Source of the DNA: Gammaproteobacteria bacterium
GTDB taxonomy: Bacteria; Pseudomonadota; Gammaproteobacteria; HK1
DNA: 64,000 bases
Assembly: GCA_022824305.1 (NCBI GenBank)
Contig: JAJEAD010000087.1
Location: forward strand, 1 to 64,000
Direction of reading: 5' to 3'
A program made the translations under genes and the position numbers. Of the stretch, positions 1 through 64,000 are shown in pieces; position 1 is the first letter of the stretch, and every line of letters begins with the position of its first letter. The notes beneath the pieces are model-generated. The model saw nothing but the letters and a program-made list of their open reading frames with translations, was not told the DNA's origin and made no database searches.

Positions 1-50
1 GGGGTGCGGCCCCCAACCGTGGCTAATAATCTCGGTACCATGGGTCCCCA

Positions 51-89
51 GGCGGGGGGGGGGGGCGATAAAACGCCCCCCCCCGCCCC
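51..89. repeat. poly-G/poly-C hairpin upstream of tctB
   Basis: A run of 12 G (54-65) and a run of 9 C (76-84) face each other across the hexanucleotide ATAAAA (68-73), flanked by CG on both sides, so about 11 G:C pairs can form. No T-run follows, so it is not a classical terminator. It lies 48 bases before tctB. It could stop or attenuate transcription from a gene before the window, perhaps a tctC-type binding protein. A stop TAA at 24-26 could end that gene, but the visible part is too short to identify. Homopolymers of this kind are also slippage-prone in replication and sequencing. Confidence 0.6.
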
Positions 90-136
90 TTGCATCCGGA
101 CCGGTTGCGCTTACGCCGCAAGACGCAGGAGCCGGC

Positions 137-643
137 ATGACCGTTCGCACTGCCGAGCTGGTGATGGCGATCGTGACCATCCTGTGCTCCATCGCCCTGA
201 TGGTCAAGAGCGCCGAGCTCAACATTGGCTGGATAGAGGATCGCGGCCCGGGCTCGGGCGCGTGGCCCTTCTGGTTGTCGTGCGGCATGCTTCTCGCCTC
301 GGTGGCGACGTTGGCGCGCTGGTTCCTGCGCATGACGCCGGAGTCGCGTTCGCAAGAGCCGTACATCACGAAGGACAACGCGATCGTCGTCGGCATTTCG
401 GTTGCCGCAATCCTGGTCCTGCTGCTCGCCACCCACGTTGTCGGGCTATACGCCGCGCTGTTCCTGTTCCTCCTCTTCTACCTGAAGTTCGTCGGCCGTC
501 ACTCCTGGACGGTGAGCGGCGCATTGACCCTGGGGATTCCGATCTTCATTTTCTGTCTCTTCGAATGGGCCCTGAAGATCCCGCTGCCGAAGGAGATCAC
601 GGAACCCTTGTTCTACCCCATCTATGACTTGATGTACTCCTGA
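137..643 (+). CDS. tctB: TctB-family small membrane subunit of a tripartite tricarboxylate transporter
   Basis: This 168-residue protein has the length and four-helix layout of TctB, the small membrane subunit of TTT importers. These import organic acids with a periplasmic TctC binding protein and the large TctA subunit. Hydrophobic segments lie near residues 7-23, 41-62, 83-122 (two helices) and 132-150. The start has a clear AGGAG 5-10 bases upstream. tctA follows after 16 bases. No tctC is visible and it may lie before the window. The substrate is unknown; proximity to the formyl-CoA transferase genes suggests a small dicarboxylate such as oxalate, which is inference. Confidence 0.85.
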   Translation: MTVRTAELVMAIVTILCSIALMVKSAELNIGWIEDRGPGSGAWPFWLSCGMLLASVATLARWFLRMTPESRSQEPYITKDNAIVVGISVAAILVLLLATHVVGLYAALFLFLLFYLKFVGRHSWTVSGALTLGIPIFIFCLFEWALKIPLPKEITEPLFYPIYDLMYS

Positions 644-659
644 AGGCTCGTTCGAAGAG

Positions 660-2159
660 GTGGATACGGTACTCACACTGCTGGCCAGCGGGCTCGTCGA
701 GGCGATCCAGCCGGTCAACCTGATGATGATCGTTCTCGGATGCTCGATCGGCCTTCTGATCGGGGCAATGCCGGGGCTCGGTTCGGTCAACGGGGTGGCG
801 ATCCTGCTGCCGATCACTTTCCTCGTGCCGCCAACCGCGGCGATCATCTTTCTTGCCGCGATCTACTACGGTGCGATGTACGGAGGCGCCATCAGCTCGA
901 TTACCCTGGGCATTCCCGGGGCATCGACTGCGGTTGCGACCGTGTTCGACGGTCGGCCGCTCGCCCAGGCCGGAAAGGCGGACAAGGCGCTGACCGCGGC
1001 CGCGGTGGCCTCGTTCATCGGCGGCACCATCTCCGTCGTGCTGTTCACGCTCTTCGCGCCGCCGCTGGCGGAGTTCGCGCTCAAGTTCGGCCCGCCCGAA
1101 GAGTTCGCGCTCATGGTGCTCGCTTTCGCGACCTTCATCGGGCTGGGGGGCGACGACATTCCGAAGACCATCTTCTCCATTCTCATCGGTCTCGTCCTGG
1201 CAGCCGTCGGCCTGGACATCATATCCGGCAAGCCGCGCCTGATATTCGGTGACATATCGGGTTTTCTGCACGGCGTAAACTTCCTCGTGCTCGCCATCGG
1301 CATCTACGGCATCGGCGAGATGCTGTGGACGCTGGAGCAGACCCAGGGCCGGGTCACGGTACACAAGGTCAAGATGTCCTTCTCCCGGCTGCTTCACAAC
1401 CTCCAGGACGTGAGGCAGTACATCGGCACGACATCGCTCGGCTCGGCAATCGGCTACTTCGTCGGCACCCTGCCGGCCGCCGGAGCGACACCTGCGTCGC
1501 TGATGTCCTACGGTCTGGCGAAGACCTTTTCGCGGGATCCGGACTCCTTCGGCAAGGGCAACATCGCGGGAGTGGCGGCGCCTGAAGCCGGCAACAATGC
1601 GGCCTCGACCGGCTCGATGCTGCCGATGATCACGCTCGGCATTCCGGGCTCGCCGACCACGGCAATCCTGCTTGGAGGCATGATCATCTGGGGGCTGCGT
1701 CCGGGGCCGCTGCTCTTCTCCGAACATCCCGACTTCGTGTGGGGACTCATCGGATCCCTCTACATCGCCAATTTCGTGACGCTCCTGATCAACCTGGCCT
1801 TCATTCCGCTGTTCGTCAGGGTATTGACGATGCCGTTCACGATCCTGGCGCCGGTGATCTTCGTGCTGTGCATCGTCGGCGGCTACGCCCCCACGCAGAC
1901 CATGCACGACGTCTGGTTGATGTTCCTGTTCGGTATCGCCGGATACCTGCTGCGCAAGCTCAACTACCCGGTGGCGCCGGCGGTGCTCGCGATCGTTCTC
2001 GGACCGCTGGCGGAGCGTTCGCTGCGCCAGTCGCTCCTGGCGTCGCAGGGCGACCCCCTGATCTTCGTCGAACGACCGCTGTCGGCGGTGTGCATAGCCA
2101 TTGCGGTATTGCTGGCGTGCTATCCATTGATCCGCAAGTTCCGGCGCCGGAGGTCCTGA
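660..2159 (+). CDS. tctA: TctA-family large membrane subunit of a tripartite tricarboxylate transporter
   Basis: This 499-residue polytopic protein is the size of TctA, the channel-forming subunit of TTT importers. It carries the family's two Gly/Pro-rich repeats, GAMPGLGSVNG near residue 36 and GIPGSPTTAILLGGMI near residue 325, each followed by hydrophobic helices. The start is GTG, chosen because MDTVLTLL matches the usual TctA N-terminus. The purine-rich GAAGAGG runs right up to the start codon, so initiation may be weak or coupled to tctB, which ends 16 bases earlier. The partner binding protein is not visible. Substrate is unassigned. Confidence 0.9.
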   Translation: MDTVLTLLASGLVEAIQPVNLMMIVLGCSIGLLIGAMPGLGSVNGVAILLPITFLVPPTAAIIFLAAIYYGAMYGGAISSITLGIPGASTAVATVFDGRPLAQAGKADKALTAAAVASFIGGTISVVLFTLFAPPLAEFALKFGPPEEFALMVLAFATFIGLGGDDIPKTIFSILIGLVLAAVGLDIISGKPRLIFGDISGFLHGVNFLVLAIGIYGIGEMLWTLEQTQGRVTVHKVKMSFSRLLHNLQDVRQYIGTTSLGSAIGYFVGTLPAAGATPASLMSYGLAKTFSRDPDSFGKGNIAGVAAPEAGNNAASTGSMLPMITLGIPGSPTTAILLGGMIIWGLRPGPLLFSEHPDFVWGLIGSLYIANFVTLLINLAFIPLFVRVLTMPFTILAPVIFVLCIVGGYAPTQTMHDVWLMFLFGIAGYLLRKLNYPVAPAVLAIVLGPLAERSLRQSLLASQGDPLIFVERPLSAVCIAIAVLLACYPLIRKFRRRRS

Positions 2160-2379
2160 TGGCTGCGGCATCTTCCGGTGCGCCATTGATGAATGAGAGC
2201 GTCGTCCGGCGTCGTCGGCGGTAGCGGGTGCATCGTGGTCGTACGGTGGTCAGGGTGCATCGGCAGTGTGGCGATTTGCGGGCTTCACGGGGAGGGCGGC
2301 CACTCGCACGACATGAAGGCCGTACTCGGTACGCCGGATCTGGAGTGCTGAGGCCCAAGTTCCTGATGAGAGGCCCCTG

Positions 2380-3072
2380 ATGGCGATTGCGAACCTTGCC
2401 CTGAAGCCCGTTGCAGGCCCGGTAGTGCTCAAGGACTGCATTTACGAGGAGCTCAAGACCGCGATCACCTCGATGAACGTGTACGCGGACGGCCCGCACC
2501 TGCGCCTCGACGAGCGCCAGCTCTCCGAGGAGCTTGGGGTGAGTCGCACTCCCGTCCGGGAGGCGCTGTGCAGACTGGAGAACGAGGGGTTCGTGGAGAC
2601 CATTCCCCGGAAGGGGGCGTTCGTAGCCCGCAAGACGAAGAGCGAAGTGCTCGAGATGATCACGGTGTGGGCGGCGCTGGAGAGCATGGCGGCCCGGCTC
2701 ATCACCGAGAATGCGAGCGGAGAGGAAATCGCTACCTTGAGAGAGATGTTCTCGACCTTCGGTGAGAACGGCGCGGTACAGGCGCGCATCGACGAGTACT
2801 CGGAAACCAACATCGAGTTTCACCAGGCGATGTTTCAGCTCAGCCGTTGCCGTCTTCTCGGGACCATTACCGAGAACCTCTTCCTGCACATGCGCTCCAT
2901 TCGTCGCCGCACCATCGGCGACGACGATCGGGCCAAGCGCTCGATCATCGACCACATTCACATCATCGAGGCCCTGGAGGCCCGGGATGCCGAGCTCGCG
3001 GAGCGGCTTGCCCGCGAGCACACCCTCAACCTGGCCAGACACGTGGAAGAGAACGTCGACTGGCTCGACTGA
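2380..3072 (+). CDS. GntR/FadR-type transcriptional regulator with FCD domain
   Basis: This 230-residue protein has an N-terminal winged helix-turn-helix (about residues 15-85) with the GntR signature SRTPVREALCRLENEGFV, and a helical C-terminal FCD ligand-binding domain (about 95-220) with metal/ligand-type Asp, His and Arg residues. FCD regulators usually sense organic acids and repress neighbouring catabolic operons. It lies between the TTT transporter and the ThDP enzyme/CoA-transferase genes in the same orientation, so it probably controls one or both. GAGAGG sits 10 bases before the ATG. The 220-base gap before it may hold a promoter; I could not pick out an operator. Confidence 0.9.
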   Translation: MAIANLALKPVAGPVVLKDCIYEELKTAITSMNVYADGPHLRLDERQLSEELGVSRTPVREALCRLENEGFVETIPRKGAFVARKTKSEVLEMITVWAALESMAARLITENASGEEIATLREMFSTFGENGAVQARIDEYSETNIEFHQAMFQLSRCRLLGTITENLFLHMRSIRRRTIGDDDRAKRSIIDHIHIIEALEARDAELAERLAREHTLNLARHVEENVDWLD

Positions 3073-3133
3073 GCTTTCGGCTCGGTCAGCGGCCTCCGAC
3101 AGAGCGGGGCCCTTCTCAGCGAGGAGATCCAAC

Positions 3134-4888
3134 ATGGCAGTGAACGAAAGAGAAGCCGTCGCGAAATCGAGCACCGCACACGACACCCTCGCGCAGAAGA
3201 GCCGCGCCGAGGATGTGGTGTCCGGTGGTCACCTCGTGGCGAGGGCGCTCCGGAACGAGGGCGTCGACACCATCTTCACGCTGTGCGGCGGTCACATCAT
3301 CGACATCTACGACGGTTGCATCGACGAAGGCATCAAGGTGGTGGACGTGCGCCATGAGCAGGTGGCGGCCCACGCCGCGGACGGCTATGCGCGACAGACG
3401 GGCCGGCTCGGCTGCGTGGTGACCACCGCGGGGCCGGGCTGCACCAACGCGGTGACGGGCATTGCCACCGCGTTTCGCTCCGAGAGCCCGGTGCTGCACA
3501 TCGGGGGGCAGGCGGCCCAGAGCCAGCATCGGATGGGCGGCCTGCAGGACCTTCCCCACGTCGACATGATGCGCCCGATCACCAAGTTCGCATCAAGCGT
3601 CGCCTCGACCGAGCGGGTTGCCGACATGGTCTCGATGGCGGCTCGCGAGTGCTTCGCCGGCGCTCCCGGACCGAGCTACCTCGAGATCCCGCGCGACGTG
3701 CTCGATCGCGAAGTCCCGCTCGAGAAGGCGGTGTTTCCCGTCGCGGGCCGATACCGTGCTTCGACCCGGTCCTGCGGCGATCCCGCCGGCATCGAGCGCC
3801 TCGCCGATCTCCTGGTCGATTCCGAGCGGCCCGCGATTCTCCTCGGCACCCAGGTCTGGACCGCCCGCGCGCACGAGGAGGCGCTGGCGCTGGTGCGAGA
3901 GCTCAACATTCCCGCCTACATGAACGGCGCGGGACGCGGCCTGCTGCCGCCCGGGGATCCCCACTGCTTTCACCGCACCCGCGGCGATGCCTTCAAGCGC
4001 GCCGATGTCATCGTCATCGTCGGCACCCCCTTCGACTTCCGCATGGGATACGGGAAGCGGTTGAGCTCGGAGGCCACGATCGTGCAGATCGACCTCGATT
4101 ACCGGACGGTGGGCAAGAACCGCGACGTCTCGCTCGGGCTGGTCGGAGATCCGGGTGCGGTGCTCGGGGCGGCGCTCGCCGCATCGAGCGGAAGGGCCGG
4201 AAACCGCGCCCGCGCGCGCCAGTCGTGGCTCGAAGAGCTCCGTGAGCTGGAAGCGAAGAAGACCGAGCGGCTGATGCCGCTCTTCCGCTCCGACAAGACC
4301 CCGATCAGTCCCTATCGCGTGGCATGGGAGCTGAACGAGTTCCTGACCCCCGATACCGTGTACATCGGCGACGGCGGCGACGTGGTGACGATCAGCGCCC
4401 AGGCGGTGCAGCCGCGGGCGCCGGGCAACTGGATGGACCCGGGCGCACTGGGCTCGCTCGGAGTGGGCACCGGATTCGCGCTCGCGACCGGACTCGTGCA
4501 TCCGGACAAGGAAGTGCTGTGCTACTACGGAGACGGATCCTTCGGCATGACCGCCTTCGACATGGAGACCGCGAACCGCTTCGGCGCTCCCTACCTGGCG
4601 GTAATCGGAAACAACTCGGCGATGAACCAGATTCGCTACGGCCAGATCGCGAAGTACGGCGAAGAGCGCGGGGACATCGGAAATCTGCTCGGCGACATCC
4701 CCTTCTCCCGCTTCGGTGAGATGCTCGGAGGCTACGGAGAGGAGGTGCGCGATCCGAGCGAGATCGCGCCCGCGTTGCGCCGGGCCCGCGATGCGATCGC
4801 GCGAAGCGGCAAGTCGGCCGTCGTCAATGTCTGGGTCGACCCCGCCGAGTACGCCCCCGGGACCCGCAACCAGACCATGTACAAGTGA
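3134..4888 (+). CDS. thiamine-diphosphate enzyme, oxalyl-CoA decarboxylase/2-hydroxyacyl-CoA lyase-like
   Basis: This 584-residue protein has the three-domain ThDP fold of the acetolactate synthase superfamily. The cofactor-activating Glu is E75 (DVRHEQ), and the ThDP/Mg motif is GDG at 466-468 with NN at 493-494. Formyl-CoA transferase follows after 67 bases, so oxalyl-CoA decarboxylase is the obvious guess. However, the segment where Oxc and HACL enzymes have EGANT reads GDGGDVV here, so the substrate may differ. An acetolactate-synthase-like role is the main alternative. GAGGAG precedes the ATG. Family is sure; substrate is inferred from context only. Confidence 0.75.
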
Positions 4889-4955
4889 CCGGCGCCGCGG
4901 AGGCGGGCTCGAGCCGCGAACAACCATGACCACCGGACGAGACGGAGCAGCTCCC

Positions 4956-6233
4956 ATGGCCAAGGCACTCGAAGGCGTGCGTATTCTCGACATGACCCAC
5001 GTGCAATCCGGACCGACCTGCACGCAGTTGCTGGCGTGGTTCGGAGCGGACGTGCTCAAGGTGGAACGTCCCGGGGTGGGCGACGCGACGCGCGGCCAAC
5101 TGCGAGACTTGCCCGATGTCGACAGCCTCTACTTCACGATGCTGAACCACAACAAGCGCAGCATCACCCTGAATACCAAGACCGAGTCGGGGCGGGCGAT
5201 CTTCGAGCGCCTCATCGAGGAGTGCGACGTGCTGGTCGAGAACTTCGCACCGGGGGCGCTGGATCGAATGGGCTTTTCCTGGGAGCGCATCCAGGAGATC
5301 AATCCGCGAATCATCTACGCCTCGGTCAAGGGATTCGGCCCGGGCCCCTACGAAGACTGCAAGGTGTACGAGAACGTCGCTCAGTGCACCGGCGGCTCCG
5401 CGAGCACCACCGGTTTCGACGATGGTCCTCCGCTGGTGACGGGGGCGCAGATCGGCGACTCCGGCACCGGACTCCACCTGGCGCTCGGCATCGTCACCGC
5501 GCTCTACCACCGCGAGCACAGCGGCCTCGGCCAGCGGGTGACCTGCGCGATGCAGGACGGGGTCCTGAACCTCTGCCGGGTGAAGCTCCGCGATCAGCAG
5601 CGCCTCGCGCACGGGCCGCTCCGGGAGTACCCGCAGTATCCGAACGGCACTTTCGGCAGCGCGGTGCCGCGCTCCGGCAACGCATCCGGAGGAGGGCAGC
5701 CGGGCTGGGTGGTACGGACCAAGGGGTGGGAGACGGACCCCAACGCCTACATATACGTCATCACCCAGGCCGCGGCCTTTCCCGGCCTCGCCCGGGCCAT
5801 CGGGCGTGAAGACTGGCTCGAAGATCCGGAGTGGAACACCCCCGAGGCGCGCCTGCCGAAACTCGACCGGGTCTTCGGCGAGATCGAGCGCTGGACGATG
5901 ACCAGGGACAAGTTCGAGATCATGGCCATCCTGAATCCGCTCAACGTGCCCTGTGGACCGATTCTCTCCATCGAGGAGCTCGCGCTGGAGCCGTCGCTGC
6001 GCGCAACCGGCACCGTGGTCGAGGTGGACCACCCGGCCCGCGGCAAGTACCTGAGCGTGGGCAACCCGATCAAGCTCTCGGAATCTCCCTCCGACGTGCA
6101 GCGCTCCCCCCTGCTCGGCGAGCACACCACCGAGATCATGCGCGACGTGCTCGGCTACGGCGATGCGGAGATCGAGGCGGCCCGCCGCGAAGGGGCCATC
6201 GGGAGCGAAGACTCGGAGAAGGCGGCCGCCTGA
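4956..6233 (+). CDS. frc: formyl-CoA:oxalate CoA-transferase (class III CoA-transferase)
   Basis: This 425-residue protein resembles Frc closely along its length, including [16 protein letters not shown], the catalytic Asp at D168 in GDSGTG, and GGGGQPGW-type glycine-loop residues around 237-242. Frc moves CoA from formyl-CoA to oxalate, giving oxalyl-CoA and formate, and usually works with oxalyl-CoA decarboxylase. The ATG at 4956 is preferred because GGAGCAG precedes it and the N-terminus matches Frc. An in-frame ATG at 4926 would add ten residues but has no ribosome site. The ThDP enzyme lies upstream and the formyltransferase follows 13 bases downstream. Confidence 0.9.
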
Positions 6234-6246
6234 GGGAGAGACGCGC

Positions 6247-7170
6247 GTGCGCATCATCGTCAACGGACAGCAGGCCTTCGGAAAGGCCGTGCTCGAGGCC
6301 CTGTGCGGGCGTGGTGAGGATGTGGTGGGCGTCTACTGCGCGCCCGACAAGGAGGGAGGACGGCCGGATCCCCTCAAGGAGTGCGCGCAGGAGCGCGGCA
6401 TCCCGATCTTCCAGCCCCGTTCCTTCCGCCGCCCCGAGGTGCACGAGGAAATGGCCGCGCTCGCGCCCGACCTCTGCGTGATGGCCTACGTCACGCTCTT
6501 CGTGCCCGAGTCGGTGCTCGCCATTCCCACCCTCGGCAGCATCCAGTACCACCCCTCTCTGCTGCCTCGCCACCGTGGTCCCAGCTCCATCAACTGGCCG
6601 ATCATCTGGGGAGAGTCCACCACCGGGCTCTCGATCTTCTGGCCCGACGAGGGCCTGGACGAAGGTCCGGTTCTGCTCCAGCGGACGGTGGAGATAGATG
6701 ACTCCCACACCCTCGGCAGCCTGTACTTCGATCATCTCTTTCCGATGGGTGTTGACGCCATGCTGGAGAGCGTCGATCGGGTGCGCGATGGCGCCGCGCC
6801 CCGGCGCGGGCAGGATCACGCCGCCGCCACCTACGAGGGGTGGTGCCGGCATGAGCTCGTGAAGGTGAACTGGCACATGCCCCTTCAGACGACGTGGAAC
6901 CTGGTGAGGGGCTCCGACCCGGCTCCCGGCGCCTGGACCACCTTTGAAGGAGCGGTTCTGAAGCTGCATGACGCCCGCAAGGTCGCGGAAGCGAAGAGTG
7001 TCCAGCCGGGCGAGGTGACCGCGGTGGACGAGGAGTCCATCACCGTCGCGGCGCCCGACGGCCAACTGCGTGTCGGGCGGGTGCGACCCGCCGGGGAGAG
7101 AAAGACGGGCGCCGGTGAGTGGGCGTCGCGAGCCGGAGTGCGGGTCGGGGCGAGATTCGGCACCGACTAG
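6247..7170 (+). CDS. formyltransferase resembling the 10-formyl-THF hydrolase domain of FDH (ALDH1L)
   Basis: This 307-residue protein has the formyltransferase fold with YHPSLLPRHRG (catalytic His at H102) and the downstream Asp at D138 (GLDEG). These match His106 and Asp142 of the hydrolase domain of 10-formyl-THF dehydrogenase. The Asn that precedes the His motif in methionyl-tRNA formyltransferase is absent, as in FDH. The C-terminal OB-like domain (about 205-300) is also FDH-like, but the aldehyde dehydrogenase part is missing. It probably moves formyl units to or from tetrahydrofolate. Start is GTG after GAGGGAGAG. It ends the frc operon. Confidence 0.75.
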   Translation: MRIIVNGQQAFGKAVLEALCGRGEDVVGVYCAPDKEGGRPDPLKECAQERGIPIFQPRSFRRPEVHEEMAALAPDLCVMAYVTLFVPESVLAIPTLGSIQYHPSLLPRHRGPSSINWPIIWGESTTGLSIFWPDEGLDEGPVLLQRTVEIDDSHTLGSLYFDHLFPMGVDAMLESVDRVRDGAAPRRGQDHAAATYEGWCRHELVKVNWHMPLQTTWNLVRGSDPAPGAWTTFEGAVLKLHDARKVAEAKSVQPGEVTAVDEESITVAAPDGQLRVGRVRPAGERKTGAGEWASRAGVRVGARFGTD

Positions 7171-7683
7171 CGCGAGGAGGCCGCCACCTCGCTCGCGTCG
7201 ACGCGGCTCCCTCCAAGGGGCATGCAATAGATTCAACTTTGCATGCAACCTCAATAGTGATGCATGCAAGCGAGTGCATTTCATCCGACCTCCGAACTCG
7301 GCCGGAGAGAGTCGTTGCAATGCTTCCATGCAAGTCACCGACAAATTGCAATGCCGCTCTCACATTGGTACTTGCATTGGATGTTGATGCATGCGAGGGG
7401 TGCTTCAATTTGGCTGTTCATGCAAGTCGGGTTGCAAGAACACAGGATGGGAGCACCGGATTCCGGAAGCGCGCTCAGTGTGGCGGCTCGAGCCGGAGCA
7501 CTGCGGGTCTTTGCCCGGATTCGATCGGCTCCCGCTACAGGGGCGGGTCCCGCCTGCAAGCGCAGGATCGGACTGCGCAGCGAAGCAGGTAGTCGACACT
7601 ACGTCGAAGCGGCTTGAGGGAGCAGTCCTTCCAACAGGAGCAGATTGGCGTCCGTCAGCCAGGAAAGCGGTGAGATGTTGCGG
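7171..7683. other. convergent intergenic region with TGCA-centred repeats
   Basis: These 513 bases separate the converging formyltransferase and TauD genes, and I see no credible gene. The part from about 7221 to 7440 is clearly more AT-rich than its surroundings and carries the motif cluster listed separately. The rest (7441-7683) returns to local base composition and shows nothing recognisable. Confidence 0.6.
7222..7438. repeat. cluster of ATGCAA/TTGCAT motifs
   Basis: About a dozen short motifs centred on TGCA occur within 217 bases, on both strands. Examples are TTGCATGCAA at 7239-7248 (a perfect palindrome), ATGCATGCAA at 7260-7269, TTGCAATGC at 7315-7323, ATGCAAG at 7328-7334, ATTGCAATGC at 7345-7354, TTGCATTGG at 7372-7380, ATGCATGC at 7387-7394, ATGCAAG at 7420-7426 and GTTGCAAG at 7431-7438. 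Spacing is irregular (about 12-45 bases). No gene start faces the region, so ordinary operators are unlikely. Binding sites for an unknown protein or a relic of acquired DNA are possible. Confidence 0.6.
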
Positions 7684-8520
7684 CTAGCTCGGTCGGTCGC
7701 CGGCGACGATGACCCGATACATGACGCGACGCTGCCCGTGGTAGTCGTTCAGCGCGTAGTGCTGCACGCAGCGGTTGTCCCAGATCGTGAGGGTTCCCCG
7801 CTCCCATCGAAGGCGATAGCCGAGCTCGGGTCGGATCGCTTCTCGGCAGAGGTGGGCGATCAGAGGCAGGCTCTCCTCGCGCGTCATGCCCCCGAAGCGA
7901 AGGGTATGGGTCTCGTTGATGTAGAGCGCCTTGCGTCCCGTCTCGGGGTGGGTGCGCACGACGGGGTGCTCGGCGCTCATGTCGAGCCGGTCGACGTTTC
8001 TTCCCCGCACGCTCGCGTACCCGTCCCGTTTCTCTCGGTCGAGCAGACCGGCGGTGTTCACCGCCCGCAGGCGTCCGAGCATCGCCCGCATTCCGGGTGA
8101 CAGGCGTTCGTAGGCCCGATACATGTCGCTGTAGAGGGTATCTCCTCCCACCGCCGGGACCTCGACCGCGTAGAGCAGGGTGGCCTGGGGCGGCCGTTCG
8201 AGGTAGGTGGTGTCGGAGTGCCACTCGCCGCCGAAGTTGATCCGCTCGTGGGGTTCCTTGACGATCCTGGTCACCAGCGGGCATTCCGGGATGCCTTCGG
8301 CGAAGGGGTACTCCACCGGGCTTCCGAAGTGACGGGCGAAGGCCAGGAGCTTCCGGGGGCTCAAGCGCCGGTCCCGGAAGAAGATGACCTGGTGTTCGAG
8401 GAATGCCCTGCGGATGGCCGCCGCCGTCGCTTCGTCGAGAGGCCCGCCGGGATCGACGCCGCGAATCTCCGCCCCGAGCGCGGCACCCTGCCGCACCACC
8501 TCCAGCTTCGAAGCTGTCAT
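7684..8520 (-). CDS. TauD/TfdA-family 2-oxoglutarate-dependent dioxygenase
   Basis: This 278-residue enzyme has the Fe(II) facial triad of the family: H101 and D103 in WHSDTTY, and H254 in QHYALND, with R264 placed to bind 2-oxoglutarate. TauD enzymes hydroxylate taurine, releasing sulfite; relatives act on other sulfonates, chlorophenoxyacids or amino acids. The substrate here cannot be read from sequence. The ATG at 8520 matches the usual N-terminus; a GTG at 8559 would add 13 residues and has GGGGAC upstream. The gene is divergent from fumC and convergent with the formyltransferase. Confidence 0.85.
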   Translation of the reverse strand: MTASKLEVVRQGAALGAEIRGVDPGGPLDEATAAAIRRAFLEHQVIFFRDRRLSPRKLLAFARHFGSPVEYPFAEGIPECPLVTRIVKEPHERINFGGEWHSDTTYLERPPQATLLYAVEVPAVGGDTLYSDMYRAYERLSPGMRAMLGRLRAVNTAGLLDREKRDGYASVRGRNVDRLDMSAEHPVVRTHPETGRKALYINETHTLRFGGMTREESLPLIAHLCREAIRPELGYRLRWERGTLTIWDNRCVQHYALNDYHGQRRVMYRVIVAGDRPS

Positions 8521-8740
8521 CACGTCAGACACGGTCCGCTCGCTCTCGCTTCGTACCACGGCACGTCCCCATGGTAGCCGTCCCGCGTCTCCCGGAGCGA
8601 GAACGGAAGCAGTGGCGTTCGTTCATCGCGTCGCGGGATCCTGCCTCGCTCGAGGTCCCATTCCAAGCGCGGGTCTTGTTTCCGGGGGCGCCGGAACGGG
8701 TATCGTATGGCCATTCGCGACCTGGAGCTTGTCTGCAATC

Positions 8741-10138
8741 ATGTGCACCCGAATGGAACGCGACAGCATGGGCGATATCGCGGTGCCTGCCGGCCGCTAC
8801 TGGGGCGCCCAGACCCAGCGCTCTCTCGAGAACTTCGCAATCGGAGAGGAACGCCTGCCGCGCCCCCTGATCCGGGCGCTGGCCGTGGTCAAGCAATCCG
8901 CGGCCGCGGTCAACGAAGAACTCGGAGACCTTCCGGCGCCACTCTCCGAAGCGATCCGGCGCGCCGCGCAGGAGGTCGTCGACGGGCGCCTCGACGAGCA
9001 CTTTCCCCTGGTGGTGTGGCAGACCGGCAGCGGCACCCAGAGCAACATGAACGTCAACGAGGTAATCGCCAACCGGGCGGCGGAACTGATGGGAGAAGCG
9101 CTCGACGGGAAGCGCAGCGTGCATCCCAACGACCACGTCAACCGTTCGCAGTCCACCAACGACGTGTTTCCGACCGCGATTCACATCGCAGCCGCGGTGC
9201 AGGTGAGCGAACGGCTGCTTCCCGCTCTCGCGCGATTGCGGGCAGTGCTGACGACGAAGGCGCGAGAGTTCGACGACATCGTGAAGATCGGCCGCACCCA
9301 CCTTCAGGACGCGACTCCGCTCACGCTGGGACAGGAGTTCTCCGGATTCGCGGACCAGCTCCGTCTGAGCGAGGATGCCGTCCGTGCCGCGCTGCCGCTC
9401 GTCCTCGAGCTTCCCATCGGAGGCACCGCGGTGGGCACGGGTCTGAACACCCGCAGCGGGTACGCGCCGATGATGGTGAAGGCGCTCGCCGAGGCCACCG
9501 GACTGCCCTTCACCGAGGCGCCCAACCGCTTCGCGTCGATGGCCGGCAAGGAGGGCGTGGTGGCGATGTCCGGTGCGCTCCAGAGCGTGGCGACCGCGCT
9601 CAACAAGATCGCCAACGACGTGCGCTGGCTGGCGAGCGGTCCGCGCTGCGGGATCGGGGAGATAGTGATCCCGGCAAACGAGCCGGGATCTTCGATCATG
9701 CCGGGGAAGGTGAACCCGACCCAGTCGGAAGCGCTGACCATGGTCGTGAGCCGGGTCATCGGCAACGGGATGACGGTGACGGTGGCGGGCGCCTCGGGGA
9801 ACTTCGAGCTGAACGTCTATCTGCCGGTAATCGCCTACTCCCTGCTGCAATCGATCGATCTCCTGGCGAGCGCCACCGATTCCTTCAACGACCACTGCGC
9901 GGCGGGTATCGAGGCCAACCGCGAACGGATAGAGGAGAATCTGCAGCAGTCCCTCATGCTGGTCACCGCGCTCAACCCGCACATCGGTTACGAGCGTGCG
10001 GCCGAGGTCGCCAAGACCGCCTATGCGCAGGGCAGGACCCTTCGGGAGGTGGTGGTGGAGAAGGGCCTGATGAGCGGCGAACGCTTCGACGAGATCGTGG
10101 TGCCCGCGCAGATGGTGAGTCCGCGCGACCCCGACTGA
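8741..10138 (+). CDS. fumC: class II fumarate hydratase
   Basis: This 465-residue protein has the full FumC pattern: GAQTQRSLENF, TGSGTQSNMNVNEV, HPNDHVNRSQSTNDVFP, KIGRTHLQDATPLTLGQE and the mobile Ser loop GSSIMPGKVNP (about residues 316-326). It converts fumarate to L-malate in the cytoplasm as part of the TCA cycle and needs no iron-sulfur cluster. ATG at 8741 aligns with the E. coli N-terminus and has GGAG 13 bases upstream; ATG at 8753 is possible. It is convergent with the membrane-fusion gene, with a strong hairpin between them. Confidence 0.95.
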   Translation: MCTRMERDSMGDIAVPAGRYWGAQTQRSLENFAIGEERLPRPLIRALAVVKQSAAAVNEELGDLPAPLSEAIRRAAQEVVDGRLDEHFPLVVWQTGSGTQSNMNVNEVIANRAAELMGEALDGKRSVHPNDHVNRSQSTNDVFPTAIHIAAAVQVSERLLPALARLRAVLTTKAREFDDIVKIGRTHLQDATPLTLGQEFSGFADQLRLSEDAVRAALPLVLELPIGGTAVGTGLNTRSGYAPMMVKALAEATGLPFTEAPNRFASMAGKEGVVAMSGALQSVATALNKIANDVRWLASGPRCGIGEIVIPANEPGSSIMPGKVNPTQSEALTMVVSRVIGNGMTVTVAGASGNFELNVYLPVIAYSLLQSIDLLASATDSFNDHCAAGIEANRERIEENLQQSLMLVTALNPHIGYERAAEVAKTAYAQGRTLREVVVEKGLMSGERFDEIVVPAQMVSPRDPD

Positions 10139-10203
10139 AGGCGCGGCAGGCCCGGATCTCGCTCCGCTGCGTTCGAGGAACGCTTCCGCCGCCCACGGCA
10201 CGA

Positions 10204-10221
10204 GCGTCCCCGCGGGGACGC
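10204..10221. terminator. GC-rich hairpin between convergent genes
   Basis: GCGTCCCCGCGGGGACGC is a perfect 18-base palindrome between the ends of fumC and the membrane-fusion gene. It can fold in RNA from either strand. No U-tract follows, so it is a candidate bidirectional stop or 3'-stabilising hairpin rather than a textbook terminator. Confidence 0.5.
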
Positions 10222-10259
10222 GGGAGCGGTCCCGGGAGCGGGAGCGCGCCGGACCGGAC

Positions 10260-11528
10260 TCAGGTGGAAGCGCCCGCGCCGCCTTCCCGTGCCGGCGCGA
10301 CCTGGACCTTGAGACCGTCGGAAGCGTTGGGGAGCTGGGTGACGATGACCCGCGCTCCGGCTTCGATCTCGCCGCTGCGCACGATGACCCTCCGGCTCCC
10401 GTCGGTCGCCCGCAGGTCTCCCAGGCGCTCCACGAGGACACTCCTCATGCGCGAGTCGTCCAGGACGTAGATCCGATCGAGACCGTAGAGCGCTTCGTAG
10501 GGGAGGGCCACGGAAGCGCTCACCGCGGGCAGGCGCAGGGTGAGCTCCACGCTCTGATCCAGCGAGAGCAGGCTTGCCCCCACCATTACCCTGAACAGGG
10601 CATCGGTGCCCCCGGCTCCGCGAGCCACCCGGCTCGTCAGCCGGTCGAGGCGTGCCGCGACCGGGCGGTCGTCGACCCGAGCGCGGGCCTCGAGCTCGAG
10701 GCCCCGCTCCAGGCTGTCGCGAATCACCGCGATCCTGGGGGTAGGGATCTGGGCGCGGATTTCCAGCATGCCGGCGTCGTAGAGATCGATGAGCCGGTCA
10801 CCGGGTCGTACGCGGTCGCCGGGCGATACCAGCACCTCGGAGATGCGCCCCGTGAAAGGCGCCCGCACCACGGTGCGGTCCAGGTCGACGCGGGCCTGCT
10901 CGGTGCGCGCGCGCGCCCGGGCGAGACGGGCTTCCAGTTGCCGGCGCCGACTGTCGTACTCCGCGACCGCGAGCTCGCGCCGGTTCACCGCCAGCGCCTG
11001 GCGGGTCTCCTCCTGTCGTGCGATGTCGTAGCTGGACAGCGAGCCGACATTCGACTTGACGAGGTCTTCGGCCCGCTTGGCGGCCTTGCGCACGAGCGCG
11101 AGAAGCTCGAGCTCGTGACGTAATGCTCTTCTTTCGCTCTGGTGGCGCTGGCGCTCGTGCTCGAGCTCGGCTTCGAGCTCTTCAACCTCGGAGCTTCGCT
11201 CGGCGAGAACCAGGCGTGCGTCCCGCGCGTCCAGGGCGACCAGCCGCTGGCCGGCCTCCGCCCACTCGCCTTCGAGCACGTCGACCGCGACCACGTCGGC
11301 GGAGAGCGCGGCAGAGAGCCGGGCGAGGCGAGGCGCATCGACCCGGCCGAAGAGAGAGAGATCGGGAGCGAGGGAGGCGGGATACACCTCCTCGACCGCT
11401 ACTACCCACACCTTCTCCTCTTCCGAGAGCGGCGGGCGCTGCGGCGTGCTTTTCACGAGCATGACCGTGCCGCCGACTCCGGCGAGCAGGATCAGGAGCG
11501 GCAGCGCGATGCGGAAGAACTTGCGCAC
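10260..11528 (-). CDS. RND/HlyD-type membrane-fusion (periplasmic adaptor) protein
   Basis: This 422-residue protein has one N-terminal membrane anchor (residues 6-25), a split lipoyl-like domain (VLEGEWAEAGQRLVALD, then TVVRAPFTGRISEVLVSPGD), an alpha-hairpin coiled coil (about 110-205) rich in Glu, Arg and Ala, and C-terminal beta domains. Such adaptors link an inner-membrane pump to an outer-membrane channel. No RND pump or TolC gene lies beside it: fumC converges downstream and suyB is upstream. It is therefore an orphan adaptor whose partners must be elsewhere. Confidence 0.8.
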   Translation of the reverse strand: MRKFFRIALPLLILLAGVGGTVMLVKSTPQRPPLSEEEKVWVVAVEEVYPASLAPDLSLFGRVDAPRLARLSAALSADVVAVDVLEGEWAEAGQRLVALDARDARLVLAERSSEVEELEAELEHERQRHQSERRALRHELELLALVRKAAKRAEDLVKSNVGSLSSYDIARQEETRQALAVNRRELAVAEYDSRRRQLEARLARARARTEQARVDLDRTVVRAPFTGRISEVLVSPGDRVRPGDRLIDLYDAGMLEIRAQIPTPRIAVIRDSLERGLELEARARVDDRPVAARLDRLTSRVARGAGGTDALFRVMVGASLLSLDQSVELTLRLPAVSASVALPYEALYGLDRIYVLDDSRMRSVLVERLGDLRATDGSRRVIVRSGEIEAGARVIVTQLPNASDGLKVQVAPAREGGAGAST

Positions 11529-11770
11529 GTTCCCCCCGCGGGGAGGGGTGAACGGAAGATGGTAGCAGTCCGGGCAGGAGGTTTCGCAGACGTGGTCGAG
11601 CTACGCAGTTGCCGCTTCCCTGCCCCGGTCGGCCTCACGGCGCCGGGCATCGGTCCGGGCGGCGCCAGTATTGGCAGGGGTACGCTTGCCCTCCGCGCGG
11701 AGCCGGGGCCGGGCCAGCCGTCTCGCCGCCGCGAAGGACTTTCGGCCGGCCGCCGCGGGACAGGATTCGT

Positions 11771-12946
11771 TCAGGCGCTCTCGTAGAGCCGGGTGAGCAC
11801 GAACTCGCGGTGGCCGAGCGCTTCCGCGGCGGTGAGGCGCCCGTTGGCGGTGCGGAGCATCATGTCGAGCAACGCGTCGCCGGCCTCGTCGAGGTTCATT
11901 TCCCGGCGCAGCAACCCCGATACGTCGACGTCGACGTGCTCGGCCATGGTGCGCACCGTGCGCGGGTTCGCGCAGATCTTGATGTTCGGCAGGATCGGGT
12001 TGCCGATGATGTTGCCCTGGCCGGTGGGGAAGAAGTGCACCGCGAATCCCGCCGCGGCACAGAGCGTCACCATTTCCGCCGCCGCGGACGAGGAGTCCAT
12101 GAACCACAACCCCGAGTGAGTGGGCGCTTCCGCCTTGTCGAGAACGCCGTCGACCACGCAGTCGCGCCCGATCTTCTGGATGTTGCCGAGCGCCTTTTCC
12201 TCGATGGTGGTCAGCCCTCCGGCAATGTTGCCCTTGGTGGGCTGGGACTCGGAGAGGTCGTTCGTCTTGTGGCGCTCGATCATCTGCTGGTAGCGGTTGA
12301 ACATGAACATGAAGCGTTCGCGCACCTCGGGGCTGCGGCATCGCTCGGCCACCAGGTGCTCGCCGCCCGTGATCTCCGAGGTCTCGCCGAAGAGCAGGGT
12401 CGTGCCGTGACGGTAGAGCTTGTCGAAGGCGTTGCCGACGGTCGGGTTCGCACCGCACCCGGAGGTGGTGTCGGATTCCCCGCACTTGGTGGATACCCAG
12501 AGATCTTCGAGCGGGGCTTCTTCGCGCGTCAGCTCGGATGCCCACTGGACGTACTCCCTCGCCGTCTTCGACGCCTTCATGATCGTCTCGTGGTCGCCGT
12601 GCAGCTCGATTCCGAAGCCGGTGACCGGTTTGCCTGTGCGCGCAATCCCTTCCACGACTCGGCCGGTCCAGCCTTCCTCGATGCCGATCACCACGACGGC
12701 GGCGACATTGGGATTGGCTCCGGTGCCGATGAGCGTGCGGAAATGGAGGTCGAGGTCGGCGCCGAACTGCAGGCGCCCGTAGGGGTGCGGAATCGCCATC
12801 GCCCCCGTAATGTTGTTCGCGACGGCTTCGCAGGCAGCGTTGGAAAGATCGTCGACCGGCAGGACGATCACGTGGTTGCGCACTCCGACCCGCCCGTTCT
12901 CGCGGCGGTAGCCGCGGAAGGCCGCATTCGCGAGTTCCGATGCCAT
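11771..12946 (-). CDS. suyB: (2R)-sulfolactate sulfo-lyase, large (beta) subunit
   Basis: This 391-residue protein belongs to the UxaA C-terminal family (altronate/galactarate dehydratases). It resembles SuyB in [36 protein letters not shown] with its likely metal or cluster-binding cysteines, and [20 protein letters not shown]. SuyAB splits (2R)-sulfolactate to pyruvate and sulfite in the cytoplasm. The separate small SAF-domain gene just upstream (13 bases between) supports SuyAB over a sugar-acid dehydratase, though altronate dehydratase remains the alternative. AGGAGG precedes the ATG at 12946. Confidence 0.8.
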
Positions 12947-12959
12947 GAGTCCCGACCTC

Positions 12960-13241
12960 CTACCAGCGTTTCGTCTTGATGTTGTGCACGTGGGCATGCT
13001 CGCCCGCTTCGATGTCGGCTACCACCCGTCCGATGTCTACGCCGTACTTGATGACGGTGTCTCCTTTCCTGAGGTTCGCTATCGCGACCTTGTGGCCGAT
13101 GGGGATGTCCTGCCGTGCCCGGATCTCGAGCTCCGAGTCCTGTTCCATGACCCAGCCCGTGAGCGTCTGGCCCGACTTTGCTCCTTCCACCACGACCACG
13201 CCGACACTGTCCTGTTCGTCGTGCACCACGAAATCGATCAT
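12960..13241 (-). CDS. suyA: (2R)-sulfolactate sulfo-lyase, small (alpha) subunit, SAF domain
   Basis: This 93-residue protein is a stand-alone SAF/UxaA N-terminal domain, with [10 protein letters not shown] near the start, IPIGHKVAI at 47-55 and [14 protein letters not shown] at the end. In the two-subunit sulfo-lyase this chain partners SuyB; in altronate dehydratase the same domain is often fused. AGGAAG lies upstream of the ATG. It is the first gene of a suyAB operon transcribed away from the iodotyrosine-deiodinase-like gene, and the shared 283-base gap should hold its promoter. No sulfolactate importer or regulator is adjacent. Confidence 0.8.
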
Positions 13242-13524
13242 CGCTCTTCTTCCTGTTGCGCCCGGAACGGAGTGACAGACGGTAATCTGCGCTCCGATGC
13301 CGGAAAAGGCTACGCGGCGCCGGGTACGGCGCGACCACGTCGGGGTGAGGCGCCGGCTTCCCCGGCACCGCCCGCTTCGGCGCGGCAATGGTAATGATTT
13401 TCCCGGCGGGTTGCTCTCTCCCTGGCGCGCGGGTTGCGAAAGGGTCCCATCGAGGCGAGTCTTCGCACGGAGTGCATCCGTATCCCATGGTCCGAATTCC
13501 GTTCCCGCTTCCGGAAGAGAGAGA

Positions 13525-14196
13525 ATGAGCCAGAGCCCCTTCATCCCCCTGCCCGGCTATCGAGAGTACTCCGAAGACGAGATGGCCCGGCGCGCGCGCG
13601 AGTTCCACCTCGAAATGAAGCGCCGGCGCACGGTGCGCGACTTCTCCGGGCGTCCGGTTCCCCGCGCGATCATCGACGACTGCCTGCGGGCCGCGACCAC
13701 CGCGCCGAGCGGAGCCAACCTGCAGCCCTGGCATTTCGTGGTGGTGGGCGACGCGGAGACGAAGCGCCGCATCCGGGTCGCCGCGGAAGAGGAGGAGCGT
13801 CACTTCTATCGGCACCGTGCGCCCCGGGAGTGGCTGGACGCGCTCGCACCGCTCGGCACCGACGAGCACAAGCCCTTCCTGGAGCGGGCGCCCTGGCTGA
13901 TCGCGATCTTCGCGCAGAAGTACGGGCGTCTCGACGACGGCCGAAAGGTCAAGCACTACTATCCGGTGGAGTCCGTGGGCCTCGCGACGGGAATGCTGAT
14001 CGCCGCGCTGCACCTGGCGGGTCTCGCCACCCTCACCCACACCCCGAGCCCGATGAAGTTCTTAAACGAGATTCTCGGCCGGCCGAAGGACGCCGAGCGG
14101 CCCTTTCTCCTCCTCGTGGCCGGCTATCCGGACGATCGGGCGATGGTGCCCGACATCGGGCGCAAGGCGCTCGGCGACGTGGTCACGTACGTGTAG
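13525..14196 (+). CDS. iodotyrosine deiodinase-like flavoprotein (nitroreductase superfamily)
   Basis: This 223-residue protein has the nitroreductase FMN fold ([10 protein letters not shown] at 33-42, [14 protein letters not shown] at 58-71). It matches iodotyrosine deiodinase rather than ordinary nitroreductases: the lid residues that grip the halotyrosine zwitterion in human IYD (Glu157, Tyr161, Lys182) have counterparts at E91, Y95 and K116 with identical spacing. The C-terminus (VPDIGRK) is also IYD-like. Expected activity is reductive dehalogenation of iodo-, bromo- or chlorotyrosine using FMN. GGAAGAGAG precedes the ATG. It is divergent from suyAB. Confidence 0.8.
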
Positions 14197-14511
14197 GCGT
14201 CAATCTTCCCCTGACCTCGACTCCCGGCCGGTGCTCCTGCGTGTCCGGCCTCTGTCCTCGGGGGCGCGTGTTGCGGCTACCTGATAGATTACGCGGCCTT
14301 CGAGAACGCCGGGATCCATCTGCCGGAATTCGTCGAAGAGATCCGAGATACCCGTCCACTCCAACCCTCGCCCGGACTCTCCGGCCCCGCCTGACATGAG
14401 CATCGATACTCCCGTCGCCCGGCCGGCACCACGGCCTGAAGCGATCCACCCGCAGGGGCGCACTCCGATTCCCGGTCCGGTCTCGGGCCGCCAGCCACGG
14501 GAGCGGAACGA
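14197..14511. other. intergenic region, no gene recognised
   Basis: I see no supported gene in these 315 bases between the deiodinase-like gene and the DUF3604 gene. On the minus strand, about 14220-14400 reads as a stretch of protein-like composition with no family match that I recognise, so a worn gene remnant is possible. No terminator or promoter stands out. Confidence 0.4.
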
Positions 14512-16797
14512 GTGACCGAAAACGCCGTTCCTCATGAGCTCATCGGCGACTCGTGGCCACGGGTCTCTCCCGGCGCCGACCCGGTGCTCTACGGCCACGC
14601 CGCCCTGACGCCGCTGGGTTCCTTCGAGGTGCGCAGTCTCCAGACCTTCACCCTGTGCTACACCGCGGGCCGATTCGGAATCGACGACAGCGGCGGGATC
14701 AAGGTCGTGTTTCGTTTCTCGGTGGACTGGGGAACATTCCAGACCACCGAACCGGACAAGCCCAACTATGTCAGCGCCCGCTCCTCCCGCGGGGTGGGGC
14801 TGGAGCTCGACTTCGGCAAGCAGGCGCATCCACGACCCTGGTACCAGGCCCTGTCGGTACGGGTGGGTGGCGGCTTTCTGCGCGAGGGGGACCGGATCGA
14901 GATAACGTTCGGGGACCGCAGTGGCGGCTCGCCCGGGCTTGCGTTGCAGACCTTCGTCGAGTCCGCTCTGGAGTTCCGGGTGCTGGCGGATGTCTGTGCC
15001 ACCGGACACTTCATCCCGATCGCCAACGCGCCCTCGATTTCGGTGGTGCCGGGACCGGCGCATGCGTGGAAGGCGCTGCTCCCGACCCTGCGCCGTCCGG
15101 GAGAGACGTTCGCACTCGGAATCAAGGCCGAAGACCGCTGGGGCAACCCGACGGACCAGGCCCATACCCGGCTGCATCTTCGCGCGAGCCTGCCCGTCCA
15201 CGGGCTGCCCGAGGTCATCGACTACGGACCCGGTGAGCGCTCGCGGAGAATCGGCGAACTGAGGCCCGGTGAACCGGGAACGTTGCGCATCGAGGTGCGC
15301 GACGGACAGGGGCGTGTCCTGGCCGAGAGCAATCCGCTCGTCGTTCGAGACGAGCCCGATGGGCGCTTCTGGGCCGACATGCATGGGCAGAGCGGCGAAT
15401 CCATCGGGATCAACACTGCGCGCGAGTACTTCACGTTTGCGCGCGACCTCGCGTTTCTCGATGCGGCCAGTCATCAGGCCAATGACTTTCAGGTCAACAA
15501 CGCGTTCTGGCGTCACCTGAACGAGCTCACCGCGGAGTTTTGCGATGAACACCGCTTCGTCACCTTCCCCGGCTACGAGTGGTCGGGAAACACGGGAGTG
15601 GGCGGCGACCGCAACGTCTACTTCCGTGAAGAGGGGCAACGGATTCACCGCTCGTCGCACGCCTTGCTTCCCGAGCGCGATGACATCGACACCGATGCGA
15701 ACGATGCGGGGGTGTTGTTCGAGAAGTTGAAGGGACGCGACGTGGTGGTGTACGCGCACGTGGGCGGGCGCTGGGCGGATGTGCACTATGCGCATGATCC
15801 GCAAATCGAGACCGCGATGGAGATCCACTCTGCATGGGGCACTTTCGAGTGGCTGCTCCTCGATGCGCTGGAAGACGGCCACCGGGTGGGAGTGGTATGC
15901 AACAGCGACGGGCACAAGGGCCGGCCGGGAGCGAGCTATCCCGGTACCAGCGGATTTCATGCCTACGGAGGCCTCACCTGCTTCATGGCGCCCGAGCTCA
16001 CCCGGGACGCGATCTTCGAGTGCCTGCGCCGGCGCCATCACTACGGGACCACCGGGAATCGACTGCATCTGGATGTGCGTGCACGCTTCGCCGACGAGGC
16101 AATGCTCTATCCGCGTGACCCGAAGGTGGAATCGGTCGAGCCGACGAGGGTCGACGAAGCGATCATGGGTGACATCGTCGAAGTGGACGCGGGTGAGGTG
16201 GCGCTGTCGGTGGAGGTGGTGTCGACCACCCCCATCGAACGTGTGGAGATCCGGAATGGTCCCGAGACGCTCGAGGTGCACCGTCCTTACGCCGTCAACG
16301 AACTGGGTCGCCGTATCCGGATCATCTGGTCGGGTGCGGAGCGCCGCGGTCGTCAGGCCGCTACCCGCTGGGAAGGCACATTGTCTTTCAGTGACGCTCG
16401 CATCGAATCGTTCGCAAAGATCAACGCCTGGAATCCCGAACGCCTCTTCGAGCAGCGGGGTGAGCGTGAGATAGCCTGGGCAAGCACCACGTCCGGGAAC
16501 TTCGGCGGCTGCGACGTCCGGCTCACCGGTGATCGAAAGGGACGGGTCGAGGTCGACACCAATCACGGCCGGCTTGGTCTCGATCTCGCGGAGGTCGGCC
16601 GAGAGCCGCACCGGGCGGAGCTGGGCGGCCTGGACCGCGCTGTGTCCGTGTCGAGACTCCCCGACCGAAGTCCTCATCGGGAGATGCGCATCGACACGAG
16701 GGTCGTGCTGCACGAAGGGCGTGACGACCCGATCTGGGTCTGCGTAACGACCGAAGACGGCTATCAGGCCTGGAGCAGCCCGATCTACCTGATCTAG
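14512..16797 (+). CDS. DUF3604 PHP-like metal-dependent protein
   Basis: This 761-residue protein contains a PHP-type metallohydrolase core typical of DUF3604: DMHGQSGESIG (about 288-298), ASHQANDF (about 321-328), FPGYEWSG (about 352-359), VYAHVGGRW and CNSDGHKGRPG (about 463-473), whose His, Asp and Glu residues could bind metals. The N-terminal 280 residues are beta-rich, and the C-terminal 220 residues look like an accessory beta domain. No signal peptide is evident. The reaction is unknown for the family. Start is GTG after GGGAGCGG. Its stop overlaps the stop of the convergent LLM gene by four bases (CTAG). Confidence 0.75.
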   Translation: MTENAVPHELIGDSWPRVSPGADPVLYGHAALTPLGSFEVRSLQTFTLCYTAGRFGIDDSGGIKVVFRFSVDWGTFQTTEPDKPNYVSARSSRGVGLELDFGKQAHPRPWYQALSVRVGGGFLREGDRIEITFGDRSGGSPGLALQTFVESALEFRVLADVCATGHFIPIANAPSISVVPGPAHAWKALLPTLRRPGETFALGIKAEDRWGNPTDQAHTRLHLRASLPVHGLPEVIDYGPGERSRRIGELRPGEPGTLRIEVRDGQGRVLAESNPLVVRDEPDGRFWADMHGQSGESIGINTAREYFTFARDLAFLDAASHQANDFQVNNAFWRHLNELTAEFCDEHRFVTFPGYEWSGNTGVGGDRNVYFREEGQRIHRSSHALLPERDDIDTDANDAGVLFEKLKGRDVVVYAHVGGRWADVHYAHDPQIETAMEIHSAWGTFEWLLLDALEDGHRVGVVCNSDGHKGRPGASYPGTSGFHAYGGLTCFMAPELTRDAIFECLRRRHHYGTTGNRLHLDVRARFADEAMLYPRDPKVESVEPTRVDEAIMGDIVEVDAGEVALSVEVVSTTPIERVEIRNGPETLEVHRPYAVNELGRRIRIIWSGAERRGRQAATRWEGTLSFSDARIESFAKINAWNPERLFEQRGEREIAWASTTSGNFGGCDVRLTGDRKGRVEVDTNHGRLGLDLAEVGREPHRAELGGLDRAVSVSRLPDRSPHREMRIDTRVVLHEGRDDPIWVCVTTEDGYQAWSSPIYLI

Positions 16798-17951
16798 CCG
16801 ACTGTCCCGACCGCGGCCGGACTCGGCTCGAGAGCGGAGCCCTGAAAGTGCGGCATGACCTCGGTCGCGAAACGCTCGATGTTGCGCAGGGTCTTTCTCT
16901 GGTCGATGCCGGCGTGCGCGTAGCCGACCAGGATCTCCTCCGGACGGCACAGCTCCCGGTGCTCTTCCAGGCGTTCGATCACGTGGGCCGGGGAGCCGAC
17001 GAGCAGGGAGCGCGCTTCCAGGAAGTCCCAGTCCAGCTTGGCGTCGGGTCCGACCTTCTCGCCGGGATTGAGGAATATCTCCATCCCGCGCATCGACTGG
17101 TTGTGGGCGAAGATCGACATCATGCCCGCCTCGGCGTCGCGTCGGGCCTCTTCCATCGATCCCGCCACGTAGGTGCCCCGCATGATCGCCTGCGCCTCTC
17201 CGAACCCGAAGCGGCGGCCCTCCACGCGGGATCGGACCTCGGCGTAGACCCTGCAGCGCTCGGCGATGCGCCGCACCGGAGGCTGCCAGTAGCAGGCCTT
17301 GAGCCCGAGCTCCGCCGCCATCGACACCGAGCGGTCGGTCGACACCGTGGCCCACAGCGGCGGATGAGGCTTCTGGAAGGGCTTCGGCGTCACCCGCAGC
17401 CGGATGACCCGGTCGCCGTCCTGCCACTGCGGGTTGACGGGATACATCGGGTGGCTGAAGCGGGTCTCGGGGGCGGGAAAGCGGTAGTTCTCGCCCTCGT
17501 GGGAGAAGAACTCCTCCGCCCACGCCTTCTTGACGACCTCGACGGTCTCGACGAAGAGCGTCCGGTTCTCCTCCTTCTTCGGGTCCGCGTTGGGGTGGAA
17601 CTGGGGGCCCTCGTAGCCGCGGATGCCGCGTCCGAAGCCCACCTCGATGCGTCCCTGCGTCAGGTTGTCGAGGATGGCGATGTCCTCCGCGAGGCGGATG
17701 GGATGCCACCACACCGCGATGTTGGCCATCTGCCCGATGCGAATCCTCGAAGTCCGGGCCGCGACGTCGGCGCCGATGAGAATGGCGTTGGGCAGGTCGC
17801 CGCCGCCGAAGGGCTGAAAGTGGTGCTCGCCGATCCACACCGCGTGATATCCCAGCTCTTCGGCCAGCACGACCTGCTCGCGGAAGTCCGCGAGCACCCG
17901 GTCGGGGGAGCGGCCAACCGGCGGCAACGTGGTGAAGATGGAGAAACGCAT
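16794..17951 (-). CDS. LLM-class (luciferase-like) flavin-dependent monooxygenase
   Basis: This 385-residue protein is a TIM-barrel luciferase-like enzyme with WIGEHHF (near 39-45), DNLTQGRIEVGFGRG (94-108) and a closing LVGSPAHVIERL segment. Such enzymes use reduced FMN and O2 on alkanesulfonates, aldehydes, amines or heterocycles; the substrate cannot be told here. It lies 70 bases after aprA on the same strand, so it could share that transcript. The stop overlaps that of the DUF3604 gene. An alkanesulfonate or dibenzothiophene-type role would fit the sulfur theme, but this is speculation. Confidence 0.8.
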   Translation of the reverse strand: MRFSIFTTLPPVGRSPDRVLADFREQVVLAEELGYHAVWIGEHHFQPFGGGDLPNAILIGADVAARTSRIRIGQMANIAVWWHPIRLAEDIAILDNLTQGRIEVGFGRGIRGYEGPQFHPNADPKKEENRTLFVETVEVVKKAWAEEFFSHEGENYRFPAPETRFSHPMYPVNPQWQDGDRVIRLRVTPKPFQKPHPPLWATVSTDRSVSMAAELGLKACYWQPPVRRIAERCRVYAEVRSRVEGRRFGFGEAQAIMRGTYVAGSMEEARRDAEAGMMSIFAHNQSMRGMEIFLNPGEKVGPDAKLDWDFLEARSLLVGSPAHVIERLEEHRELCRPEEILVGYAHAGIDQRKTLRNIERFATEVMPHFQGSALEPSPAAVGTVG

Positions 17952-18021
17952 GCGGTCGCCGGCGCACTTCGCGCGGAAGCGTCGGGGCGGGCGGGTGCCG
18001 GCGGCCCGACGACGCGCCGGC

Positions 18022-19866
18022 CTACTCGACGATATGGTACACGGGGGCCTTCCGAAGCTCCCACTCTCCGGAGTGACGGTCGTAGCGGGACAGGGTGAAG
18101 CAGTGCCAGTCCCCGTCGTCCAGCTTCGGATGATCGGCGCGGTAGTAGTAGCCCGGCCAGCGCGTTTCCGTCCGGAACATGGTGTGTTGCGTCACCGCCT
18201 CCGAAGCGAGGACCCGGTGGTGGAGCTCCCACGCGCGCTGGAGCTGATGGAGATCCTCCGCGGCGAGGTGATCCAGGTCTTCCTTCAGCATGTCCAGCAG
18301 CTCGAGCCCCCGGGTCAGCAGAGGCTCGTTGGTCGTGTAGTGGGCGCTGATGCCGCCGACGTACTCGTCCATGATCTTCTCGAGACGCTGAAGCCCGTTT
18401 ATCGGCAGGATGTAGCTCGGGGAGACGGTCCCCGCGACGATCTCGTTGCGGCCCACCTCGTAGTTCTCGAGGGGCCGGAAGACGGTCTTCTCGAGTTCCC
18501 GGTACTGACGTTCACTGACCCTGGGCTGTTCCCGGCGCAGATCGTTCACGTACCTGACCGCCGCCTTGGCGGCGATGCGGCCCTCGGTGAACGAACCGGA
18601 AGAGAACTTGTGGGCGGTTCCGCCGATGGTGTCGCCGGCCCCGAAGAGTCCGTCGACGGTCGTCATCCGGTTGTACCCCCACTGGTACTCGTCGGGCGCG
18701 TAGTCCGAGGGACCGCTCGCCCACGCGCCCGAGCACGTGGCGTGCGAGCCCATCACGTAGGGCTCGGAAGTGGTCAGCTCGGGATTGACGTGCTTCGGAT
18801 CGATGTTCTGCGAAGCCCAGACCACCGCCTGTCCGATGGTCATGCCGAGAAAGTTCTCCCAGCCGATGGTCTCCTTGTGGGGGTCCTGGAACGCCTCCTT
18901 CGTCACCATGCGGATGGGCCCCTTGCCCGCCTTCACCTCCTCGAGAAAGGCGTGGTTGCGCAGGCAGGTCGGCACGGGGTGCATGTCGACGTAGTCGCCC
19001 ACGAGCGCCTTGGTGTGGTCGTACCACTTCGACTCGTACTCTTCGCCGTACGCATTCTCGGTGTAGGTCTTCAGGTGCAGGAAGTAGGCGCCCACCGGAC
19101 CGTAGCCGTCCTTGAATCGAGTGAGGACGATCCGGTTCTCCATCTGCGTCATCGTGGCCCCGGCCAGTATCGGCAGCGCGTAGGCGGAGGCGCTGCTCCA
19201 CGGGGCGTACCAGGTCCGGCCCATGCCTTCGCCGACCGCCCGGGGCTTGTAGATGTGCGAAGCGCCGCCCGCGCAGACGATCACCGCCTTCGCGCGAAAG
19301 ACGTGGAAGTCGCCGCTGCGGACGTTGAATCCGACCGCTCCGGCCACCCGGTTGGGCTTGCCCTCGTCCATCAGCAGGTGGGTCACGATGATCCGGTTGT
19401 ACACCCGCGTGGCGGCTTTGCGGGCGGCCTCGGCCACGATTGGCTTGTAGCTCTCGCCGTGAATCATGATCTGCCACTTGCCTTCACGCTGATAACGCCC
19501 GGTCTCCGGGTCCCGCATGATGGGAAGGCCCCACTCCTCGAACTTGTGGACGGTGGAGTCGACGTGCCGCGCGATGTCGTACCCCAGGTCCTCGCGCACG
19601 AGACCCATGAGATCGTTTCGCGCGTACCGGACATGGTCCTCGGGCTGGTTCTCCCCCCACTGCATGCCCATGTAGCAGTTGATGGCGTAGAGCCCCTGGG
19701 CGACGGCGCCGCTGCGCTCGATATTCGCTTTCTCGACGCAGACGATGTCGAGATCCCGGCCCCAGTAGCGCGACTCGTAGGTGGCGCCGCAGCCGGCCAT
19801 GCCTCCCCCGATCACGAGGATGTCCGAGTCCACGAAGACCGTCTTTCTGCGCGTGAAGAGACCCAT
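18022..19866 (-). CDS. aprA: adenylylsulfate (APS) reductase alpha subunit
   Basis: This 614-residue flavoprotein has the FAD motif GGGMAGCG (20-27) and AprA-specific blocks such as GLYAINCYMG, MGSHATCSGAW and TVDGLFGAGDTIGGTAHKFSSGSF. It interconverts APS and AMP plus sulfite; with AprM nearby, the oxidative direction (sulfite to APS) is likely. The start overlaps the aprB stop (ATGA). The length is a little under the usual 620-660 residues. No sat or dsr genes are in the window. Confidence 0.95.
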   Translation of the reverse strand: MGLFTRRKTVFVDSDILVIGGGMAGCGATYESRYWGRDLDIVCVEKANIERSGAVAQGLYAINCYMGMQWGENQPEDHVRYARNDLMGLVREDLGYDIARHVDSTVHKFEEWGLPIMRDPETGRYQREGKWQIMIHGESYKPIVAEAARKAATRVYNRIIVTHLLMDEGKPNRVAGAVGFNVRSGDFHVFRAKAVIVCAGGASHIYKPRAVGEGMGRTWYAPWSSASAYALPILAGATMTQMENRIVLTRFKDGYGPVGAYFLHLKTYTENAYGEEYESKWYDHTKALVGDYVDMHPVPTCLRNHAFLEEVKAGKGPIRMVTKEAFQDPHKETIGWENFLGMTIGQAVVWASQNIDPKHVNPELTTSEPYVMGSHATCSGAWASGPSDYAPDEYQWGYNRMTTVDGLFGAGDTIGGTAHKFSSGSFTEGRIAAKAAVRYVNDLRREQPRVSERQYRELEKTVFRPLENYEVGRNEIVAGTVSPSYILPINGLQRLEKIMDEYVGGISAHYTTNEPLLTRGLELLDMLKEDLDHLAAEDLHQLQRAWELHHRVLASEAVTQHTMFRTETRWPGYYYRADHPKLDDGDWHCFTLSRYDRHSGEWELRKAPVYHIVE

Positions 19867-20327
19867 CAGAGCGCTCCCGCCTTCAGGTCTTCGGGCCGCA
19901 GCGCGGGAAGGCTCTCGATGTTGAGCGCGTCCGGCTCATGGGCGAGCTCCTGCGACTCGAGCGCTTCGGCGCTCGGCGGCGCCAGCTCCGCCGGTGACGG
20001 GATCGTGCCCCACGGGGTGGTGCGAATCGGTGAGACGAATTCCTTCACCCGTCCGTCCCGGAACTCGATCCGCCAGGAGATCGTGCCCTTCGCCTCTTCC
20101 CGGAGGGTCCGGACGCTGTGGCCCAGCGGCGCGAAGTCGGCATAGCCGCGCGCGTCTATGGCGTTTTGCGGACAGGCCTTGACGCAGGAGTAGCACTCCC
20201 AGCACATGTTCGGCTCGATGTTGTAGGCGCGCCGATAGGTCTTGTCGATGTGCATGATGTCGGACGGACAGATGTCCACGCAGTGTCCGCAGCCATCGCA
20301 GCGGGTCATGTAGACGAAGGTGGGCAT
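19866..20327 (-). CDS. aprB: APS reductase beta subunit, two [4Fe-4S] ferredoxin
   Basis: This 153-residue protein has two four-cysteine clusters, C10/C13/C16/C20 and C42/C45/C48/C52, each ending in Cys-Pro, followed by the C-terminal tail that wraps AprA. It passes electrons between the AprA flavin and the membrane partner. GAAGGAAG precedes the ATG. It overlaps aprA by an ATGA and follows aprM after 42 bases. Together the genes form aprMBA. Confidence 0.95.
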   Translation of the reverse strand: MPTFVYMTRCDGCGHCVDICPSDIMHIDKTYRRAYNIEPNMCWECYSCVKACPQNAIDARGYADFAPLGHSVRTLREEAKGTISWRIEFRDGRVKEFVSPIRTTPWGTIPSPAELAPPSAEALESQELAHEPDALNIESLPALRPEDLKAGAL

Positions 20328-20369
20328 GTTCTTCCTTCGGTCGGGAAAGTTTCGGGCGAAACGTCGCGG

Positions 20370-21158
20370 CTAGTAGTTCTGCGGCAGGCGCCGGGCGCTG
20401 CCGAAGACCTCCGGCCGGTCGGCGGGCGGCGGCAGCTTGCTCCTCGAGGCATCCGCATCGGCCACTCTCTTCTGAAGTGCCGCCGCCGGCTTGAAGAACA
20501 TGTGCGCGAACTTCGACCAGGGAACGCTTCCGAAAAGCACGGTGGTGGCGATCACGTACGCGACGAACGCGACATCCGTCAGCCGGTCGGCGGATGCGCT
20601 CTGCGCAAAGGACCACACCAGCCCCAGGGTCACGCTGACGAGGAGGGAAAGAATGAAGAGATCCGCGCGAACGACGCGAAAGGGGGAATTGCCTTCCGCC
20701 GCCACGTCGGCGCGAATGAAGAACCAGAACCAGTAGCCGCCCGCGCAGATCATCAGAGCCCCGATGTGCCAGAGGAGGGGCAGAAAGGCAGGAGCGGAAT
20801 TCCCGGGGCCCGGATAGACGACGATCATGACGGCGCTCGTGATCACATATGCCAGGAACCCGTACATCATCAGCAAATGGGAGATCCTGCGCCGCACCGT
20901 GCAGAACTCCGCCGAGGTCAACACCTCGACGAAGAAGGTGCGCATTGCAAGTGACGCAATCTGCGCTCCGCCGACCGGCCGGGGGCCTCTGTTTCTCGCC
21001 TTGCGCCAGTCCTCGAAGAAGAACCTCGCGCTCTTCTTGTGAAGGACGTCGAACAGCGTGCCGGCCACGACGAGGACGATCATCAGTACCACGTATCCCG
21101 TCGTGTACGCGGAGGGGATGATGTCGGACACTTCTGCGTAGGGGTTGTTTCTCAACAT
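20370..21158 (-). CDS. aprM: AprM-type heme b membrane anchor for APS reductase
   Basis: This 262-residue protein has about five membrane helices (near 18-39, 92-114, 123-145, 165-183, 193-207). His residues at the helix ends (SHLLMM, LWHIGAL, FAHMFF) suit heme b ligation, as in NarI-like anchors. In sulfur oxidisers with the aprMBA arrangement, AprM takes electrons from AprBA to the quinone pool. The ATG lies only 25 bases after the rho stop on the same strand, so read-through from rho is likely. AprM is less conserved than AprAB, but position and topology fit well. Confidence 0.85.
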   Translation of the reverse strand: MLRNNPYAEVSDIIPSAYTTGYVVLMIVLVVAGTLFDVLHKKSARFFFEDWRKARNRGPRPVGGAQIASLAMRTFFVEVLTSAEFCTVRRRISHLLMMYGFLAYVITSAVMIVVYPGPGNSAPAFLPLLWHIGALMICAGGYWFWFFIRADVAAEGNSPFRVVRADLFILSLLVSVTLGLVWSFAQSASADRLTDVAFVAYVIATTVLFGSVPWSKFAHMFFKPAAALQKRVADADASRSKLPPPADRPEVFGSARRLPQNY

Positions 21159-21183
21159 CTTGTCGTAGGGTCCCGAAGCTCAA

Positions 21184-22440
21184 TCACCGTTTCATGGATT
21201 CGAAGAACTCGTTGTTCGTCCTGGTCGCCTTGAGGCGATCCAGGAGGAACTCCATTGCCGCTACCTCGTCCATGGGGTGCAGGAGTTTGCGCAAAATCCA
21301 GGTCTTCTGCAACGCGCCGGTATCCACGAGCAGCTCCTCCCGGCGAGTGCCCGAACGGTCGATGTTGATGGCAGGAAAGATGCGCTTTTCGTATATGCGC
21401 CGCTCCATGTGGATCTCGCTGTTGCCGGTGCCCTTGAACTCTTCGTAGATCACGTCGTCCATGCGTGATCCGGTGTCCACCAGGGCGGTGGCGACAATGC
21501 TGAGGCTGCCGCCTTCCTCGATGTTCCGTGCCGATCCGAAAAATCGCTTGGGACGCTGCAGGGCGTTCGCGTCCACGCCTCCAGTCAGGACTTTCCCGGA
21601 TGACGGCGCCACCGTGTTGTAGGCGCGAGCGAGGCGGGTGATGGAATCCAGGAGTATGACCACGTCGTGCTTGTGCTCCGAGAGGCGCTTCGCCTTTTCC
21701 ATCACCATCTCCGCCACGTGCACGTGACGGCTCGCAGGTTCGTCGAAGGTGCTGGAGACCACTTCCGCGCGCACCGATCGAGCCATCTCGGTGACTTCCT
21801 CCGGCCGCTCGTCGATGAGCAGCACGATGAGCCGGCACTCGGGGTGGTTCGACGCAATCGAATGGGCGATGCTCTGCAGCATCATCGTCTTTCCCGCCTT
21901 GGGCGGAGACACGATCAGGGCGCGCTGTCCCTTTCCGATCGGCGCGATCAGATCGATGACCCGCGGCGTCAGGTCCTCGGTACTGCCGTTGCCTCTTTCG
22001 AGCGCGAAACGATCGGTGGGAAAGAGCGGGGTGAGGTTCTCGAAGAGCAGCTTGTTTCGCGCCCCCTCCGGGGCTTCGAGGTTGAGCTCATCCACCTTGA
22101 GTAGCGCGAAGTAGCGTTCGTTCTCTCTCGGCGGCCGTATCTTTCCCGCAATGGTGTCGCCGGTACGCAGTCCGAAGCGCCGGATCTGGCTCGGCGACAC
22201 GTAGATGTCGTCCGGGCCCGCCTGATAGGAGCTGCCGGGGGAGCGCAGGAACCCGAATCCGTCCTGGAGAATCTCGAGAACCCCGTCGCCGTAGATGTCC
22301 TCGCCCCTTCGGGCGTGGCTCTTGAGGATGCCGAATATGATCTCCTGCTTCCGGGATCGGGCCATGCCCTCGATACCGAGGGACTGAGACAGCAGCAGCA
22401 ACTCCGGCGCGGGCTTGGCCTTGAGTTCGGTCAGGTTCAT
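21184..22440 (-). CDS. rho: transcription termination factor Rho
   Basis: This 418-residue protein is the standard length. It has the N-terminal helix bundle and cold-shock RNA-binding domain (about 1-125, [13 protein letters not shown]), Walker A SPPKAGKT (178-185), Walker [16 protein letters not shown], and the C-terminal [11 protein letters not shown] motor segment. It is a hexameric RNA helicase that ends transcription. As in other gammaproteobacteria it lies near trxA, but an opposite-strand TPR gene separates the two here. aprM starts 25 bases downstream. Confidence 0.97.
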
Positions 22441-22715
22441 GAGCGGAGACTGAGGCGATGCCGGGGAATCGGGAGCACGGCGGGACGCGCCGGGACGCGT
22501 CTGGCCGGAACCCGGTTGGGGCAGCGGGAATCAGAGTGAGGATATGGCCGGGATGCTGCGGGAAGAGGGCGGTGTGGCGAAGTGCCGGGCCCCTGATTGG
22601 GCTAAAGTAGCACCGGCCTCGAAGAGCGTCCACCCTGCGCCAGGGGCTTGCGAGACCCGTTTCGGGACTCGAGGCCGGCGCCTCCGCATGCCGTCGCCGC
22701 GAGGGAGACAGAGCG

Positions 22716-24377
22716 ATGTCCGACTACGCCTACGACCTGGGAAGCTACCGGCGGCCCGTCACGACCCGGAGCGCGGAAGCGCAGGCCTGGTTCGACCGGG
22801 GTCTCGCCTGGACCTACGGCTATCATCACGAAGAGGCGATCACGTGCTTTCGCCGGGCGATCGACGCCGACCCGGGCTGCGCGATGGCCTGGTGGGGAGT
22901 CGGCTACGCGGTCGGACCCAACTACAACAAGCCATGGGAGGCCTTCGACGACGAGGACGCGGCCCGGTCGCTGGAGACCGCGCACCATGCCGTCGCGCGG
23001 GCCACGGAGCTCGCCCGCGACGGCACGGCGGGAGAACGGGCCCTCATTCGCGCCCTGGCGTGCCGCTATCCCTCGCCCGTGCCCCTGGACGACATGGGCC
23101 CGTGGAACGACGAGTACGCGGCGGCGATGCGTGCGGTCCACGCCGGGCATGCCGGCGATCCGGATGTCGAAGCGCTCTTCGCCGAAGCGATAATGAACCG
23201 CACCCCGTGGGCGCTCTGGGACCTCGAATCCGGCGAGGTCGCCGAAGGCGCGGATACCGCGGAGGCGATACGGGTCCTGGAGGGTGCGATGCACCGGCGC
23301 GACGAGCGCGGCGAGCCCGCGCACCCGGGCCTGCTGCACATGTACATCCACCTCATGGAGATGTCGCCGCATCCGGAACGGGCGCTCGCGGCCGGAGACC
23401 GCTTGCGCGATCTCGTGCCGGACGCCGGCCATCTCTGCCACATGCCCACCCACATCGACGTGCTCTGCGGCGACTACCGGGCCGTGGTGGAGACCAACCA
23501 GGCCGCCATCGACGCGGACGGGAAGTTCCTGGCGCGGGAAGGCGCCGGCAACTTCTACTCGCTGTACCGGTGTCACAACTACCACTTCAAGATCTACGGC
23601 GCGATGTTTCTCGGCCAGTACCGCCCGGCGCTCGCCGCGGCGGAAGAGCTGGTCGCCACTCTGCCCGAGGAGCTGCTCGCCGTCGCCTCGCCGCCGATGG
23701 CGGACTGGCTGGAGGGCTTCGTCCCGATGAAGCAGCACGTCCTCATCCGCTTCGGGAAATGGAAGGAGATCGTTGCCCAGGAGCTGCCCGGCAATCCGGA
23801 CCTCTTCTGCGTGACCGCCGCGATGATGCGCTACGCCAGGGGAGTGGCGCACTCCGTTCTGGGCGACATCGCCGCGGCGGACGAAGAGGCGGCGGCCTTC
23901 GAGGAGGCGCTGACCCGGGTTCCGGAGAGCCGCTACGTCTTCAACAACCGCTGTCGCGATGTTCTCTCGATTGCGCGCGAGATGATGCACGGCGAGATCG
24001 AGTACCGGCGCGGTCGCCTCGATGCCGCCTTCGAACACCTGCGTGCGGCGGTCGAGCTCGATGACCACCTGCCCTACGACGAGCCCTGGGGATGGATGCA
24101 GCCCACGCGTCACGCGCTCGCGGCCCTGCTTCTCGAGCAGGACCGCGTGGAGGAGGCGGCCGCGGTGTACCGGGCGGATCTCGGGTACGACGACACGCTG
24201 AGCCGGGCCTGCCAGCACCCCGACAACGTGTGGAGCCTGCACGGGTACCACGAGTGCCTCGAACGTCTGGGACGCGACGAAGAGGCCAGGATCCTGAAGC
24301 AGCGCCGGGACCTCGCGATGGCGCGGGCCGACGTCCCGATCACCGCCTCCTGCTTCTGTCGCCTCGAATCGGCGTAA
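22716..24377 (+). CDS. large TPR-repeat protein of unknown function
   Basis: This 553-residue cytoplasmic protein has helical repeats throughout. It begins with a TPR-like unit (AQAWFDRGLAWTYGYHHEEAITCFRRAIDADPGCA) and includes several conserved His/Cys-rich stretches (LLHMYIHLMEMSP, HLCHMPTHIDVLCGDY, YRCHNYHFK) that suggest a metal or ligand site. No signal peptide is seen. Related proteins are common in marine bacteria as TPR-repeat proteins without assigned function. GAGGGAGACAGA precedes the ATG. It interrupts the usual trxA-rho neighbourhood on the opposite strand. Confidence 0.7.
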   Translation: MSDYAYDLGSYRRPVTTRSAEAQAWFDRGLAWTYGYHHEEAITCFRRAIDADPGCAMAWWGVGYAVGPNYNKPWEAFDDEDAARSLETAHHAVARATELARDGTAGERALIRALACRYPSPVPLDDMGPWNDEYAAAMRAVHAGHAGDPDVEALFAEAIMNRTPWALWDLESGEVAEGADTAEAIRVLEGAMHRRDERGEPAHPGLLHMYIHLMEMSPHPERALAAGDRLRDLVPDAGHLCHMPTHIDVLCGDYRAVVETNQAAIDADGKFLAREGAGNFYSLYRCHNYHFKIYGAMFLGQYRPALAAAEELVATLPEELLAVASPPMADWLEGFVPMKQHVLIRFGKWKEIVAQELPGNPDLFCVTAAMMRYARGVAHSVLGDIAAADEEAAAFEEALTRVPESRYVFNNRCRDVLSIAREMMHGEIEYRRGRLDAAFEHLRAAVELDDHLPYDEPWGWMQPTRHALAALLLEQDRVEEAAAVYRADLGYDDTLSRACQHPDNVWSLHGYHECLERLGRDEEARILKQRRDLAMARADVPITASCFCRLESA

Positions 24378-24536
24378 CGCGCCGGCTGAACGCGCCCGGT
24401 GCCCGCCCTCGGGAGGCGCCGGAGTCAGCCCCGACCGTAGCGAAGGTCAGCGCCCGAGTGACCGTCGTCCCGATGCGGTGCAGCGGCGGCAGGAACTCCC
24501 GCGTCGGCGGGACAGGAAGGCGGTTGGATGTTGCCG

Positions 24537-24863
24537 CTAGAGGTTGCTGTCGATGAAGGCCGAAAGCTGGGTCTTGGAGACTGCTCCGACCTTGGTCGCT
24601 TCCACGCTTCCGTCCTTGAAGAGCATCAGGGTGGGAATGCCCCGGATTCCGTAGCGCGGAGGAGTGGAGTTGTTCTCGTCGATGTTCAGCTTTGCAACCT
24701 TGAGCTTGCCCGCGTATTCTTCCGCGATCTCGTCAACGATTGACGCAATCGCCTTGCAGGGGCCGCACCATTCCGCCCAGTAGTCCACGAGCACGGGCGC
24801 TTCACTGTTCAGCACCTCCTCCTCAAAAGTATCGTCGGTGAGGTGCACGATTCTGTTGGTCAT
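24537..24863 (-). CDS. trxA: thioredoxin 1
   Basis: This 108-residue protein has the active site WCGPC (C33, C36) and the cis-Pro segment [11 protein letters not shown], and matches E. coli TrxA in length. It reduces protein disulfides using thioredoxin reductase. The ATG at 24863 is chosen to match the family; a GTG at 24887 would add eight residues. It is divergent from rhlB, as in E. coli and Pseudomonas. Confidence 0.97.
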
Positions 24864-25207
24864 GAAGCCATCCCGGCCGGGGAACACGCGGACAATTTGA
24901 GCCTAAAGCTCGGTGCTTTGCAAGCCCGGAGAGGAGTCTCCGAGTGCGTGCAGCGCTTCCCCGGGGGCGCCTGAATGCAGGAGAATGGCTATATATACCA
25001 AAAGGTTGATAGAATTCCGCGATGTCTTCGGGGCCGGCGTCCGGCCTCCCTCGTCGCGGTTCCGGAGAGCGATCGGAGCCACCGGTCATCGGTGTTCGGA
25101 CGAGGCGAAAAGTGGCGAAGCCGCACACCGGCGCCCGGCCCCTGGTCCCTCGTCGTCCCACTTTCCGCAAGTGGATTCCCGCTCATCGAGGGAATGGCGA
25201 CATCCCC
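24864..25207. promoter_or_regulatory. divergent trxA-rhlB promoter region
   Basis: This 344-base gap holds the 5' regions of trxA (minus) and rhlB (plus). An AT-rich patch at about 24985-25016, with an alternating TA run at 24990-24997, is the only obvious promoter-like element. I cannot assign -35/-10 pairs to either gene with confidence. No gene is supported. Confidence 0.4.
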
Positions 25208-26485
25208 ATGAATGAGCGTATCTACACTGACGTGCGATTCTCGAGCCTCGACCTCGAGCCGGCGCTGCTCGAAGGCGTTCGCGACGCGGGATTCGAGTTC
25301 TGCACGCCCATTCAGGCCGGCGCCCTGCCCATAGCCCTCGACGGGCGCGACGTCGAGGGTCAGGCGCAGACCGGCACGGGCAAGACCGCCGCATTTCTTC
25401 TCGCGACCCTGAATCACCTGCTTCGGCAGGCCCCGCACGTCGGGCACCGCGAAGGCAACCCGAGAGCCCTCGTCGTCGCGCCGACGCGCGAGCTCGCCGT
25501 GCAAATCCACCGCGATGCCGAAGTGCTCGGTCGCCATGCCGGGTTCCGCATGATGGTGGTCTTCGGCGGAACCGGCTACGAGGAACAAAGACGCAAGCTG
25601 CGCGAAGGAGTGGACCTTCTCGTCGGCACCCCGGGGCGCCTGATCGACTACTACAAGCAGCGGATTTACGACCTGCGCGGAGCGCAGGTGGCGGTCATCG
25701 ACGAAGCGGATCGCATGTTCGATCTCGGCTTCATTCGAGACGTGCGCTATCTGCTTCGCCGCATGCCGCGCGCGGAAGAACGGCTGAATCTGCTCTTCTC
25801 CGCCACGCTCTCGCATCGTGTCTCCGAGCTCGCCTACGAGCACATGAACGCCCCGACCGTGGTCAACGCCAATCCGGAACGCGTCACCGTCTCCCGGGTT
25901 TCGCAGAAGCTCTTCCACGTCTCCCGGGAGGAGAAGATTCCGCTGCTCTTCGGGTTGCTGAAGGACCTCGAGGTCACGCGCACCCTCGTGTTCACCAATA
26001 CCAAGCGCAGCGCCGAGCAGGTGGCGAGCTATCTCGAAGCCAACGGCATCCGGGCCGGCATGTTGACCGGAGATGTGCCGCAACGCAGGCGTCTTGCCCT
26101 GCTCGACGAGTTCAAGCAAGGCGGAGTGCCGATCCTGGTGGCCACCGATGTCGCCTCCCGCGGGCTGCACATTCCCGATGTGAGCCACGTGTTCAACTTC
26201 GACCTCCCTCAGGACCCCGAGGACTACGTCCACCGGGTCGGGCGCACGGCACGGGTGGGAGCGGAAGGAGATGCGGTCAGCTTCGCCTGCGAGGAGTTCG
26301 TCTACTCCCTGGCGGCCATCGAGGAGTTCATAGGCGAAAAGCTTCCCGCCTGCCCGGTCAGCGACGAGCTGCTCGTGGCCCCGGTCGTTCCGCGTCGTGG
26401 CCGCCCGCGCCGTCGGGCCGGGAGGCCGCGCCGTCACCGGCCCCGCGAGTCCCGGGCCGGAAGCCTCACGGAGGATCGGATGTGA
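25208..26485 (+). CDS. rhlB: DEAD-box ATP-dependent RNA helicase RhlB
   Basis: This 425-residue helicase has the Q motif (GFEFCTPIQ, 28-36), Walker A AQTGTGKT (53-60), PTRELAVQI, TPGR, DEAD (165-168), SAT, and the motif VI region HRVGRTAR. RhlB unwinds RNA for the degradosome. An Arg/Pro-rich basic tail (about 395-420) follows the core. Synteny with trxA and rho favours RhlB over other DEAD-box helicases. GAGGGA lies upstream of the ATG. The stop overlaps the lptM start. Confidence 0.93.
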   Translation: MNERIYTDVRFSSLDLEPALLEGVRDAGFEFCTPIQAGALPIALDGRDVEGQAQTGTGKTAAFLLATLNHLLRQAPHVGHREGNPRALVVAPTRELAVQIHRDAEVLGRHAGFRMMVVFGGTGYEEQRRKLREGVDLLVGTPGRLIDYYKQRIYDLRGAQVAVIDEADRMFDLGFIRDVRYLLRRMPRAEERLNLLFSATLSHRVSELAYEHMNAPTVVNANPERVTVSRVSQKLFHVSREEKIPLLFGLLKDLEVTRTLVFTNTKRSAEQVASYLEANGIRAGMLTGDVPQRRRLALLDEFKQGGVPILVATDVASRGLHIPDVSHVFNFDLPQDPEDYVHRVGRTARVGAEGDAVSFACEEFVYSLAAIEEFIGEKLPACPVSDELLVAPVVPRRGRPRRRAGRPRRHRPRESRAGSLTEDRM

Positions 26486-26727
26486 TGAAAGACTTCGTCG
26501 GATCGCGGCCGGCCGTCGACCGAGGTTCCCGCGGGGCCGCGGCCCGCCCGCCTGCCGGCGCGACGGTCGTGGGGTCTCCCCACCCGACCAGGCGTCGGGC
26601 ATTGCTGATCCTTCCCGTGATGCTCGCCCTCGGCGCCTGCGGTCAGAAGGGCGCGCTCTTCCTTCCGGAAGGGGAAGGGGACGGGGAAGAGGCGCGCGCG
26701 CTTCCCGTTCCCGAATCGACGGCCTGA
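26485..26727 (+). CDS. lptM: LptM/YifL-like small lipoprotein
   Basis: This 80-residue protein has a hydrophobic stretch ending in a lipobox (MLALGAC) followed by GQKGALFLP, the hallmark of LptM, a lipoprotein that helps LptD mature in LPS export. lysA follows after 22 bases, the conserved arrangement. The ATG overlaps the rhlB TGA and has GGAGGA nine bases upstream. It would leave about 40 residues before the signal peptide's Arg-rich n-region, which is unusual. An internal GTG at 26569 would give a normal signal peptide, so the start is uncertain. Confidence 0.75.
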   Translation: MKDFVGSRPAVDRGSRGAAARPPAGATVVGSPHPTRRRALLILPVMLALGACGQKGALFLPEGEGDGEEARALPVPESTA

Positions 26728-26749
26728 CTCCGGGCGCCCACGGTCGGCG

Positions 26750-28042
26750 GTGACGGCCCGCCCCTTCATCCCCGCCCCTCTCGGCGGCGCGGCATCGAGT
26801 GATCCCTTCACCTACCGCGATGGCGTCCTGCACGCGGAAGAGATCTCGCTGCACGAGATTGCGAACCGCTTCGGCACACCCTGCTACGTGTATTCCCGCG
26901 CGGGGCTGGAAGCGCGCTGGACCGACTTCGACCGGGCCTTCGCCGAGCACGAGCACCTGATCTGTTTCGCCGTGAAGGCGAACGGAAATCTCGCGGTGCT
27001 CGATGTCCTCGCCCGGCTCGGCTCCGGCTTCGACATCGTGTCCGGCGGGGAGCTTGCGCGCGTGCAGGCGGCGGGGGGACGCACCGACCGGGTGATCTTC
27101 TCCGGCTGCGGCAAGTCGCGCGAAGAGCTTCGCCTTGCCCTCGAAGCGGGTATCCGGTGCTTCAACGTCGAGTCGAGCGGCGAGCTCGAGCGCCTCGCAG
27201 AGACCGCCGCCGCGCTCGGCGTGCGCGCGCCGGTGTCGCTGCGGGTCAATCCCGACATCGATGCCCGCACGCATCCGTACATCGCCACCGGCCTGAAGGA
27301 GAACAAGTTCGGCATCCCCATCGAGGAGGCGCGGGCCCTGGCCGCCCGGGGCCGCGCGCTCGGGTCAGTCGAAGTCGTGGGCATCGGAGCGCACATCGGA
27401 TCGCAACAGACCTCGACCGGTCCCTTCCGGGATTCGGTGCAGAGAATGCTCGCCCTGGCCGACCGGCTTCGCGCGGACGGCGTGCCACTGCGCTTCCTCA
27501 ACGCGGGCGGAGGGATGGGGGTGCGCTACCGCGACGAGACGGCGCCCGAGGCGACGGAGTTCGCCGCCGCGGTCGGCGACCGTGTCGCCGCGCGGGGTCT
27601 GGAGCTCCTCGTGGAGCCCGGCCGGGCGCTCGTGGCCGGGGCGGGGGTTCTGCTCACCCGGGTGGAGTACCGCAAGCGCAACGGCGCCCGCGACTTCGCC
27701 ATATGCGACGCGGCGATGAACGACCTGTTGCGGCCCGCGCTCTACGACGCGTGGCACGACGTGATCGGGGTCGAGGAGAGGGCGCCCTCGGAGTCCGTGG
27801 TGGACGTGGTCGGTCCGGTGTGCGAGTCCGGCGACTTCCTCGCCCGGCAGCGCCCGCTGGCCGTCGATGCGGGAGACCTCCTCGCGGTGGGGAACGCCGG
27901 GGCCTACGGGTTCGTCATGAGCTCGAACTACAACGCGCGACCCCGTGCGGCCGAAGTGATGGTGGATGGCGGCCGAGCCCACCTGGTTCGGCCCCGCGAG
28001 CGGATCGGAGACCTGTTCTCGTCGGAGTCGCGTCTCCCCTGA
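26750..28042 (+). CDS. lysA: diaminopimelate decarboxylase
   Basis: This 430-residue protein is an alanine-racemase-fold PLP enzyme with the PLP lysine K76 (FAVKANGN), the Gly-rich FLNAGGGMGV, EPGRALVAGAG and the CESGD segment with the partner-site Cys (about 357-361). It makes L-lysine from meso-DAP in the last step of the pathway. Start is GTG; no strong ribosome site is visible and coupling to lptM is possible. dapF, often next in gammaproteobacteria, is not here. Confidence 0.95.
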   Translation: MTARPFIPAPLGGAASSDPFTYRDGVLHAEEISLHEIANRFGTPCYVYSRAGLEARWTDFDRAFAEHEHLICFAVKANGNLAVLDVLARLGSGFDIVSGGELARVQAAGGRTDRVIFSGCGKSREELRLALEAGIRCFNVESSGELERLAETAAALGVRAPVSLRVNPDIDARTHPYIATGLKENKFGIPIEEARALAARGRALGSVEVVGIGAHIGSQQTSTGPFRDSVQRMLALADRLRADGVPLRFLNAGGGMGVRYRDETAPEATEFAAAVGDRVAARGLELLVEPGRALVAGAGVLLTRVEYRKRNGARDFAICDAAMNDLLRPALYDAWHDVIGVEERAPSESVVDVVGPVCESGDFLARQRPLAVDAGDLLAVGNAGAYGFVMSSNYNARPRAAEVMVDGGRAHLVRPRERIGDLFSSESRLP

Positions 28043-28134
28043 ACGCGCCTTCGCGCCCGCGCTCCGGTCCGCATACGGGGTGGGCCGGGTCGGGCGCGCG
28101 TTCCCGCGCCCCACGCCGGGGGTAGAATGAAGCC

Positions 28135-29178
28135 ATGGCACACTCGCCCAAAGCGGTCGCCCTCATATCAGGAGGGCTCGACTCGATGCTCGCGGCCCGG
28201 GTCATGCTCGACCAGGGAGTGCACGTCGAAGGCCTGAACTTCTTCACCGGATTCTGCGTGGAGGGTCACACCCACGCGATCCGCCGGAAGGACCAGGCGA
28301 AACCCAAGCGCAACAACGCGCTCTGGGTGGCGGAGACGCTCGGCATCAAGCTCCACTTCATCGACGTCGTCGAGCCCTACAAGCAGATCGTGCTCAACCC
28401 CCGGCACGGTTACGGCGCGCACCTCAACCCCTGTCTCGACTGCAAGTCCTTCATGGTGGGCAGGGCCTACGAGTGGATGGAGCCCCGCGGCTTCGACTTC
28501 GTGGTGACCGGCGAGGTGATCGGACAGCGTCCGAAGTCCCAGCGCCGCGACACCATGCCGGTGGTCGCGCGCGAGTCGGGCGCCGGCGACCGGCTCCTGC
28601 GCCCCCTCTGCGCCAGGCATCTGCCGCCCACGCTGCCCGAGCGCGAGGGCTGGGTGGATCGGGAGGCGCTGTACGACTTTCACGGCCGCTCGCGCAAGCC
28701 GCAGATGGCGCTCGCCAGGCACTTCGGCATCGAGGATTACGCCCAGCCCGCGGGTGGTTGCTGCTTCCTCACCAATGCCCACTACTCCGCGAAGCTCGAG
28801 GATCTGTGGCGCTCCCGCGGCGCCCGGGACTACGAGCTCGACGACATCATGCTCCTCAAGGTGGGCCGGCACTTGCGCCCGCGCCCGAACTTCAAGCTCG
28901 TGGTTGCCCGCGAGGAGGGTGAGAACCGCTTCCTGCGCGGATACCGTTACCGGTTCACGCATCTGAGGACCCTCAGTCACGAAGGTCCCCTCGCGATGCT
29001 GGACGGCGCCCCCGACGAGGGCGATCTGGAGCTCGCGGCCCGACTCGTCGCCCGCTTCAGTCAGGGACGCGATGCAGAGCGGGTGCAGGTGGAGATAACG
29101 GTGCGCGGACGGGAGCCCAGGGTCTTGACGGTGCCGCCGCTGCCGCCTTCCGAGATCCCCGCGCAGTGGTACATCTGA
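28135..29178 (+). CDS. MnmA-like PP-loop ATPase, putative sulfur transferase
   Basis: This 347-residue protein has the PP-loop SGGLDS (12-17) that adenylates a substrate carbonyl, a Cys pair at C100/C103 (NPCLDCK), the block GEVIGQRPKSQRR, and C209/C210 (PAGGCC). The family is annotated loosely as tRNA 2-thiouridylase-like and is distinct from true MnmA. It probably makes a thiolated tRNA or small molecule. The stop overlaps the tusA-like start (TGATG), which strongly suggests the two work together as sulfur donor and thiolase. The product is unknown. Confidence 0.75.
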   Translation: MAHSPKAVALISGGLDSMLAARVMLDQGVHVEGLNFFTGFCVEGHTHAIRRKDQAKPKRNNALWVAETLGIKLHFIDVVEPYKQIVLNPRHGYGAHLNPCLDCKSFMVGRAYEWMEPRGFDFVVTGEVIGQRPKSQRRDTMPVVARESGAGDRLLRPLCARHLPPTLPEREGWVDREALYDFHGRSRKPQMALARHFGIEDYAQPAGGCCFLTNAHYSAKLEDLWRSRGARDYELDDIMLLKVGRHLRPRPNFKLVVAREEGENRFLRGYRYRFTHLRTLSHEGPLAMLDGAPDEGDLELAARLVARFSQGRDAERVQVEITVRGREPRVLTVPPLPPSEIPAQWYI

Positions 29179-29447
29179 TGGCGGACGAGGATGCGGGGCG
29201 GCGCCTGACGGCGGCCGTTCACGACCTCGACGCTCGCGGCCTGCTCTGCCCGCTGCCCGTCATTCGCACCCAGGATCGCGTGAGCGGGCTGCGACCCGGC
29301 GAGCGCCTCCGGGTGCGCTGCACGGATCCCGGCACCGAGAGCGATGTCCCGGCGTGGTGCCGCATCAATGGCCACCGGATTATCGGGATCGAGAGGGAGC
29401 GGGACGAGATCGCGATCACGCTCGAAGTCGGCGGCGGCTCCTCGTGA
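29178..29447 (+). CDS. TusA/SirA-family sulfur carrier protein
   Basis: This 89-residue protein has the TusA fold with the Cys-Pro-x-Pro motif at C24 (LLCPLPVIR); the Cys carries a persulfide. TusA relays sulfur to tRNA thiolation and, in sulfur oxidisers, into oxidation pathways. The start overlaps the PP-loop gene stop, so the two are translationally coupled. I infer that this TusA feeds sulfur to the PP-loop enzyme. Confidence 0.85.
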   Translation: MADEDAGRRLTAAVHDLDARGLLCPLPVIRTQDRVSGLRPGERLRVRCTDPGTESDVPAWCRINGHRIIGIERERDEIAITLEVGGGSS

Positions 29448-29665
29448 GCCGCGAAGGGTTGGGGCGCCCGGGTGACCCCGTCCCCGCGTCCCGGGCCGGC
29501 CCGGGGCAGGTTCCGGGTGGGGACGACGGCAGAGAGCGCGTTTCGCGCCGTGCCGGCGGACCGGCCGGCCCGCCCGGAGCCGACGGCGCGGTGGCCGGCA
29601 TCTTTTCCCCGGCGTGAGTCCGCCACCGCTCCCATGAAGCCGGGGACGGCGAGTCCGGGCCGCAC

Positions 29666-30835
29666 ATGAGCGCTTCCGCCCTTCCTGCGAGCGAGCGCTA
29701 CGCGACGATGCGCCGGATCACCCTGGCCGGCGCGGCTCTCGACCTCGGGCTCGGCGTCACCAAGGTCGTCGGCGGAGTGTGGTCGCAGTCCCAGTCCCTC
29801 GTCGCCGACGGGGTGCACTCCCTGTCGGATCTCGTGACCGACGTGCTCGTGCTCTACGCGGCGAAGCACGCCCACGTGCCCCCCGACCTCGAGCATCCCT
29901 ACGGCCATGCGCGCATCGAGACCGCGGCGAGCGCGGTGCTCGGCACGGTGCTGGTGCTCATCGCGGCGGGCATCGTGCTGCACGCGGTAGAGGGCTTCCT
30001 GGACCCGGATCCCCTCGCGGTACCGAAGGCGGCGGCGCTCGCCATTGCGCTCGTCTCGGTACTGTCCAAGGAAGCGATGTATCACTACATGATGCACCAC
30101 GCCAGGCGCCTGACGTCTCCTCTCATGGGAGCCAACGCCTGGCACACCCGCAGCGACGCAATCTCTTCGCTGGTGGTCATCCTCGGAGTCGGCGGCTCGA
30201 TGGCGGGATTCGCCTACCTCGACGCGGTGGCGGCGGTGGTGGTCGCCGCGATGGTCGGGCGAATCGGCTACCGGGTGGCCAAGAGCGGCATGTCGGAGCT
30301 CATCGATACCGGACTGCCCGCCCCGCAGCTCGACGAGTTGCGACGCGTCATCCTGTCCGTGGACGGCGTTTCGGATCTGCACCGCCTGCGCACGCGCCGG
30401 ATGGCGGGGCGAGTGCTGGTCGACGTGCACGTCATCCTCGAAGACCCCCGAATCAGCCTCTCCGAAGGTCATCAGATCAGCGAGGCGGTGCGCCAGGTGC
30501 TCACCCGCGCCGTCGACGAGGTGGACGACGTCACCGTGCACGTGGACCCCGAGGACGATGATGCCTTCGTGCCTGCGCCTCTCCCCACCCGCCGGGAGCT
30601 GCTCGTGCGGCTCGAGGACCGCTTCCGGGCGCTGAGCGCGGCGGCCCGGATTCGCCGCGTGACCGTGCACTACCTCGAGAACCGGATTCACCTCGAGCTC
30701 GAGCTGCCGCTGTCGCTGCTGCGCGAAGGCGAGCGGGCGGAGGATCTCGAGCGGGACTTCGCCCGGGCGCTCGAGTCGGACCCCGACGTGGCGGGGGTGC
30801 GCGTGGTGTACTCGGGTGGCGAGGAAGCAGCGTAG
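29666..30835 (+). CDS. cation diffusion facilitator (CDF) family metal transporter
   Basis: This 389-residue protein has six membrane helices (about 17-215) and the metal-site motifs ADGVHSLSDL (46-55) in helix 2 and HTRSDAISS (about 160-168) in helix 5, then two ferredoxin-like cytoplasmic domains. The C-terminal part (about 305-385) is an extra repeat beyond a standard 300-residue CDF. It exports divalent cations (Fe, Zn, Mn or Cd; ion not assignable). The 218-base gap upstream is GC-rich with no recognised feature. Confidence 0.88.
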   Translation: MSASALPASERYATMRRITLAGAALDLGLGVTKVVGGVWSQSQSLVADGVHSLSDLVTDVLVLYAAKHAHVPPDLEHPYGHARIETAASAVLGTVLVLIAAGIVLHAVEGFLDPDPLAVPKAAALAIALVSVLSKEAMYHYMMHHARRLTSPLMGANAWHTRSDAISSLVVILGVGGSMAGFAYLDAVAAVVVAAMVGRIGYRVAKSGMSELIDTGLPAPQLDELRRVILSVDGVSDLHRLRTRRMAGRVLVDVHVILEDPRISLSEGHQISEAVRQVLTRAVDEVDDVTVHVDPEDDDAFVPAPLPTRRELLVRLEDRFRALSAAARIRRVTVHYLENRIHLELELPLSLLREGERAEDLERDFARALESDPDVAGVRVVYSGGEEAA

Positions 30836-31051
30836 CCGCATCCCTTCCCGAAAGTGCCCGCCGGGCCCTTCTCCGGTCCTGAGCGCCGCCGGCCGAGACT
30901 CCGTACGGTCGAGATTTCTCGCCCGAGCGCACTCCGGCCTGTCTCGCAATGATAGGATTGGGCGGCGTCTGGGCCCCCCGTGCGCCGGAGCTTCGCTCGG
31001 CTGTCTGCAACCGAATGCCTACCGCATCAACACAACAGGAGCCAATCACCC

Positions 31052-32458
31052 ATGTCCGCTGACAGTGCACTCAGTCTGATTCAAGAGCACGATGTGAAGT
31101 TCGTGGATCTCCGCTTCACCGATACCAAGGGGAAGGAGCAGCACGTTTCGGTGCCCTCCTCGCAGGTCGACGAGGATTTCTTCGAAGACGGCAAGATGTT
31201 CGACGGCTCGTCCATCGCCGGCTGGCGAGGCATCCAGGAATCGGACATGGTCCTCATGCCGGATCCCGAGAGCGCGGTGCTCGATCCCTTCACCGACGAG
31301 ACCACTCTGATCCTGCGCTGCGACATTCTCGAACCGAGCACGATGGCGGGCTACGGACGCGATCCCCGCAGCCTCGCACGGCGCGCCGAGGCCTATCTGC
31401 AATCCACCGGGATCGCGGACGCCGCCTACTTCGGGCCGGAGCCGGAGTTCTTCGTGTTCGACAGCGTACGGTGGAACGACGACGTGAGCGGCGCGTTCTT
31501 CAGCATCGATTCCGAAGAGGGGGCCTGGAGTTCCGGCCGCTCCTTCGAGGACGGCAACACCGGTCACCGGCCCAGGATCAAGGGCGGCTACTTTCCCGTG
31601 CCCCCCGTCGACTCGCTGCAGGACCTGCGCTCCGCGATGACTCTCGCGATGGAGGAGATGGGCCTGGTCGTCGAGGTCCACCACCACGAGGTCGCGACCG
31701 CCGGCCAGTGCGAGATCGGGACCCGCTTCGCGTCCCTCGTGCGCAAGGCCGACGAGCTGCAGATCCTCAAGTACTGCGTGCACAACGTCGCGCACACCTA
31801 CGGCAAGACCGCCACCTTCATGCCGAAGCCGCTGGTGGGCGACAACGGCAGCGGCATGCACGTCCACCAGTCCCTCTCGAGGCAGGGCAGCAACATCTTC
31901 TCCGGCGACAAGTACGTCGGCCTCTCGCAGGAGGCCCTGTGGTACATCGGCGGGGTGTTCAAGCACGCCCGCGCCCTGAACGCCTTCACCAACTCCGGAA
32001 CCAACAGCTACAAGCGTCTCGTGCCGGGCTTCGAGGCCCCGGTGCTCCTCGCCTACTCGGGAATGAACCGCTCGGCTTCCGTGCGCATTCCCCACTCGAG
32101 CCCGGCGGGACGGCGGCTGGAGGTGCGCTTCCCGGATTCGAGCGGGAATCCCTACTTCATCTTCGCCGCTCTGATGATGGCCGGTCTGGACGGCATACTG
32201 AACCAGATCGATCCGGGCCCCCCGCTGGACAAGGACCTCTACGACCTTCCTCCCGAGGAAGAGAAGGGCATCGCGACCGTGTGCGCCTCACTCGACCAGG
32301 CGCTGGAGGCGCTCGACCGCGACCGCGAGTTCCTCATCGCCGGCGACGTGTTCAGCCACGATCTGATCGACGCCTACATCGAGCTGAAGATGGAGGAGGT
32401 CACGCGCTTCCGGATGTCGACCCACCCCGTGGAGTTCGACATGTACTACTCCCTGTAG
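31052..32458 (+). CDS. glnA: glutamine synthetase type I
   Basis: This 468-residue protein matches bacterial [37 protein letters not shown], the ATP-site [15 protein letters not shown], and the adenylylation site Tyr397 in DLYDLPPEE, so activity is probably controlled by GlnE. It makes glutamine from glutamate and ammonia. AGGAG lies about ten bases before the ATG. I saw no -24/-12 sigma-54 promoter and no adjacent glnL/glnG. A strong hairpin follows the stop. Confidence 0.97.
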
Positions 32459-32470
32459 CCTCGTCCGCGC

Positions 32471-32494
32471 CGCTCCCGCCCCGTGGCGGGAGCG
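32471..32494. terminator. perfect hairpin after glnA
   Basis: CGCTCCCGCC (32471-32480) pairs fully with GGCGGGAGCG (32485-32494) across a four-base loop, 12 bases after the glnA stop and before the convergent trpEG end. There is no U-run, so termination might need Rho or rest on the stem alone. It can serve both strands. Confidence 0.6.
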
Positions 32495-32579
32495 GTGTCG
32501 TCCCCGGGGGTTCTCTCCGGGAGAGCGCGCCTCGCGACGCCGGTCGGTGAGACAGCGCGGCTGGCTCAGGCGTGGCGTT

Positions 32580-34745
32580 TCAGGGGCAGAAGGCGCTGAC
32601 CACGTTGTGCACCAGGCGCATGCCTGCCCCGCCCGCGAGGCTCATGATCGACTCGGGGTGGAACTGCACCGCGGCGACGGGCAGTTCCCGGTGCTCGATC
32701 GCCATCACGACGCCGTCGGCGCTCCGCGCGGTGAGCTCGAAGCACTCGGGCAGGGTGTCGGGCCTCGCGAAGAGCGAGTGGTAGCGTCCCGCCTCGAAGC
32801 GTCCCGGCAACCCTTCCAGCAGGCGACCGCCGAGCACCGTCACCTCGCTCGCCTTGCCGTGCATGGGCACTTCGAGGGTGTCGAGGTGTCCGCCGTAGTG
32901 GACCACGAGACCCTGCAGTCCGAGGCAGACGCCGAAGATGGGGAGTCCCTCGGCGAGCGCCATCGCGATGGTCTCGTCCAGCGCGAAATCCTCGGGCCGC
33001 CCGGGTCCCGGCGAGAGCAGCACCAGGTCGGGCCGCGCCTCTCGCAGGCGTTCGCACGGGAAGCCGCTGCGGAAGGTGACGACCTCCGCCCCGGTCTGCC
33101 GGAAGTACCCGGCGAGGGTGTGCACGAAGGAATCCTCGTGGTCCACCATGACGATGCGCTTGCCGGCGCCGGGAAGCGGATGCGTGTCCCCCGCCTGCAG
33201 CGGATCTTCCTCCGGGCGGCGGATCGCGTCGAGAAGGGCGCTCGCCTTGAGGCGGGTCTCGGCCTCCTCCGCGTCGGGGTCGGACTCGAAGAGCAGGGTC
33301 GCTCCGGCACGCACCGATGCGATCCCCTCCTCGATGTGCACGGTGCGCAGCGTCAATCCGGTGTTGAGGTTTCCGTTGAAGCCGACGAAGCCGAGCGCCC
33401 CGCCGTACCAGCGCCGCGGGGAACGCTCGTGGTCCTCGATGAACTGGATTGCGTGCTGCTTGGGCGCGCCGGTAACCGTAACCGCCCACGCATGGGCGAG
33501 GAACGCGTCGAGCGCATCGAACTCGTCGCGCAGCTCGCCCACCACGTGGTCCACGGTGTGGATCAGGCGCGAGTACATCTCGATCTGCCTCCGGCCGATG
33601 ACCCGCACGCTGCCGGGGACGCACACCCGGGACTTGTCGTTGCGGTCGACGTCGGTGCACATGGTGAGCTCCGACTCGTCCTTCTTCGAGTTGAGCAGAG
33701 CGAGAATCTGCGTGGAGTCCTCGATCGGGCTTGCCCCGCGCGCGATGGTGCCCGAGATGGGGCACGTCTCCACCCGGCGCCCGTCCACCCGCACGTACAT
33801 CTCCGGCGATGCGGCGACCAGGTACTCCTGCTCGCCGAGGTTGAGGAGCGCCCCGTAGGGAGCCGGGTTGCGGCGGCGGAGGCGGCGGAACACTTCCGAA
33901 GGCGGGGCGGGAGACGCCTGGTAGAAGTTCTGTCCGGGCACCACCTCGAAGAGGTCGCCGCGCGCGAAGGCCTCGATCGCGGCTCTGACCGTCTCTTCGT
34001 ACTCTCCCAGGCCGTGGTCGCAGCGCGGCGCGGCGCCGGTTGCAGGCGTATAGCTCTCCTGCGTTCCCACGCGGGGCAGGTCGCCGGTCGTCGCGCCCCC
34101 GAACCCGAAGTCGTAGAGGAAGCGGGTCGCACGCTGGGCCTGGTGGTCGACGACGAGGATGTCGTCGGGGAGATAGAGCACAAGGTCGCGCTCGCCTTCG
34201 CCGCGTGCCATCTCCAGGCGGATTGCCTCGAACTGGAACGCGAGCTCATAGCCGAAGGCGCCATAGAAGCCGAGGTGGGGCTCCTCGGGGTGGGCGAAGA
34301 GGGCGACGAGCGCCCGGACCACCGAAAACACGGTGGGCTGGCGGCTGCGCAGCTCTTCGGGAAACCAGTCGTCGCTTTGCCGTATCCTCCCCCGCGCGAA
34401 CGCGGCCTCCGCCTCCAGGCCCTCCACCGCGTCGCAGTCGCGCAGCGCGGCTTCCACCGCCGGGATCAGGACGCGGCCTCTCCCGTTCAGCGCGGACACC
34501 CGAAAGGCGCGGCCCCGCCCCTCGATCGCGAGAGGGGGATCGACGAATCCCATGTCCCAGCGCGTGTATCGACCCGGGTACTCGTAGGAGGAGGCGAGCG
34601 CCACGCCGCGCCGCTCGTCGAGCGCGTCGACCAGCGCCTCGATCGCGTCCTCGTAGGGCTCACCCTGCCGCGTGCGCCGGATGCGCACGCCGCCCGCGCT
34701 CGAGTACTCGTCGGTGCGGTCTTCCGCCTTCGCTTTCTTGTTCAT
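32580..34745 (-). CDS. trpEG: fused anthranilate synthase (TrpE-TrpG)
   Basis: This 721-residue protein joins a chorismate-using TrpE domain (about 1-505, with CPISGTIARG, TVTGAPKQHAIQFIE and GFNGNLNTGLTLR) to a class I glutamine amidotransferase (about 525-721). The amidotransferase triad is C607 (FGVCLG), H696 and E698 (QFHPES). It makes anthranilate for tryptophan. The single-chain form is usual in alphaproteobacteria such as Rhizobium and less common in gammaproteobacteria. A phenazine-type PhzE is the alternative, but no phenazine genes are nearby. It is divergent from the ABC gene with 52 bases between. Confidence 0.9.
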   Translation of the reverse strand: MNKKAKAEDRTDEYSSAGGVRIRRTRQGEPYEDAIEALVDALDERRGVALASSYEYPGRYTRWDMGFVDPPLAIEGRGRAFRVSALNGRGRVLIPAVEAALRDCDAVEGLEAEAAFARGRIRQSDDWFPEELRSRQPTVFSVVRALVALFAHPEEPHLGFYGAFGYELAFQFEAIRLEMARGEGERDLVLYLPDDILVVDHQAQRATRFLYDFGFGGATTGDLPRVGTQESYTPATGAAPRCDHGLGEYEETVRAAIEAFARGDLFEVVPGQNFYQASPAPPSEVFRRLRRRNPAPYGALLNLGEQEYLVAASPEMYVRVDGRRVETCPISGTIARGASPIEDSTQILALLNSKKDESELTMCTDVDRNDKSRVCVPGSVRVIGRRQIEMYSRLIHTVDHVVGELRDEFDALDAFLAHAWAVTVTGAPKQHAIQFIEDHERSPRRWYGGALGFVGFNGNLNTGLTLRTVHIEEGIASVRAGATLLFESDPDAEEAETRLKASALLDAIRRPEEDPLQAGDTHPLPGAGKRIVMVDHEDSFVHTLAGYFRQTGAEVVTFRSGFPCERLREARPDLVLLSPGPGRPEDFALDETIAMALAEGLPIFGVCLGLQGLVVHYGGHLDTLEVPMHGKASEVTVLGGRLLEGLPGRFEAGRYHSLFARPDTLPECFELTARSADGVVMAIEHRELPVAAVQFHPESIMSLAGGAGMRLVHNVVSAFCP

Positions 34746-34797
34746 GCTTTCTCTTGGAGGTCGTTATCGTCGGGAGCGCGGGACATAATGGTGCATC

Positions 34798-37700
34798 ATG
34801 TTCTTCGATCGTCGCTTGTGGGAGTTCACCGAAGGAGTCCGGGGCCGCATCGCCTTCGTGGTCGGCGCCGGAATCCTCGCGTCGGTGGTCGGGATTCTGC
34901 GTCTCGCGCTGCTGGGCTGGCTGGTGGCGGCGCTCTACCGCGGCGCGAGCCTCGCAGAGCTGGGCCCGGCCGTCGCGCTGGTGGCGGGGGTCATGGTGTT
35001 GCGCGGCGCGCTCGAGCACTGGCGGACGATGATCGCACATCGCACCGCGGCGCGCGTCCAGCTCTCGCTGCGGCAACGCCTCTTCGACCAGGTGGTGCGT
35101 CTGGGGCCGGCCTACTTCGGCCTGGAGCGCACCGGCGAGGTCCTGCTCTCGGTGGTGGAGGGAGTCGAGCAGCTCGAGACCTGGTTCGGCCAGTACCTGC
35201 CGCAGCTCTTCGTTGCCGCCCTCACGCCCTTCGTGGTGTTCGCGATGATGGCCTTCGTCGATCTGCCGAGCGCCGGCATCCTGCTCGCCTTCGCGATGGT
35301 GTCCCTGATCGCGCCGGGCGCCTTCCATCGCTGGGACGTGCGCAACAGCGGCCGCCGCCAGCGGGCCTACTCCGCGTTCGCGGCGGAGTTCCTCGACGCG
35401 GTGCAAGGGCTCGCCACCCTCAAGGCCTTCGGGCAGGGCGCGGAGCGCGGGCGTCTGCTCGCCGATCGCGCACACGAGGTGTTCCGCACCACGATGTGGG
35501 TCCTCGCCACCAATACCCTGACCCGGGGCATCACCGATACCGGGATCGCGGTGGGTGCGGCGGTGGCGCTCGCCTTCGGGGCGTGGCGGGTGAGCGCGGG
35601 CACGATGGAGCTCGGCGCCCTCCTGATCGTGCTGATGATGGGCATCGAGGTGTTCCGCCCGCAGCGCGAGCTGCGAGAGCTCCTCCACCAGGGGATGATC
35701 GGCCAGTCCGCCGCCCAGGGCATCGTGCAGGTGCTCGACGCGGCGCCGGTGGTCGAGCCCAACCTCGACGCGCCCCGCGTCGAGTCGATGCCCGCCACGC
35801 TGCGCTTCGAAGGCGTCGCCTTCACCTATCCGGGCGGCCGGCGTCCGGCCCATCGCCGTCTCGACTTCGCGGTTGCGGAGGGCGAGCGGGTCGGGTTCGT
35901 GGGCGAGAGCGGCGCCGGGAAGACCACCATCGTGCGGCTGCTGATGCGCTTCTACGACCCGGAAGCGGGCGCGGTCCGCGTGGGCGGACACGATCTCCGC
36001 ACCCTTCACCCCGAGGACCTGCACCGCCAGATTGCGGTGGTGAACCAGGACACCTACCTCTTCCACGGCACGGTGGAGGACAACCTGCGGCTGGGCAAGC
36101 CGGACGCGAGCGCGGCCGAGCTCGAGGAGGCCGCGAGGGCGTCCAACGCGCACGAGTTCATCGTCCGCCTTCCGCAGGGCTACGACACGGTGGTGGGCGA
36201 ACGAGGCATCCGCCTCTCGGGCGGACAGCGCCAGCGGGTCGCGATCGCCCGGGCCCTGCTGCGCGATGCGCCGATCCTGGTGCTCGACGAAGCGCTCTCC
36301 GCGGTGGACGCACAGAACGAGGCGGTGATCCAGGAAGCGCTGGATCGCCTCATGCAGGGGCGCACCAGCCTCATCTTCGCCCACCGGCTCTCGAGCGTGA
36401 TCGGAGCCGACCGCATCCTCGTCCTCGACAAGGGCGGGGTCGTCGAGTCCGGCACCCACCTCGAGCTGATGGAACGTCGCGGTCACTACCATGCCCTCAT
36501 GTCGGCGCAGGCGCAGGAAGGCGCGAGCGTGGACGAGGCGATGCGCAGCCTCGGCGGCGAATCGGAGCCGGAGAGCACCGGCGCGCCACCGGCCTACGAG
36601 GCGAGCCTCGAGCCCACCGACGCCATAGTGGAGGCGAAAGCGCTGGGCTGGCTCGCCGCCTTCCGGGAGCTCTTTACCTACATCGTGCCGTGGAAGGCCA
36701 AGCTCGCGGCCACATTCTCGTTCGGGATCCTGCGGGTCGCGTGCCTGATCGGGGTGGGAGTGTTCAGCGCGCTCACGGTGGCGGCGGTGAAGACGGGCGA
36801 GCCCTACGGGGGATACCTGCTGGCGCTGGGACTCGTCGCACCCTTCGCGGGGCTCCTGCACTGGCTCGAGTCCTGGTTCGCCCACGACATGGCCTTTCGC
36901 CTCCTCGCGGAGATGCGTATCGCCCTGTTCCGCAAGCTCGACCGGCTGGCGCCGGCCTACCTGGTACGCCGGCGCACCGGAGACCTGGTGGCGATGGCGA
37001 CTCACGACGTCGAGCTGGTCGAGTACTTCTTCGCCCACACCGTCACTCCGGCCTTCGTGGCGGTGCTCGTGCCGATGGCGGTGATCGGAGTGCTCATGCA
37101 TCACGGCTGGCTGCTCGCGATCGCCCTCGTTCCCTTCCTCGTCGTGGTGGGCCTGAGCCCGGTTCTCTCGCGCCGGCGCCTCGACCACCTCGGCTCCCGG
37201 GCCCGGGAGGCGCTCGGGAACCTCAACGCGCACACGGTGGACACCATCCAGGGCCTCGGGGAGATCGCGGCCTTCGAGCACGCGCCCATCCGCCGCGCCC
37301 AGTTCGTCGACCGCGCGACCCGCCACCTCGAGATCCGCCTGCCCTTCTTTCGCGATCTCACCTTCCAGAAGGCGCTGCTCGAGACCGCCACCGGTCTCGG
37401 AGGCCTGGTCGTGGTCGCGGCGGCGGTGCACCTGACCCACAACGACGGGCTCGCGAGCGAGCTCGTTCCCCTGCTCACCCTGCTCGCGATGTCCGCGTTT
37501 CTGCCCGTCTCCGAGATCGCCCAGATCGGACGCCAGCTCGCCGATACCCTGGGCTCGACCCGGAGGCTCTACGCGGTGCGCACCGAGAAGGTCGTGGTGG
37601 ATGACGGGCCGGGCGCCGAGCCCGTGCCGGGGGCGCCCGCGCTCGAGTTCGAGCACGTCGGATTCGAGTACCTGCGCGGCCGGCCGGTGCTTCGCGATCT

Positions 37701-38409
37701 GAGCTTCCGCGTTCCGGTGGGGCACACCGTCGCCCTCGTGGGGCCCTCCGGCGCCGGCAAGACCACCGCCGCGCACCTGCTGCTGCGCTTCTGGGACCCG
37801 CAGGCCGGCACGGTGCGGATGTACGGGGAGTCCCTGCCGAGCTACCGCCTCGCCGCGCTGCGCGACCGGATCGCGCTGGTGAGCCAGGATACCTACCTGT
37901 TCAACGAGACCCTGCGCGGCAACATCCTCATGGCCCGGCCGGATGCGAGCGAAGAGGAGCTCATGGACGCGGTGCGCCGCGCCTCCCTCGGAGATTTCAT
38001 CAGCTCCCTTCCCGATGGCCTCGATACCCGGGTGGGAGAGCGCGGCATGCGACTGTCCGGCGGGCAGCGCCAGCGGGTCGCGATCGCCCGCGCCTTTCTC
38101 AAGGACTCGCCGATACTGATCCTCGACGAGGCGACGTCTCACCTCGACGCCCTGAACGAGGCGGCGGTCCGCAACGCGCTCGAAGAGCTCATGGTGGACC
38201 GCACTACCGTGGTGATCGCGCATCGCCTCTCCACCGTGCGCGATGCCGATTCCATCGTGGTGCTGGACGAGGGCAGGGTGGTCGAGCAGGGTACGCACGA
38301 GGCGCTCATGCGAGGCGGCGGCCTCTACCAGCACCTGGTGGCCCACCAGCTCGCGGGCGGCCCGAGCGGAGCGCCGCCGCTCTCCGAGGCTCCGCGCGCC
38401 GCCCTTTGA
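34798..38409 (+). CDS. double-length ABC exporter (TMD-NBD-TMD-NBD), CydDC-like fusion
   Basis: This 1203-residue protein is two half-exporters in one chain. Half one has helices to about 300, Walker A GESGAGKT (369-376) and LSGGQ (about 473); half two has Walker A GPSGAGKT (982-989) and LSGGQ (about 1086). Both Walker B motifs are present (VLDEALS, ILDEATS), so both ATP sites look competent. The membrane domains recall CydD (first) and CydC (second), which export thiols for cytochrome bd assembly, but no cydAB is nearby. A lipid or drug exporter is equally possible. Confidence 0.85.
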   Translation: MFFDRRLWEFTEGVRGRIAFVVGAGILASVVGILRLALLGWLVAALYRGASLAELGPAVALVAGVMVLRGALEHWRTMIAHRTAARVQLSLRQRLFDQVVRLGPAYFGLERTGEVLLSVVEGVEQLETWFGQYLPQLFVAALTPFVVFAMMAFVDLPSAGILLAFAMVSLIAPGAFHRWDVRNSGRRQRAYSAFAAEFLDAVQGLATLKAFGQGAERGRLLADRAHEVFRTTMWVLATNTLTRGITDTGIAVGAAVALAFGAWRVSAGTMELGALLIVLMMGIEVFRPQRELRELLHQGMIGQSAAQGIVQVLDAAPVVEPNLDAPRVESMPATLRFEGVAFTYPGGRRPAHRRLDFAVAEGERVGFVGESGAGKTTIVRLLMRFYDPEAGAVRVGGHDLRTLHPEDLHRQIAVVNQDTYLFHGTVEDNLRLGKPDASAAELEEAARASNAHEFIVRLPQGYDTVVGERGIRLSGGQRQRVAIARALLRDAPILVLDEALSAVDAQNEAVIQEALDRLMQGRTSLIFAHRLSSVIGADRILVLDKGGVVESGTHLELMERRGHYHALMSAQAQEGASVDEAMRSLGGESEPESTGAPPAYEASLEPTDAIVEAKALGWLAAFRELFTYIVPWKAKLAATFSFGILRVACLIGVGVFSALTVAAVKTGEPYGGYLLALGLVAPFAGLLHWLESWFAHDMAFRLLAEMRIALFRKLDRLAPAYLVRRRTGDLVAMATHDVELVEYFFAHTVTPAFVAVLVPMAVIGVLMHHGWLLAIALVPFLVVVGLSPVLSRRRLDHLGSRAREALGNLNAHTVDTIQGLGEIAAFEHAPIRRAQFVDRATRHLEIRLPFFRDLTFQKALLETATGLGGLVVVAAAVHLTHNDGLASELVPLLTLLAMSAFLPVSEIAQIGRQLADTLGSTRRLYAVRTEKVVVDDGPGAEPVPGAPALEFEHVGFEYLRGRPVLRDLSFRVPVGHTVALVGPSGAGKTTAAHLLLRFWDPQAGTVRMYGESLPSYRLAALRDRIALVSQDTYLFNETLRGNILMARPDASEEELMDAVRRASLGDFISSLPDGLDTRVGERGMRLSGGQRQRVAIARAFLKDSPILILDEATSHLDALNEAAVRNALEELMVDRTTVVIAHRLSTVRDADSIVVLDEGRVVEQGTHEALMRGGGLYQHLVAHQLAGGPSGAPPLSEAPRAAL

Positions 38410-38426
38410 GCGAGGAGCTCCCGATC

Positions 38427-38930
38427 ATGTCGGCCCCGACGATGCGGATCCGATTCCTGCCGGTGCTCCTCTGTCTCGCAGTCCTCGCCGCCGTCGTGCC
38501 CGCGCAGGGCGAGGACGGCGCCGGCGATGATCCCCTGAGCGAGGACCTCGTTCCGGTCCCGGCGCTGACCCCGGCGGAAGTGGTCCGCATCCAGCTCGAG
38601 GCGCTACGCCACAACGACGAGCGGAACCGTGGCATCGAGGTCGCCTTTCGTTTCGCCTCGCCCGCCAACCGCGCCAATACCGGCCCCCTGCGGCGTTTCG
38701 TCGACATGATCAGGCGAGGCCCCTATGCCCTCATGCTCGAGTTTCGCGAGGCGAGCTATGGCCCGGTCGAGACCAGGGGCGTCCACGCCCGCCAGCGGGT
38801 GACTCTCTCGAGTCCGCGCGCCAGCACCAGCTACTGGTTCTATCTCTCCCGCCAGTCCGAGGCGCCTTTCGCGGACTGCTGGATGACCGATGCGGTGTAC
38901 GTCGAGCCCGCCGCCGGCCAGTCCGCCTGA
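38427..38930 (+). CDS. secreted DUF4864-like small protein
   Basis: This 167-residue protein has a signal peptide (RIRFLPVLLCLAVLAAVVPAQG) followed by an NTF2-like alpha+beta domain. It has VVRIQLEALRHND and AFRFASPANRANTGPLRRFVDMI, the pattern of DUF4864. Function is unknown. The ATG at 38427 is preferred over an upstream TTG because CGAGGAGC precedes it and the signal peptide starts properly. It follows the ABC gene after 17 bases, so it may be co-transcribed. Confidence 0.65.
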   Translation: MSAPTMRIRFLPVLLCLAVLAAVVPAQGEDGAGDDPLSEDLVPVPALTPAEVVRIQLEALRHNDERNRGIEVAFRFASPANRANTGPLRRFVDMIRRGPYALMLEFREASYGPVETRGVHARQRVTLSSPRASTSYWFYLSRQSEAPFADCWMTDAVYVEPAAGQSA

Positions 38931-38997
38931 GGCTGTCCGCGAAGGGGCGTACCATGGCCGCCGCAGGGCTCGACGCCGAAGTGAGAGGGTTTGAGCG

Positions 38998-39531
38998 ATG
39001 AGTGACTACGAAGCACGGGTGAGATCCGTCCCGGTCGAGGCGCAGCGCCTCGAGGACGACGGCGCAATTCCCAACAATGCCGAGCTGCCGCTGCTGGTCT
39101 ACCGGCAGGCGGTCGACCTTCCACGGCAGGACCCGGCCGCCGTGTTCGAGGCGCTCTTCACCGCCAACGGCTGGCCGGCCGCCTGGCGGAACGGCATCCA
39201 TCCCTTCCACCACTACCACAGCACCGCCCACGAGGCGCTCGGAGTGTTCAGCGGCAGGGCCACCGCGTGCTTCGGGGGCGAGCACGGGGTCAGGATGACG
39301 GTCTCGGCGGGCGACGTGATCATCATTCCGGCCGGTGTCGGTCACAAGGGACTCGAGGCGAGCCCGGATCTCGGAATCGTCGGCGCTTACCCTGCCGGGA
39401 CCGGCCCCGATCTCTGCCGGGGGCTCGAGGAGGAACGGCCCGCCTGCCTGCGCGCCATCGCACGGGTGGCGGTGCCGGAGCAGGATCCCCTCTACGGCGA
39501 CCGGGGACCTCTGCGGGAACACTGGCGATGA
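38998..39531 (+). CDS. cupin-domain protein (YjlB-like)
   Basis: This 177-residue protein has a single cupin barrel with the metal motif HPFHHYHSTAHEALGVFSG (about 68-86) and the second motif GDVIIIPAGVGHKGL (about 105-119). These supply His and Glu ligands. It resembles B. subtilis YjlB, whose reaction is unknown. No signal peptide is seen. Its stop overlaps a possible ATG start of the next gene, so the two may be coupled. Confidence 0.75.
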   Translation: MSDYEARVRSVPVEAQRLEDDGAIPNNAELPLLVYRQAVDLPRQDPAAVFEALFTANGWPAAWRNGIHPFHHYHSTAHEALGVFSGRATACFGGEHGVRMTVSAGDVIIIPAGVGHKGLEASPDLGIVGAYPAGTGPDLCRGLEEERPACLRAIARVAVPEQDPLYGDRGPLREHWR

Positions 39532-39602
39532 CGCGAGCGGAGCCCCGGCGCGGCGGCCGGCTCCGTGACCCGATCCACCACACCGGGAGAGTCGGGCCGG
39601 CA

Positions 39603-40661
39603 GTGAAGGAACGGGCCTCGCCGCTTTCGATCCGTCTCGCGAGTGGTGCTTGCGCGGCCTCGCTTCTGCGCGGCGCGGGGCTGGGGGCGCTGCTGATCGC
39701 GGCGTTGCCGGCGCTCGCGGAGAGCGCGTCTTCCGCGTGGACCATGCCCACTGCGCACGCGCCCAACACCTTTCTCGCCGCGAACCTCGAGCGCTTCGCG
39801 GAAGACCTGGAGGCGGTGAGCGCGGGCGGGATCCGCATCGAAGTGCGAAGCGGTGGGCGCATGTTCGCCCCCGACGACATCGAGAGAGCGGTGCGGGAAG
39901 GCGAAGTGCCGATTGGAGACTTTGCGCTCTCTCGGCTCGCGTCCCGGGACCCGCTCTTCGGAGCGGATACCGTTCCCTTCCTCGCCAACGGCTACCGCAA
40001 GGCGGAGAGGCTGTGGCGAGCGTCACGCGACGCGGTGAAGAGCCGCCTCGAGGAAATGAACCTGGTGCTCCTCTTTGCGGTGCCCGAGCCGCCGCCGGTT
40101 CTCCTGGCGCGAAGTCCACTCGATTCCGAATCGGCGCTTCGCGAGCTGCGATTTCGCATCCCGTCCGGCGGGGCGGGAAGGGAGCTCTCGCAGATGCTGG
40201 CGCTCGCTCGCCGCTTCGGTACGGAGCCGGTACCCGCGGGCACGTGGACTCTGGCGGACGCCTTCGAGGAAGGTCGGCTGGACGTGATGTTCCTGCCGCC
40301 CGCGCAGGCCCTCGGTCTCGGAGCGCAGCGTTTCGCGCCCCACCTCTACCCGGTGCACCCCTGGCTGCGGCAGAGCGTGACGGCGATGAACCGGGACGCC
40401 TACGAGACGCTCGAGCCGGCGCTGCGCGACGCGCTCCTCGCTGCGGCCCGGGCCGCGGAGGAGCGGGGCTGGCGCATGAGCCGCCGCGAGACGCAGAGAC
40501 TGCTCGCGAGGATGGAGGAGCGGGGCTTTTCGCCCTTGCGGGCCCCCGACCGCTTCTGGGCCGACGTTGCGAGAATCCGGCGGGAGTCGACGGTGGAGTG
40601 GACGGAGCGCACGGGCGACGACGGCGTCGCCGTCATCCAGGCCTTCTACGCGCCGCGCTAG
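39603..40661 (+). CDS. TRAP-type (DctP-like) solute-binding protein
   Basis: From the GTG at 39603 this is 352 residues, with a signal peptide (GAGLGALLIAALPALAESA) and the DctP fold: MPTAHAPNTFLAANLERFAEDLE, a ligand-binding Arg in IRIEVRSGG, and a WLRQSVTAMNRDAYETL C-terminal helix region. DctP proteins deliver organic acids to DctQM permeases, but none is nearby, so it is an orphan. An ATG at 39528 overlapping the cupin stop is an alternative start, but it would place 25 extra polar residues before the signal peptide. Confidence 0.75.
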   Translation: MKERASPLSIRLASGACAASLLRGAGLGALLIAALPALAESASSAWTMPTAHAPNTFLAANLERFAEDLEAVSAGGIRIEVRSGGRMFAPDDIERAVREGEVPIGDFALSRLASRDPLFGADTVPFLANGYRKAERLWRASRDAVKSRLEEMNLVLLFAVPEPPPVLLARSPLDSESALRELRFRIPSGGAGRELSQMLALARRFGTEPVPAGTWTLADAFEEGRLDVMFLPPAQALGLGAQRFAPHLYPVHPWLRQSVTAMNRDAYETLEPALRDALLAAARAAEERGWRMSRRETQRLLARMEERGFSPLRAPDRFWADVARIRRESTVEWTERTGDDGVAVIQAFYAPR

Positions 40662-40670
40662 CGCGCGCCT

Positions 40671-40699
40671 CCTCCCCTCCGGGCGACCGGGAGGGGAGG
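40671..40699. terminator. hairpin between convergent DctP-like and dps genes
   Basis: CCTCCCCTCC (40671-40680) pairs perfectly with GGAGGGGAGG (40690-40699) over a nine-base loop, just after the DctP-like stop and before the dps end. No T-tract follows. It is a likely bidirectional transcription stop. Confidence 0.55.
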
Positions 40700-40719
40700 G
40701 GGGAACGGACGGACGACCC

Positions 40720-41193
40720 TCAGCCCTCCTCGAGAAGACTGCGCAGCATCCAGGCGTTCTTCTCGTGAACCAGCATGCGCTGGGTGAGCAGGTCCGCGCT
40801 CGGCTCGTCGTTGGCACGCTCCACGAGAGGGAAGACCCCGCGTGCGGTGCGCACGATGGTCTCCTGCCCCTGCACCAGGCGCCGGATCATGTCCGTGGCC
40901 TTCGGTTCGCCGGTCTCCTCCGGGACCGAGGACAGCGCCGCGAACGCGGTGTAGGAACCCGGCGCGCGGTGGCCGAGCGCGCGGATGCGCTCCGCGATGT
41001 CGTCGACCGCGACCGCGAGCTCGGTGTACTGCTGCTCGAAGAGCGTGTGCAGGGTGCTGAACTGAGGGCCGGTGACGTTCCAGTGGTAGTTGTGCGTCTT
41101 CAGGTACAGCGTGTAGCTGTCGGCGAGAAGCCGGGAGAGACCTTCCGCGATAGCGCTGCGCTCCTCGTCGGGAATGCCGATATCGACTTTCAT
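40720..41193 (-). CDS. dps: Dps-family DNA-protecting ferritin
   Basis: This 157-residue protein has the Dps ferroxidase ligands H37, H49, E53, D64 and E68, with the family spacing (a Glu stands in for the usual Asp at 53), and the HWNVTGPQF signature. Dps forms a 12-mer that oxidises and stores iron and shields DNA under stress. The ATG is preceded by GGAGCACATCC. It is convergent with the DctP-like gene, with a hairpin between. Confidence 0.93.
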   Translation of the reverse strand: MKVDIGIPDEERSAIAEGLSRLLADSYTLYLKTHNYHWNVTGPQFSTLHTLFEQQYTELAVAVDDIAERIRALGHRAPGSYTAFAALSSVPEETGEPKATDMIRRLVQGQETIVRTARGVFPLVERANDEPSADLLTQRMLVHEKNAWMLRSLLEEG

Positions 41194-41352
41194 GGATGTG
41201 CTCCTGGCGTGAACGAGTCTGCGGGAGGAGGTGTAGGAGACTGTTGTCCTGTCAAAAGTCGGAACGTCTCTATCGCAATGTTCGGTTTGGTGGATTGATT
41301 TTCAAGGCGGGGCGGATGCCGTGATCCGTCTCCCCGCCGGCGGAACCGGGCG

Positions 41353-42579
41353 TCAACGCGCGGCGGGCGGGAAGGGGGGCCGCGACCCGCTCCTTGCGAG
41401 CAGGGGCAGGCTGAGCACGAAGGCGAGCACCGACAGCGCGAGAAGCGCCACGATGGCCCGGTCGTAGGAGCCGTAGAGGTCGAAGATGGATGCGCCGACG
41501 AGCGCGCCGATCCCGCCCATCGCATGGTGGACCATGGTGATGAGTCCGCTGACGGTGCCGAGAAGGGCGGAACCGCTCAGCTCCCGCGCGAACACGACCA
41601 CGAGGGGGGCGGTGATCCAGAAAGTCGCGCCGTACAACAGGGCTGCGCTCACGATCGCCGCCGGCTCGCGGCTGTAGAGCACGATCGCGCAAAGCACGAT
41701 GCGCACGACGAAGCACAGCACGGTGGGGACGCCAGGGCCGAAGCGGTCGTTCAGAATGCCGGCGATCAGCACGCCGGCCAGCCCGGCGAGCCCCATGAAC
41801 GCGAGCATGTTGCCCGCGAGCAGCCGGTCGACCCCTTCGTCGAGGGCGAAGGCCACCACGTGGGTCGCGACGAGAAAGTCCTGAAACCCGCAGATTGCGT
41901 AGACGACGAGGAGGAGCCACAGGCGCCTCGAGGCGAGCGCTTCGGCCAATGTCCGTGCGCCCGCGTGCGCCGCCGCTCCGCCGGCCGCCCGCGGGGTCGC
42001 GGAAGCAGATGGCGACCCGCGCGACGCGGCGAGGGCCAGCGGCAGGACGCAGACCAGAGTCACGATCCCGAGCGCGAGGAAGGAGCCGCGCCAGTCCAGG
42101 CGCATGAGCAGGCCGGCGAGCACCGAGATGATGAGGAGCTGCCCCAGGCCCATGCCCGAGATCGCGATGCTGTTGGCCATGCCCAGCCGCTCGGGGTACC
42201 AGCGGGCGAGCAGCACCCCGATGGGAGTGATGGAGGTTCCCGCGCTGCCGAGCGCGAACACCACGCCGTAGAGGAGGAGCGCCTGCCAGGGTCGCTCGAT
42301 CAGCCCCATTCCGGCGAGCCCGAGGGCAGAGGCGAGAACCGCCACGCCGAGCACCGCACGCGCGCCGTATCGGTCCACGGCCCGGCCCACGAAGGGAAGG
42401 GCGAGGGCGGAGAGCACCATGAACACCGTGACGCAGAGCGAGAGCGTGCTGCGGCTCCACCGGAGGTCGAAGGTCATCGGGTGGAGCAGCAGCCCGATGG
42501 CGAAGCGCGACCCGCTGTTGAAGAGCAGGACTACGAAGCACACGACGAGGACGAATCGGGCGGTGGCGGCAGTGGTCAC
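41353..42579 (-). CDS. major facilitator superfamily transporter
   Basis: From the GTG at 42579 this is a 408-residue protein with twelve predicted helices. It has the MFS loop 2-3 motif (GRAVDRYGARAVLG) and a matching half-repeat (AGILNDRFGPGV). It resembles the oxalate/formate and monocarboxylate-type MFS group, but the substrate is not assignable. No ribosome site is clear, and the open frame upstream of the GTG is Arg/Pro-rich and looks non-coding. It is a single gene transcribed toward dps and away from the sirtuin. Confidence 0.8.
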   Translation of the reverse strand: MTTAATARFVLVVCFVVLLFNSGSRFAIGLLLHPMTFDLRWSRSTLSLCVTVFMVLSALALPFVGRAVDRYGARAVLGVAVLASALGLAGMGLIERPWQALLLYGVVFALGSAGTSITPIGVLLARWYPERLGMANSIAISGMGLGQLLIISVLAGLLMRLDWRGSFLALGIVTLVCVLPLALAASRGSPSASATPRAAGGAAAHAGARTLAEALASRRLWLLLVVYAICGFQDFLVATHVVAFALDEGVDRLLAGNMLAFMGLAGLAGVLIAGILNDRFGPGVPTVLCFVVRIVLCAIVLYSREPAAIVSAALLYGATFWITAPLVVVFARELSGSALLGTVSGLITMVHHAMGGIGALVGASIFDLYGSYDRAIVALLALSVLAFVLSLPLLARSGSRPPFPPAAR

Positions 42580-42834
42580 GGGATGGGGCCGGGACGGGGG
42601 CGGCGTCGGTATAGCACGATGGCGATCCCGTTGCCTCTTCCCCGCCGGGGGCAGCGTTCTCGCTCGTCGCGGCCGCACCTCGGTCCTTTCCGACCCTCGG
42701 TTGCGCCCGGTTCCGCCTCGTGGCCGTTCCTGCCCCGGCGATTCGAGCGTGGCCGCGTGAGGAGCAGGGCATCCACGGGCGCCCGTCCGCCGTCGCGGGG
42801 TGGCGCGGCGCGTGCGTTGAGGCATGATGTCCGG

Positions 42835-43650
42835 ATGAGCGCGCCCGGCCCTTCCGACCCCGGCATCGAAGCGCTGGCCTCATACCTGGAAAGGTCCCGG
42901 CGCGCGGTGGTGTTCACCGGAGCGGGCATCAGCACCGAGTCCGGCATTCCGGACTTCCGCAGTCCGGGCGGCATCTGGTCACGCACCACGCCCATAGACT
43001 TTCGGGCCTTTCTCGCGTCCGAGGAGGCGCGCCGCGAGACGTGGCGGCGCAAGCTCGAGATCGACCGGGACATGTCGCGGGCGGCGCCGAATCGCGGCCA
43101 CCTCGCGGTGGCGGAGCTTGTGGGCCGGGGCGCGGTCCTGGCCGTGATCACCCAGAACATCGATGGTCTGCATCAGGCCTCGGGTGTGGCGGAGGACGCG
43201 CTGATCGAGCTGCACGGCAACGGCACCTACGCGCGCTGCCTGGAGTGCCGGATGCGCTACGAGCTCGAGCCCATACTGAGCGCCTTCCGGGAAGACGAGA
43301 CCCTGCCCCGGTGCTCGGCCTGCGGCGGAATCGTCAAGACTGCGACCATCTCCTTCGGCCAGGCGATGCCCGAGGAGGAGATGCGCCGGGCGGAGGCGGC
43401 GTCGCGAACCTGCGATCTCTTCCTGGTGGTCGGCTCCTCGCTGGTGGTCTACCCGGCCGCGGCCCTGCCCGGAATGGCCAAGGCGAGCGGAGCGCCGCTC
43501 GTCATCCTGAACCGCGATCCCACCGACTACGACGCCATGGCGGACCTCGTGCTCCATCGCGAGATCGGACCCGTCCTGAGCGGCGCGATGGCGCTGCTGT
43601 CCGAGGGGGAGGGGCGGGGCGGCGGCGTGGACTCAGCTCCCGGATCCTGA
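42835..43650 (+). CDS. NAD-dependent deacylase (sirtuin)
   Basis: This 271-residue Sir2 protein has GAGISTESGIPDFRSPGGIW (29-48) for NAD binding, TQNIDGLH, the catalytic H127 (ELHG), and a zinc site C135/C138/C160/C163. It removes acyl groups from lysines using NAD. The CobB-type Tyr/Arg pair for desuccinylation is not evident after the GIWSR segment, so a deacetylase-like role is favoured. It is convergent with the enoyl-CoA hydratase gene. Confidence 0.92.
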   Translation: MSAPGPSDPGIEALASYLERSRRAVVFTGAGISTESGIPDFRSPGGIWSRTTPIDFRAFLASEEARRETWRRKLEIDRDMSRAAPNRGHLAVAELVGRGAVLAVITQNIDGLHQASGVAEDALIELHGNGTYARCLECRMRYELEPILSAFREDETLPRCSACGGIVKTATISFGQAMPEEEMRRAEAASRTCDLFLVVGSSLVVYPAAALPGMAKASGAPLVILNRDPTDYDAMADLVLHREIGPVLSGAMALLSEGEGRGGGVDSAPGS

Positions 43651-43781
43651 CCCCTGCGGTGGCGTCTCCGCGCGCTCGCCGCGAGGCGAAGGCGGAGAAA
43701 CGCACGCCGGCGGGGTCTCCGTCCCCGGGCGGAAGGGGAAGCGGAGCGCGGGGCGGCGAGTGTCCTCGCGCGCCTCGGGAC

Positions 43782-44549
43782 TCAGCGTCGGCGCGCCTGG
43801 AACTTCTGGATCTCCGCGGCGGCCGCGGGTCCCAGAGCGCCGCGGATAGTGGCCTCGGTCTCCATCGCCATCGCGGTCTCCACGTCCGCGTAGGCGGCCC
43901 GGTTCGTGATGCGCTTGAAGTCGACGACCCCGTCCGGGGGCAGCTCGGCCACCCTCGCCGCCACCCCCATCGCGTGATCGAAGACCTCGTCGTCCGGCAC
44001 CACCCGCCAGGCGAGTCCCAGCTCGTGGAGCCGCGCGGCGCTCGTCTTCTCGCGCAGCAGGACGAGCTCCTTGAAGTTCGAGAGGCTCATCTGGCGCGGC
44101 GCAATCGCGCTGACCGCGCCGGTCACGAAGAGGCCCCACTCGAGCTCGGGGAAGAAGGCGCGCGCGCTCTCGCCCCACACCGCCAGATCGCAGTTGATCG
44201 CCCATTCGAGTCCGGCGCCGACCGCCCAGCCGTGGATCGCTCCGATGACGATCTTGTTGCCGAGCACCACCTCCCGGGTGATGGTCTGGATCCGGTCGAT
44301 GATGATCCTCTCTTCCTGGTAGGTCTTGTCGGGGTTGTGCGTGCTGAGGTCGTAGCCGGCGCAGAACGCGCGGCCGGCGCCGCGCAGCACCACCACCCGC
44401 GTGTCCTCGTCGCCGTTGGCGGCGCGGGTCGCCTCGAGCAGTTGACCGATGAGCGCCTGGTTGACGGCGTTCAGCTTCTCGGGGCGATTCAGGGTGATGA
44501 TCCGGATGCCGTCCCGCATCTCGCTCAGCACGACCTCGGCGTCGGACAT
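43782..44549 (-). CDS. enoyl-CoA hydratase/isomerase (crotonase) family protein
   Basis: This 255-residue crotonase has the oxyanion-hole segments AFCAGYDL and GWAVGAGLEWAINCDLA. Both catalytic Glu positions are kept (GLEW and FPELEWG), so hydratase chemistry is possible. The specific acyl-CoA substrate is unknown. GGGAGGAAAG precedes the ATG. No other beta-oxidation genes adjoin it. Confidence 0.85.
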   Translation of the reverse strand: MSDAEVVLSEMRDGIRIITLNRPEKLNAVNQALIGQLLEATRAANGDEDTRVVVLRGAGRAFCAGYDLSTHNPDKTYQEERIIIDRIQTITREVVLGNKIVIGAIHGWAVGAGLEWAINCDLAVWGESARAFFPELEWGLFVTGAVSAIAPRQMSLSNFKELVLLREKTSAARLHELGLAWRVVPDDEVFDHAMGVAARVAELPPDGVVDFKRITNRAAYADVETAMAMETEATIRGALGPAAAAEIQKFQARRR

Positions 44550-44881
44550 GCCGCTTTCCTCCCGTGTCGAAGGGCGACGCATACTAGCCACGCGTCCGAT
44601 GGAACACCAGTCGGCGAGAGTATCTGCTCCGAGCATACGCACCCTCCCGGCCGCGCAACGCGCCGGGCGCAAGTTCCGCGTTTGGTTTGGCCGAATCATC
44701 ACCCGGGCTGGCGTCATCCATGTACGAAGTGGCTTCGCCTCTTCCGACAGACTGACGGCCTCGCTTCCGATCCTGGTAGACACCGGCCCGAAGCTGATCG
44801 GCGCTCTTGATTGCACGGGGCACTGGACGCAAGAGGTTGGGAACCGGAGCTCGAACAAGTGACGCTCGCCTCGCCTTTGCC
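44550..44881. other. intergenic region downstream of the AbiEi-like gene, no gene recognised
   Basis: This 332-base stretch is where an AbiEii toxin gene would be expected after AbiEi. I find no nucleotidyltransferase motif in any minus-strand frame. The composition is less GC-biased than the neighbours. It may be the site of a deletion, but nothing positive can be named. Confidence 0.4.
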
Positions 44882-45499
44882 TCAGGCATTGGCGGTGAGC
44901 GCTTCGAGATACGGGCGGACTACCGTGGCGACGCCGCCACGCTCCGCATGCCGGGCGATCTCGGCGGGGCTCGCCTTTCGCTGCCGGAGCGCCTCCTGCA
45001 GGCCCTCCAGTGCGACCATCTGCCCGACCTTCCGGCGGTGCCGGAAACAGTCGGTGATCGTCTTGGCGACGCCGAAGACCTTCACGGGAACATTCTCGAT
45101 GTGCACAGTGAGGACATCATCGGTGAGAAGCGCGTCCGTGAACCGCACGATCCGTATTGCCGGTCTTCCCTCTTTTGGCATCCAGTCCTTGGTGCCGATC
45201 GCCATCCAGACCGCACGCGGAAGCTGGTCGGTCAGTTCGTGGTAGGCGAGCGCCGACACCAGGCAGACGACGCCTCTGGGAACGCGTTTGGTGGCTTCCG
45301 CCAGGCTGTGGTTGGCGTCGAGCGGCGCGTCGGACAGCTGGTAGAGGCCGCGCGCGAGGCGGTTCACCTCGCCGGCGCGGACCATTCGGCTAACCGTGGC
45401 GGCGGTGATGCCGGCATCCCTGAATTCTGACAGACGCGCAATTCCTTTCATCCGAAGGAGATCGATCGCCTGGTCGCGCTGCGTTCCCGTTTTCGTCAT
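44882..45499 (-). CDS. lone AbiEi-family antitoxin-like protein
   Basis: This 205-residue protein has the AbiEi winged-helix N-terminus (RDQAIDLLRMKGIARLSEF, then SRMVRAGEVNRLARGLYQL) and the AbiEi C-terminal domain (VCLVSALAYHELTDQLP, VFGVAKTITDCFRHR). AbiEi normally represses the abiE operon and counters the AbiEii toxin. No toxin gene follows, so it is an orphan. Base composition is lower in GC than its neighbours, suggesting acquisition. The ATG at 45499 was chosen by family length; no clear ribosome site is visible. Confidence 0.8.
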   Translation of the reverse strand: MTKTGTQRDQAIDLLRMKGIARLSEFRDAGITAATVSRMVRAGEVNRLARGLYQLSDAPLDANHSLAEATKRVPRGVVCLVSALAYHELTDQLPRAVWMAIGTKDWMPKEGRPAIRIVRFTDALLTDDVLTVHIENVPVKVFGVAKTITDCFRHRRKVGQMVALEGLQEALRQRKASPAEIARHAERGGVATVVRPYLEALTANA

Positions 45500-45782
45500 T
45501 GATATGGAACCATGAAACTGCTGATGCATATTCCGAGTTTTTCTATCATCATTGCCCGTCCCGGTAAAGCATGGGATGACCGGACAGACGGTTGAGCAGA
45601 GCAACACCATGGCCACGTCAGGAAAGTGGAGCCAGTTCGGAGTGCGACCCAGGTGCCTGCCGGCAACTGGATCAGTCGGCACCAGAGGTGTCGGGCCTGA
45701 GGGGCCGCCCGCACCCGATCCCGGCCGGGCTTCGGCCTCGCTTCGCTATACTTGCGCGGCGATGCCGAGCCGGAGGAGCACG

Positions 45783-46676
45783 ATGAGCAGTGTGCAGCCG
45801 CTTTCCGCCGACCAGATCGAGGCCTATCACCGGGACGGATACCTGCACCTGCCTGCCTTCCTCTCCCCGGGGGAAGTGGCGCCCGCGTGCGAGGCCATAG
45901 CCCGCGACCCTTCCATCGGCGGGCGCATCGAGCACGTGCACGACGGTGTGGAAGACACGAAGGGCGATCCGCGGAACGGCTATCGGCTCGATTACATCGG
46001 CTGGTTTCGTGAGGGCGACGACTGGCTCGGCACCTGCACCCGACTGCAGCGCATCGCCGAGGCTGCGGCGGCGCTGGTCGGCGAAGGCGTGTATCACTAC
46101 CACTCGAAGCTGGCGTGCAAGCCCAGGATCGGCAGCGGCACCCTGATCTGGCACCAGGATTACGGCGGCTGGTACCAGGACGGCTGCGTCCGCCCCGACA
46201 TGCTCACGTGCGTGATCGCGCTGACCGATGCGAACGAGGAAAGCGGCTGCCTGCGCTTCCTGAAGGGCTCGCACAAGCTGGGCCGCCTGGACCGGATTCC
46301 CGGCGATCATGCCTATGCCAACATCCATCCCCGCCGGCTGGCGGGAATCCTCGATCGTTTCGAGGAGGTGCCGGCGCTCATGCGTCGCGGCGACGGCCTG
46401 TTCTTCCACGGCAACCTCGTGCATTCCTCGGGGCCGAACACCGCGAACTACGACCGGTGGCTGCTGGAGCTCTCGTACAACGCCCTCAGCAACGAGCCGG
46501 TGTTCGACGACCAGAGCCACCACGCGGCCCGGCCCCTCGACGTGGCGCCCGACGACGCGCTTCGCCGCGGCGCCTTCGAAGGGGTCTTCGGCCGCACGCC
46601 CATTCAGGATCTGAGCGACCGCGCCGCCGAAGGCGCTTCGATCTACTATCGCGAAGGGTTCCCGCTGCTGAGCTGA
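45783..46676 (+). CDS. phytanoyl-CoA dioxygenase (PhyH) family oxygenase
   Basis: This 297-residue Fe(II)/2-oxoglutarate oxygenase has metal ligands H124 and D126 (WHQDYGG) and H214 (LVHSSGPN), with R225 for 2-oxoglutarate. PhyH-family enzymes hydroxylate fatty acyl-CoAs, ectoine or natural products; the substrate is unknown. GGAGGAGC directly precedes the ATG at 45783. It stands alone between the AbiEi-like gene and rpe. Confidence 0.88.
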   Translation: MSSVQPLSADQIEAYHRDGYLHLPAFLSPGEVAPACEAIARDPSIGGRIEHVHDGVEDTKGDPRNGYRLDYIGWFREGDDWLGTCTRLQRIAEAAAALVGEGVYHYHSKLACKPRIGSGTLIWHQDYGGWYQDGCVRPDMLTCVIALTDANEESGCLRFLKGSHKLGRLDRIPGDHAYANIHPRRLAGILDRFEEVPALMRRGDGLFFHGNLVHSSGPNTANYDRWLLELSYNALSNEPVFDDQSHHAARPLDVAPDDALRRGAFEGVFGRTPIQDLSDRAAEGASIYYREGFPLLS

Positions 46677-46829
46677 CGTGGCGGGCTCGCCGCGGGCGGT
46701 GCGGCGAAGTCATCGAGGGGATGTCCCGCATCGACCGGAGTGCTTTTCTCCCCCCGGGACTGCACTCCGAGGGCCCTCGAGCGTCGCAATCCTCCGGTGG
46801 CCGGCCCGCGAGCTGCCCTCCCGGGCAGG

Positions 46830-47519
46830 CTAGCCGGCGGCTCGCGTGGAGTTCCCCTGCTCGATGGCGCGGCGCATCGCGGTGACGGTGTCCCGGTAGT
46901 TCTTCGTCCCGAAGATCGCCGAGCCGGCCACGAAGGTGTCGGCGCCGGCGGCGGCCACGTCGGCGACGTTGTCCGGACTGAGGCCGCCGTCGACCTGGAG
47001 GCGCGCCGGTGTGCCCCGTTCGTCGAGCCGGGCGCGGGCGCGCCGCACCTTGTCGAGAGTGGAGGGAATGAACTCCTGGCCTCCGAATCCCGGCTCCACC
47101 GACATCAGGAGGAGCAGGTCGAGGCGCTCGAGCACGCCGTCGGCGAGATGAAGAGGAGAACCCGGGTTCAGCGCGAGGCCCGCGCGGCAGCCGAGATCCC
47201 GGACGAGCCCGATGCTGTCCCCGACGTTCTCGCTCGCCTCGGGGTGAATGGTGATCCAGCTCGCGCCGGCCCGCGCGAAGTCCCGGATCATGCGCTCCAC
47301 CGGCTGCACCATGAGGTGGACGTCGATGGGCGCGGTCACGCCGTGCTCGCGCAGCGCCGCACACACCAGGGGCCCGAAGCTCAGGTTCGGCACGTAGTGG
47401 TTGTCCATGACGTCGAAGTGGATCACGTCGGCGCCCGCTTCGAGCACCGAACACACTTCCTCGCCCAGGCGCGCGAAGTCCGCGGCGAGAATGGAGGGAG
47501 CGATGAAGGGAGGGTTCAC
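46830..47519 (-). CDS. rpe: ribulose-phosphate 3-epimerase
   Basis: This 229-residue TIM barrel has the Rpe motifs [41 protein letters not shown] and VDGGL, including the catalytic Asp pair and metal-binding His residues. It interconverts ribulose-5-P and xylulose-5-P in the pentose phosphate and Calvin cycles. The usual neighbour gph is absent. It ends a minus-strand run that includes djlA 91 bases upstream. Confidence 0.96.
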
Positions 47520-47610
47520 GCTCCCGGGCGTCGTCGCGGGCGGGTAGCGGGGCGGCCCTCCCCGGAACGCCGGTGAGGCGCCGGACGACTCGGGCTCCGA
47601 GTGGAGCGGC

Positions 47611-48402
47611 TCATGCGCTCCGCGCCTCCTTCAGGCGCTCGTAGGCCGCCTTGATCTCCCGCGTCTTTTCGGTGGCGGCCTTCATCATCTCCTCGGGAAG
47701 ACCCTTGGACACGAGCTTGTCCGGGTGGTGCCGGTTCATCAACCGCCGGTAGGCCCGCTTCACGTCGGCGTCGCTCGCATCGTGCGACACCCCGAGAATC
47801 TTGTACGCCTCCTGCTCGGAGAGCCCGGCTGCCGCTCCCCGGGGTCCGGTGTGGGCGCGTACCACGGCCTCCAGTTGCTCGAGCTCGCCCTCGGCAAGTC
47901 CGAGCGCATCCGCGATGTGGTTCAGCAGGCGGCGTTCGGCATGGTGCACGCTGCCGTCGGCGTAGGCGGCCTGCACCTGGATCTCGACGAAGAGGCGCGC
48001 AAGGTTGAGGCTGTAGCGGCACTCGCGCCGGAACTGGGCTATGACGTCGTCGAGGGGGAACTCGTCGTCGCGGCCCGCGTTGAAGAGGTTCCGGGCCGCC
48101 GCGCGCATCTCGCCGCGCAGGCCGAGCTGGTCCATCACCGCGCCCGCGAGCCGGATCTCCTCCTGGCTCACCCGCCCGTCGGCCTTGGCAATGTGCCCCA
48201 TGACGCCGAAGGTCGCGGAGAAGAAAGCCGCCTGCGCGCGCTCCTGGCGGGTCGCGCCGACATCGTCTCCGGGCAGGGCGCGGAGACTGGCTCTGAGCCC
48301 GCGGTCGAAGCTGTGCCCGAGCGCGGCGCCGAAGAGCGCGCCGAGCGGACCCCCGAGCATGAACCCGAAGGCCCCGCCGATTACCTTGCCCCACCAGCTC
48401 AT
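47611..48402 (-). CDS. djlA: DjlA-type membrane-anchored J-domain co-chaperone
   Basis: This 263-residue protein has a Gly-rich N-terminal membrane segment (about 5-28), a central TerB-like helical domain (about 55-180, [14 protein letters not shown]) and a C-terminal J domain (about 198-263) with the HPD motif in NRHHPDKL. DjlA stimulates DnaK at the inner membrane. The start is set by the membrane segment [10 protein letters not shown]. No strong ribosome site is visible. Confidence 0.92.
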
Positions 48403-48437
48403 CGTGGAATCATCCCGGCGACGCCCGAACCCGCCGC

Positions 48438-49160
48438 CTATCCGGCCGCCACCGAGAGGCCGCGCACCCCGTGACGCTCGATGAGGCGCTGCACGAGCCC
48501 GTTCGTCCTGGCTTCGGCGACGAAGTCGCGCAGGAACCCGGCCCCGCGCGCACGCGCGCGGGGCGTGCCCACCGCCTGCTGCACCGCGGTGAAGCGCCCG
48601 TCCAGGATGCGGGTCCCGGGCACTTCCTCCACGTCGGAGAGCAGGCGAGGGAGGAGGCCTGCCAGCGCCTCGAGCTCGCGCTCGACGAAGAGCGCGCGGG
48701 AGGCGTCGAGACCCCTGGCGCGCACGAGCTCCGCGTGGCGCAGAGTGCGGCTCAGGTAGAGATCGTAGGCGCTGCCCTCGGCCACCGCGATGCGCACTCC
48801 CTCGGCGTCCACATCCACAATCTCGCGCAGGGCCGAGTCCGCGGGCACGAGGTAGGTCGCCTCGATCTCGCAGTAGGCCGGAGTGAACGCAATGGAGCGC
48901 GCGCGCGCGGGCTCGGCGCCGATGAGGCCGATGTCCCACCGCTCGTGGTCGGCCGCGGCGGCGAGCGCGGCCGGCGAGTCGAAGGTCACGTAGGCGACGG
49001 GCACGCCGAGGCGCTCCGCGATCTCCGCCGCCAGGTCGGGGGCGACTCCCTCCGGGTCGCCGGAAGGGCTGCGGCCCGTAACGAGCAGGAAATTGGAAAG
49101 GTTGATCCCGGCTCTCAACGCTCCGCTCGGCGCGAGCTCCCGGCTGACCGCTTCATCCAT
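48438..49160 (-). CDS. family 3 solute-binding-fold protein without signal peptide
   Basis: This 240-residue protein has the type II periplasmic-binding fold of polar amino acid receptors: LRAGINLSNFLLV, GVAPDLAAEIAERLGVPVAYV, WDIGLIGAEPARARSIAFTPAY. It starts directly at the domain with no signal peptide or lipobox, so it is either cytoplasmic or mis-started. No ABC permease genes adjoin. It might sense or bind a small metabolite in the cytoplasm. It lies 35 bases before djlA in the same direction. Confidence 0.75.
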   Translation of the reverse strand: MDEAVSRELAPSGALRAGINLSNFLLVTGRSPSGDPEGVAPDLAAEIAERLGVPVAYVTFDSPAALAAAADHERWDIGLIGAEPARARSIAFTPAYCEIEATYLVPADSALREIVDVDAEGVRIAVAEGSAYDLYLSRTLRHAELVRARGLDASRALFVERELEALAGLLPRLLSDVEEVPGTRILDGRFTAVQQAVGTPRARARGAGFLRDFVAEARTNGLVQRLIERHGVRGLSVAAG

Positions 49161-49366
49161 TCCGTGCCGTCCACCTCGATGAATGGCGGGATTCTACGCG
49201 AGCGGGATGGATGGGGGGCGGGAGCCGGGATGCCGCGGCGGCAGTGGGCACAGGCTCGGGAGACGCGCGAGTCGCGGCCGGCGCCGGGTCGAAGTGGCCC
49301 GAGGGGGCAGGACCACCACCGAGAGCAGGTGGTGGTCTACCGCGGGAAGTCGGTCGGGTCCCGCGG

Positions 49367-49945
49367 CTAGCGGTCGAGCCGCGCCGAGTGTCCGAAGCTC
49401 GCCGTCGGGCTGCGTTTCAGGAGCCGCCGCCGCAGGTCTTCGGCGCGGTCGGACGTGCGGCGTGCCAAAGTGCACACGAACTCTCTCGCGAGTACCCGCC
49501 GGTGCCCGGCATTGGCGCCGGCCCGGAGCGTGCGCCAGCGGGGGTTTCGAATCAGCTCGAAGGTGCCTTCCCCGGTCCCGAAGGCAAGGGTGCGCCATTC
49601 CTCACGGTCGCAGTCGATACTCTCGAAGAAGAGATTCCCCGTTCCCTTCGCGGAGACGAGGAGCATCGTGTAGCGCACCAGATCCGGCGCCGGTTGCGAC
49701 AGCGAGGCGGGATCGAGGAACACGCGTACCCCTTGCTCGAAGGAAGCGGTGTCGAGCTCGACCAGGTCCTGGCCACGGGGAAAGGGCGGCAGTTGAACGG
49801 GGCTGTGCGGCGTCGCCTCTTCCAACGGCACCGGTTTCTCGGCTTCCCGCTGCTCGATGGGACGCACCGAGGGCTGCGCCCGCACGTCTTCCGGCAGCGC
49901 CGCCGCGAAGGCCGCGAGGAGGAGAACCGCCGGCGCTCCCCGCAT
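49367..49945 (-). CDS. CNP1-like secreted protein of unknown function
   Basis: This 192-residue protein has a signal peptide (RGAPAVLLLAAFAAALPEDVRA). Its domain has QLPPFP, VRVFLDPASLS, VRYTMLLVS, IRNPRWRTL and LAREFVC, the conserved blocks of the CNP1-like family, including two cysteines (in IDCDREEW and FVC) that may form a disulfide. Function is unknown in the family. The ATG at 49945 gives a proper signal peptide; an ATG at 49984 would overlap the upstream gene. Confidence 0.7.
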   Translation of the reverse strand: MRGAPAVLLLAAFAAALPEDVRAQPSVRPIEQREAEKPVPLEEATPHSPVQLPPFPRGQDLVELDTASFEQGVRVFLDPASLSQPAPDLVRYTMLLVSAKGTGNLFFESIDCDREEWRTLAFGTGEGTFELIRNPRWRTLRAGANAGHRRVLAREFVCTLARRTSDRAEDLRRRLLKRSPTASFGHSARLDR

Positions 49946-49973
49946 CCTGAAGGGTTGACCTTCCCGACCGGAT

Positions 49974-51623
49974 TCAGGGGTCATAGCCGAAGCGCTCCAC
50001 CCAGGGGGTCAGAGTTTCTATTGCGGGCTTCAGCCACTCTTCGAAGTGCCGGAAACGCCCGACGGAGGACTGGTAGAGGGGGCGCACCACCTGCTCGGCG
50101 CTCGGAGTGGCAGTGTATCGCTCCCGCGCGGTGCGCCGATAGTCGAGCACGGCGTCGTCCCAGGGGAGCCCGAGAAAGGAGAGCAGGGGCGCAAGCGCAT
50201 CGCGCGGGGCGTCGACGAGATGTTCGTAGCGGACTTGGTGCCAGGCGAGCACGCCGGCCTCCAGTACTTCCATGCCGGCCCCCATCACCTCGTCGTAGTA
50301 GGCGACGGTGCTCTCCCAGCTCAGGAAGTTGATCATCGCGGGGTTGAGGTCGAATCGCTGCTGGAAGCAGCTCAGGCACGCGTCGCGGGGATCTCGCACC
50401 GCGAGCAGCACCCGGGCGTCGGGAAAGATGCGTGCGATCAGTCCGAGAAGAATGGTGTTGAGGGGCAGCTTGTCGACGACCAGGCATCCTTCACGACGCG
50501 TGTCCCGGAGCTCCGCGTCGACCCGCTGCCAGTACTCCCGTCGCGCCTCGCGGAGCGCATCCTCGGGCAGCCCCTCGAGGTCGTCGAGGGCGGCGTCGGA
50601 AGCGGCGAAGCGCGCGTAGGCGCCGCCGAGCAGATCGCGCTCCTCGAGGACGAGGATTTCGGGGTGGGAGGACAGCATGGTGTCGAGCAGCGTGGTGCCG
50701 GAACGCGGGAAGCCGAGCAGGAAGACCGGCGCCGCTCCGCTTCCCTCCGGCGCCCGGCGGGGCCAGGCGGAGACGCGCTCGCGCGTGAGGTGCCGGCGCA
50801 GGCGCCGGACGTTCGAGAGCGCCCCGAAAGTCGAAACGTCGTGTCCCAGCTCGGCCATCGCCGGGGCCCGAATCGCCTCGTTGGAACGGCAGTAGGCGGC
50901 GAATGCGGCCTCGTACTCGCCGAGCGCCTCGAGGCACTGCGCCCGCCTGCCTTCGGCCAGCGCTCGCGTCGTCGGATCGAGGTCGCCGCGCTCGACCAGG
51001 CGATCCAGACGCCGGCGCCCCTCTTCGAAGCGCCGTGCCCGAAAGTCGATGTTCGCCAGCGTCAGCGATGCTCCCGCGTGGTCCGCCCGGCGGGCGAGGA
51101 CCCGCCGGCAGAGCGCCGCCGCCTCCTCCGTCCCCGCGCCGTGGGAGAGCAGCTCGGCGAGTCCCGTGCTCGCGTCGACGAAGTCGGGGTTCGACTTGAG
51201 CGCCGCGCGGAAGTGGCGCTCCGCGTCATCCAGTCTCTTCTCGTTCAGCATGAGCCGCGCGAGGTTGAAGTGGGCCGGAGCCAGGCGCGGTGCGCGCGCG
51301 AGCGCCGACTCGAAAGCCTGCCGGGCACGGGCGGCGTCGCCGCGCGCGAGGTGGACGAGGCCGAGATCGTTGTGCACCGCCGCATTGCCGGGATCCAGAC
51401 GGGCGGCCCGGTCGAGAAAGGGCAGGGCGCGTTCCGGCTGCGACGACTGTCCGAGCACGGTGCCCGTCAGCAACAGCGCCGGCACGTCGTCGGGACGGCG
51501 CTCGAGAACCTGGCGGCACTGCTCGAGCGCCCCGTGGAAGTCACCGTGCCGCAGGCGCGTGCGCGCTTCGACGAGATGGTCCCGACCCCGTCCTCTCCGG
51601 CGTCCTCTTGCCGCGCGGCTCAA
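49974..51623 (-). CDS. TPR-repeat sulfotransferase fusion
   Basis: From a TTG that overlaps the preceding stop (TTGA), this is 549 residues. The first 270 residues are TPR helices. The rest is a sulfotransferase with the PAPS 5'-phosphosulfate loop PVFLLGFPRSGTTLLDTML and the 3'-phosphate region AVRDPRDACLSCF. It should transfer sulfate from PAPS to a protein, peptide or glycan bound by the TPRs. The start is uncertain since no ATG lies in frame near the overlap. It is coupled to the oxygenase-like TPR gene. Confidence 0.78.
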   Translation of the reverse strand: MSRAARGRRRGRGRDHLVEARTRLRHGDFHGALEQCRQVLERRPDDVPALLLTGTVLGQSSQPERALPFLDRAARLDPGNAAVHNDLGLVHLARGDAARARQAFESALARAPRLAPAHFNLARLMLNEKRLDDAERHFRAALKSNPDFVDASTGLAELLSHGAGTEEAAALCRRVLARRADHAGASLTLANIDFRARRFEEGRRRLDRLVERGDLDPTTRALAEGRRAQCLEALGEYEAAFAAYCRSNEAIRAPAMAELGHDVSTFGALSNVRRLRRHLTRERVSAWPRRAPEGSGAAPVFLLGFPRSGTTLLDTMLSSHPEILVLEERDLLGGAYARFAASDAALDDLEGLPEDALREARREYWQRVDAELRDTRREGCLVVDKLPLNTILLGLIARIFPDARVLLAVRDPRDACLSCFQQRFDLNPAMINFLSWESTVAYYDEVMGAGMEVLEAGVLAWHQVRYEHLVDAPRDALAPLLSFLGLPWDDAVLDYRRTARERYTATPSAEQVVRPLYQSSVGRFRHFEEWLKPAIETLTPWVERFGYDP

Positions 51624-52894
51624 TCCGGCACCATGTCGAGGCTGACGACGTTCTGCCGCTCCGCTCCCTCCGGGGACCGGAGCGAATGAAAGAGGTAGGA
51701 GGGGAAGAGCACCAGGCGCCCCGGGTCGAGCGCAATCCTGCGCTCGGCGAATCGCGAGCTCCCCCGGTGGCGGGGCGGTGGCGCTCCCAGCTCGACGATT
51801 GGAGGCTCGCACGAGGCGCCGCCCGGCGTGACGGCATAGACGCCGCTCACCCAGCCCCGTTCCCGGATTTCCGTCTCGCTGCAAGCGCCGCCCGGGAGAC
51901 ACAGCATGTCGCCCTCGATGTGGAAGTCGCGAGGACGCCACCTGAGAAAACGGTGTCGATCGTCGTGGGGGCGGTGGTCGAGATACCACTTCGCCGCTTC
52001 GGCAAAGCGGGCGGCGAGGGCGCCGGGGGCGCCTCCGGCGCCTCGAAAGAGCTCGTGGCTGCGCGTGGGGTGGGAGCGGTCGGAGGATGCCGTTCCGTTC
52101 CCGATGTCCGTCAAGGCCCGCGCAAGGTCGGCATCGAAGTCTTTCACCTCCCGGTACGGAGGGGGCGCTTCCATCCGTCGCAGACGTACCAGGCGCTCGA
52201 GATCCAGAAGCGCCCGGCTCGCCTCGTGATCCCCGATGCGGGCGAGCGCGAGCGCTTCGAGCGCCATGGCGTGACGGTTGCGGGCCTCATGGCGCAGGCA
52301 GTGCCGGCATTCCTCGAGCGCTCCCTCCGCGTCACCCGCCTCGAGCCGCAGCTCCGCGAGCAGAATCCGGGGGGCGGGCTGGCCGGGCATCCGATTCGCC
52401 GCCCGCTCGGCCAGGGCGATCGCTTCCGCGAGCTCGCCCTGCTGGCGCAGCGCGGTGGCGAAATTGAAACGGATGAGGGGAGCCGACGCGCCGAGGCGGA
52501 TCGCCTCGCGATAGCTCTCCACCGCGCCGGGGAGATCTCCCTCGCGCTGGCGCAGCACTCCGAGGTCCGCGTGCGCATCGGCGCGCCGGGAATCGATGGC
52601 GATCGCCGCCCGGTAGCTCTCGCCGGCTTCCGTCTCGCGCCCCGATTCGGAGAGCGCCTTGCCGAGATGCACCCGGAGCGTGGCGTCGTCGGGGGCTTGG
52701 GCGATGGCCCGGCGAAAGAGATCGATGGCGCGATCGTGATCGCCGCGACGGCTCCGCAGTATGCCGAGCAGGTGAAGCGCGCCCGCGTGGTCGGGCTCGG
52801 TGTCCACGATCTCCCGGCAGAGCTCCTCCGCCCGCTCCGGGTCGCCTCGGCGCTGATGTGCGATTGCCGCCGCCAGGGCAGCGTCGCTTTCCAT
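51620..52894 (-). CDS. TPR protein with degenerate-looking 2OG-Fe(II) oxygenase domain
   Basis: This 424-residue protein has TPR repeats (about 1-245) and a C-terminal domain of the PF13759 oxygenase type (about 310-424). The distal His and Arg are present (H403, R406 in FHSLRSPEG), but the segment before SGVYAV (340-349, ETEIRERGWV) lacks the usual His-x-His/Asp pair, so metal binding may be impaired or altered. It starts a minus-strand operon with the sulfotransferase and is divergent from the glycine-rich peptide cluster. Confidence 0.68.
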   Translation of the reverse strand: MESDAALAAAIAHQRRGDPERAEELCREIVDTEPDHAGALHLLGILRSRRGDHDRAIDLFRRAIAQAPDDATLRVHLGKALSESGRETEAGESYRAAIAIDSRRADAHADLGVLRQREGDLPGAVESYREAIRLGASAPLIRFNFATALRQQGELAEAIALAERAANRMPGQPAPRILLAELRLEAGDAEGALEECRHCLRHEARNRHAMALEALALARIGDHEASRALLDLERLVRLRRMEAPPPYREVKDFDADLARALTDIGNGTASSDRSHPTRSHELFRGAGGAPGALAARFAEAAKWYLDHRPHDDRHRFLRWRPRDFHIEGDMLCLPGGACSETEIRERGWVSGVYAVTPGGASCEPPIVELGAPPPRHRGSSRFAERRIALDPGRLVLFPSYLFHSLRSPEGAERQNVVSLDMVPD

Positions 52895-53397
52895 ATCGGG
52901 GGGCGTCGGGGTGGCCGGAAAACGTCATTGTAGCCGTCGTCCGCGGCCCGCACGCGCCGGATCGCGCCGGCGCCGGCATCCCCTTGTTCCTGGACATGCG
53001 TCGCGCAACCGGATCAATCCACGCTGCCGCAACCCGGGAGAGCCGCCGCCGGCATGGCGCATGCGTATCCGGGCTCGGGTCCCCGGACCCCGACCGTCGT
53101 GCCGGGAGGGGTGTGGACGGCCGCCTACGGGCGGCTTCTCCGAATCCGACGTGCGCTCGGGCCCGGTCCGCACGTGTGCCGGAGGCGGGGAACCCGTCCC
53201 GGCGCTTGATCGCGGAAGTGCGGTGGGAGGAGAGTTCCCGACACGTTTCGACACGCGTTCACGTCCGGCGGGGGAAGCCCGGAATCGGCGGAAGGCCTGA
53301 CGAGCGGCAAGGCGGCTGCACTTGGCGGTACAGGCGCATCTTCTCGACACTTCGCTCGAGGCGGCCAAAGCGGGCCGCCCGGCCAGGGAGGCAACAC
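52895..53397. promoter_or_regulatory. divergent control region of the peptide cluster
   Basis: These 503 bases separate the TPR-oxygenase gene (minus) from the glycine-rich peptide gene (plus) and should hold promoters for both. A hairpin, GGCCGCC facing GGCGGC at about 53119-53135, is followed by TTCTCC. GGGAGG lies just before the peptide ATG. I see no gene and no clear -35/-10 pair. Confidence 0.4.
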
Positions 53398-53718
53398 ATG
53401 AAGAAGATCATGGACATATCCCAACGCGCGTTTTGCTCTTGCGGCGACGGCGGAGGGGGCGGAGGAGGCGGCGGCTTCGCTTCGGATGCCGCAGAGTGCG
53501 CTACGGACATCGCCAGGGGAGCCGCCGCCGGCGCGATGATCGGGGGTGCGAGCGGCGCGGTCGGCGGAGCTGCCCTCGGGATGACGGGGCTCGCGCCCGG
53601 GGTAGCCGTCGGCGCCACCGCCGGGGCCATCGCCGGCGGGAGTGGAGGCGCCGTCAGCGGCGGCATCAGCGGCGCCATGGACAGCGAAGCCTGCGACAGA
53701 GCCTCGCGCGGTCGATAG
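53398..53718 (+). CDS. glycine-zipper small peptide, putative exported bacteriocin-like precursor
   Basis: This 106-residue peptide starts with a short polar segment containing C13 and C15, then nine glycines (18-26), then a long hydrophobic Gly/Ala core (about 40-93) with repeated G-x-x-x-G spacing, and ends with a charged tail. C34 and C99 flank the core and could form a disulfide. The layout recalls colicin V-like and Blp bacteriocins with glycine zippers, though a classical double-Gly leader is not clear. GGGAGG precedes the ATG at good spacing. It opens the cluster with ACP, KAS and type I secretion genes. Confidence 0.6.
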   Translation: MKKIMDISQRAFCSCGDGGGGGGGGGFASDAAECATDIARGAAAGAMIGGASGAVGGAALGMTGLAPGVAVGATAGAIAGGSGGAVSGGISGAMDSEACDRASRGR

Positions 53719-53821
53719 GCACGCCGGGGAAAGGACTCGACGAGGGCTCTTGCCCCGAGGCGCGCCCGGCCGAATGCGCCGCCGCCACGCCTCGGGGCGG
53801 GGCTCGAGGATTGCCACGAGA

Positions 53822-54082
53822 ATGAACAAGCCCGGAGTGCGGGAGATCCTGTTCTTTGCCGGTATCTTCCTCGTCGTGCATTTCGTGACGAGCCTGTTCG
53901 TCGAGCACGCCTCGTTGCGCGATGCGGCACCCGCTTCGAGCGCTTCGGAAGTCGCGGCCGAGCTGCTGGTTCAGTCGGTGATCGCGGCCTCTCTGGCCGC
54001 ACCGGCCTACTTCGTGCTCATGTCCTGGTACCGGCGTTTCGACTCGAAGCGAAAAGGTCCCGCCGCCGGGGACGAGAAATGA
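53822..54082 (+). CDS. small two-helix membrane protein
   Basis: This 86-residue protein has two predicted membrane helices (about 8-27 and 48-69) and a basic C-terminal tail. I recognise no family. Its stop overlaps the ACP start by an ATGA, so it is translated with the ACP. By position it could be an immunity protein for the glycine-zipper peptide or an export accessory factor; both are inferences. Confidence 0.55.
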   Translation: MNKPGVREILFFAGIFLVVHFVTSLFVEHASLRDAAPASSASEVAAELLVQSVIAASLAAPAYFVLMSWYRRFDSKRKGPAAGDEK

Positions 54083-54342
54083 GGGAGGAGGTCCTGCGCA
54101 TCGTCGCGAGGGAGTACGGTCTCGACGAGGTTCCCGCCCCCACCCTTTCCCTGGTGGACCTCGATGCGGACTCGATTGACCTGATCTGCGTGGTGAGCGC
54201 GCTGGAGGAGCGATTCGGGTTCCAGTTTCCCCTGGATGTCGATGCGCTCGAGCTCGAAACCGTGGGAGACATCGTCCGAACGGTGGAGAAGCACGTCACT
54301 GCTCGCGAAGGTGCCACCCCCCGGCTGCCCGCCCGACAGTAG
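54079..54342 (+). CDS. acyl carrier protein
   Basis: This 87-residue protein has the ACP four-helix pattern and the phosphopantetheine site S32 in LDADSIDLI (DSI rather than the common DSL). It is too far from fatty acid synthesis genes to be the housekeeping AcpP and is paired with a ketoacyl synthase 12 bases downstream. It probably carries an acyl chain for the product of this cluster. It overlaps the two-helix membrane protein gene by four bases. Confidence 0.85.
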   Translation: MREEVLRIVAREYGLDEVPAPTLSLVDLDADSIDLICVVSALEERFGFQFPLDVDALELETVGDIVRTVEKHVTAREGATPRLPARQ

Positions 54343-54354
54343 GCGGAGTACTTC

Positions 54355-55563
54355 TTGAACGGACTGCACAGGGAGGTTGCGGTCACCGGGCTCGGCGCGG
54401 TCGCCGCGCCGGACATCGGCTCGGAGCGCCTGTGGCGTGCAATGCTGCAGGCGCGATCGGGAATCGCCACGCTCGAGGCTCCACTGGCCCGGGGCCTTCG
54501 CGCGCCGGTTGCGGCCCGGGTGAAGGGCTTCGTTCCGCCGGCGGACCCGAGGAGGACCGATCCCTTCGTGCAGTTTGCTCTCGCCGCCAGCGCCGAGGCG
54601 CTGAGCCGGGCGGAGCTCATGCATCGTGTCGCGGGCCCCCGCACCGCCGTCGTGATGGGAACGGGAATCGGGGGCGAGACTACCCGCGACGCGGGCGCGC
54701 GCGCTCTGTACCTCGACGGCGCCGCCCGTCTCGATCCCTGTACCCTCCCCAAGGTCATGCCGAGCAGCGCGGCGTCGCGAGTCGCGATGGCGCACGGAGT
54801 GACGGGTCCGGTCTTCTCCGTCACCTCGGCCTGCGCATCGGCCGCCCAGGCGATCGGGCTCGCGTTCCGGATGGTGCGATCGGGGATGGTGGACACCGCG
54901 ATTGCCGGCGGCAGCGAAGCGTGCCTCACCTTCGGGACGCTCAAGGCCTGGGAATCGCTGAGGGTCCTCTCCCCCGACCTTTGCCGGCCCTTCTCCCGGG
55001 GACGCAGAGGGCTGGTCCTCGGAGAAGGCGCCGGCGTACTCCTGCTGGAGCGGGCGGACCGCGCCAGGGCGCGAGGAGCGCGAATCGCGGCCGAAATCGC
55101 GGGCTTCGGAATGAGCTCGGATGCGCGCGACATGCTTCGGCCGGACGTCGCCGGTCCGGTCCGGGCCATGCGCGCCGCCCTCCTCGATGCCCGCGTCTCG
55201 ATCGAGCAGGTCGGCCACATCAATGCCCACGGGAGCGGCACGCCGACCAACGACGAGGTCGAATCCCGGGCCATCACGAAGGTCTTCGGCCGCCGCACCG
55301 GGGAGATCGCCGTGACCTCCACCAAGGCCGTGCACGGGCACGCCCTCGGCGCCTCGGGCGCGCTGGAAGCCATCGCCACCATCGAGGCGATACGCAATCG
55401 GCTGGTCCCGCCGATCGCCAACTTCCTCGGCCCCGATCCCGCGTGCGATCTGAATGTCGTGACGGGCGGGCCGCGTCGCGTGGACATTCAGGTCGCGCTC
55501 TCCAACTCCTTTGCCTTCGGCGGACTCAACGCGGTGCTGGTCTTCCGGGCGGGTCGCCAGTGA
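54355..55563 (+). CDS. beta-ketoacyl-ACP synthase (KAS II/FabF-like)
   Basis: This 402-residue condensing enzyme has the complete Cys-His-His triad: C160 (VTSACASA), H292 (INAHGSG) and H329 (VHGHALGASG), with K324. It should extend an acyl chain on the cluster's own ACP. The start is TTG with GGCGGAG seven bases upstream. The stop overlaps the ABC gene GTG (GTGA). No ketoreductase or dehydratase is present, so either one elongation occurs or housekeeping FAS enzymes finish the chain. Confidence 0.85.
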   Translation: MNGLHREVAVTGLGAVAAPDIGSERLWRAMLQARSGIATLEAPLARGLRAPVAARVKGFVPPADPRRTDPFVQFALAASAEALSRAELMHRVAGPRTAVVMGTGIGGETTRDAGARALYLDGAARLDPCTLPKVMPSSAASRVAMAHGVTGPVFSVTSACASAAQAIGLAFRMVRSGMVDTAIAGGSEACLTFGTLKAWESLRVLSPDLCRPFSRGRRGLVLGEGAGVLLLERADRARARGARIAAEIAGFGMSSDARDMLRPDVAGPVRAMRAALLDARVSIEQVGHINAHGSGTPTNDEVESRAITKVFGRRTGEIAVTSTKAVHGHALGASGALEAIATIEAIRNRLVPPIANFLGPDPACDLNVVTGGPRRVDIQVALSNSFAFGGLNAVLVFRAGRQ

Positions 55564-57731
55564 GCAGGCTCGACGGCGGCGTGCGGGTCGAGTCGTCACC
55601 GCCCCCGGGGCGGCAGCGGTCGGCGCCGTCTTCCGATCCGTCGATAGACCGCGCCGTGGGCGCGCTCGCCCATCTTGCGCGACGCCTGGAGATAGCCATG
55701 GACCAGGCGGTGCTTCGGGCCGATCTTCGCCGGCAGGGGGGCAATGTCGACGCCGAAACGCTTGCCCGGGCGGTGCGCCGAGTCGGACTGCCGGTCGTCT
55801 TCGCCCGATTCGAGCGCGGGGCGGCCGGGCAATTGATAGCACCCGCCCTGGTCGAGGTCGGGGACGACGAATGGTGGCTGGTGGAGCGGGTGGGGCCCCT
55901 CCGGGTCGAGTTGAGCAGGTCGGGGGACGACGTGCCCTGGCGGCTCTCGCGGCGGCGCTTCCGGCGCCGCTGGACCGGCGTGGCGGCAATCTCGGTCCTT
56001 GCCGCGCCCGGCACGGAAGACGCGTCCGGAGCTTCTTCGCCATGCCCGCTGCGCGCCGCCTTCGCCCGGCGCCGCGACGTGCTGGTGGAGCTGCTGGCCG
56101 CTTCCCTCCTGATCCAGGGGCTGTCCCTGGCGGCGCCGATCGCATTCCTGCTCGTGATCGACAAGGTCATACATCACCGGGGCATCAATACCCTGGACGT
56201 CATCCTGGCCGCACTCGTGGGCATCGCCTTGTTCGAGGCGATCACCGCCGGACTTCGGACTCGTGTCCTCGGCCGAACCGCCTCCGGCATCGACGTGGAA
56301 GTCACCGCGGCCCTCTTCCGGCACTTGACCGAGCTTCCCCTCGCACGATTCGTATCGGCTCCCGTCGGCGGGCTTCTCGGCCATTTCGGAGAGGCCGACA
56401 GCTTGCGTGGCCATGTCGTGCGGGCCGCCGCGGGGTCGCTCGCCGACATGCTGTTCGCGACTCTCTTCATGGCGCTGCTCTTCTATCTCTCGGCGTCCAT
56501 GGCCGGCATCGTGGTGGCGGCGCTGCTGCTGCAGTTGGCCGCAGCGCTTGCCGCAACGCCCCTGCAGCGCTCCGCCCTACGTGAGCGACAGGATCGGAGC
56601 CGATCCAACCAGAGCCTCCTCGCCGAGACCCTGCTCGGAATCGAGACCGTGAAGTCCCTGGCCATGGAGACCGCGCAGCAGCGGCGATGGGACACGCAGC
56701 TCGCGACCTACGCCCTGGCGCAGGATCGCGCGCAGAGGATATCCAACATCGCGGAGCAATCGAGCGAGCTGATCGGCAAGCTCATGACCGCCGTGCTCCT
56801 CTGGCACGGAGCGCAGCAGGTCATCGCCGAGAGTCTGACCCTGGGTCAGTTGATCGCCATCAACCTCATCGCGGGCAGAATTTCCACGCCGGTAGTGCGG
56901 CTCGGCCGGTACTGGCTGGAGCTCGAGGGCGCGCGTCTCGCCTATGGCAGCCTGAAGGACCTGTTCTCGATCGAATCCGAAACCCGTCGCCGGCGCCCCC
57001 CGATGCCTGCGATAAGGGGAGAGGTCGAGTTTGATCGCGTCACCTTTGCGTACTCGCCCGAGGGTCCCCGCGTTCTCGAGGGAACGACATTCCGGATTGA
57101 TGCCGGCGAGGTCGTCGCCCTCGTCGGGCCTTCGGGCACCGGAAAAAGCACGGTGGCCCGCTTGCTCGCCGGTCTTCACGTTCCAGGCGAGGGCCGGGTG
57201 ACCATTGACGGAATCGACATTTCCGCCGTGGAGCCGGCCACCCTGCGCAGCCAGATCGGACTGGTGTCGCAGGACTGCTTTCTCTTTGCCCGTTCGGTTC
57301 GCGAGAACATCGCCGTCAGCGACCCGACCATGGGCTTCGAACGAGTCGTGGAGGCCGCACGGCTGGCGGGCGCTCACGAGTTCGTCGTCCGACTGCCCCA
57401 GGGCTACGACACCCAGGTGGGGGAACGGGGCGCCAACCTCTCCGGGGGCCAGCGCCAGCGCCTTGCGCTGGCCCGGACGCTCGCGAGCAATCCTTCGATT
57501 CTGGTCCTAGACGAATCGACGAGCGCGGTCGACCCCGGCGTGGAGCGCGGCATCGCCGCCCGATTCGAGGCAATCGCGCGGGGACGCACTGTCGTGATCA
57601 TCGGTCACCGCGGACTGCTGATGGAGAAGGCTGACCGCACCCTCGCGCTGAAGGGAGGCCGGATTCGGCCGGCCACCGGTGCCGGCGGCGATGCCGTCGG
57701 GCATCAAGCGGCGAGCGAAGACCCCCATTAG
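55560..57731 (+). CDS. type I secretion ABC ATPase with cysteine-less C39-like domain
   Basis: This 723-residue protein has an N-terminal C39-like domain (about 25-150), six membrane helices (about 170-445) and an NBD with Walker A GPSGTGKS (523-530) and LSGGQ (about 627). The peptidase-like domain has no catalytic Cys, so it should bind rather than cut cargo, as in HlyB. It is a HlyB/LapB-type exporter. Start is a GTG overlapping the KAS stop. The adaptor gene follows; an outer-membrane TolC is presumably elsewhere. Confidence 0.85.
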   Translation: MSRLDGGVRVESSPPPGRQRSAPSSDPSIDRAVGALAHLARRLEIAMDQAVLRADLRRQGGNVDAETLARAVRRVGLPVVFARFERGAAGQLIAPALVEVGDDEWWLVERVGPLRVELSRSGDDVPWRLSRRRFRRRWTGVAAISVLAAPGTEDASGASSPCPLRAAFARRRDVLVELLAASLLIQGLSLAAPIAFLLVIDKVIHHRGINTLDVILAALVGIALFEAITAGLRTRVLGRTASGIDVEVTAALFRHLTELPLARFVSAPVGGLLGHFGEADSLRGHVVRAAAGSLADMLFATLFMALLFYLSASMAGIVVAALLLQLAAALAATPLQRSALRERQDRSRSNQSLLAETLLGIETVKSLAMETAQQRRWDTQLATYALAQDRAQRISNIAEQSSELIGKLMTAVLLWHGAQQVIAESLTLGQLIAINLIAGRISTPVVRLGRYWLELEGARLAYGSLKDLFSIESETRRRRPPMPAIRGEVEFDRVTFAYSPEGPRVLEGTTFRIDAGEVVALVGPSGTGKSTVARLLAGLHVPGEGRVTIDGIDISAVEPATLRSQIGLVSQDCFLFARSVRENIAVSDPTMGFERVVEAARLAGAHEFVVRLPQGYDTQVGERGANLSGGQRQRLALARTLASNPSILVLDESTSAVDPGVERGIAARFEAIARGRTVVIIGHRGLLMEKADRTLALKGGRIRPATGAGGDAVGHQAASEDPH

Positions 57732-57782
57732 TGCGGGGTTCGACCGAGAGTGAGCGACCATGGCGCACCATTCGGAGTGGCC

Positions 57783-59117
57783 ATGCGCCGCACCACCCCG
57801 CTCGGCCGGGCGCTCACGATTCCCGTTGCGCTCGGACTCTTCGGGTTGGCCTGGGCCTCGCTCTCGGAGGTCGACGTGGTGGCGACGGCAACCGGGCGGC
57901 TGATTCCTTCAGGGCATGTCAAGCAGGTGCAGCCGAGCGAGGACGGCGTCGTCAGCCGGATCCTGGTCGGGGAAGGGGAGAGGGTCTTCGCCGGGCAGCC
58001 GGTGCTGCTGCTCGATGCCACGGAGGTCGAGGCCGACCTGCGCCGCATCGAGGTGGAGCTCGAGAACGCCCGCATGGGTCGGCTCCGTCTGATTGCGGCG
58101 CTCGAAGGACGCGAGGACGCCGACCTCGCACCCGCTTCCCGGTCCGGGGAAACCCGGGCGTTCACGCAGCGCGCGTACCTGCGCACGCTGCTCCAGCAGC
58201 ATCGTGCGGAGCAGGCGAAGGTGGAGGGAGAGTCGAAGCTCGCCCGGTCGGAGCTCGTCTCGGCGCAGGCCCGTCATCGGATGCTCCACGACGTGCTCGA
58301 GCTTCTCGAAGAGCGGCACGCTGCTGCCGACCAGCTCGTCCGCCAGGGAGTCATGCCGCGCCTGCGCATTCTCGAGTTGCGCGAAGAGCTACTGCGCACC
58401 CGACAGGCCCATGCGGAGGAGACCCTGGCCATCGCCCGCGCCCGGGCCCGCATCGCCAGTGCCGACCAGCAGGGCCGGCGCCTGCTGGCCGAGTTCAGGA
58501 ACGGTCTCCGCCGGGAGCAGTTGGGGCTCGAGGAACGTATCGCCGTTCTCGAGCAGGAGCTGGTGAAGACCCGGCGGCGACGGGAGCGCATGACGCTGCG
58601 CGCCCCCGTCGACGGCTCGGTGCAGGAGATGTCGGTGTTCACCGAGGGCGGCGTCGTGGCCGCCGGACAGCCGGTGATGAGCGTGGTGCCTTCCGACAGC
58701 ACGCTCATCGTGGAAGCGCGGCTGCTCAACAAGGATGTCGGGTTCGTTCGAGCGGGCCAGCCCGCGTCGGTGAAGCTCGCCGCCTTCCCCTTCACCCGCT
58801 ACGGCGACATCGAGGGACGGGTCGAGAGGGTTTCCGAGGACGTGCTCAGCTTCGGCCGCCAGCCGCCGGCCCTTGCGCTTGGCGACGACGTGGGCACCCG
58901 GCAGGCACTGGCCGATCTGCAGGCGCAGATGGCGGGCAACAGCTACCTCGTTCGCGTCGATCTCGACACGCAGGTCATGCTCCTTCCCGAGGGCATCGCG
59001 CCACTTGCCGCGGGAATGATCGCGACCGTGGACATCGCGACCGGCCGGCGTCGGATCATCGATTTTCTCCTGTCCCCGCTGAAGCGCTACGGCAGCGAGA
59101 GCCTGCGCGAGAGATGA
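57783..59117 (+). CDS. HlyD-family type I secretion adaptor
   Basis: This 444-residue protein has one N-terminal membrane helix (about 10-30), a lipoyl half-motif (VQPSEDGVVSRILVGEGE), a long coiled-coil hairpin (about 85-270), the second half-motif (MTLRAPVDGSVQEMSVF) and a C-terminal beta domain. It spans the periplasm between the ABC ATPase and TolC. The ATG at 57783 has CGGAG upstream; a GTG at 57750 would add 11 residues. Confidence 0.88.
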   Translation: MRRTTPLGRALTIPVALGLFGLAWASLSEVDVVATATGRLIPSGHVKQVQPSEDGVVSRILVGEGERVFAGQPVLLLDATEVEADLRRIEVELENARMGRLRLIAALEGREDADLAPASRSGETRAFTQRAYLRTLLQQHRAEQAKVEGESKLARSELVSAQARHRMLHDVLELLEERHAAADQLVRQGVMPRLRILELREELLRTRQAHAEETLAIARARARIASADQQGRRLLAEFRNGLRREQLGLEERIAVLEQELVKTRRRRERMTLRAPVDGSVQEMSVFTEGGVVAAGQPVMSVVPSDSTLIVEARLLNKDVGFVRAGQPASVKLAAFPFTRYGDIEGRVERVSEDVLSFGRQPPALALGDDVGTRQALADLQAQMAGNSYLVRVDLDTQVMLLPEGIAPLAAGMIATVDIATGRRRIIDFLLSPLKRYGSESLRER

Positions 59118-59155
59118 AGGGACTCGTTGCCCCGCCCGCTGGAGACCTGTGAGCC

Positions 59156-59608
59156 GTGAACCTGCGATGCGCCACCGCCGACGATTTCGAAGAAGGGATG
59201 GAGCTCGGCCGCCGAATGCACGAGGAAAGCGAGTTCGCGTTCCTTCCCTTCGATCGGGAAAAGGTCCGCGCCTTTCTTCGCCACATCGCCGCCAACCCCC
59301 GGCACTACTGCGCTTTCGTGGTAGAGCATGAAGGCCGCCTCGTCGGCCTGCTCGTCGGACAGGTCATGGAGTACTTCTTCTGCCGGGAGCTGCTCTGCGA
59401 CGACGTCCTCCTCTTCGTGGAGCGGGACCGGCGTGGATCGCTCGCCGCGCTCGCGCTCGTGCGTGCGTATCTCGAGTGGTCGCGGAGCAAGGGTGCGCGC
59501 GAGGCCCGGGTCGCGGTGTCGACCGGAATCGACGTCGATCGGACCGGCGCCTTTCTGCAGCGCCTGGGCTTTCGGCGCGTCGGCGGAGTCTACAAGCACC
59601 GGTTCTGA
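59156..59608 (+). CDS. GNAT-family N-acyltransferase
   Basis: This 150-residue GNAT has the acyl-CoA-binding motif A, RDRRGSLAALAL (90-101), and the C-terminal FLQRLGFRRVGGVYK. In this cluster it could transfer an acyl chain from the ACP or from CoA to the exported peptide, as GNAT maturases do in fatty-acylated ribosomal peptides; this is inference. Start is GTG after GGAG. It is six bases before the DUF2927 gene. Confidence 0.78.
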   Translation: MNLRCATADDFEEGMELGRRMHEESEFAFLPFDREKVRAFLRHIAANPRHYCAFVVEHEGRLVGLLVGQVMEYFFCRELLCDDVLLFVERDRRGSLAALALVRAYLEWSRSKGAREARVAVSTGIDVDRTGAFLQRLGFRRVGGVYKHRF

Positions 59609-59614
59609 ATTCGG

Positions 59615-60523
59615 ATGGCACGGAACATTCCCGGCGGGGCGGCGAGGCGGGGGCTCGAGCTCGCGGCCCTGGCGTTCAGCGTCTCGGTCGCGATGGAGGG
59701 CGCGTGCGCCGACCCGCCGGGTCTCGTTCCCTCCGACCAGGAGCTTGCCCGCCTCTTCGCGGAGCTCGCGACGGGGCGCGAGTTCGAGAGAAGAGGGCGC
59801 ACGCTTCGCTGGGAGCGCCCGGTCCGCTATCTCGTCATGAGCCGCGAGCCCGGCCGGGTCGCCGCGCGCGCGCCGCGCGTGCTGGCGGAGTTCGCGGCCA
59901 TCGCCGGAATCGAGGCGGAGGAAGCCGAGGTCGCATCCTGGTCCGATCCGACCGTGATTCCCGACAACGTATTCACGACGCATGACGGGTTCAGAGGTCA
60001 CATCGAGAGGGTGCGGGGAGACGACGTCGACGATCCGCCCCACTTCGTGGTGACCTGGGGAAGGGGCGCGGCGCTGAATCGAGCCGAGGCGGAGCTCATC
60101 ATCCTCGTGGATGACCGGGAGACCCTGGCCGCGCAGCTTGCCGGGGGTGACGACCACGTCGAGGCGCGTCGCCGCGACCTCCTGCGGGGACGCCTGGATT
60201 GCCTGTTCTTTCTTCACGAGAACCGCGAGTCTCAGATCGTCCTCGGACTGCTCCTCCTGAACACCAGTCTCGATCCGGTGAAGGAAGAGGCCTGCATCAA
60301 CGAGGAGACGTTTCAGATCTTCGGACTCGTCAACGACGTGGTGGAGTCCTCCCTGACCATGCTGGATCAGGGCGACTACTCGGCAAGCTCCGCTCCGACC
60401 GAGTACGACCGCCTGCTGCTTCGCCTGCTCTATCACCCGCGGATGGAGACGGGCCTGGACCACCATTGGGCGAAGCGGCGGGCAATGGAGCTGCTGCCGG
60501 AGCTCAGGGGCGAGGGCGGCTGA
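59615..60523 (+). CDS. DUF2927 protein, probably secreted
   Basis: This 302-residue protein has a hydrophobic N-terminal stretch (about 15-30) ending in a likely signal cleavage site (GACADPP) and a domain with the DUF2927 blocks CLFFLHEN, INEETFQIFGLVND and YDRLLLRLLYHPRM. Conserved Glu, Asp and His residues hint at a metal site. Function is unknown. One base separates it from the next gene, so it is firmly part of the operon. Confidence 0.7.
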   Translation: MARNIPGGAARRGLELAALAFSVSVAMEGACADPPGLVPSDQELARLFAELATGREFERRGRTLRWERPVRYLVMSREPGRVAARAPRVLAEFAAIAGIEAEEAEVASWSDPTVIPDNVFTTHDGFRGHIERVRGDDVDDPPHFVVTWGRGAALNRAEAELIILVDDRETLAAQLAGGDDHVEARRRDLLRGRLDCLFFLHENRESQIVLGLLLLNTSLDPVKEEACINEETFQIFGLVNDVVESSLTMLDQGDYSASSAPTEYDRLLLRLLYHPRMETGLDHHWAKRRAMELLPELRGEGG

Positions 60524-60524
60524 G

Positions 60525-62153
60525 ATGAGTGCGTCCGCACGGCTCGAGCGGCTGCGGGAGATTGTGCGGTGCCGCTCCGTGGTCACGGATTCGCAGCAGC
60601 GGATCGTCTCGCCGCTCGGGGACGAGTATCGGTGGATGGTCGATCTGCGTCCGGCCCTGCTCGACGCGGAGGTGCTGGAAATCTGCGCCGGTGTCTTCTG
60701 GGACCGCTTCGGAGCGCGTCTGCCCTTTCAGATCGGCGGCCTGGAACTGGCGGCGGTGCCGCTGCTCGTGGCGCTGGCGGGAGAGGGGTGGCGGCGGGGC
60801 ACGCCCGTCAACGCTTTCGTCGTGCGCCGGGAGCGCAAGGCGCACGGTCTCTGCCGCCGCATCGAGGGAGAGGTGACCGAAGCGCCCATCGTCGCGGTGG
60901 ACGACCTCGCCAACCGGGGCTCGGCCTTCGAGACCCTGCGCTGCGTGCTCTCGGAAGCGGGCCGGGAGGTCAGCGCCCTCTTCGTGGTGGTGGACTTCCG
61001 CAACCCGCACCTGCACGAACGCCTGGAGAGATGCGGTATCGCGATGGACGCGTTGCTGGCAATCTCGGATCTCGGGCTCGATCCTCTTCCCACGCCCGAG
61101 CCCCGGCCCGGGGCCGGATTCGAGCCGGTGTGGCGAAGCCGGGCCCGGGATCCCAACTACTTCCACGTCGTCCCGAAATCGACCCCGGTCCTCGACGGAA
61201 GCCGCCTCTACGCCGGGAGCGACGACGGCACCTTCCGCGCACTCGATCAGGCGAGCGGCGTCGAGAGATGGCGCCTGCGCACCGACGATCCCCGCCGCAA
61301 GGGCATCTTCTCGTCCCCCGCGCTGCACGCCGGCAGAGTCTACTTCGGAGCCTACGACGGCTGCGTGCGCTGCCTCGATGGCGCAAGCGGCGAGCTCGTG
61401 TGGCGTTTTTTCGGGGCCGACTGGGTCGGCTCTTCGCCGGCACTGGCGCCGGCGCTCGGCCGCCTCTTCATTGGCCTGGAGTACGCGTCGCCACGCCTGC
61501 CCGGCGGCATCGCGGCACTGGACATGGCGGACGGCGAGAAGCTCTGGGAGCTTCGATGCCCGGCCCATGTCCACGGAACGCCGCTGTGGATGCCGGAGCT
61601 CCACGCCGTGGCCTGCGGGGGAAACGACGGCCGGATGCGGCGGCTGGACGCCCGCGACGGCAGCGAGAGCTGGAGCTACGCGGCGGGAGGGGAGATCAAG
61701 GCCCGCGCCGCCTTCGACCGGCACGCGGGGCAGCTCGTGTTCGGCGCCTTCGATGGCGGCATCCATGCCGTCGACGTTGCCGGCGGGGAGCGCCGCTGGC
61801 GCGTCGGGACCCATGACATCGTCTACTCGACCCCGCTTCTCGTCGGCCGCCGCGCCTTCGTCGCCGGCGCCGACAAGTACCTGCACGTCATCGACCTCGA
61901 TTCGGGCGAGGAGGAAGCGGCGCTCTTCACCGGAGCCAGGCTGTACGGCTCTCCCGCCCTGATCGAGGGCCGGGTCCTGTTCGGCAACACCGCGGGCGAG
62001 CTCTACGAGATCGACCCGGGCACCTTGCAGGTCACCGCCTTCGCCCGGCTGCCGGAGGGGATTACCTGTGAAGTGCGCTACGGTGGGAAACACCGCCTCT
62101 ACTTCGTCACCACCTACGACAACGAGATCTTCGCGCTCCGCCGGCATCCTTGA
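60525..62153 (+). CDS. OPRT-like phosphoribosyltransferase domain fused to a PQQ-like beta-propeller
   Basis: This 542-residue protein has an N-terminal type I PRTase fold like orotate phosphoribosyltransferase (about 1-205): VRRERKAHG (100-108) and the PRPP loop VAVDDLANRGSAFETL (123-138), with the two acidic residues kept at 126-127. The rest (about 210-542) is a beta-propeller of repeated GSDDGTFRALD, GAYDGCVRCLD and GAFDGGIHAVD-type blades. No signal peptide is seen. The fusion is unusual. The PRTase could modify a base or make a nucleotide; the propeller may bind the substrate. Confidence 0.75.
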   Translation: MSASARLERLREIVRCRSVVTDSQQRIVSPLGDEYRWMVDLRPALLDAEVLEICAGVFWDRFGARLPFQIGGLELAAVPLLVALAGEGWRRGTPVNAFVVRRERKAHGLCRRIEGEVTEAPIVAVDDLANRGSAFETLRCVLSEAGREVSALFVVVDFRNPHLHERLERCGIAMDALLAISDLGLDPLPTPEPRPGAGFEPVWRSRARDPNYFHVVPKSTPVLDGSRLYAGSDDGTFRALDQASGVERWRLRTDDPRRKGIFSSPALHAGRVYFGAYDGCVRCLDGASGELVWRFFGADWVGSSPALAPALGRLFIGLEYASPRLPGGIAALDMADGEKLWELRCPAHVHGTPLWMPELHAVACGGNDGRMRRLDARDGSESWSYAAGGEIKARAAFDRHAGQLVFGAFDGGIHAVDVAGGERRWRVGTHDIVYSTPLLVGRRAFVAGADKYLHVIDLDSGEEEAALFTGARLYGSPALIEGRVLFGNTAGELYEIDPGTLQVTAFARLPEGITCEVRYGGKHRLYFVTTYDNEIFALRRHP

Positions 62154-62169
62154 CAGTCCGGATTCAGGG

Positions 62170-62185
62170 CTGTAAATGTTTACAG
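62170..62185. promoter_or_regulatory. LexA (SOS) box
   Basis: CTGTAAATGTTTACAG fits the gammaproteobacterial LexA operator CTGT-N8-ACAG exactly and is nearly palindromic. It lies 11-29 bases before the possible lexA starts, and so allows lexA to repress itself and the downstream imuAB genes. It is also only 16 bases after the stop of the propeller gene. Confidence 0.92.
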
Positions 62186-62213
62186 TATCGGAGTCATGAA
62201 CGGGAGGGCAGGC

Positions 62214-62825
62214 GTGATCGAGCTTACCGCTCGCCAGCAGCAGGTCCTGGACTTCATTCGGGAGTTCATGGAGGCGGAGGGCTTTCCGCCCACTCGCGCG
62301 GAGATCGCAAGCGCGCTCGGCTTTCGTTCGGTGAACGCGGCCGAGGACCACTTGAAGGCGCTGGGGCGCAAGGGAGCGATCAGCGTTCTCCCGGGCACCT
62401 CGAGGGGTATTCGCCTGAGCGGCGGGCGCCCTCGAGGGCGCGGGGTGCCCGTCGTCGGGCGGGTCGCGGCGGGGCGTCCGATCCTCGCCGAGGAGCACGT
62501 GCAGGGGCATTGCCGGATCGATCCGGGGTTCTTTCGTCCCCGGGCGGACTACCTGCTGCAGGTCCGGGGCATGAGCATGCGCAATGCCGGCATCCTGGAC
62601 GGCGACCTGCTGGCGGTGCATCGCACCCCGGAGGCGGCGCTCGGAGACATCGTGGTGGCCCGGGTCGATGACGAGGTCACCGTCAAGCGTTTCCGCCGGC
62701 GCGGCAACATCGTGCGCCTGATGCCGGAGAACGACGAGTACGAGCCCATCGTGGTCGACCTGCGGCGCGAGGCGCTGGTCCTGGAAGGCGTCGGGGTCGG
62801 CATCATCCGGAACACGGGGCGGTGA
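62214..62825 (+). CDS. lexA: LexA repressor
   Basis: This 203-residue protein has an N-terminal winged helix (1-70), the cleavage site Ala86-Gly87 and the Ser-Lys dyad S121 (GMSMRN) and K158 (VKRF). These are each two residues beyond the E. coli positions (84-85, 119, 156). It represses SOS genes until RecA filaments trigger self-cleavage. The GTG at 62214 has GGGAGG six bases upstream and gives the family length; the ATG at 62196 is possible. imuA and imuB follow. Confidence 0.95.
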
Positions 62826-62970
62826 AGAGAAGCCTCGTCCGCGCCCTGCCTGCGCGTGCCCGGGATGCGGGAAGCGTGCACGGGGGCTCATCGGACGAGA
62901 CGCCCGCGCCGCGCTGAGAGATACGGCGCGAGGTTTCCGGCAAAGGCGCGCCGATGCGGGTGGCAGGTCC

Positions 62971-63633
62971 ATGAGCAGATCGAGCGCAGGCCCGGTTCTC
63001 TCGCGGAGCGGGGCACCGCCGGCGGCGCTGGATGCGCTCCTGCGCTGCCGCGACCTGTGGCGCATGGGCGCGCTGCCCCGCTCCGCGGCGCCGGGACTCT
63101 CCACCGGTTTTGCGGCGCTCGATGAGCGATTGCCGGATCGCGGCTGGCCCGTCGGCGCCCTCTCGGAGGTGCTCGTTCGCGCCTTCGCTTCCTGTGAGCT
63201 CGCTCTGGTGATGCCCGCGCTCGCCGCGCTCACCCGGGCGGGACGCGAGGTGGCCCTGGTCGGGCCGGCGGAGCTGCCCTACGCCCCCGGCCTCGCGGAG
63301 CGCGGAGTGGATCTCGAAAGGCTCCTGGTGATGCGAGGCGCTTCCGGCGAGGAGCAGGCCTGGGCGGCGGAGCAGTCTCTTCGCTCGGGGGCCTGCGCGG
63401 CGGTGGCGTTGTGGTCGCGCCGGCTCGACGTGCGCGCGGTGCGACGCCTGCAGCTCGCGGCGCAGCAGGGCGGCGCCTGCGGCTGGCTGTTTCGCCCCCT
63501 CGGCGCGTCGGCGGCACCTTCGCCCGCAGCGCTGCGCCTCTCGGTCGGACCGAGCCCCCGGGGGATGCGGGTCGAAGTGCGCAAGTGCCGGGGCGGACAT
63601 TCCGGCTCCGTCTTCGAGCTGACCTTCGAATGA
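62971..63633 (+). CDS. imuA: translesion-synthesis protein ImuA
   Basis: This 220-residue protein is ImuA-like, a RecA-related scaffold for the ImuB-DnaE2 mutasome. It has LSTGFAALDERLPDRGWPVGALSEVL (residues about 43-68) in place of a clear Walker A. The short length fits the family. It lies 145 bases after lexA with no separate LexA box, so it is probably expressed from the lexA promoter. The stop overlaps the next gene start (ATGA). Confidence 0.85.
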   Translation: MSRSSAGPVLSRSGAPPAALDALLRCRDLWRMGALPRSAAPGLSTGFAALDERLPDRGWPVGALSEVLVRAFASCELALVMPALAALTRAGREVALVGPAELPYAPGLAERGVDLERLLVMRGASGEEQAWAAEQSLRSGACAAVALWSRRLDVRAVRRLQLAAQQGGACGWLFRPLGASAAPSPAALRLSVGPSPRGMRVEVRKCRGGHSGSVFELTFE

Positions 63634-64000
63634 AGAGCGCGCTCTGTCTCCGCCCCGCCGTCTCGCGTCCGGAGCGAGACGATCCCCCGCCGGCTCCGCC
63701 TCGGCCCGCCTCCCTTCCGTCGCGCCTGTGGATGGGCCTCTACTTCCCTCGCTTGCCTCTGGAGGCATTGGGCCGGGATGCCGGCGCCGCGAGCGCACCG
63801 CCGCTCGCGGTGGCCTCCGAGGAGGGTGCGCGTTCCTCGCTGCTGGCGGTGAACGAGGGGGCTCGCTCGGCGGGCATCCGTCCCGGAATGGGGCTCGACG
63901 CCGCCTGCGCGCGCGCCCCCCGCCTCGAGGTGCGAGGGCGCGACCCCGTCCTCGAGAGGGCGGCGCTTCAAAAGCTCGCGATCTGGGCCGGACGTTTCAC
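63630..64000 (+). CDS. imuB: ImuB-like Y-family polymerase homologue, cut by window end
   Basis: The first 123 residues are visible. After an Arg/Pro-rich leader (about 1-32) the sequence WMGLYFPRLPLEAL begins a Y-family polymerase palm-like region, followed by LLAVNEGARSAGIRPGMGLDAACARAP, typical of ImuB. The catalytic acidic residue usual in DinB is replaced by the L-Y-F-P-R context, as in inactive ImuB. The ATGA overlap with imuA marks the start. The rest, and probably dnaE2, lie beyond the window. Confidence 0.85.
   Translation, partial: MKSALCLRPAVSRPERDDPPPAPPRPASLPSRLWMGLYFPRLPLEALGRDAGAASAPPLAVASEEGARSSLLAVNEGARSAGIRPGMGLDAACARAPRLEVRGRDPVLERAALQKLAIWAGRF

Follow-up and report, generated by a model that had tools for sequence, protein, structure and literature searches.

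The window analysed here, a 64,000-nucleotide stretch of gammaproteobacterial DNA, contains a run of genes on one strand headed by a small open reading frame for a glycine-rich peptide. Behind the peptide lie, in order, an 86-residue protein, an acyl carrier protein (ACP), a ketosynthase (KAS), an ABC exporter, a HlyD-type adaptor, a GNAT-family transferase, a DUF2927 protein and a beta-propeller protein:

53385 to 53391, plus strand: Shine-Dalgarno-like AGGGAGG, read from the sequence, 6 nt before the ATG of the peptide
53398 to 53718, plus strand: 106-residue peptide, with a segment 1-26 (C13/C15 and nine glycines), C34, zipper 1 (G41-G61), P67, zipper 2 (G68-G92) and a polar tail with C99
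53752 to 53798, plus strand: hairpin (perfect 11-bp inverted repeat, no T run) in the gap before the 86-residue gene
53822 to 54082, plus strand: 86-residue protein with hydrophobic segments at about 9-27 and 48-66 (hydropathy)
54079 to 54342, plus strand: acyl carrier protein, PP-binding (PF00550, E 5e-11), its start overlapping the stop of the 86-residue gene
54355 to 55563, plus strand: FabF-like beta-ketoacyl synthase (PF00109/PF02801)
55560 to 57731, plus strand: HlyB-type ABC exporter with a degenerate C39-like N-domain (TIGR01846, match to HlyB in the PDB)
57750 to 59117, plus strand: HlyD-type periplasmic adaptor (TIGR01843, 333 bits, above the cut-off)
59156 to 59608, plus strand: single-domain GNAT acyl/acetyltransferase (PF00583; phrog_1249, E 4e-31)
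59615 to 60523, plus strand: exported-looking DUF2927 protein, metzincin-like motif with its zinc ligands replaced (PF11150, E 3e-24)
60525 to 62153, plus strand: PQQ-type beta-propeller protein, the last gene of the run (PF13360, PF13570)

From the 86-residue gene onward the genes overlap or are separated by fewer than 40 bases, and a gap of 103 nt, which holds the hairpin, separates the peptide gene from them. The folding energy of this hairpin is ordinary for its composition (z -0.61); it is a possible transcript processing or stability element, which would raise the level of peptide mRNA above that of the downstream genes. No Rfam element was found near the peptide, and no sigma-70-like promoter in the gap upstream of it. 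Beyond the beta-propeller gene, whose membership of the system is uncertain, lie lexA and then an imuA-like gene.

Several neighbouring features deserve separate mention. The N-terminus of the beta-propeller protein (about residues 1-180) appears phosphoribosyltransferase-like by eye, with no Pfam match, and similar N-terminal segments occur at three other loci (L087, L089 and L093). In the DUF2927 protein and its relatives (L178-L207), an invariant EExxQxLGLxND-type block aligns with the metzincin motif HExxHxxGxxH, the three zinc-binding histidines being replaced by E, Q and N. The likeliest PDB matches of its AF2 model include myroilysin and matrilysin (probability about 0.5-0.66, E not significant), and DUF2927 is possibly a family of dead metzincins. 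Divergent from the operon, two TPR-domain genes (49977-52894, minus strand) carry a sulfotransferase domain and a putative 2OG-Fe(II) oxygenase domain, respectively; because their strand is opposite to that of the operon and tyrosine is absent from the peptide, we assign them no role.

A peptide with two uncharged glycine zippers

Translation of the reading frame reproduced everything that the sequence-only reading had described in it: 106 residues, the C13/C15 pair, nine consecutive glycines (G18-G26), C34 and C99. These are the only four cysteines, and both lysines are N-terminal. The G-x-x-x-G-spaced core proposed in the same reading resolves into two uncharged zippers, with GxxxG motifs starting at residues 41, 45, 49, 53 and 57 in the first run and at 64, 68, 72, 76, 80, 84 and 88 in the second, a proline (P67) between them, and no charged residue among the 54 residues from 41 to 94. 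Residues 27-106 contain 12 GxxxG motifs against a mean of 4.6 after shuffling, a count reached in none of 20,000 residue shuffles (P<5e-5). Furthermore, when all 106-residue stretches of open frames in the whole window are compared, the peptide scores 18 motifs and the runner-up 10. The pattern is regular and is more than a consequence of glycine richness.

The C-terminus, MDSEACDRASRGR, is short and charged or polar. The N-terminus, MKKIMDISQRAFC, has neither an h-region nor a lipobox on inspection; a GG pair is available within G18-G26, and residues 1-17 do not resemble a known leader. RTX nonapeptide repeats (GGxGxDxUx) are absent by inspection, with no Pfam match. Structure prediction, suggested earlier as a check for a helical hairpin, gave helices at 32-48 and 75-104 in an AF2 model built with no alignment. 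At a pLDDT of about 51 the model is of low confidence and is unusable as support. A fold search with it returned nothing significant, five chains of one alpha-pore-forming toxin appearing at E 3.5 or worse.

An exporter that has lost its peptidase triad

The ABC exporter best fits the HlyB type (TIGR01846, 581 bits, under the model's 725-bit cut-off), and its best match among solved structures is HlyB itself (E 2e-126). Its ATPase motifs are intact on inspection. In an alignment with two intact C39 exporters from the same genome, none of the three catalytic residues (Cys, His and Asp) is retained, which bears out the earlier suggestion that the local exporter cannot cut leaders. With the triad lost, the exporter would therefore trim no leader, and cleavage by it is excluded on known chemistry. 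This triad loss, the sequence features of the peptide and the gene order are established by direct observation at the locus.

Elsewhere, the source genome carries three more export loci, two full and one partial, in which intact C39 exporters occur together with paired second ABC genes (G000:C67:30000-46000, L172; C87:55000-65365, L173; C32:1-6223, L174). These resemble nitrile-hydratase-leader-peptide systems, and one 84-residue precursor-like ORF there ends in AISAGWCCCGN. Such clusters were set aside as a model for the peptide, from which their precursors differ. Cleavage of the peptide in trans by the genome's two other, intact C39 exporters may occur.

A recurrent ACP-ketosynthase module in the export operon

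The most unusual part of the locus is the ACP-ketosynthase gene pair lying between peptide and exporter; the sequence-only reading did not mention it. The ketosynthase retains its Cys-His-His residues on inspection and falls below the cut-off of the fabF equivalog model (TIGR03150, 386 bits against 494). We collected 80 relatives from genomes of Acidobacteria, Alphaproteobacteria and others (37-54% identity); an ACP-like ORF lies directly upstream in 45 of them, against 0.2% of random control positions, the ACP-bearing relatives being mostly those of at least 43% identity. A HlyD match was found near none of the 80. Since ACP-KAS is conserved elsewhere and lies beside HlyD in none of these relatives, what we see here is a conserved acyl-chain module joined to an export operon. 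As an observation in its own right, ACP-KAS is a recurrent two-gene module (54079-55563; L006-L068), and in Rhodobacteraceae and at one further locus (L008) it is preceded by a gene that resembles LpxD by eye.

Searches from the other components gave a similar picture. Among relatives of the ABC exporter in 399 sampled genomes (the best at about 40% identity), ACP or KAS genes occurred in 0 of 20 extended neighbourhoods, and no recurring cluster with ACP-KAS was found around relatives of DUF2927, the GNAT or the ABC exporter. On inspection, no canonical [QR]xxGx[GA] P-loop is present in the GNAT. Of its four best relatives, three belong to prophages, where they sit among phage structural genes, and viral contigs yielded no relatives. 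In one other genome a truncated HlyB-type ABC gene is followed immediately by a GNAT of this family (L213, G308:C1, 10719-12490); that locus, which has no HlyD or peptide and lies near transposase-like ORFs, may be a decayed relative of an export locus like ours. By analogy, the ACP-KAS-GNAT set suggests acylation of the peptide, for which its four cysteines and two lysines are candidate sites.

Sporadic distribution

Neither the peptide nor the 86-residue protein matched any family in Pfam, NCBIfam, PHROG or PADLOC. Across 94 genomes the 86-residue protein had no homologue, and three weak matches to the peptide were rejected: two (L002, L004) are composition-driven hits to glycine-zipper segments of unrelated proteins, and at the third (L003) there is no small ORF linked to a type I secretion system (T1SS). 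Plasmids contained no peptide homologue at E 1. The peptide locus is present in one copy in the source genome, and both small proteins are missing from 16 of 16 same-family genomes. In those genomes lexA and the gene following it are still linked, and the operon genes were not found beside them. Judged from these sequence comparisons, the stretch looks acquired or lineage-specific; the whole operon is a single instance, no second one having turned up in a sample of about 1,700 genome-queries and the scan for KAS relatives.

Comparison with known systems

Among known systems, the peptide comes closest to the Cdz-like, contact-dependent glycine-zipper bacteriocins of Caulobacter (CdzC/CdzD, with CdzAB and CdzI). 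These are defined by a length of 60-151 residues, a leader ending in G[GAS], one or two zippers with proline or charge at their flanks and none within, a short polar or charged C-terminus, a T1SS within about 10 kb and a small transmembrane protein nearby (PMC5380434). The peptide shares the length, at 106 residues, the two unbroken small-residue zippers, G41-G61 and G68-G92, parted by P67 in a chargeless 41-94 region, and the polar C-terminus. Its operon shares linked genes of T1SS type (the ABC at 55560-57731 and HlyD at 57750-59117), a small membrane protein near by and a sporadic distribution. It departs from the Cdz kind in having a nine-glycine run and no recognisable leader, G[GAS] being offered only formally by G18-G26, as well as four cysteines, an exporter with no peptidase triad, and genes for ACP, ketosynthase and GNAT; modification enzymes are not obvious in the cdz cluster (PMC5380434).

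The peptide also resembles class II microcins such as colicin V (MccV) in its T1SS linkage, its small, Gly/Ala-rich hydrophobic character, its cysteines and its putative immunity gene. Class II microcins are defined by a double-glycine leader of 15-18 residues and a C39-peptidase exporter (PMC10233263). Membership was rejected because the exporter has no Cys/His/Asp triad, and such a leader is likewise missing. The earlier proposal of a membrane-inserting toxin of the colicin V type thus survives in part: an exported, colicin-V-like, membrane-inserting peptide is still the best reading, kept because of the uncharged two-zipper core, the absence of a visible signal peptide or lipobox and the direct ABC/HlyD linkage, but the formal class assignment does not hold.

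For the modification genes, partial parallels exist in three other systems. Like the RTX toxin operon HlyCABD, the locus has a HlyB-type exporter that cleaves no leader, together with a proposed acyl-ACP-linked modification; unlike that operon, it has a substrate free of RTX repeats, a GNAT from outside the HlyC family, and its own ACP and KAS genes. In Salmonella, the dedicated ACP IacP is linked to cysteine acylation of the pore former SipB, with membrane insertion promoted as a result (PMC5279801). Both cases pair an ACP gene devoted to a secretion system with a cysteine-bearing substrate that inserts into membranes, as is predicted here, whereas IacP/SipB belongs to a type III rather than a type I system, its substrate is a translocon protein that acts on host cells and no small peptide, and the ketosynthase falls outside the comparison. 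Finally, GNATs lipidate peptides, including selidamides and others (PMC13060382). Here too a GNAT lies beside the gene for a small peptide, the secretion of which is predicted; those precursors are of lanthipeptide, NHLP or Nif11 type, our peptide has no leader of that kind, and our GNAT has one domain and a divergent P-loop.

A model for the operon

We propose that the operon encodes an antibacterial, membrane-inserting peptide that is exported with no local leader cleavage, with immunity conferred by the 86-residue protein and possible fatty acylation by ACP-KAS, perhaps with the GNAT; we place this at just short of an even chance. The two uncharged GxxxG helices would meet at P67 to form a hairpin, which would oligomerise and enter the membrane of neighbouring cells. 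Export of the peptide would be a single step, by way of the HlyB-type ABC exporter, HlyD and a TolC encoded elsewhere. Its N-terminus would stay uncut by the local exporter, any cut in the glycine run falling to another protease, for example an intact C39 exporter elsewhere. The 86-residue protein, small and with two hydrophobic segments, is a plausible candidate immunity protein that would shield the producer. ACP and ketosynthase would provide a dedicated acyl chain to be joined to the peptide at Cys, at Lys or at the N-terminus; the GNAT is the candidate acyl transferase, and the chain would aid membrane insertion. We infer export, toxicity, immunity and acylation of the peptide from gene location and analogy, and acylation is the least certain step.

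Two regular zippers, split by a proline and above chance expectation, speak for this model, as does the position of the peptide at the head of a same-strand run of tightly packed ACP, KAS, ABC, HlyD and GNAT genes. The features shared with the Cdz kind, the exporter with its intact ATPase motifs and no C39 triad, the IacP/SipB and GNAT-lipidation precedents and the GNAT behind an ABC gene in another genome count in its favour too. Against it stand the low-confidence AF2 model, the prophage setting of three of the best GNAT relatives, the single occurrence of the ACP-KAS/T1SS association, the lack of homologues for both small proteins, the weak codon score of the peptide frame (below), the 103-nt gap with its hairpin, the non-canonical GNAT P-loop and the presence of just two lysines. 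A stricter version, in which the locus is a self-contained lipidation-export cassette, its zipper toxin activated by ACP/ketosynthase/GNAT acylation rather than by leader cleavage and passed with an intact N-terminus through a peptidase-less type I system, is more tentative, and we consider it somewhat unlikely.

Alternative readings

The T1SS operon may instead serve another product, a lipid or polyketide amide or some other exported protein made with ACP-KAS-GNAT, the zipper ORF being a co-located, unexported membrane or structural peptide. ACP and KAS adjoin the exporter while the peptide gene lies 103 nt away, and the pair occurs elsewhere in settings with no T1SS. Against this, the exporter has a C39-like domain and belongs to the HlyB type, which exports polypeptides, no further gene for a small or RTX-like substrate was seen next to it, and the peptide has its own Shine-Dalgarno sequence and heads the gene run; we judge this reading unlikely. 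It is also conceivable, at a lower level of probability that we would call distinctly unlikely, that the peptide is exported and forms a non-toxic surface aggregate or adhesin as an amyloid-like glycine zipper. Glycine zippers drive aggregation, and CdzC makes insoluble surface aggregates (PMC5380434), but the small two-transmembrane protein just downstream suits an immunity gene and a single-copy, sporadic occurrence is commoner for competition genes.

A more basic question is whether the ORF is a gene at all. In codon score it leads the six frames, yet the score is weak (0.06 per codon, against 0.16-0.37 in neighbouring genes), with a GC3 of 0.79, and codon use alone is therefore no proof that the ORF is coding. 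An open frame arising by chance in DNA of 70% GC would also be in keeping with a reading frame that stays open far upstream and with the missing homologues. The regular zipper periodicity, 54 residues free of charge, the correctly spaced Shine-Dalgarno sequence and the co-directional genes downstream make such an accident improbable; gene status would thus rest on Shine-Dalgarno sequence, zipper periodicity and operon position. Finally, an outer-membrane glycine-zipper lipoprotein of SlyB/YMGG type, suggested by weak matches to an OmpA-type lipoprotein and to a stress protein, within their glycine-zipper segments, is scarcely credible, since the N-terminus has no visible signal segment or lipobox, the matches are composition-driven and no glycine-zipper Pfam family matches at E 0.05.

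Returning to the antibacterial, acylated peptide that we favour, the model, if true, would join T1SS glycine-zipper bacteriocins with dedicated-ACP activation of a membrane-inserting protein, a pairing not found in the literature searched. The presence of ACP-KAS beside HlyB/HlyD and a small glycine-rich ORF would then provide a search pattern for further cases. More generally, the operon would offer a small, testable system for the cooperation of lipidation and glycine zippers during membrane insertion.
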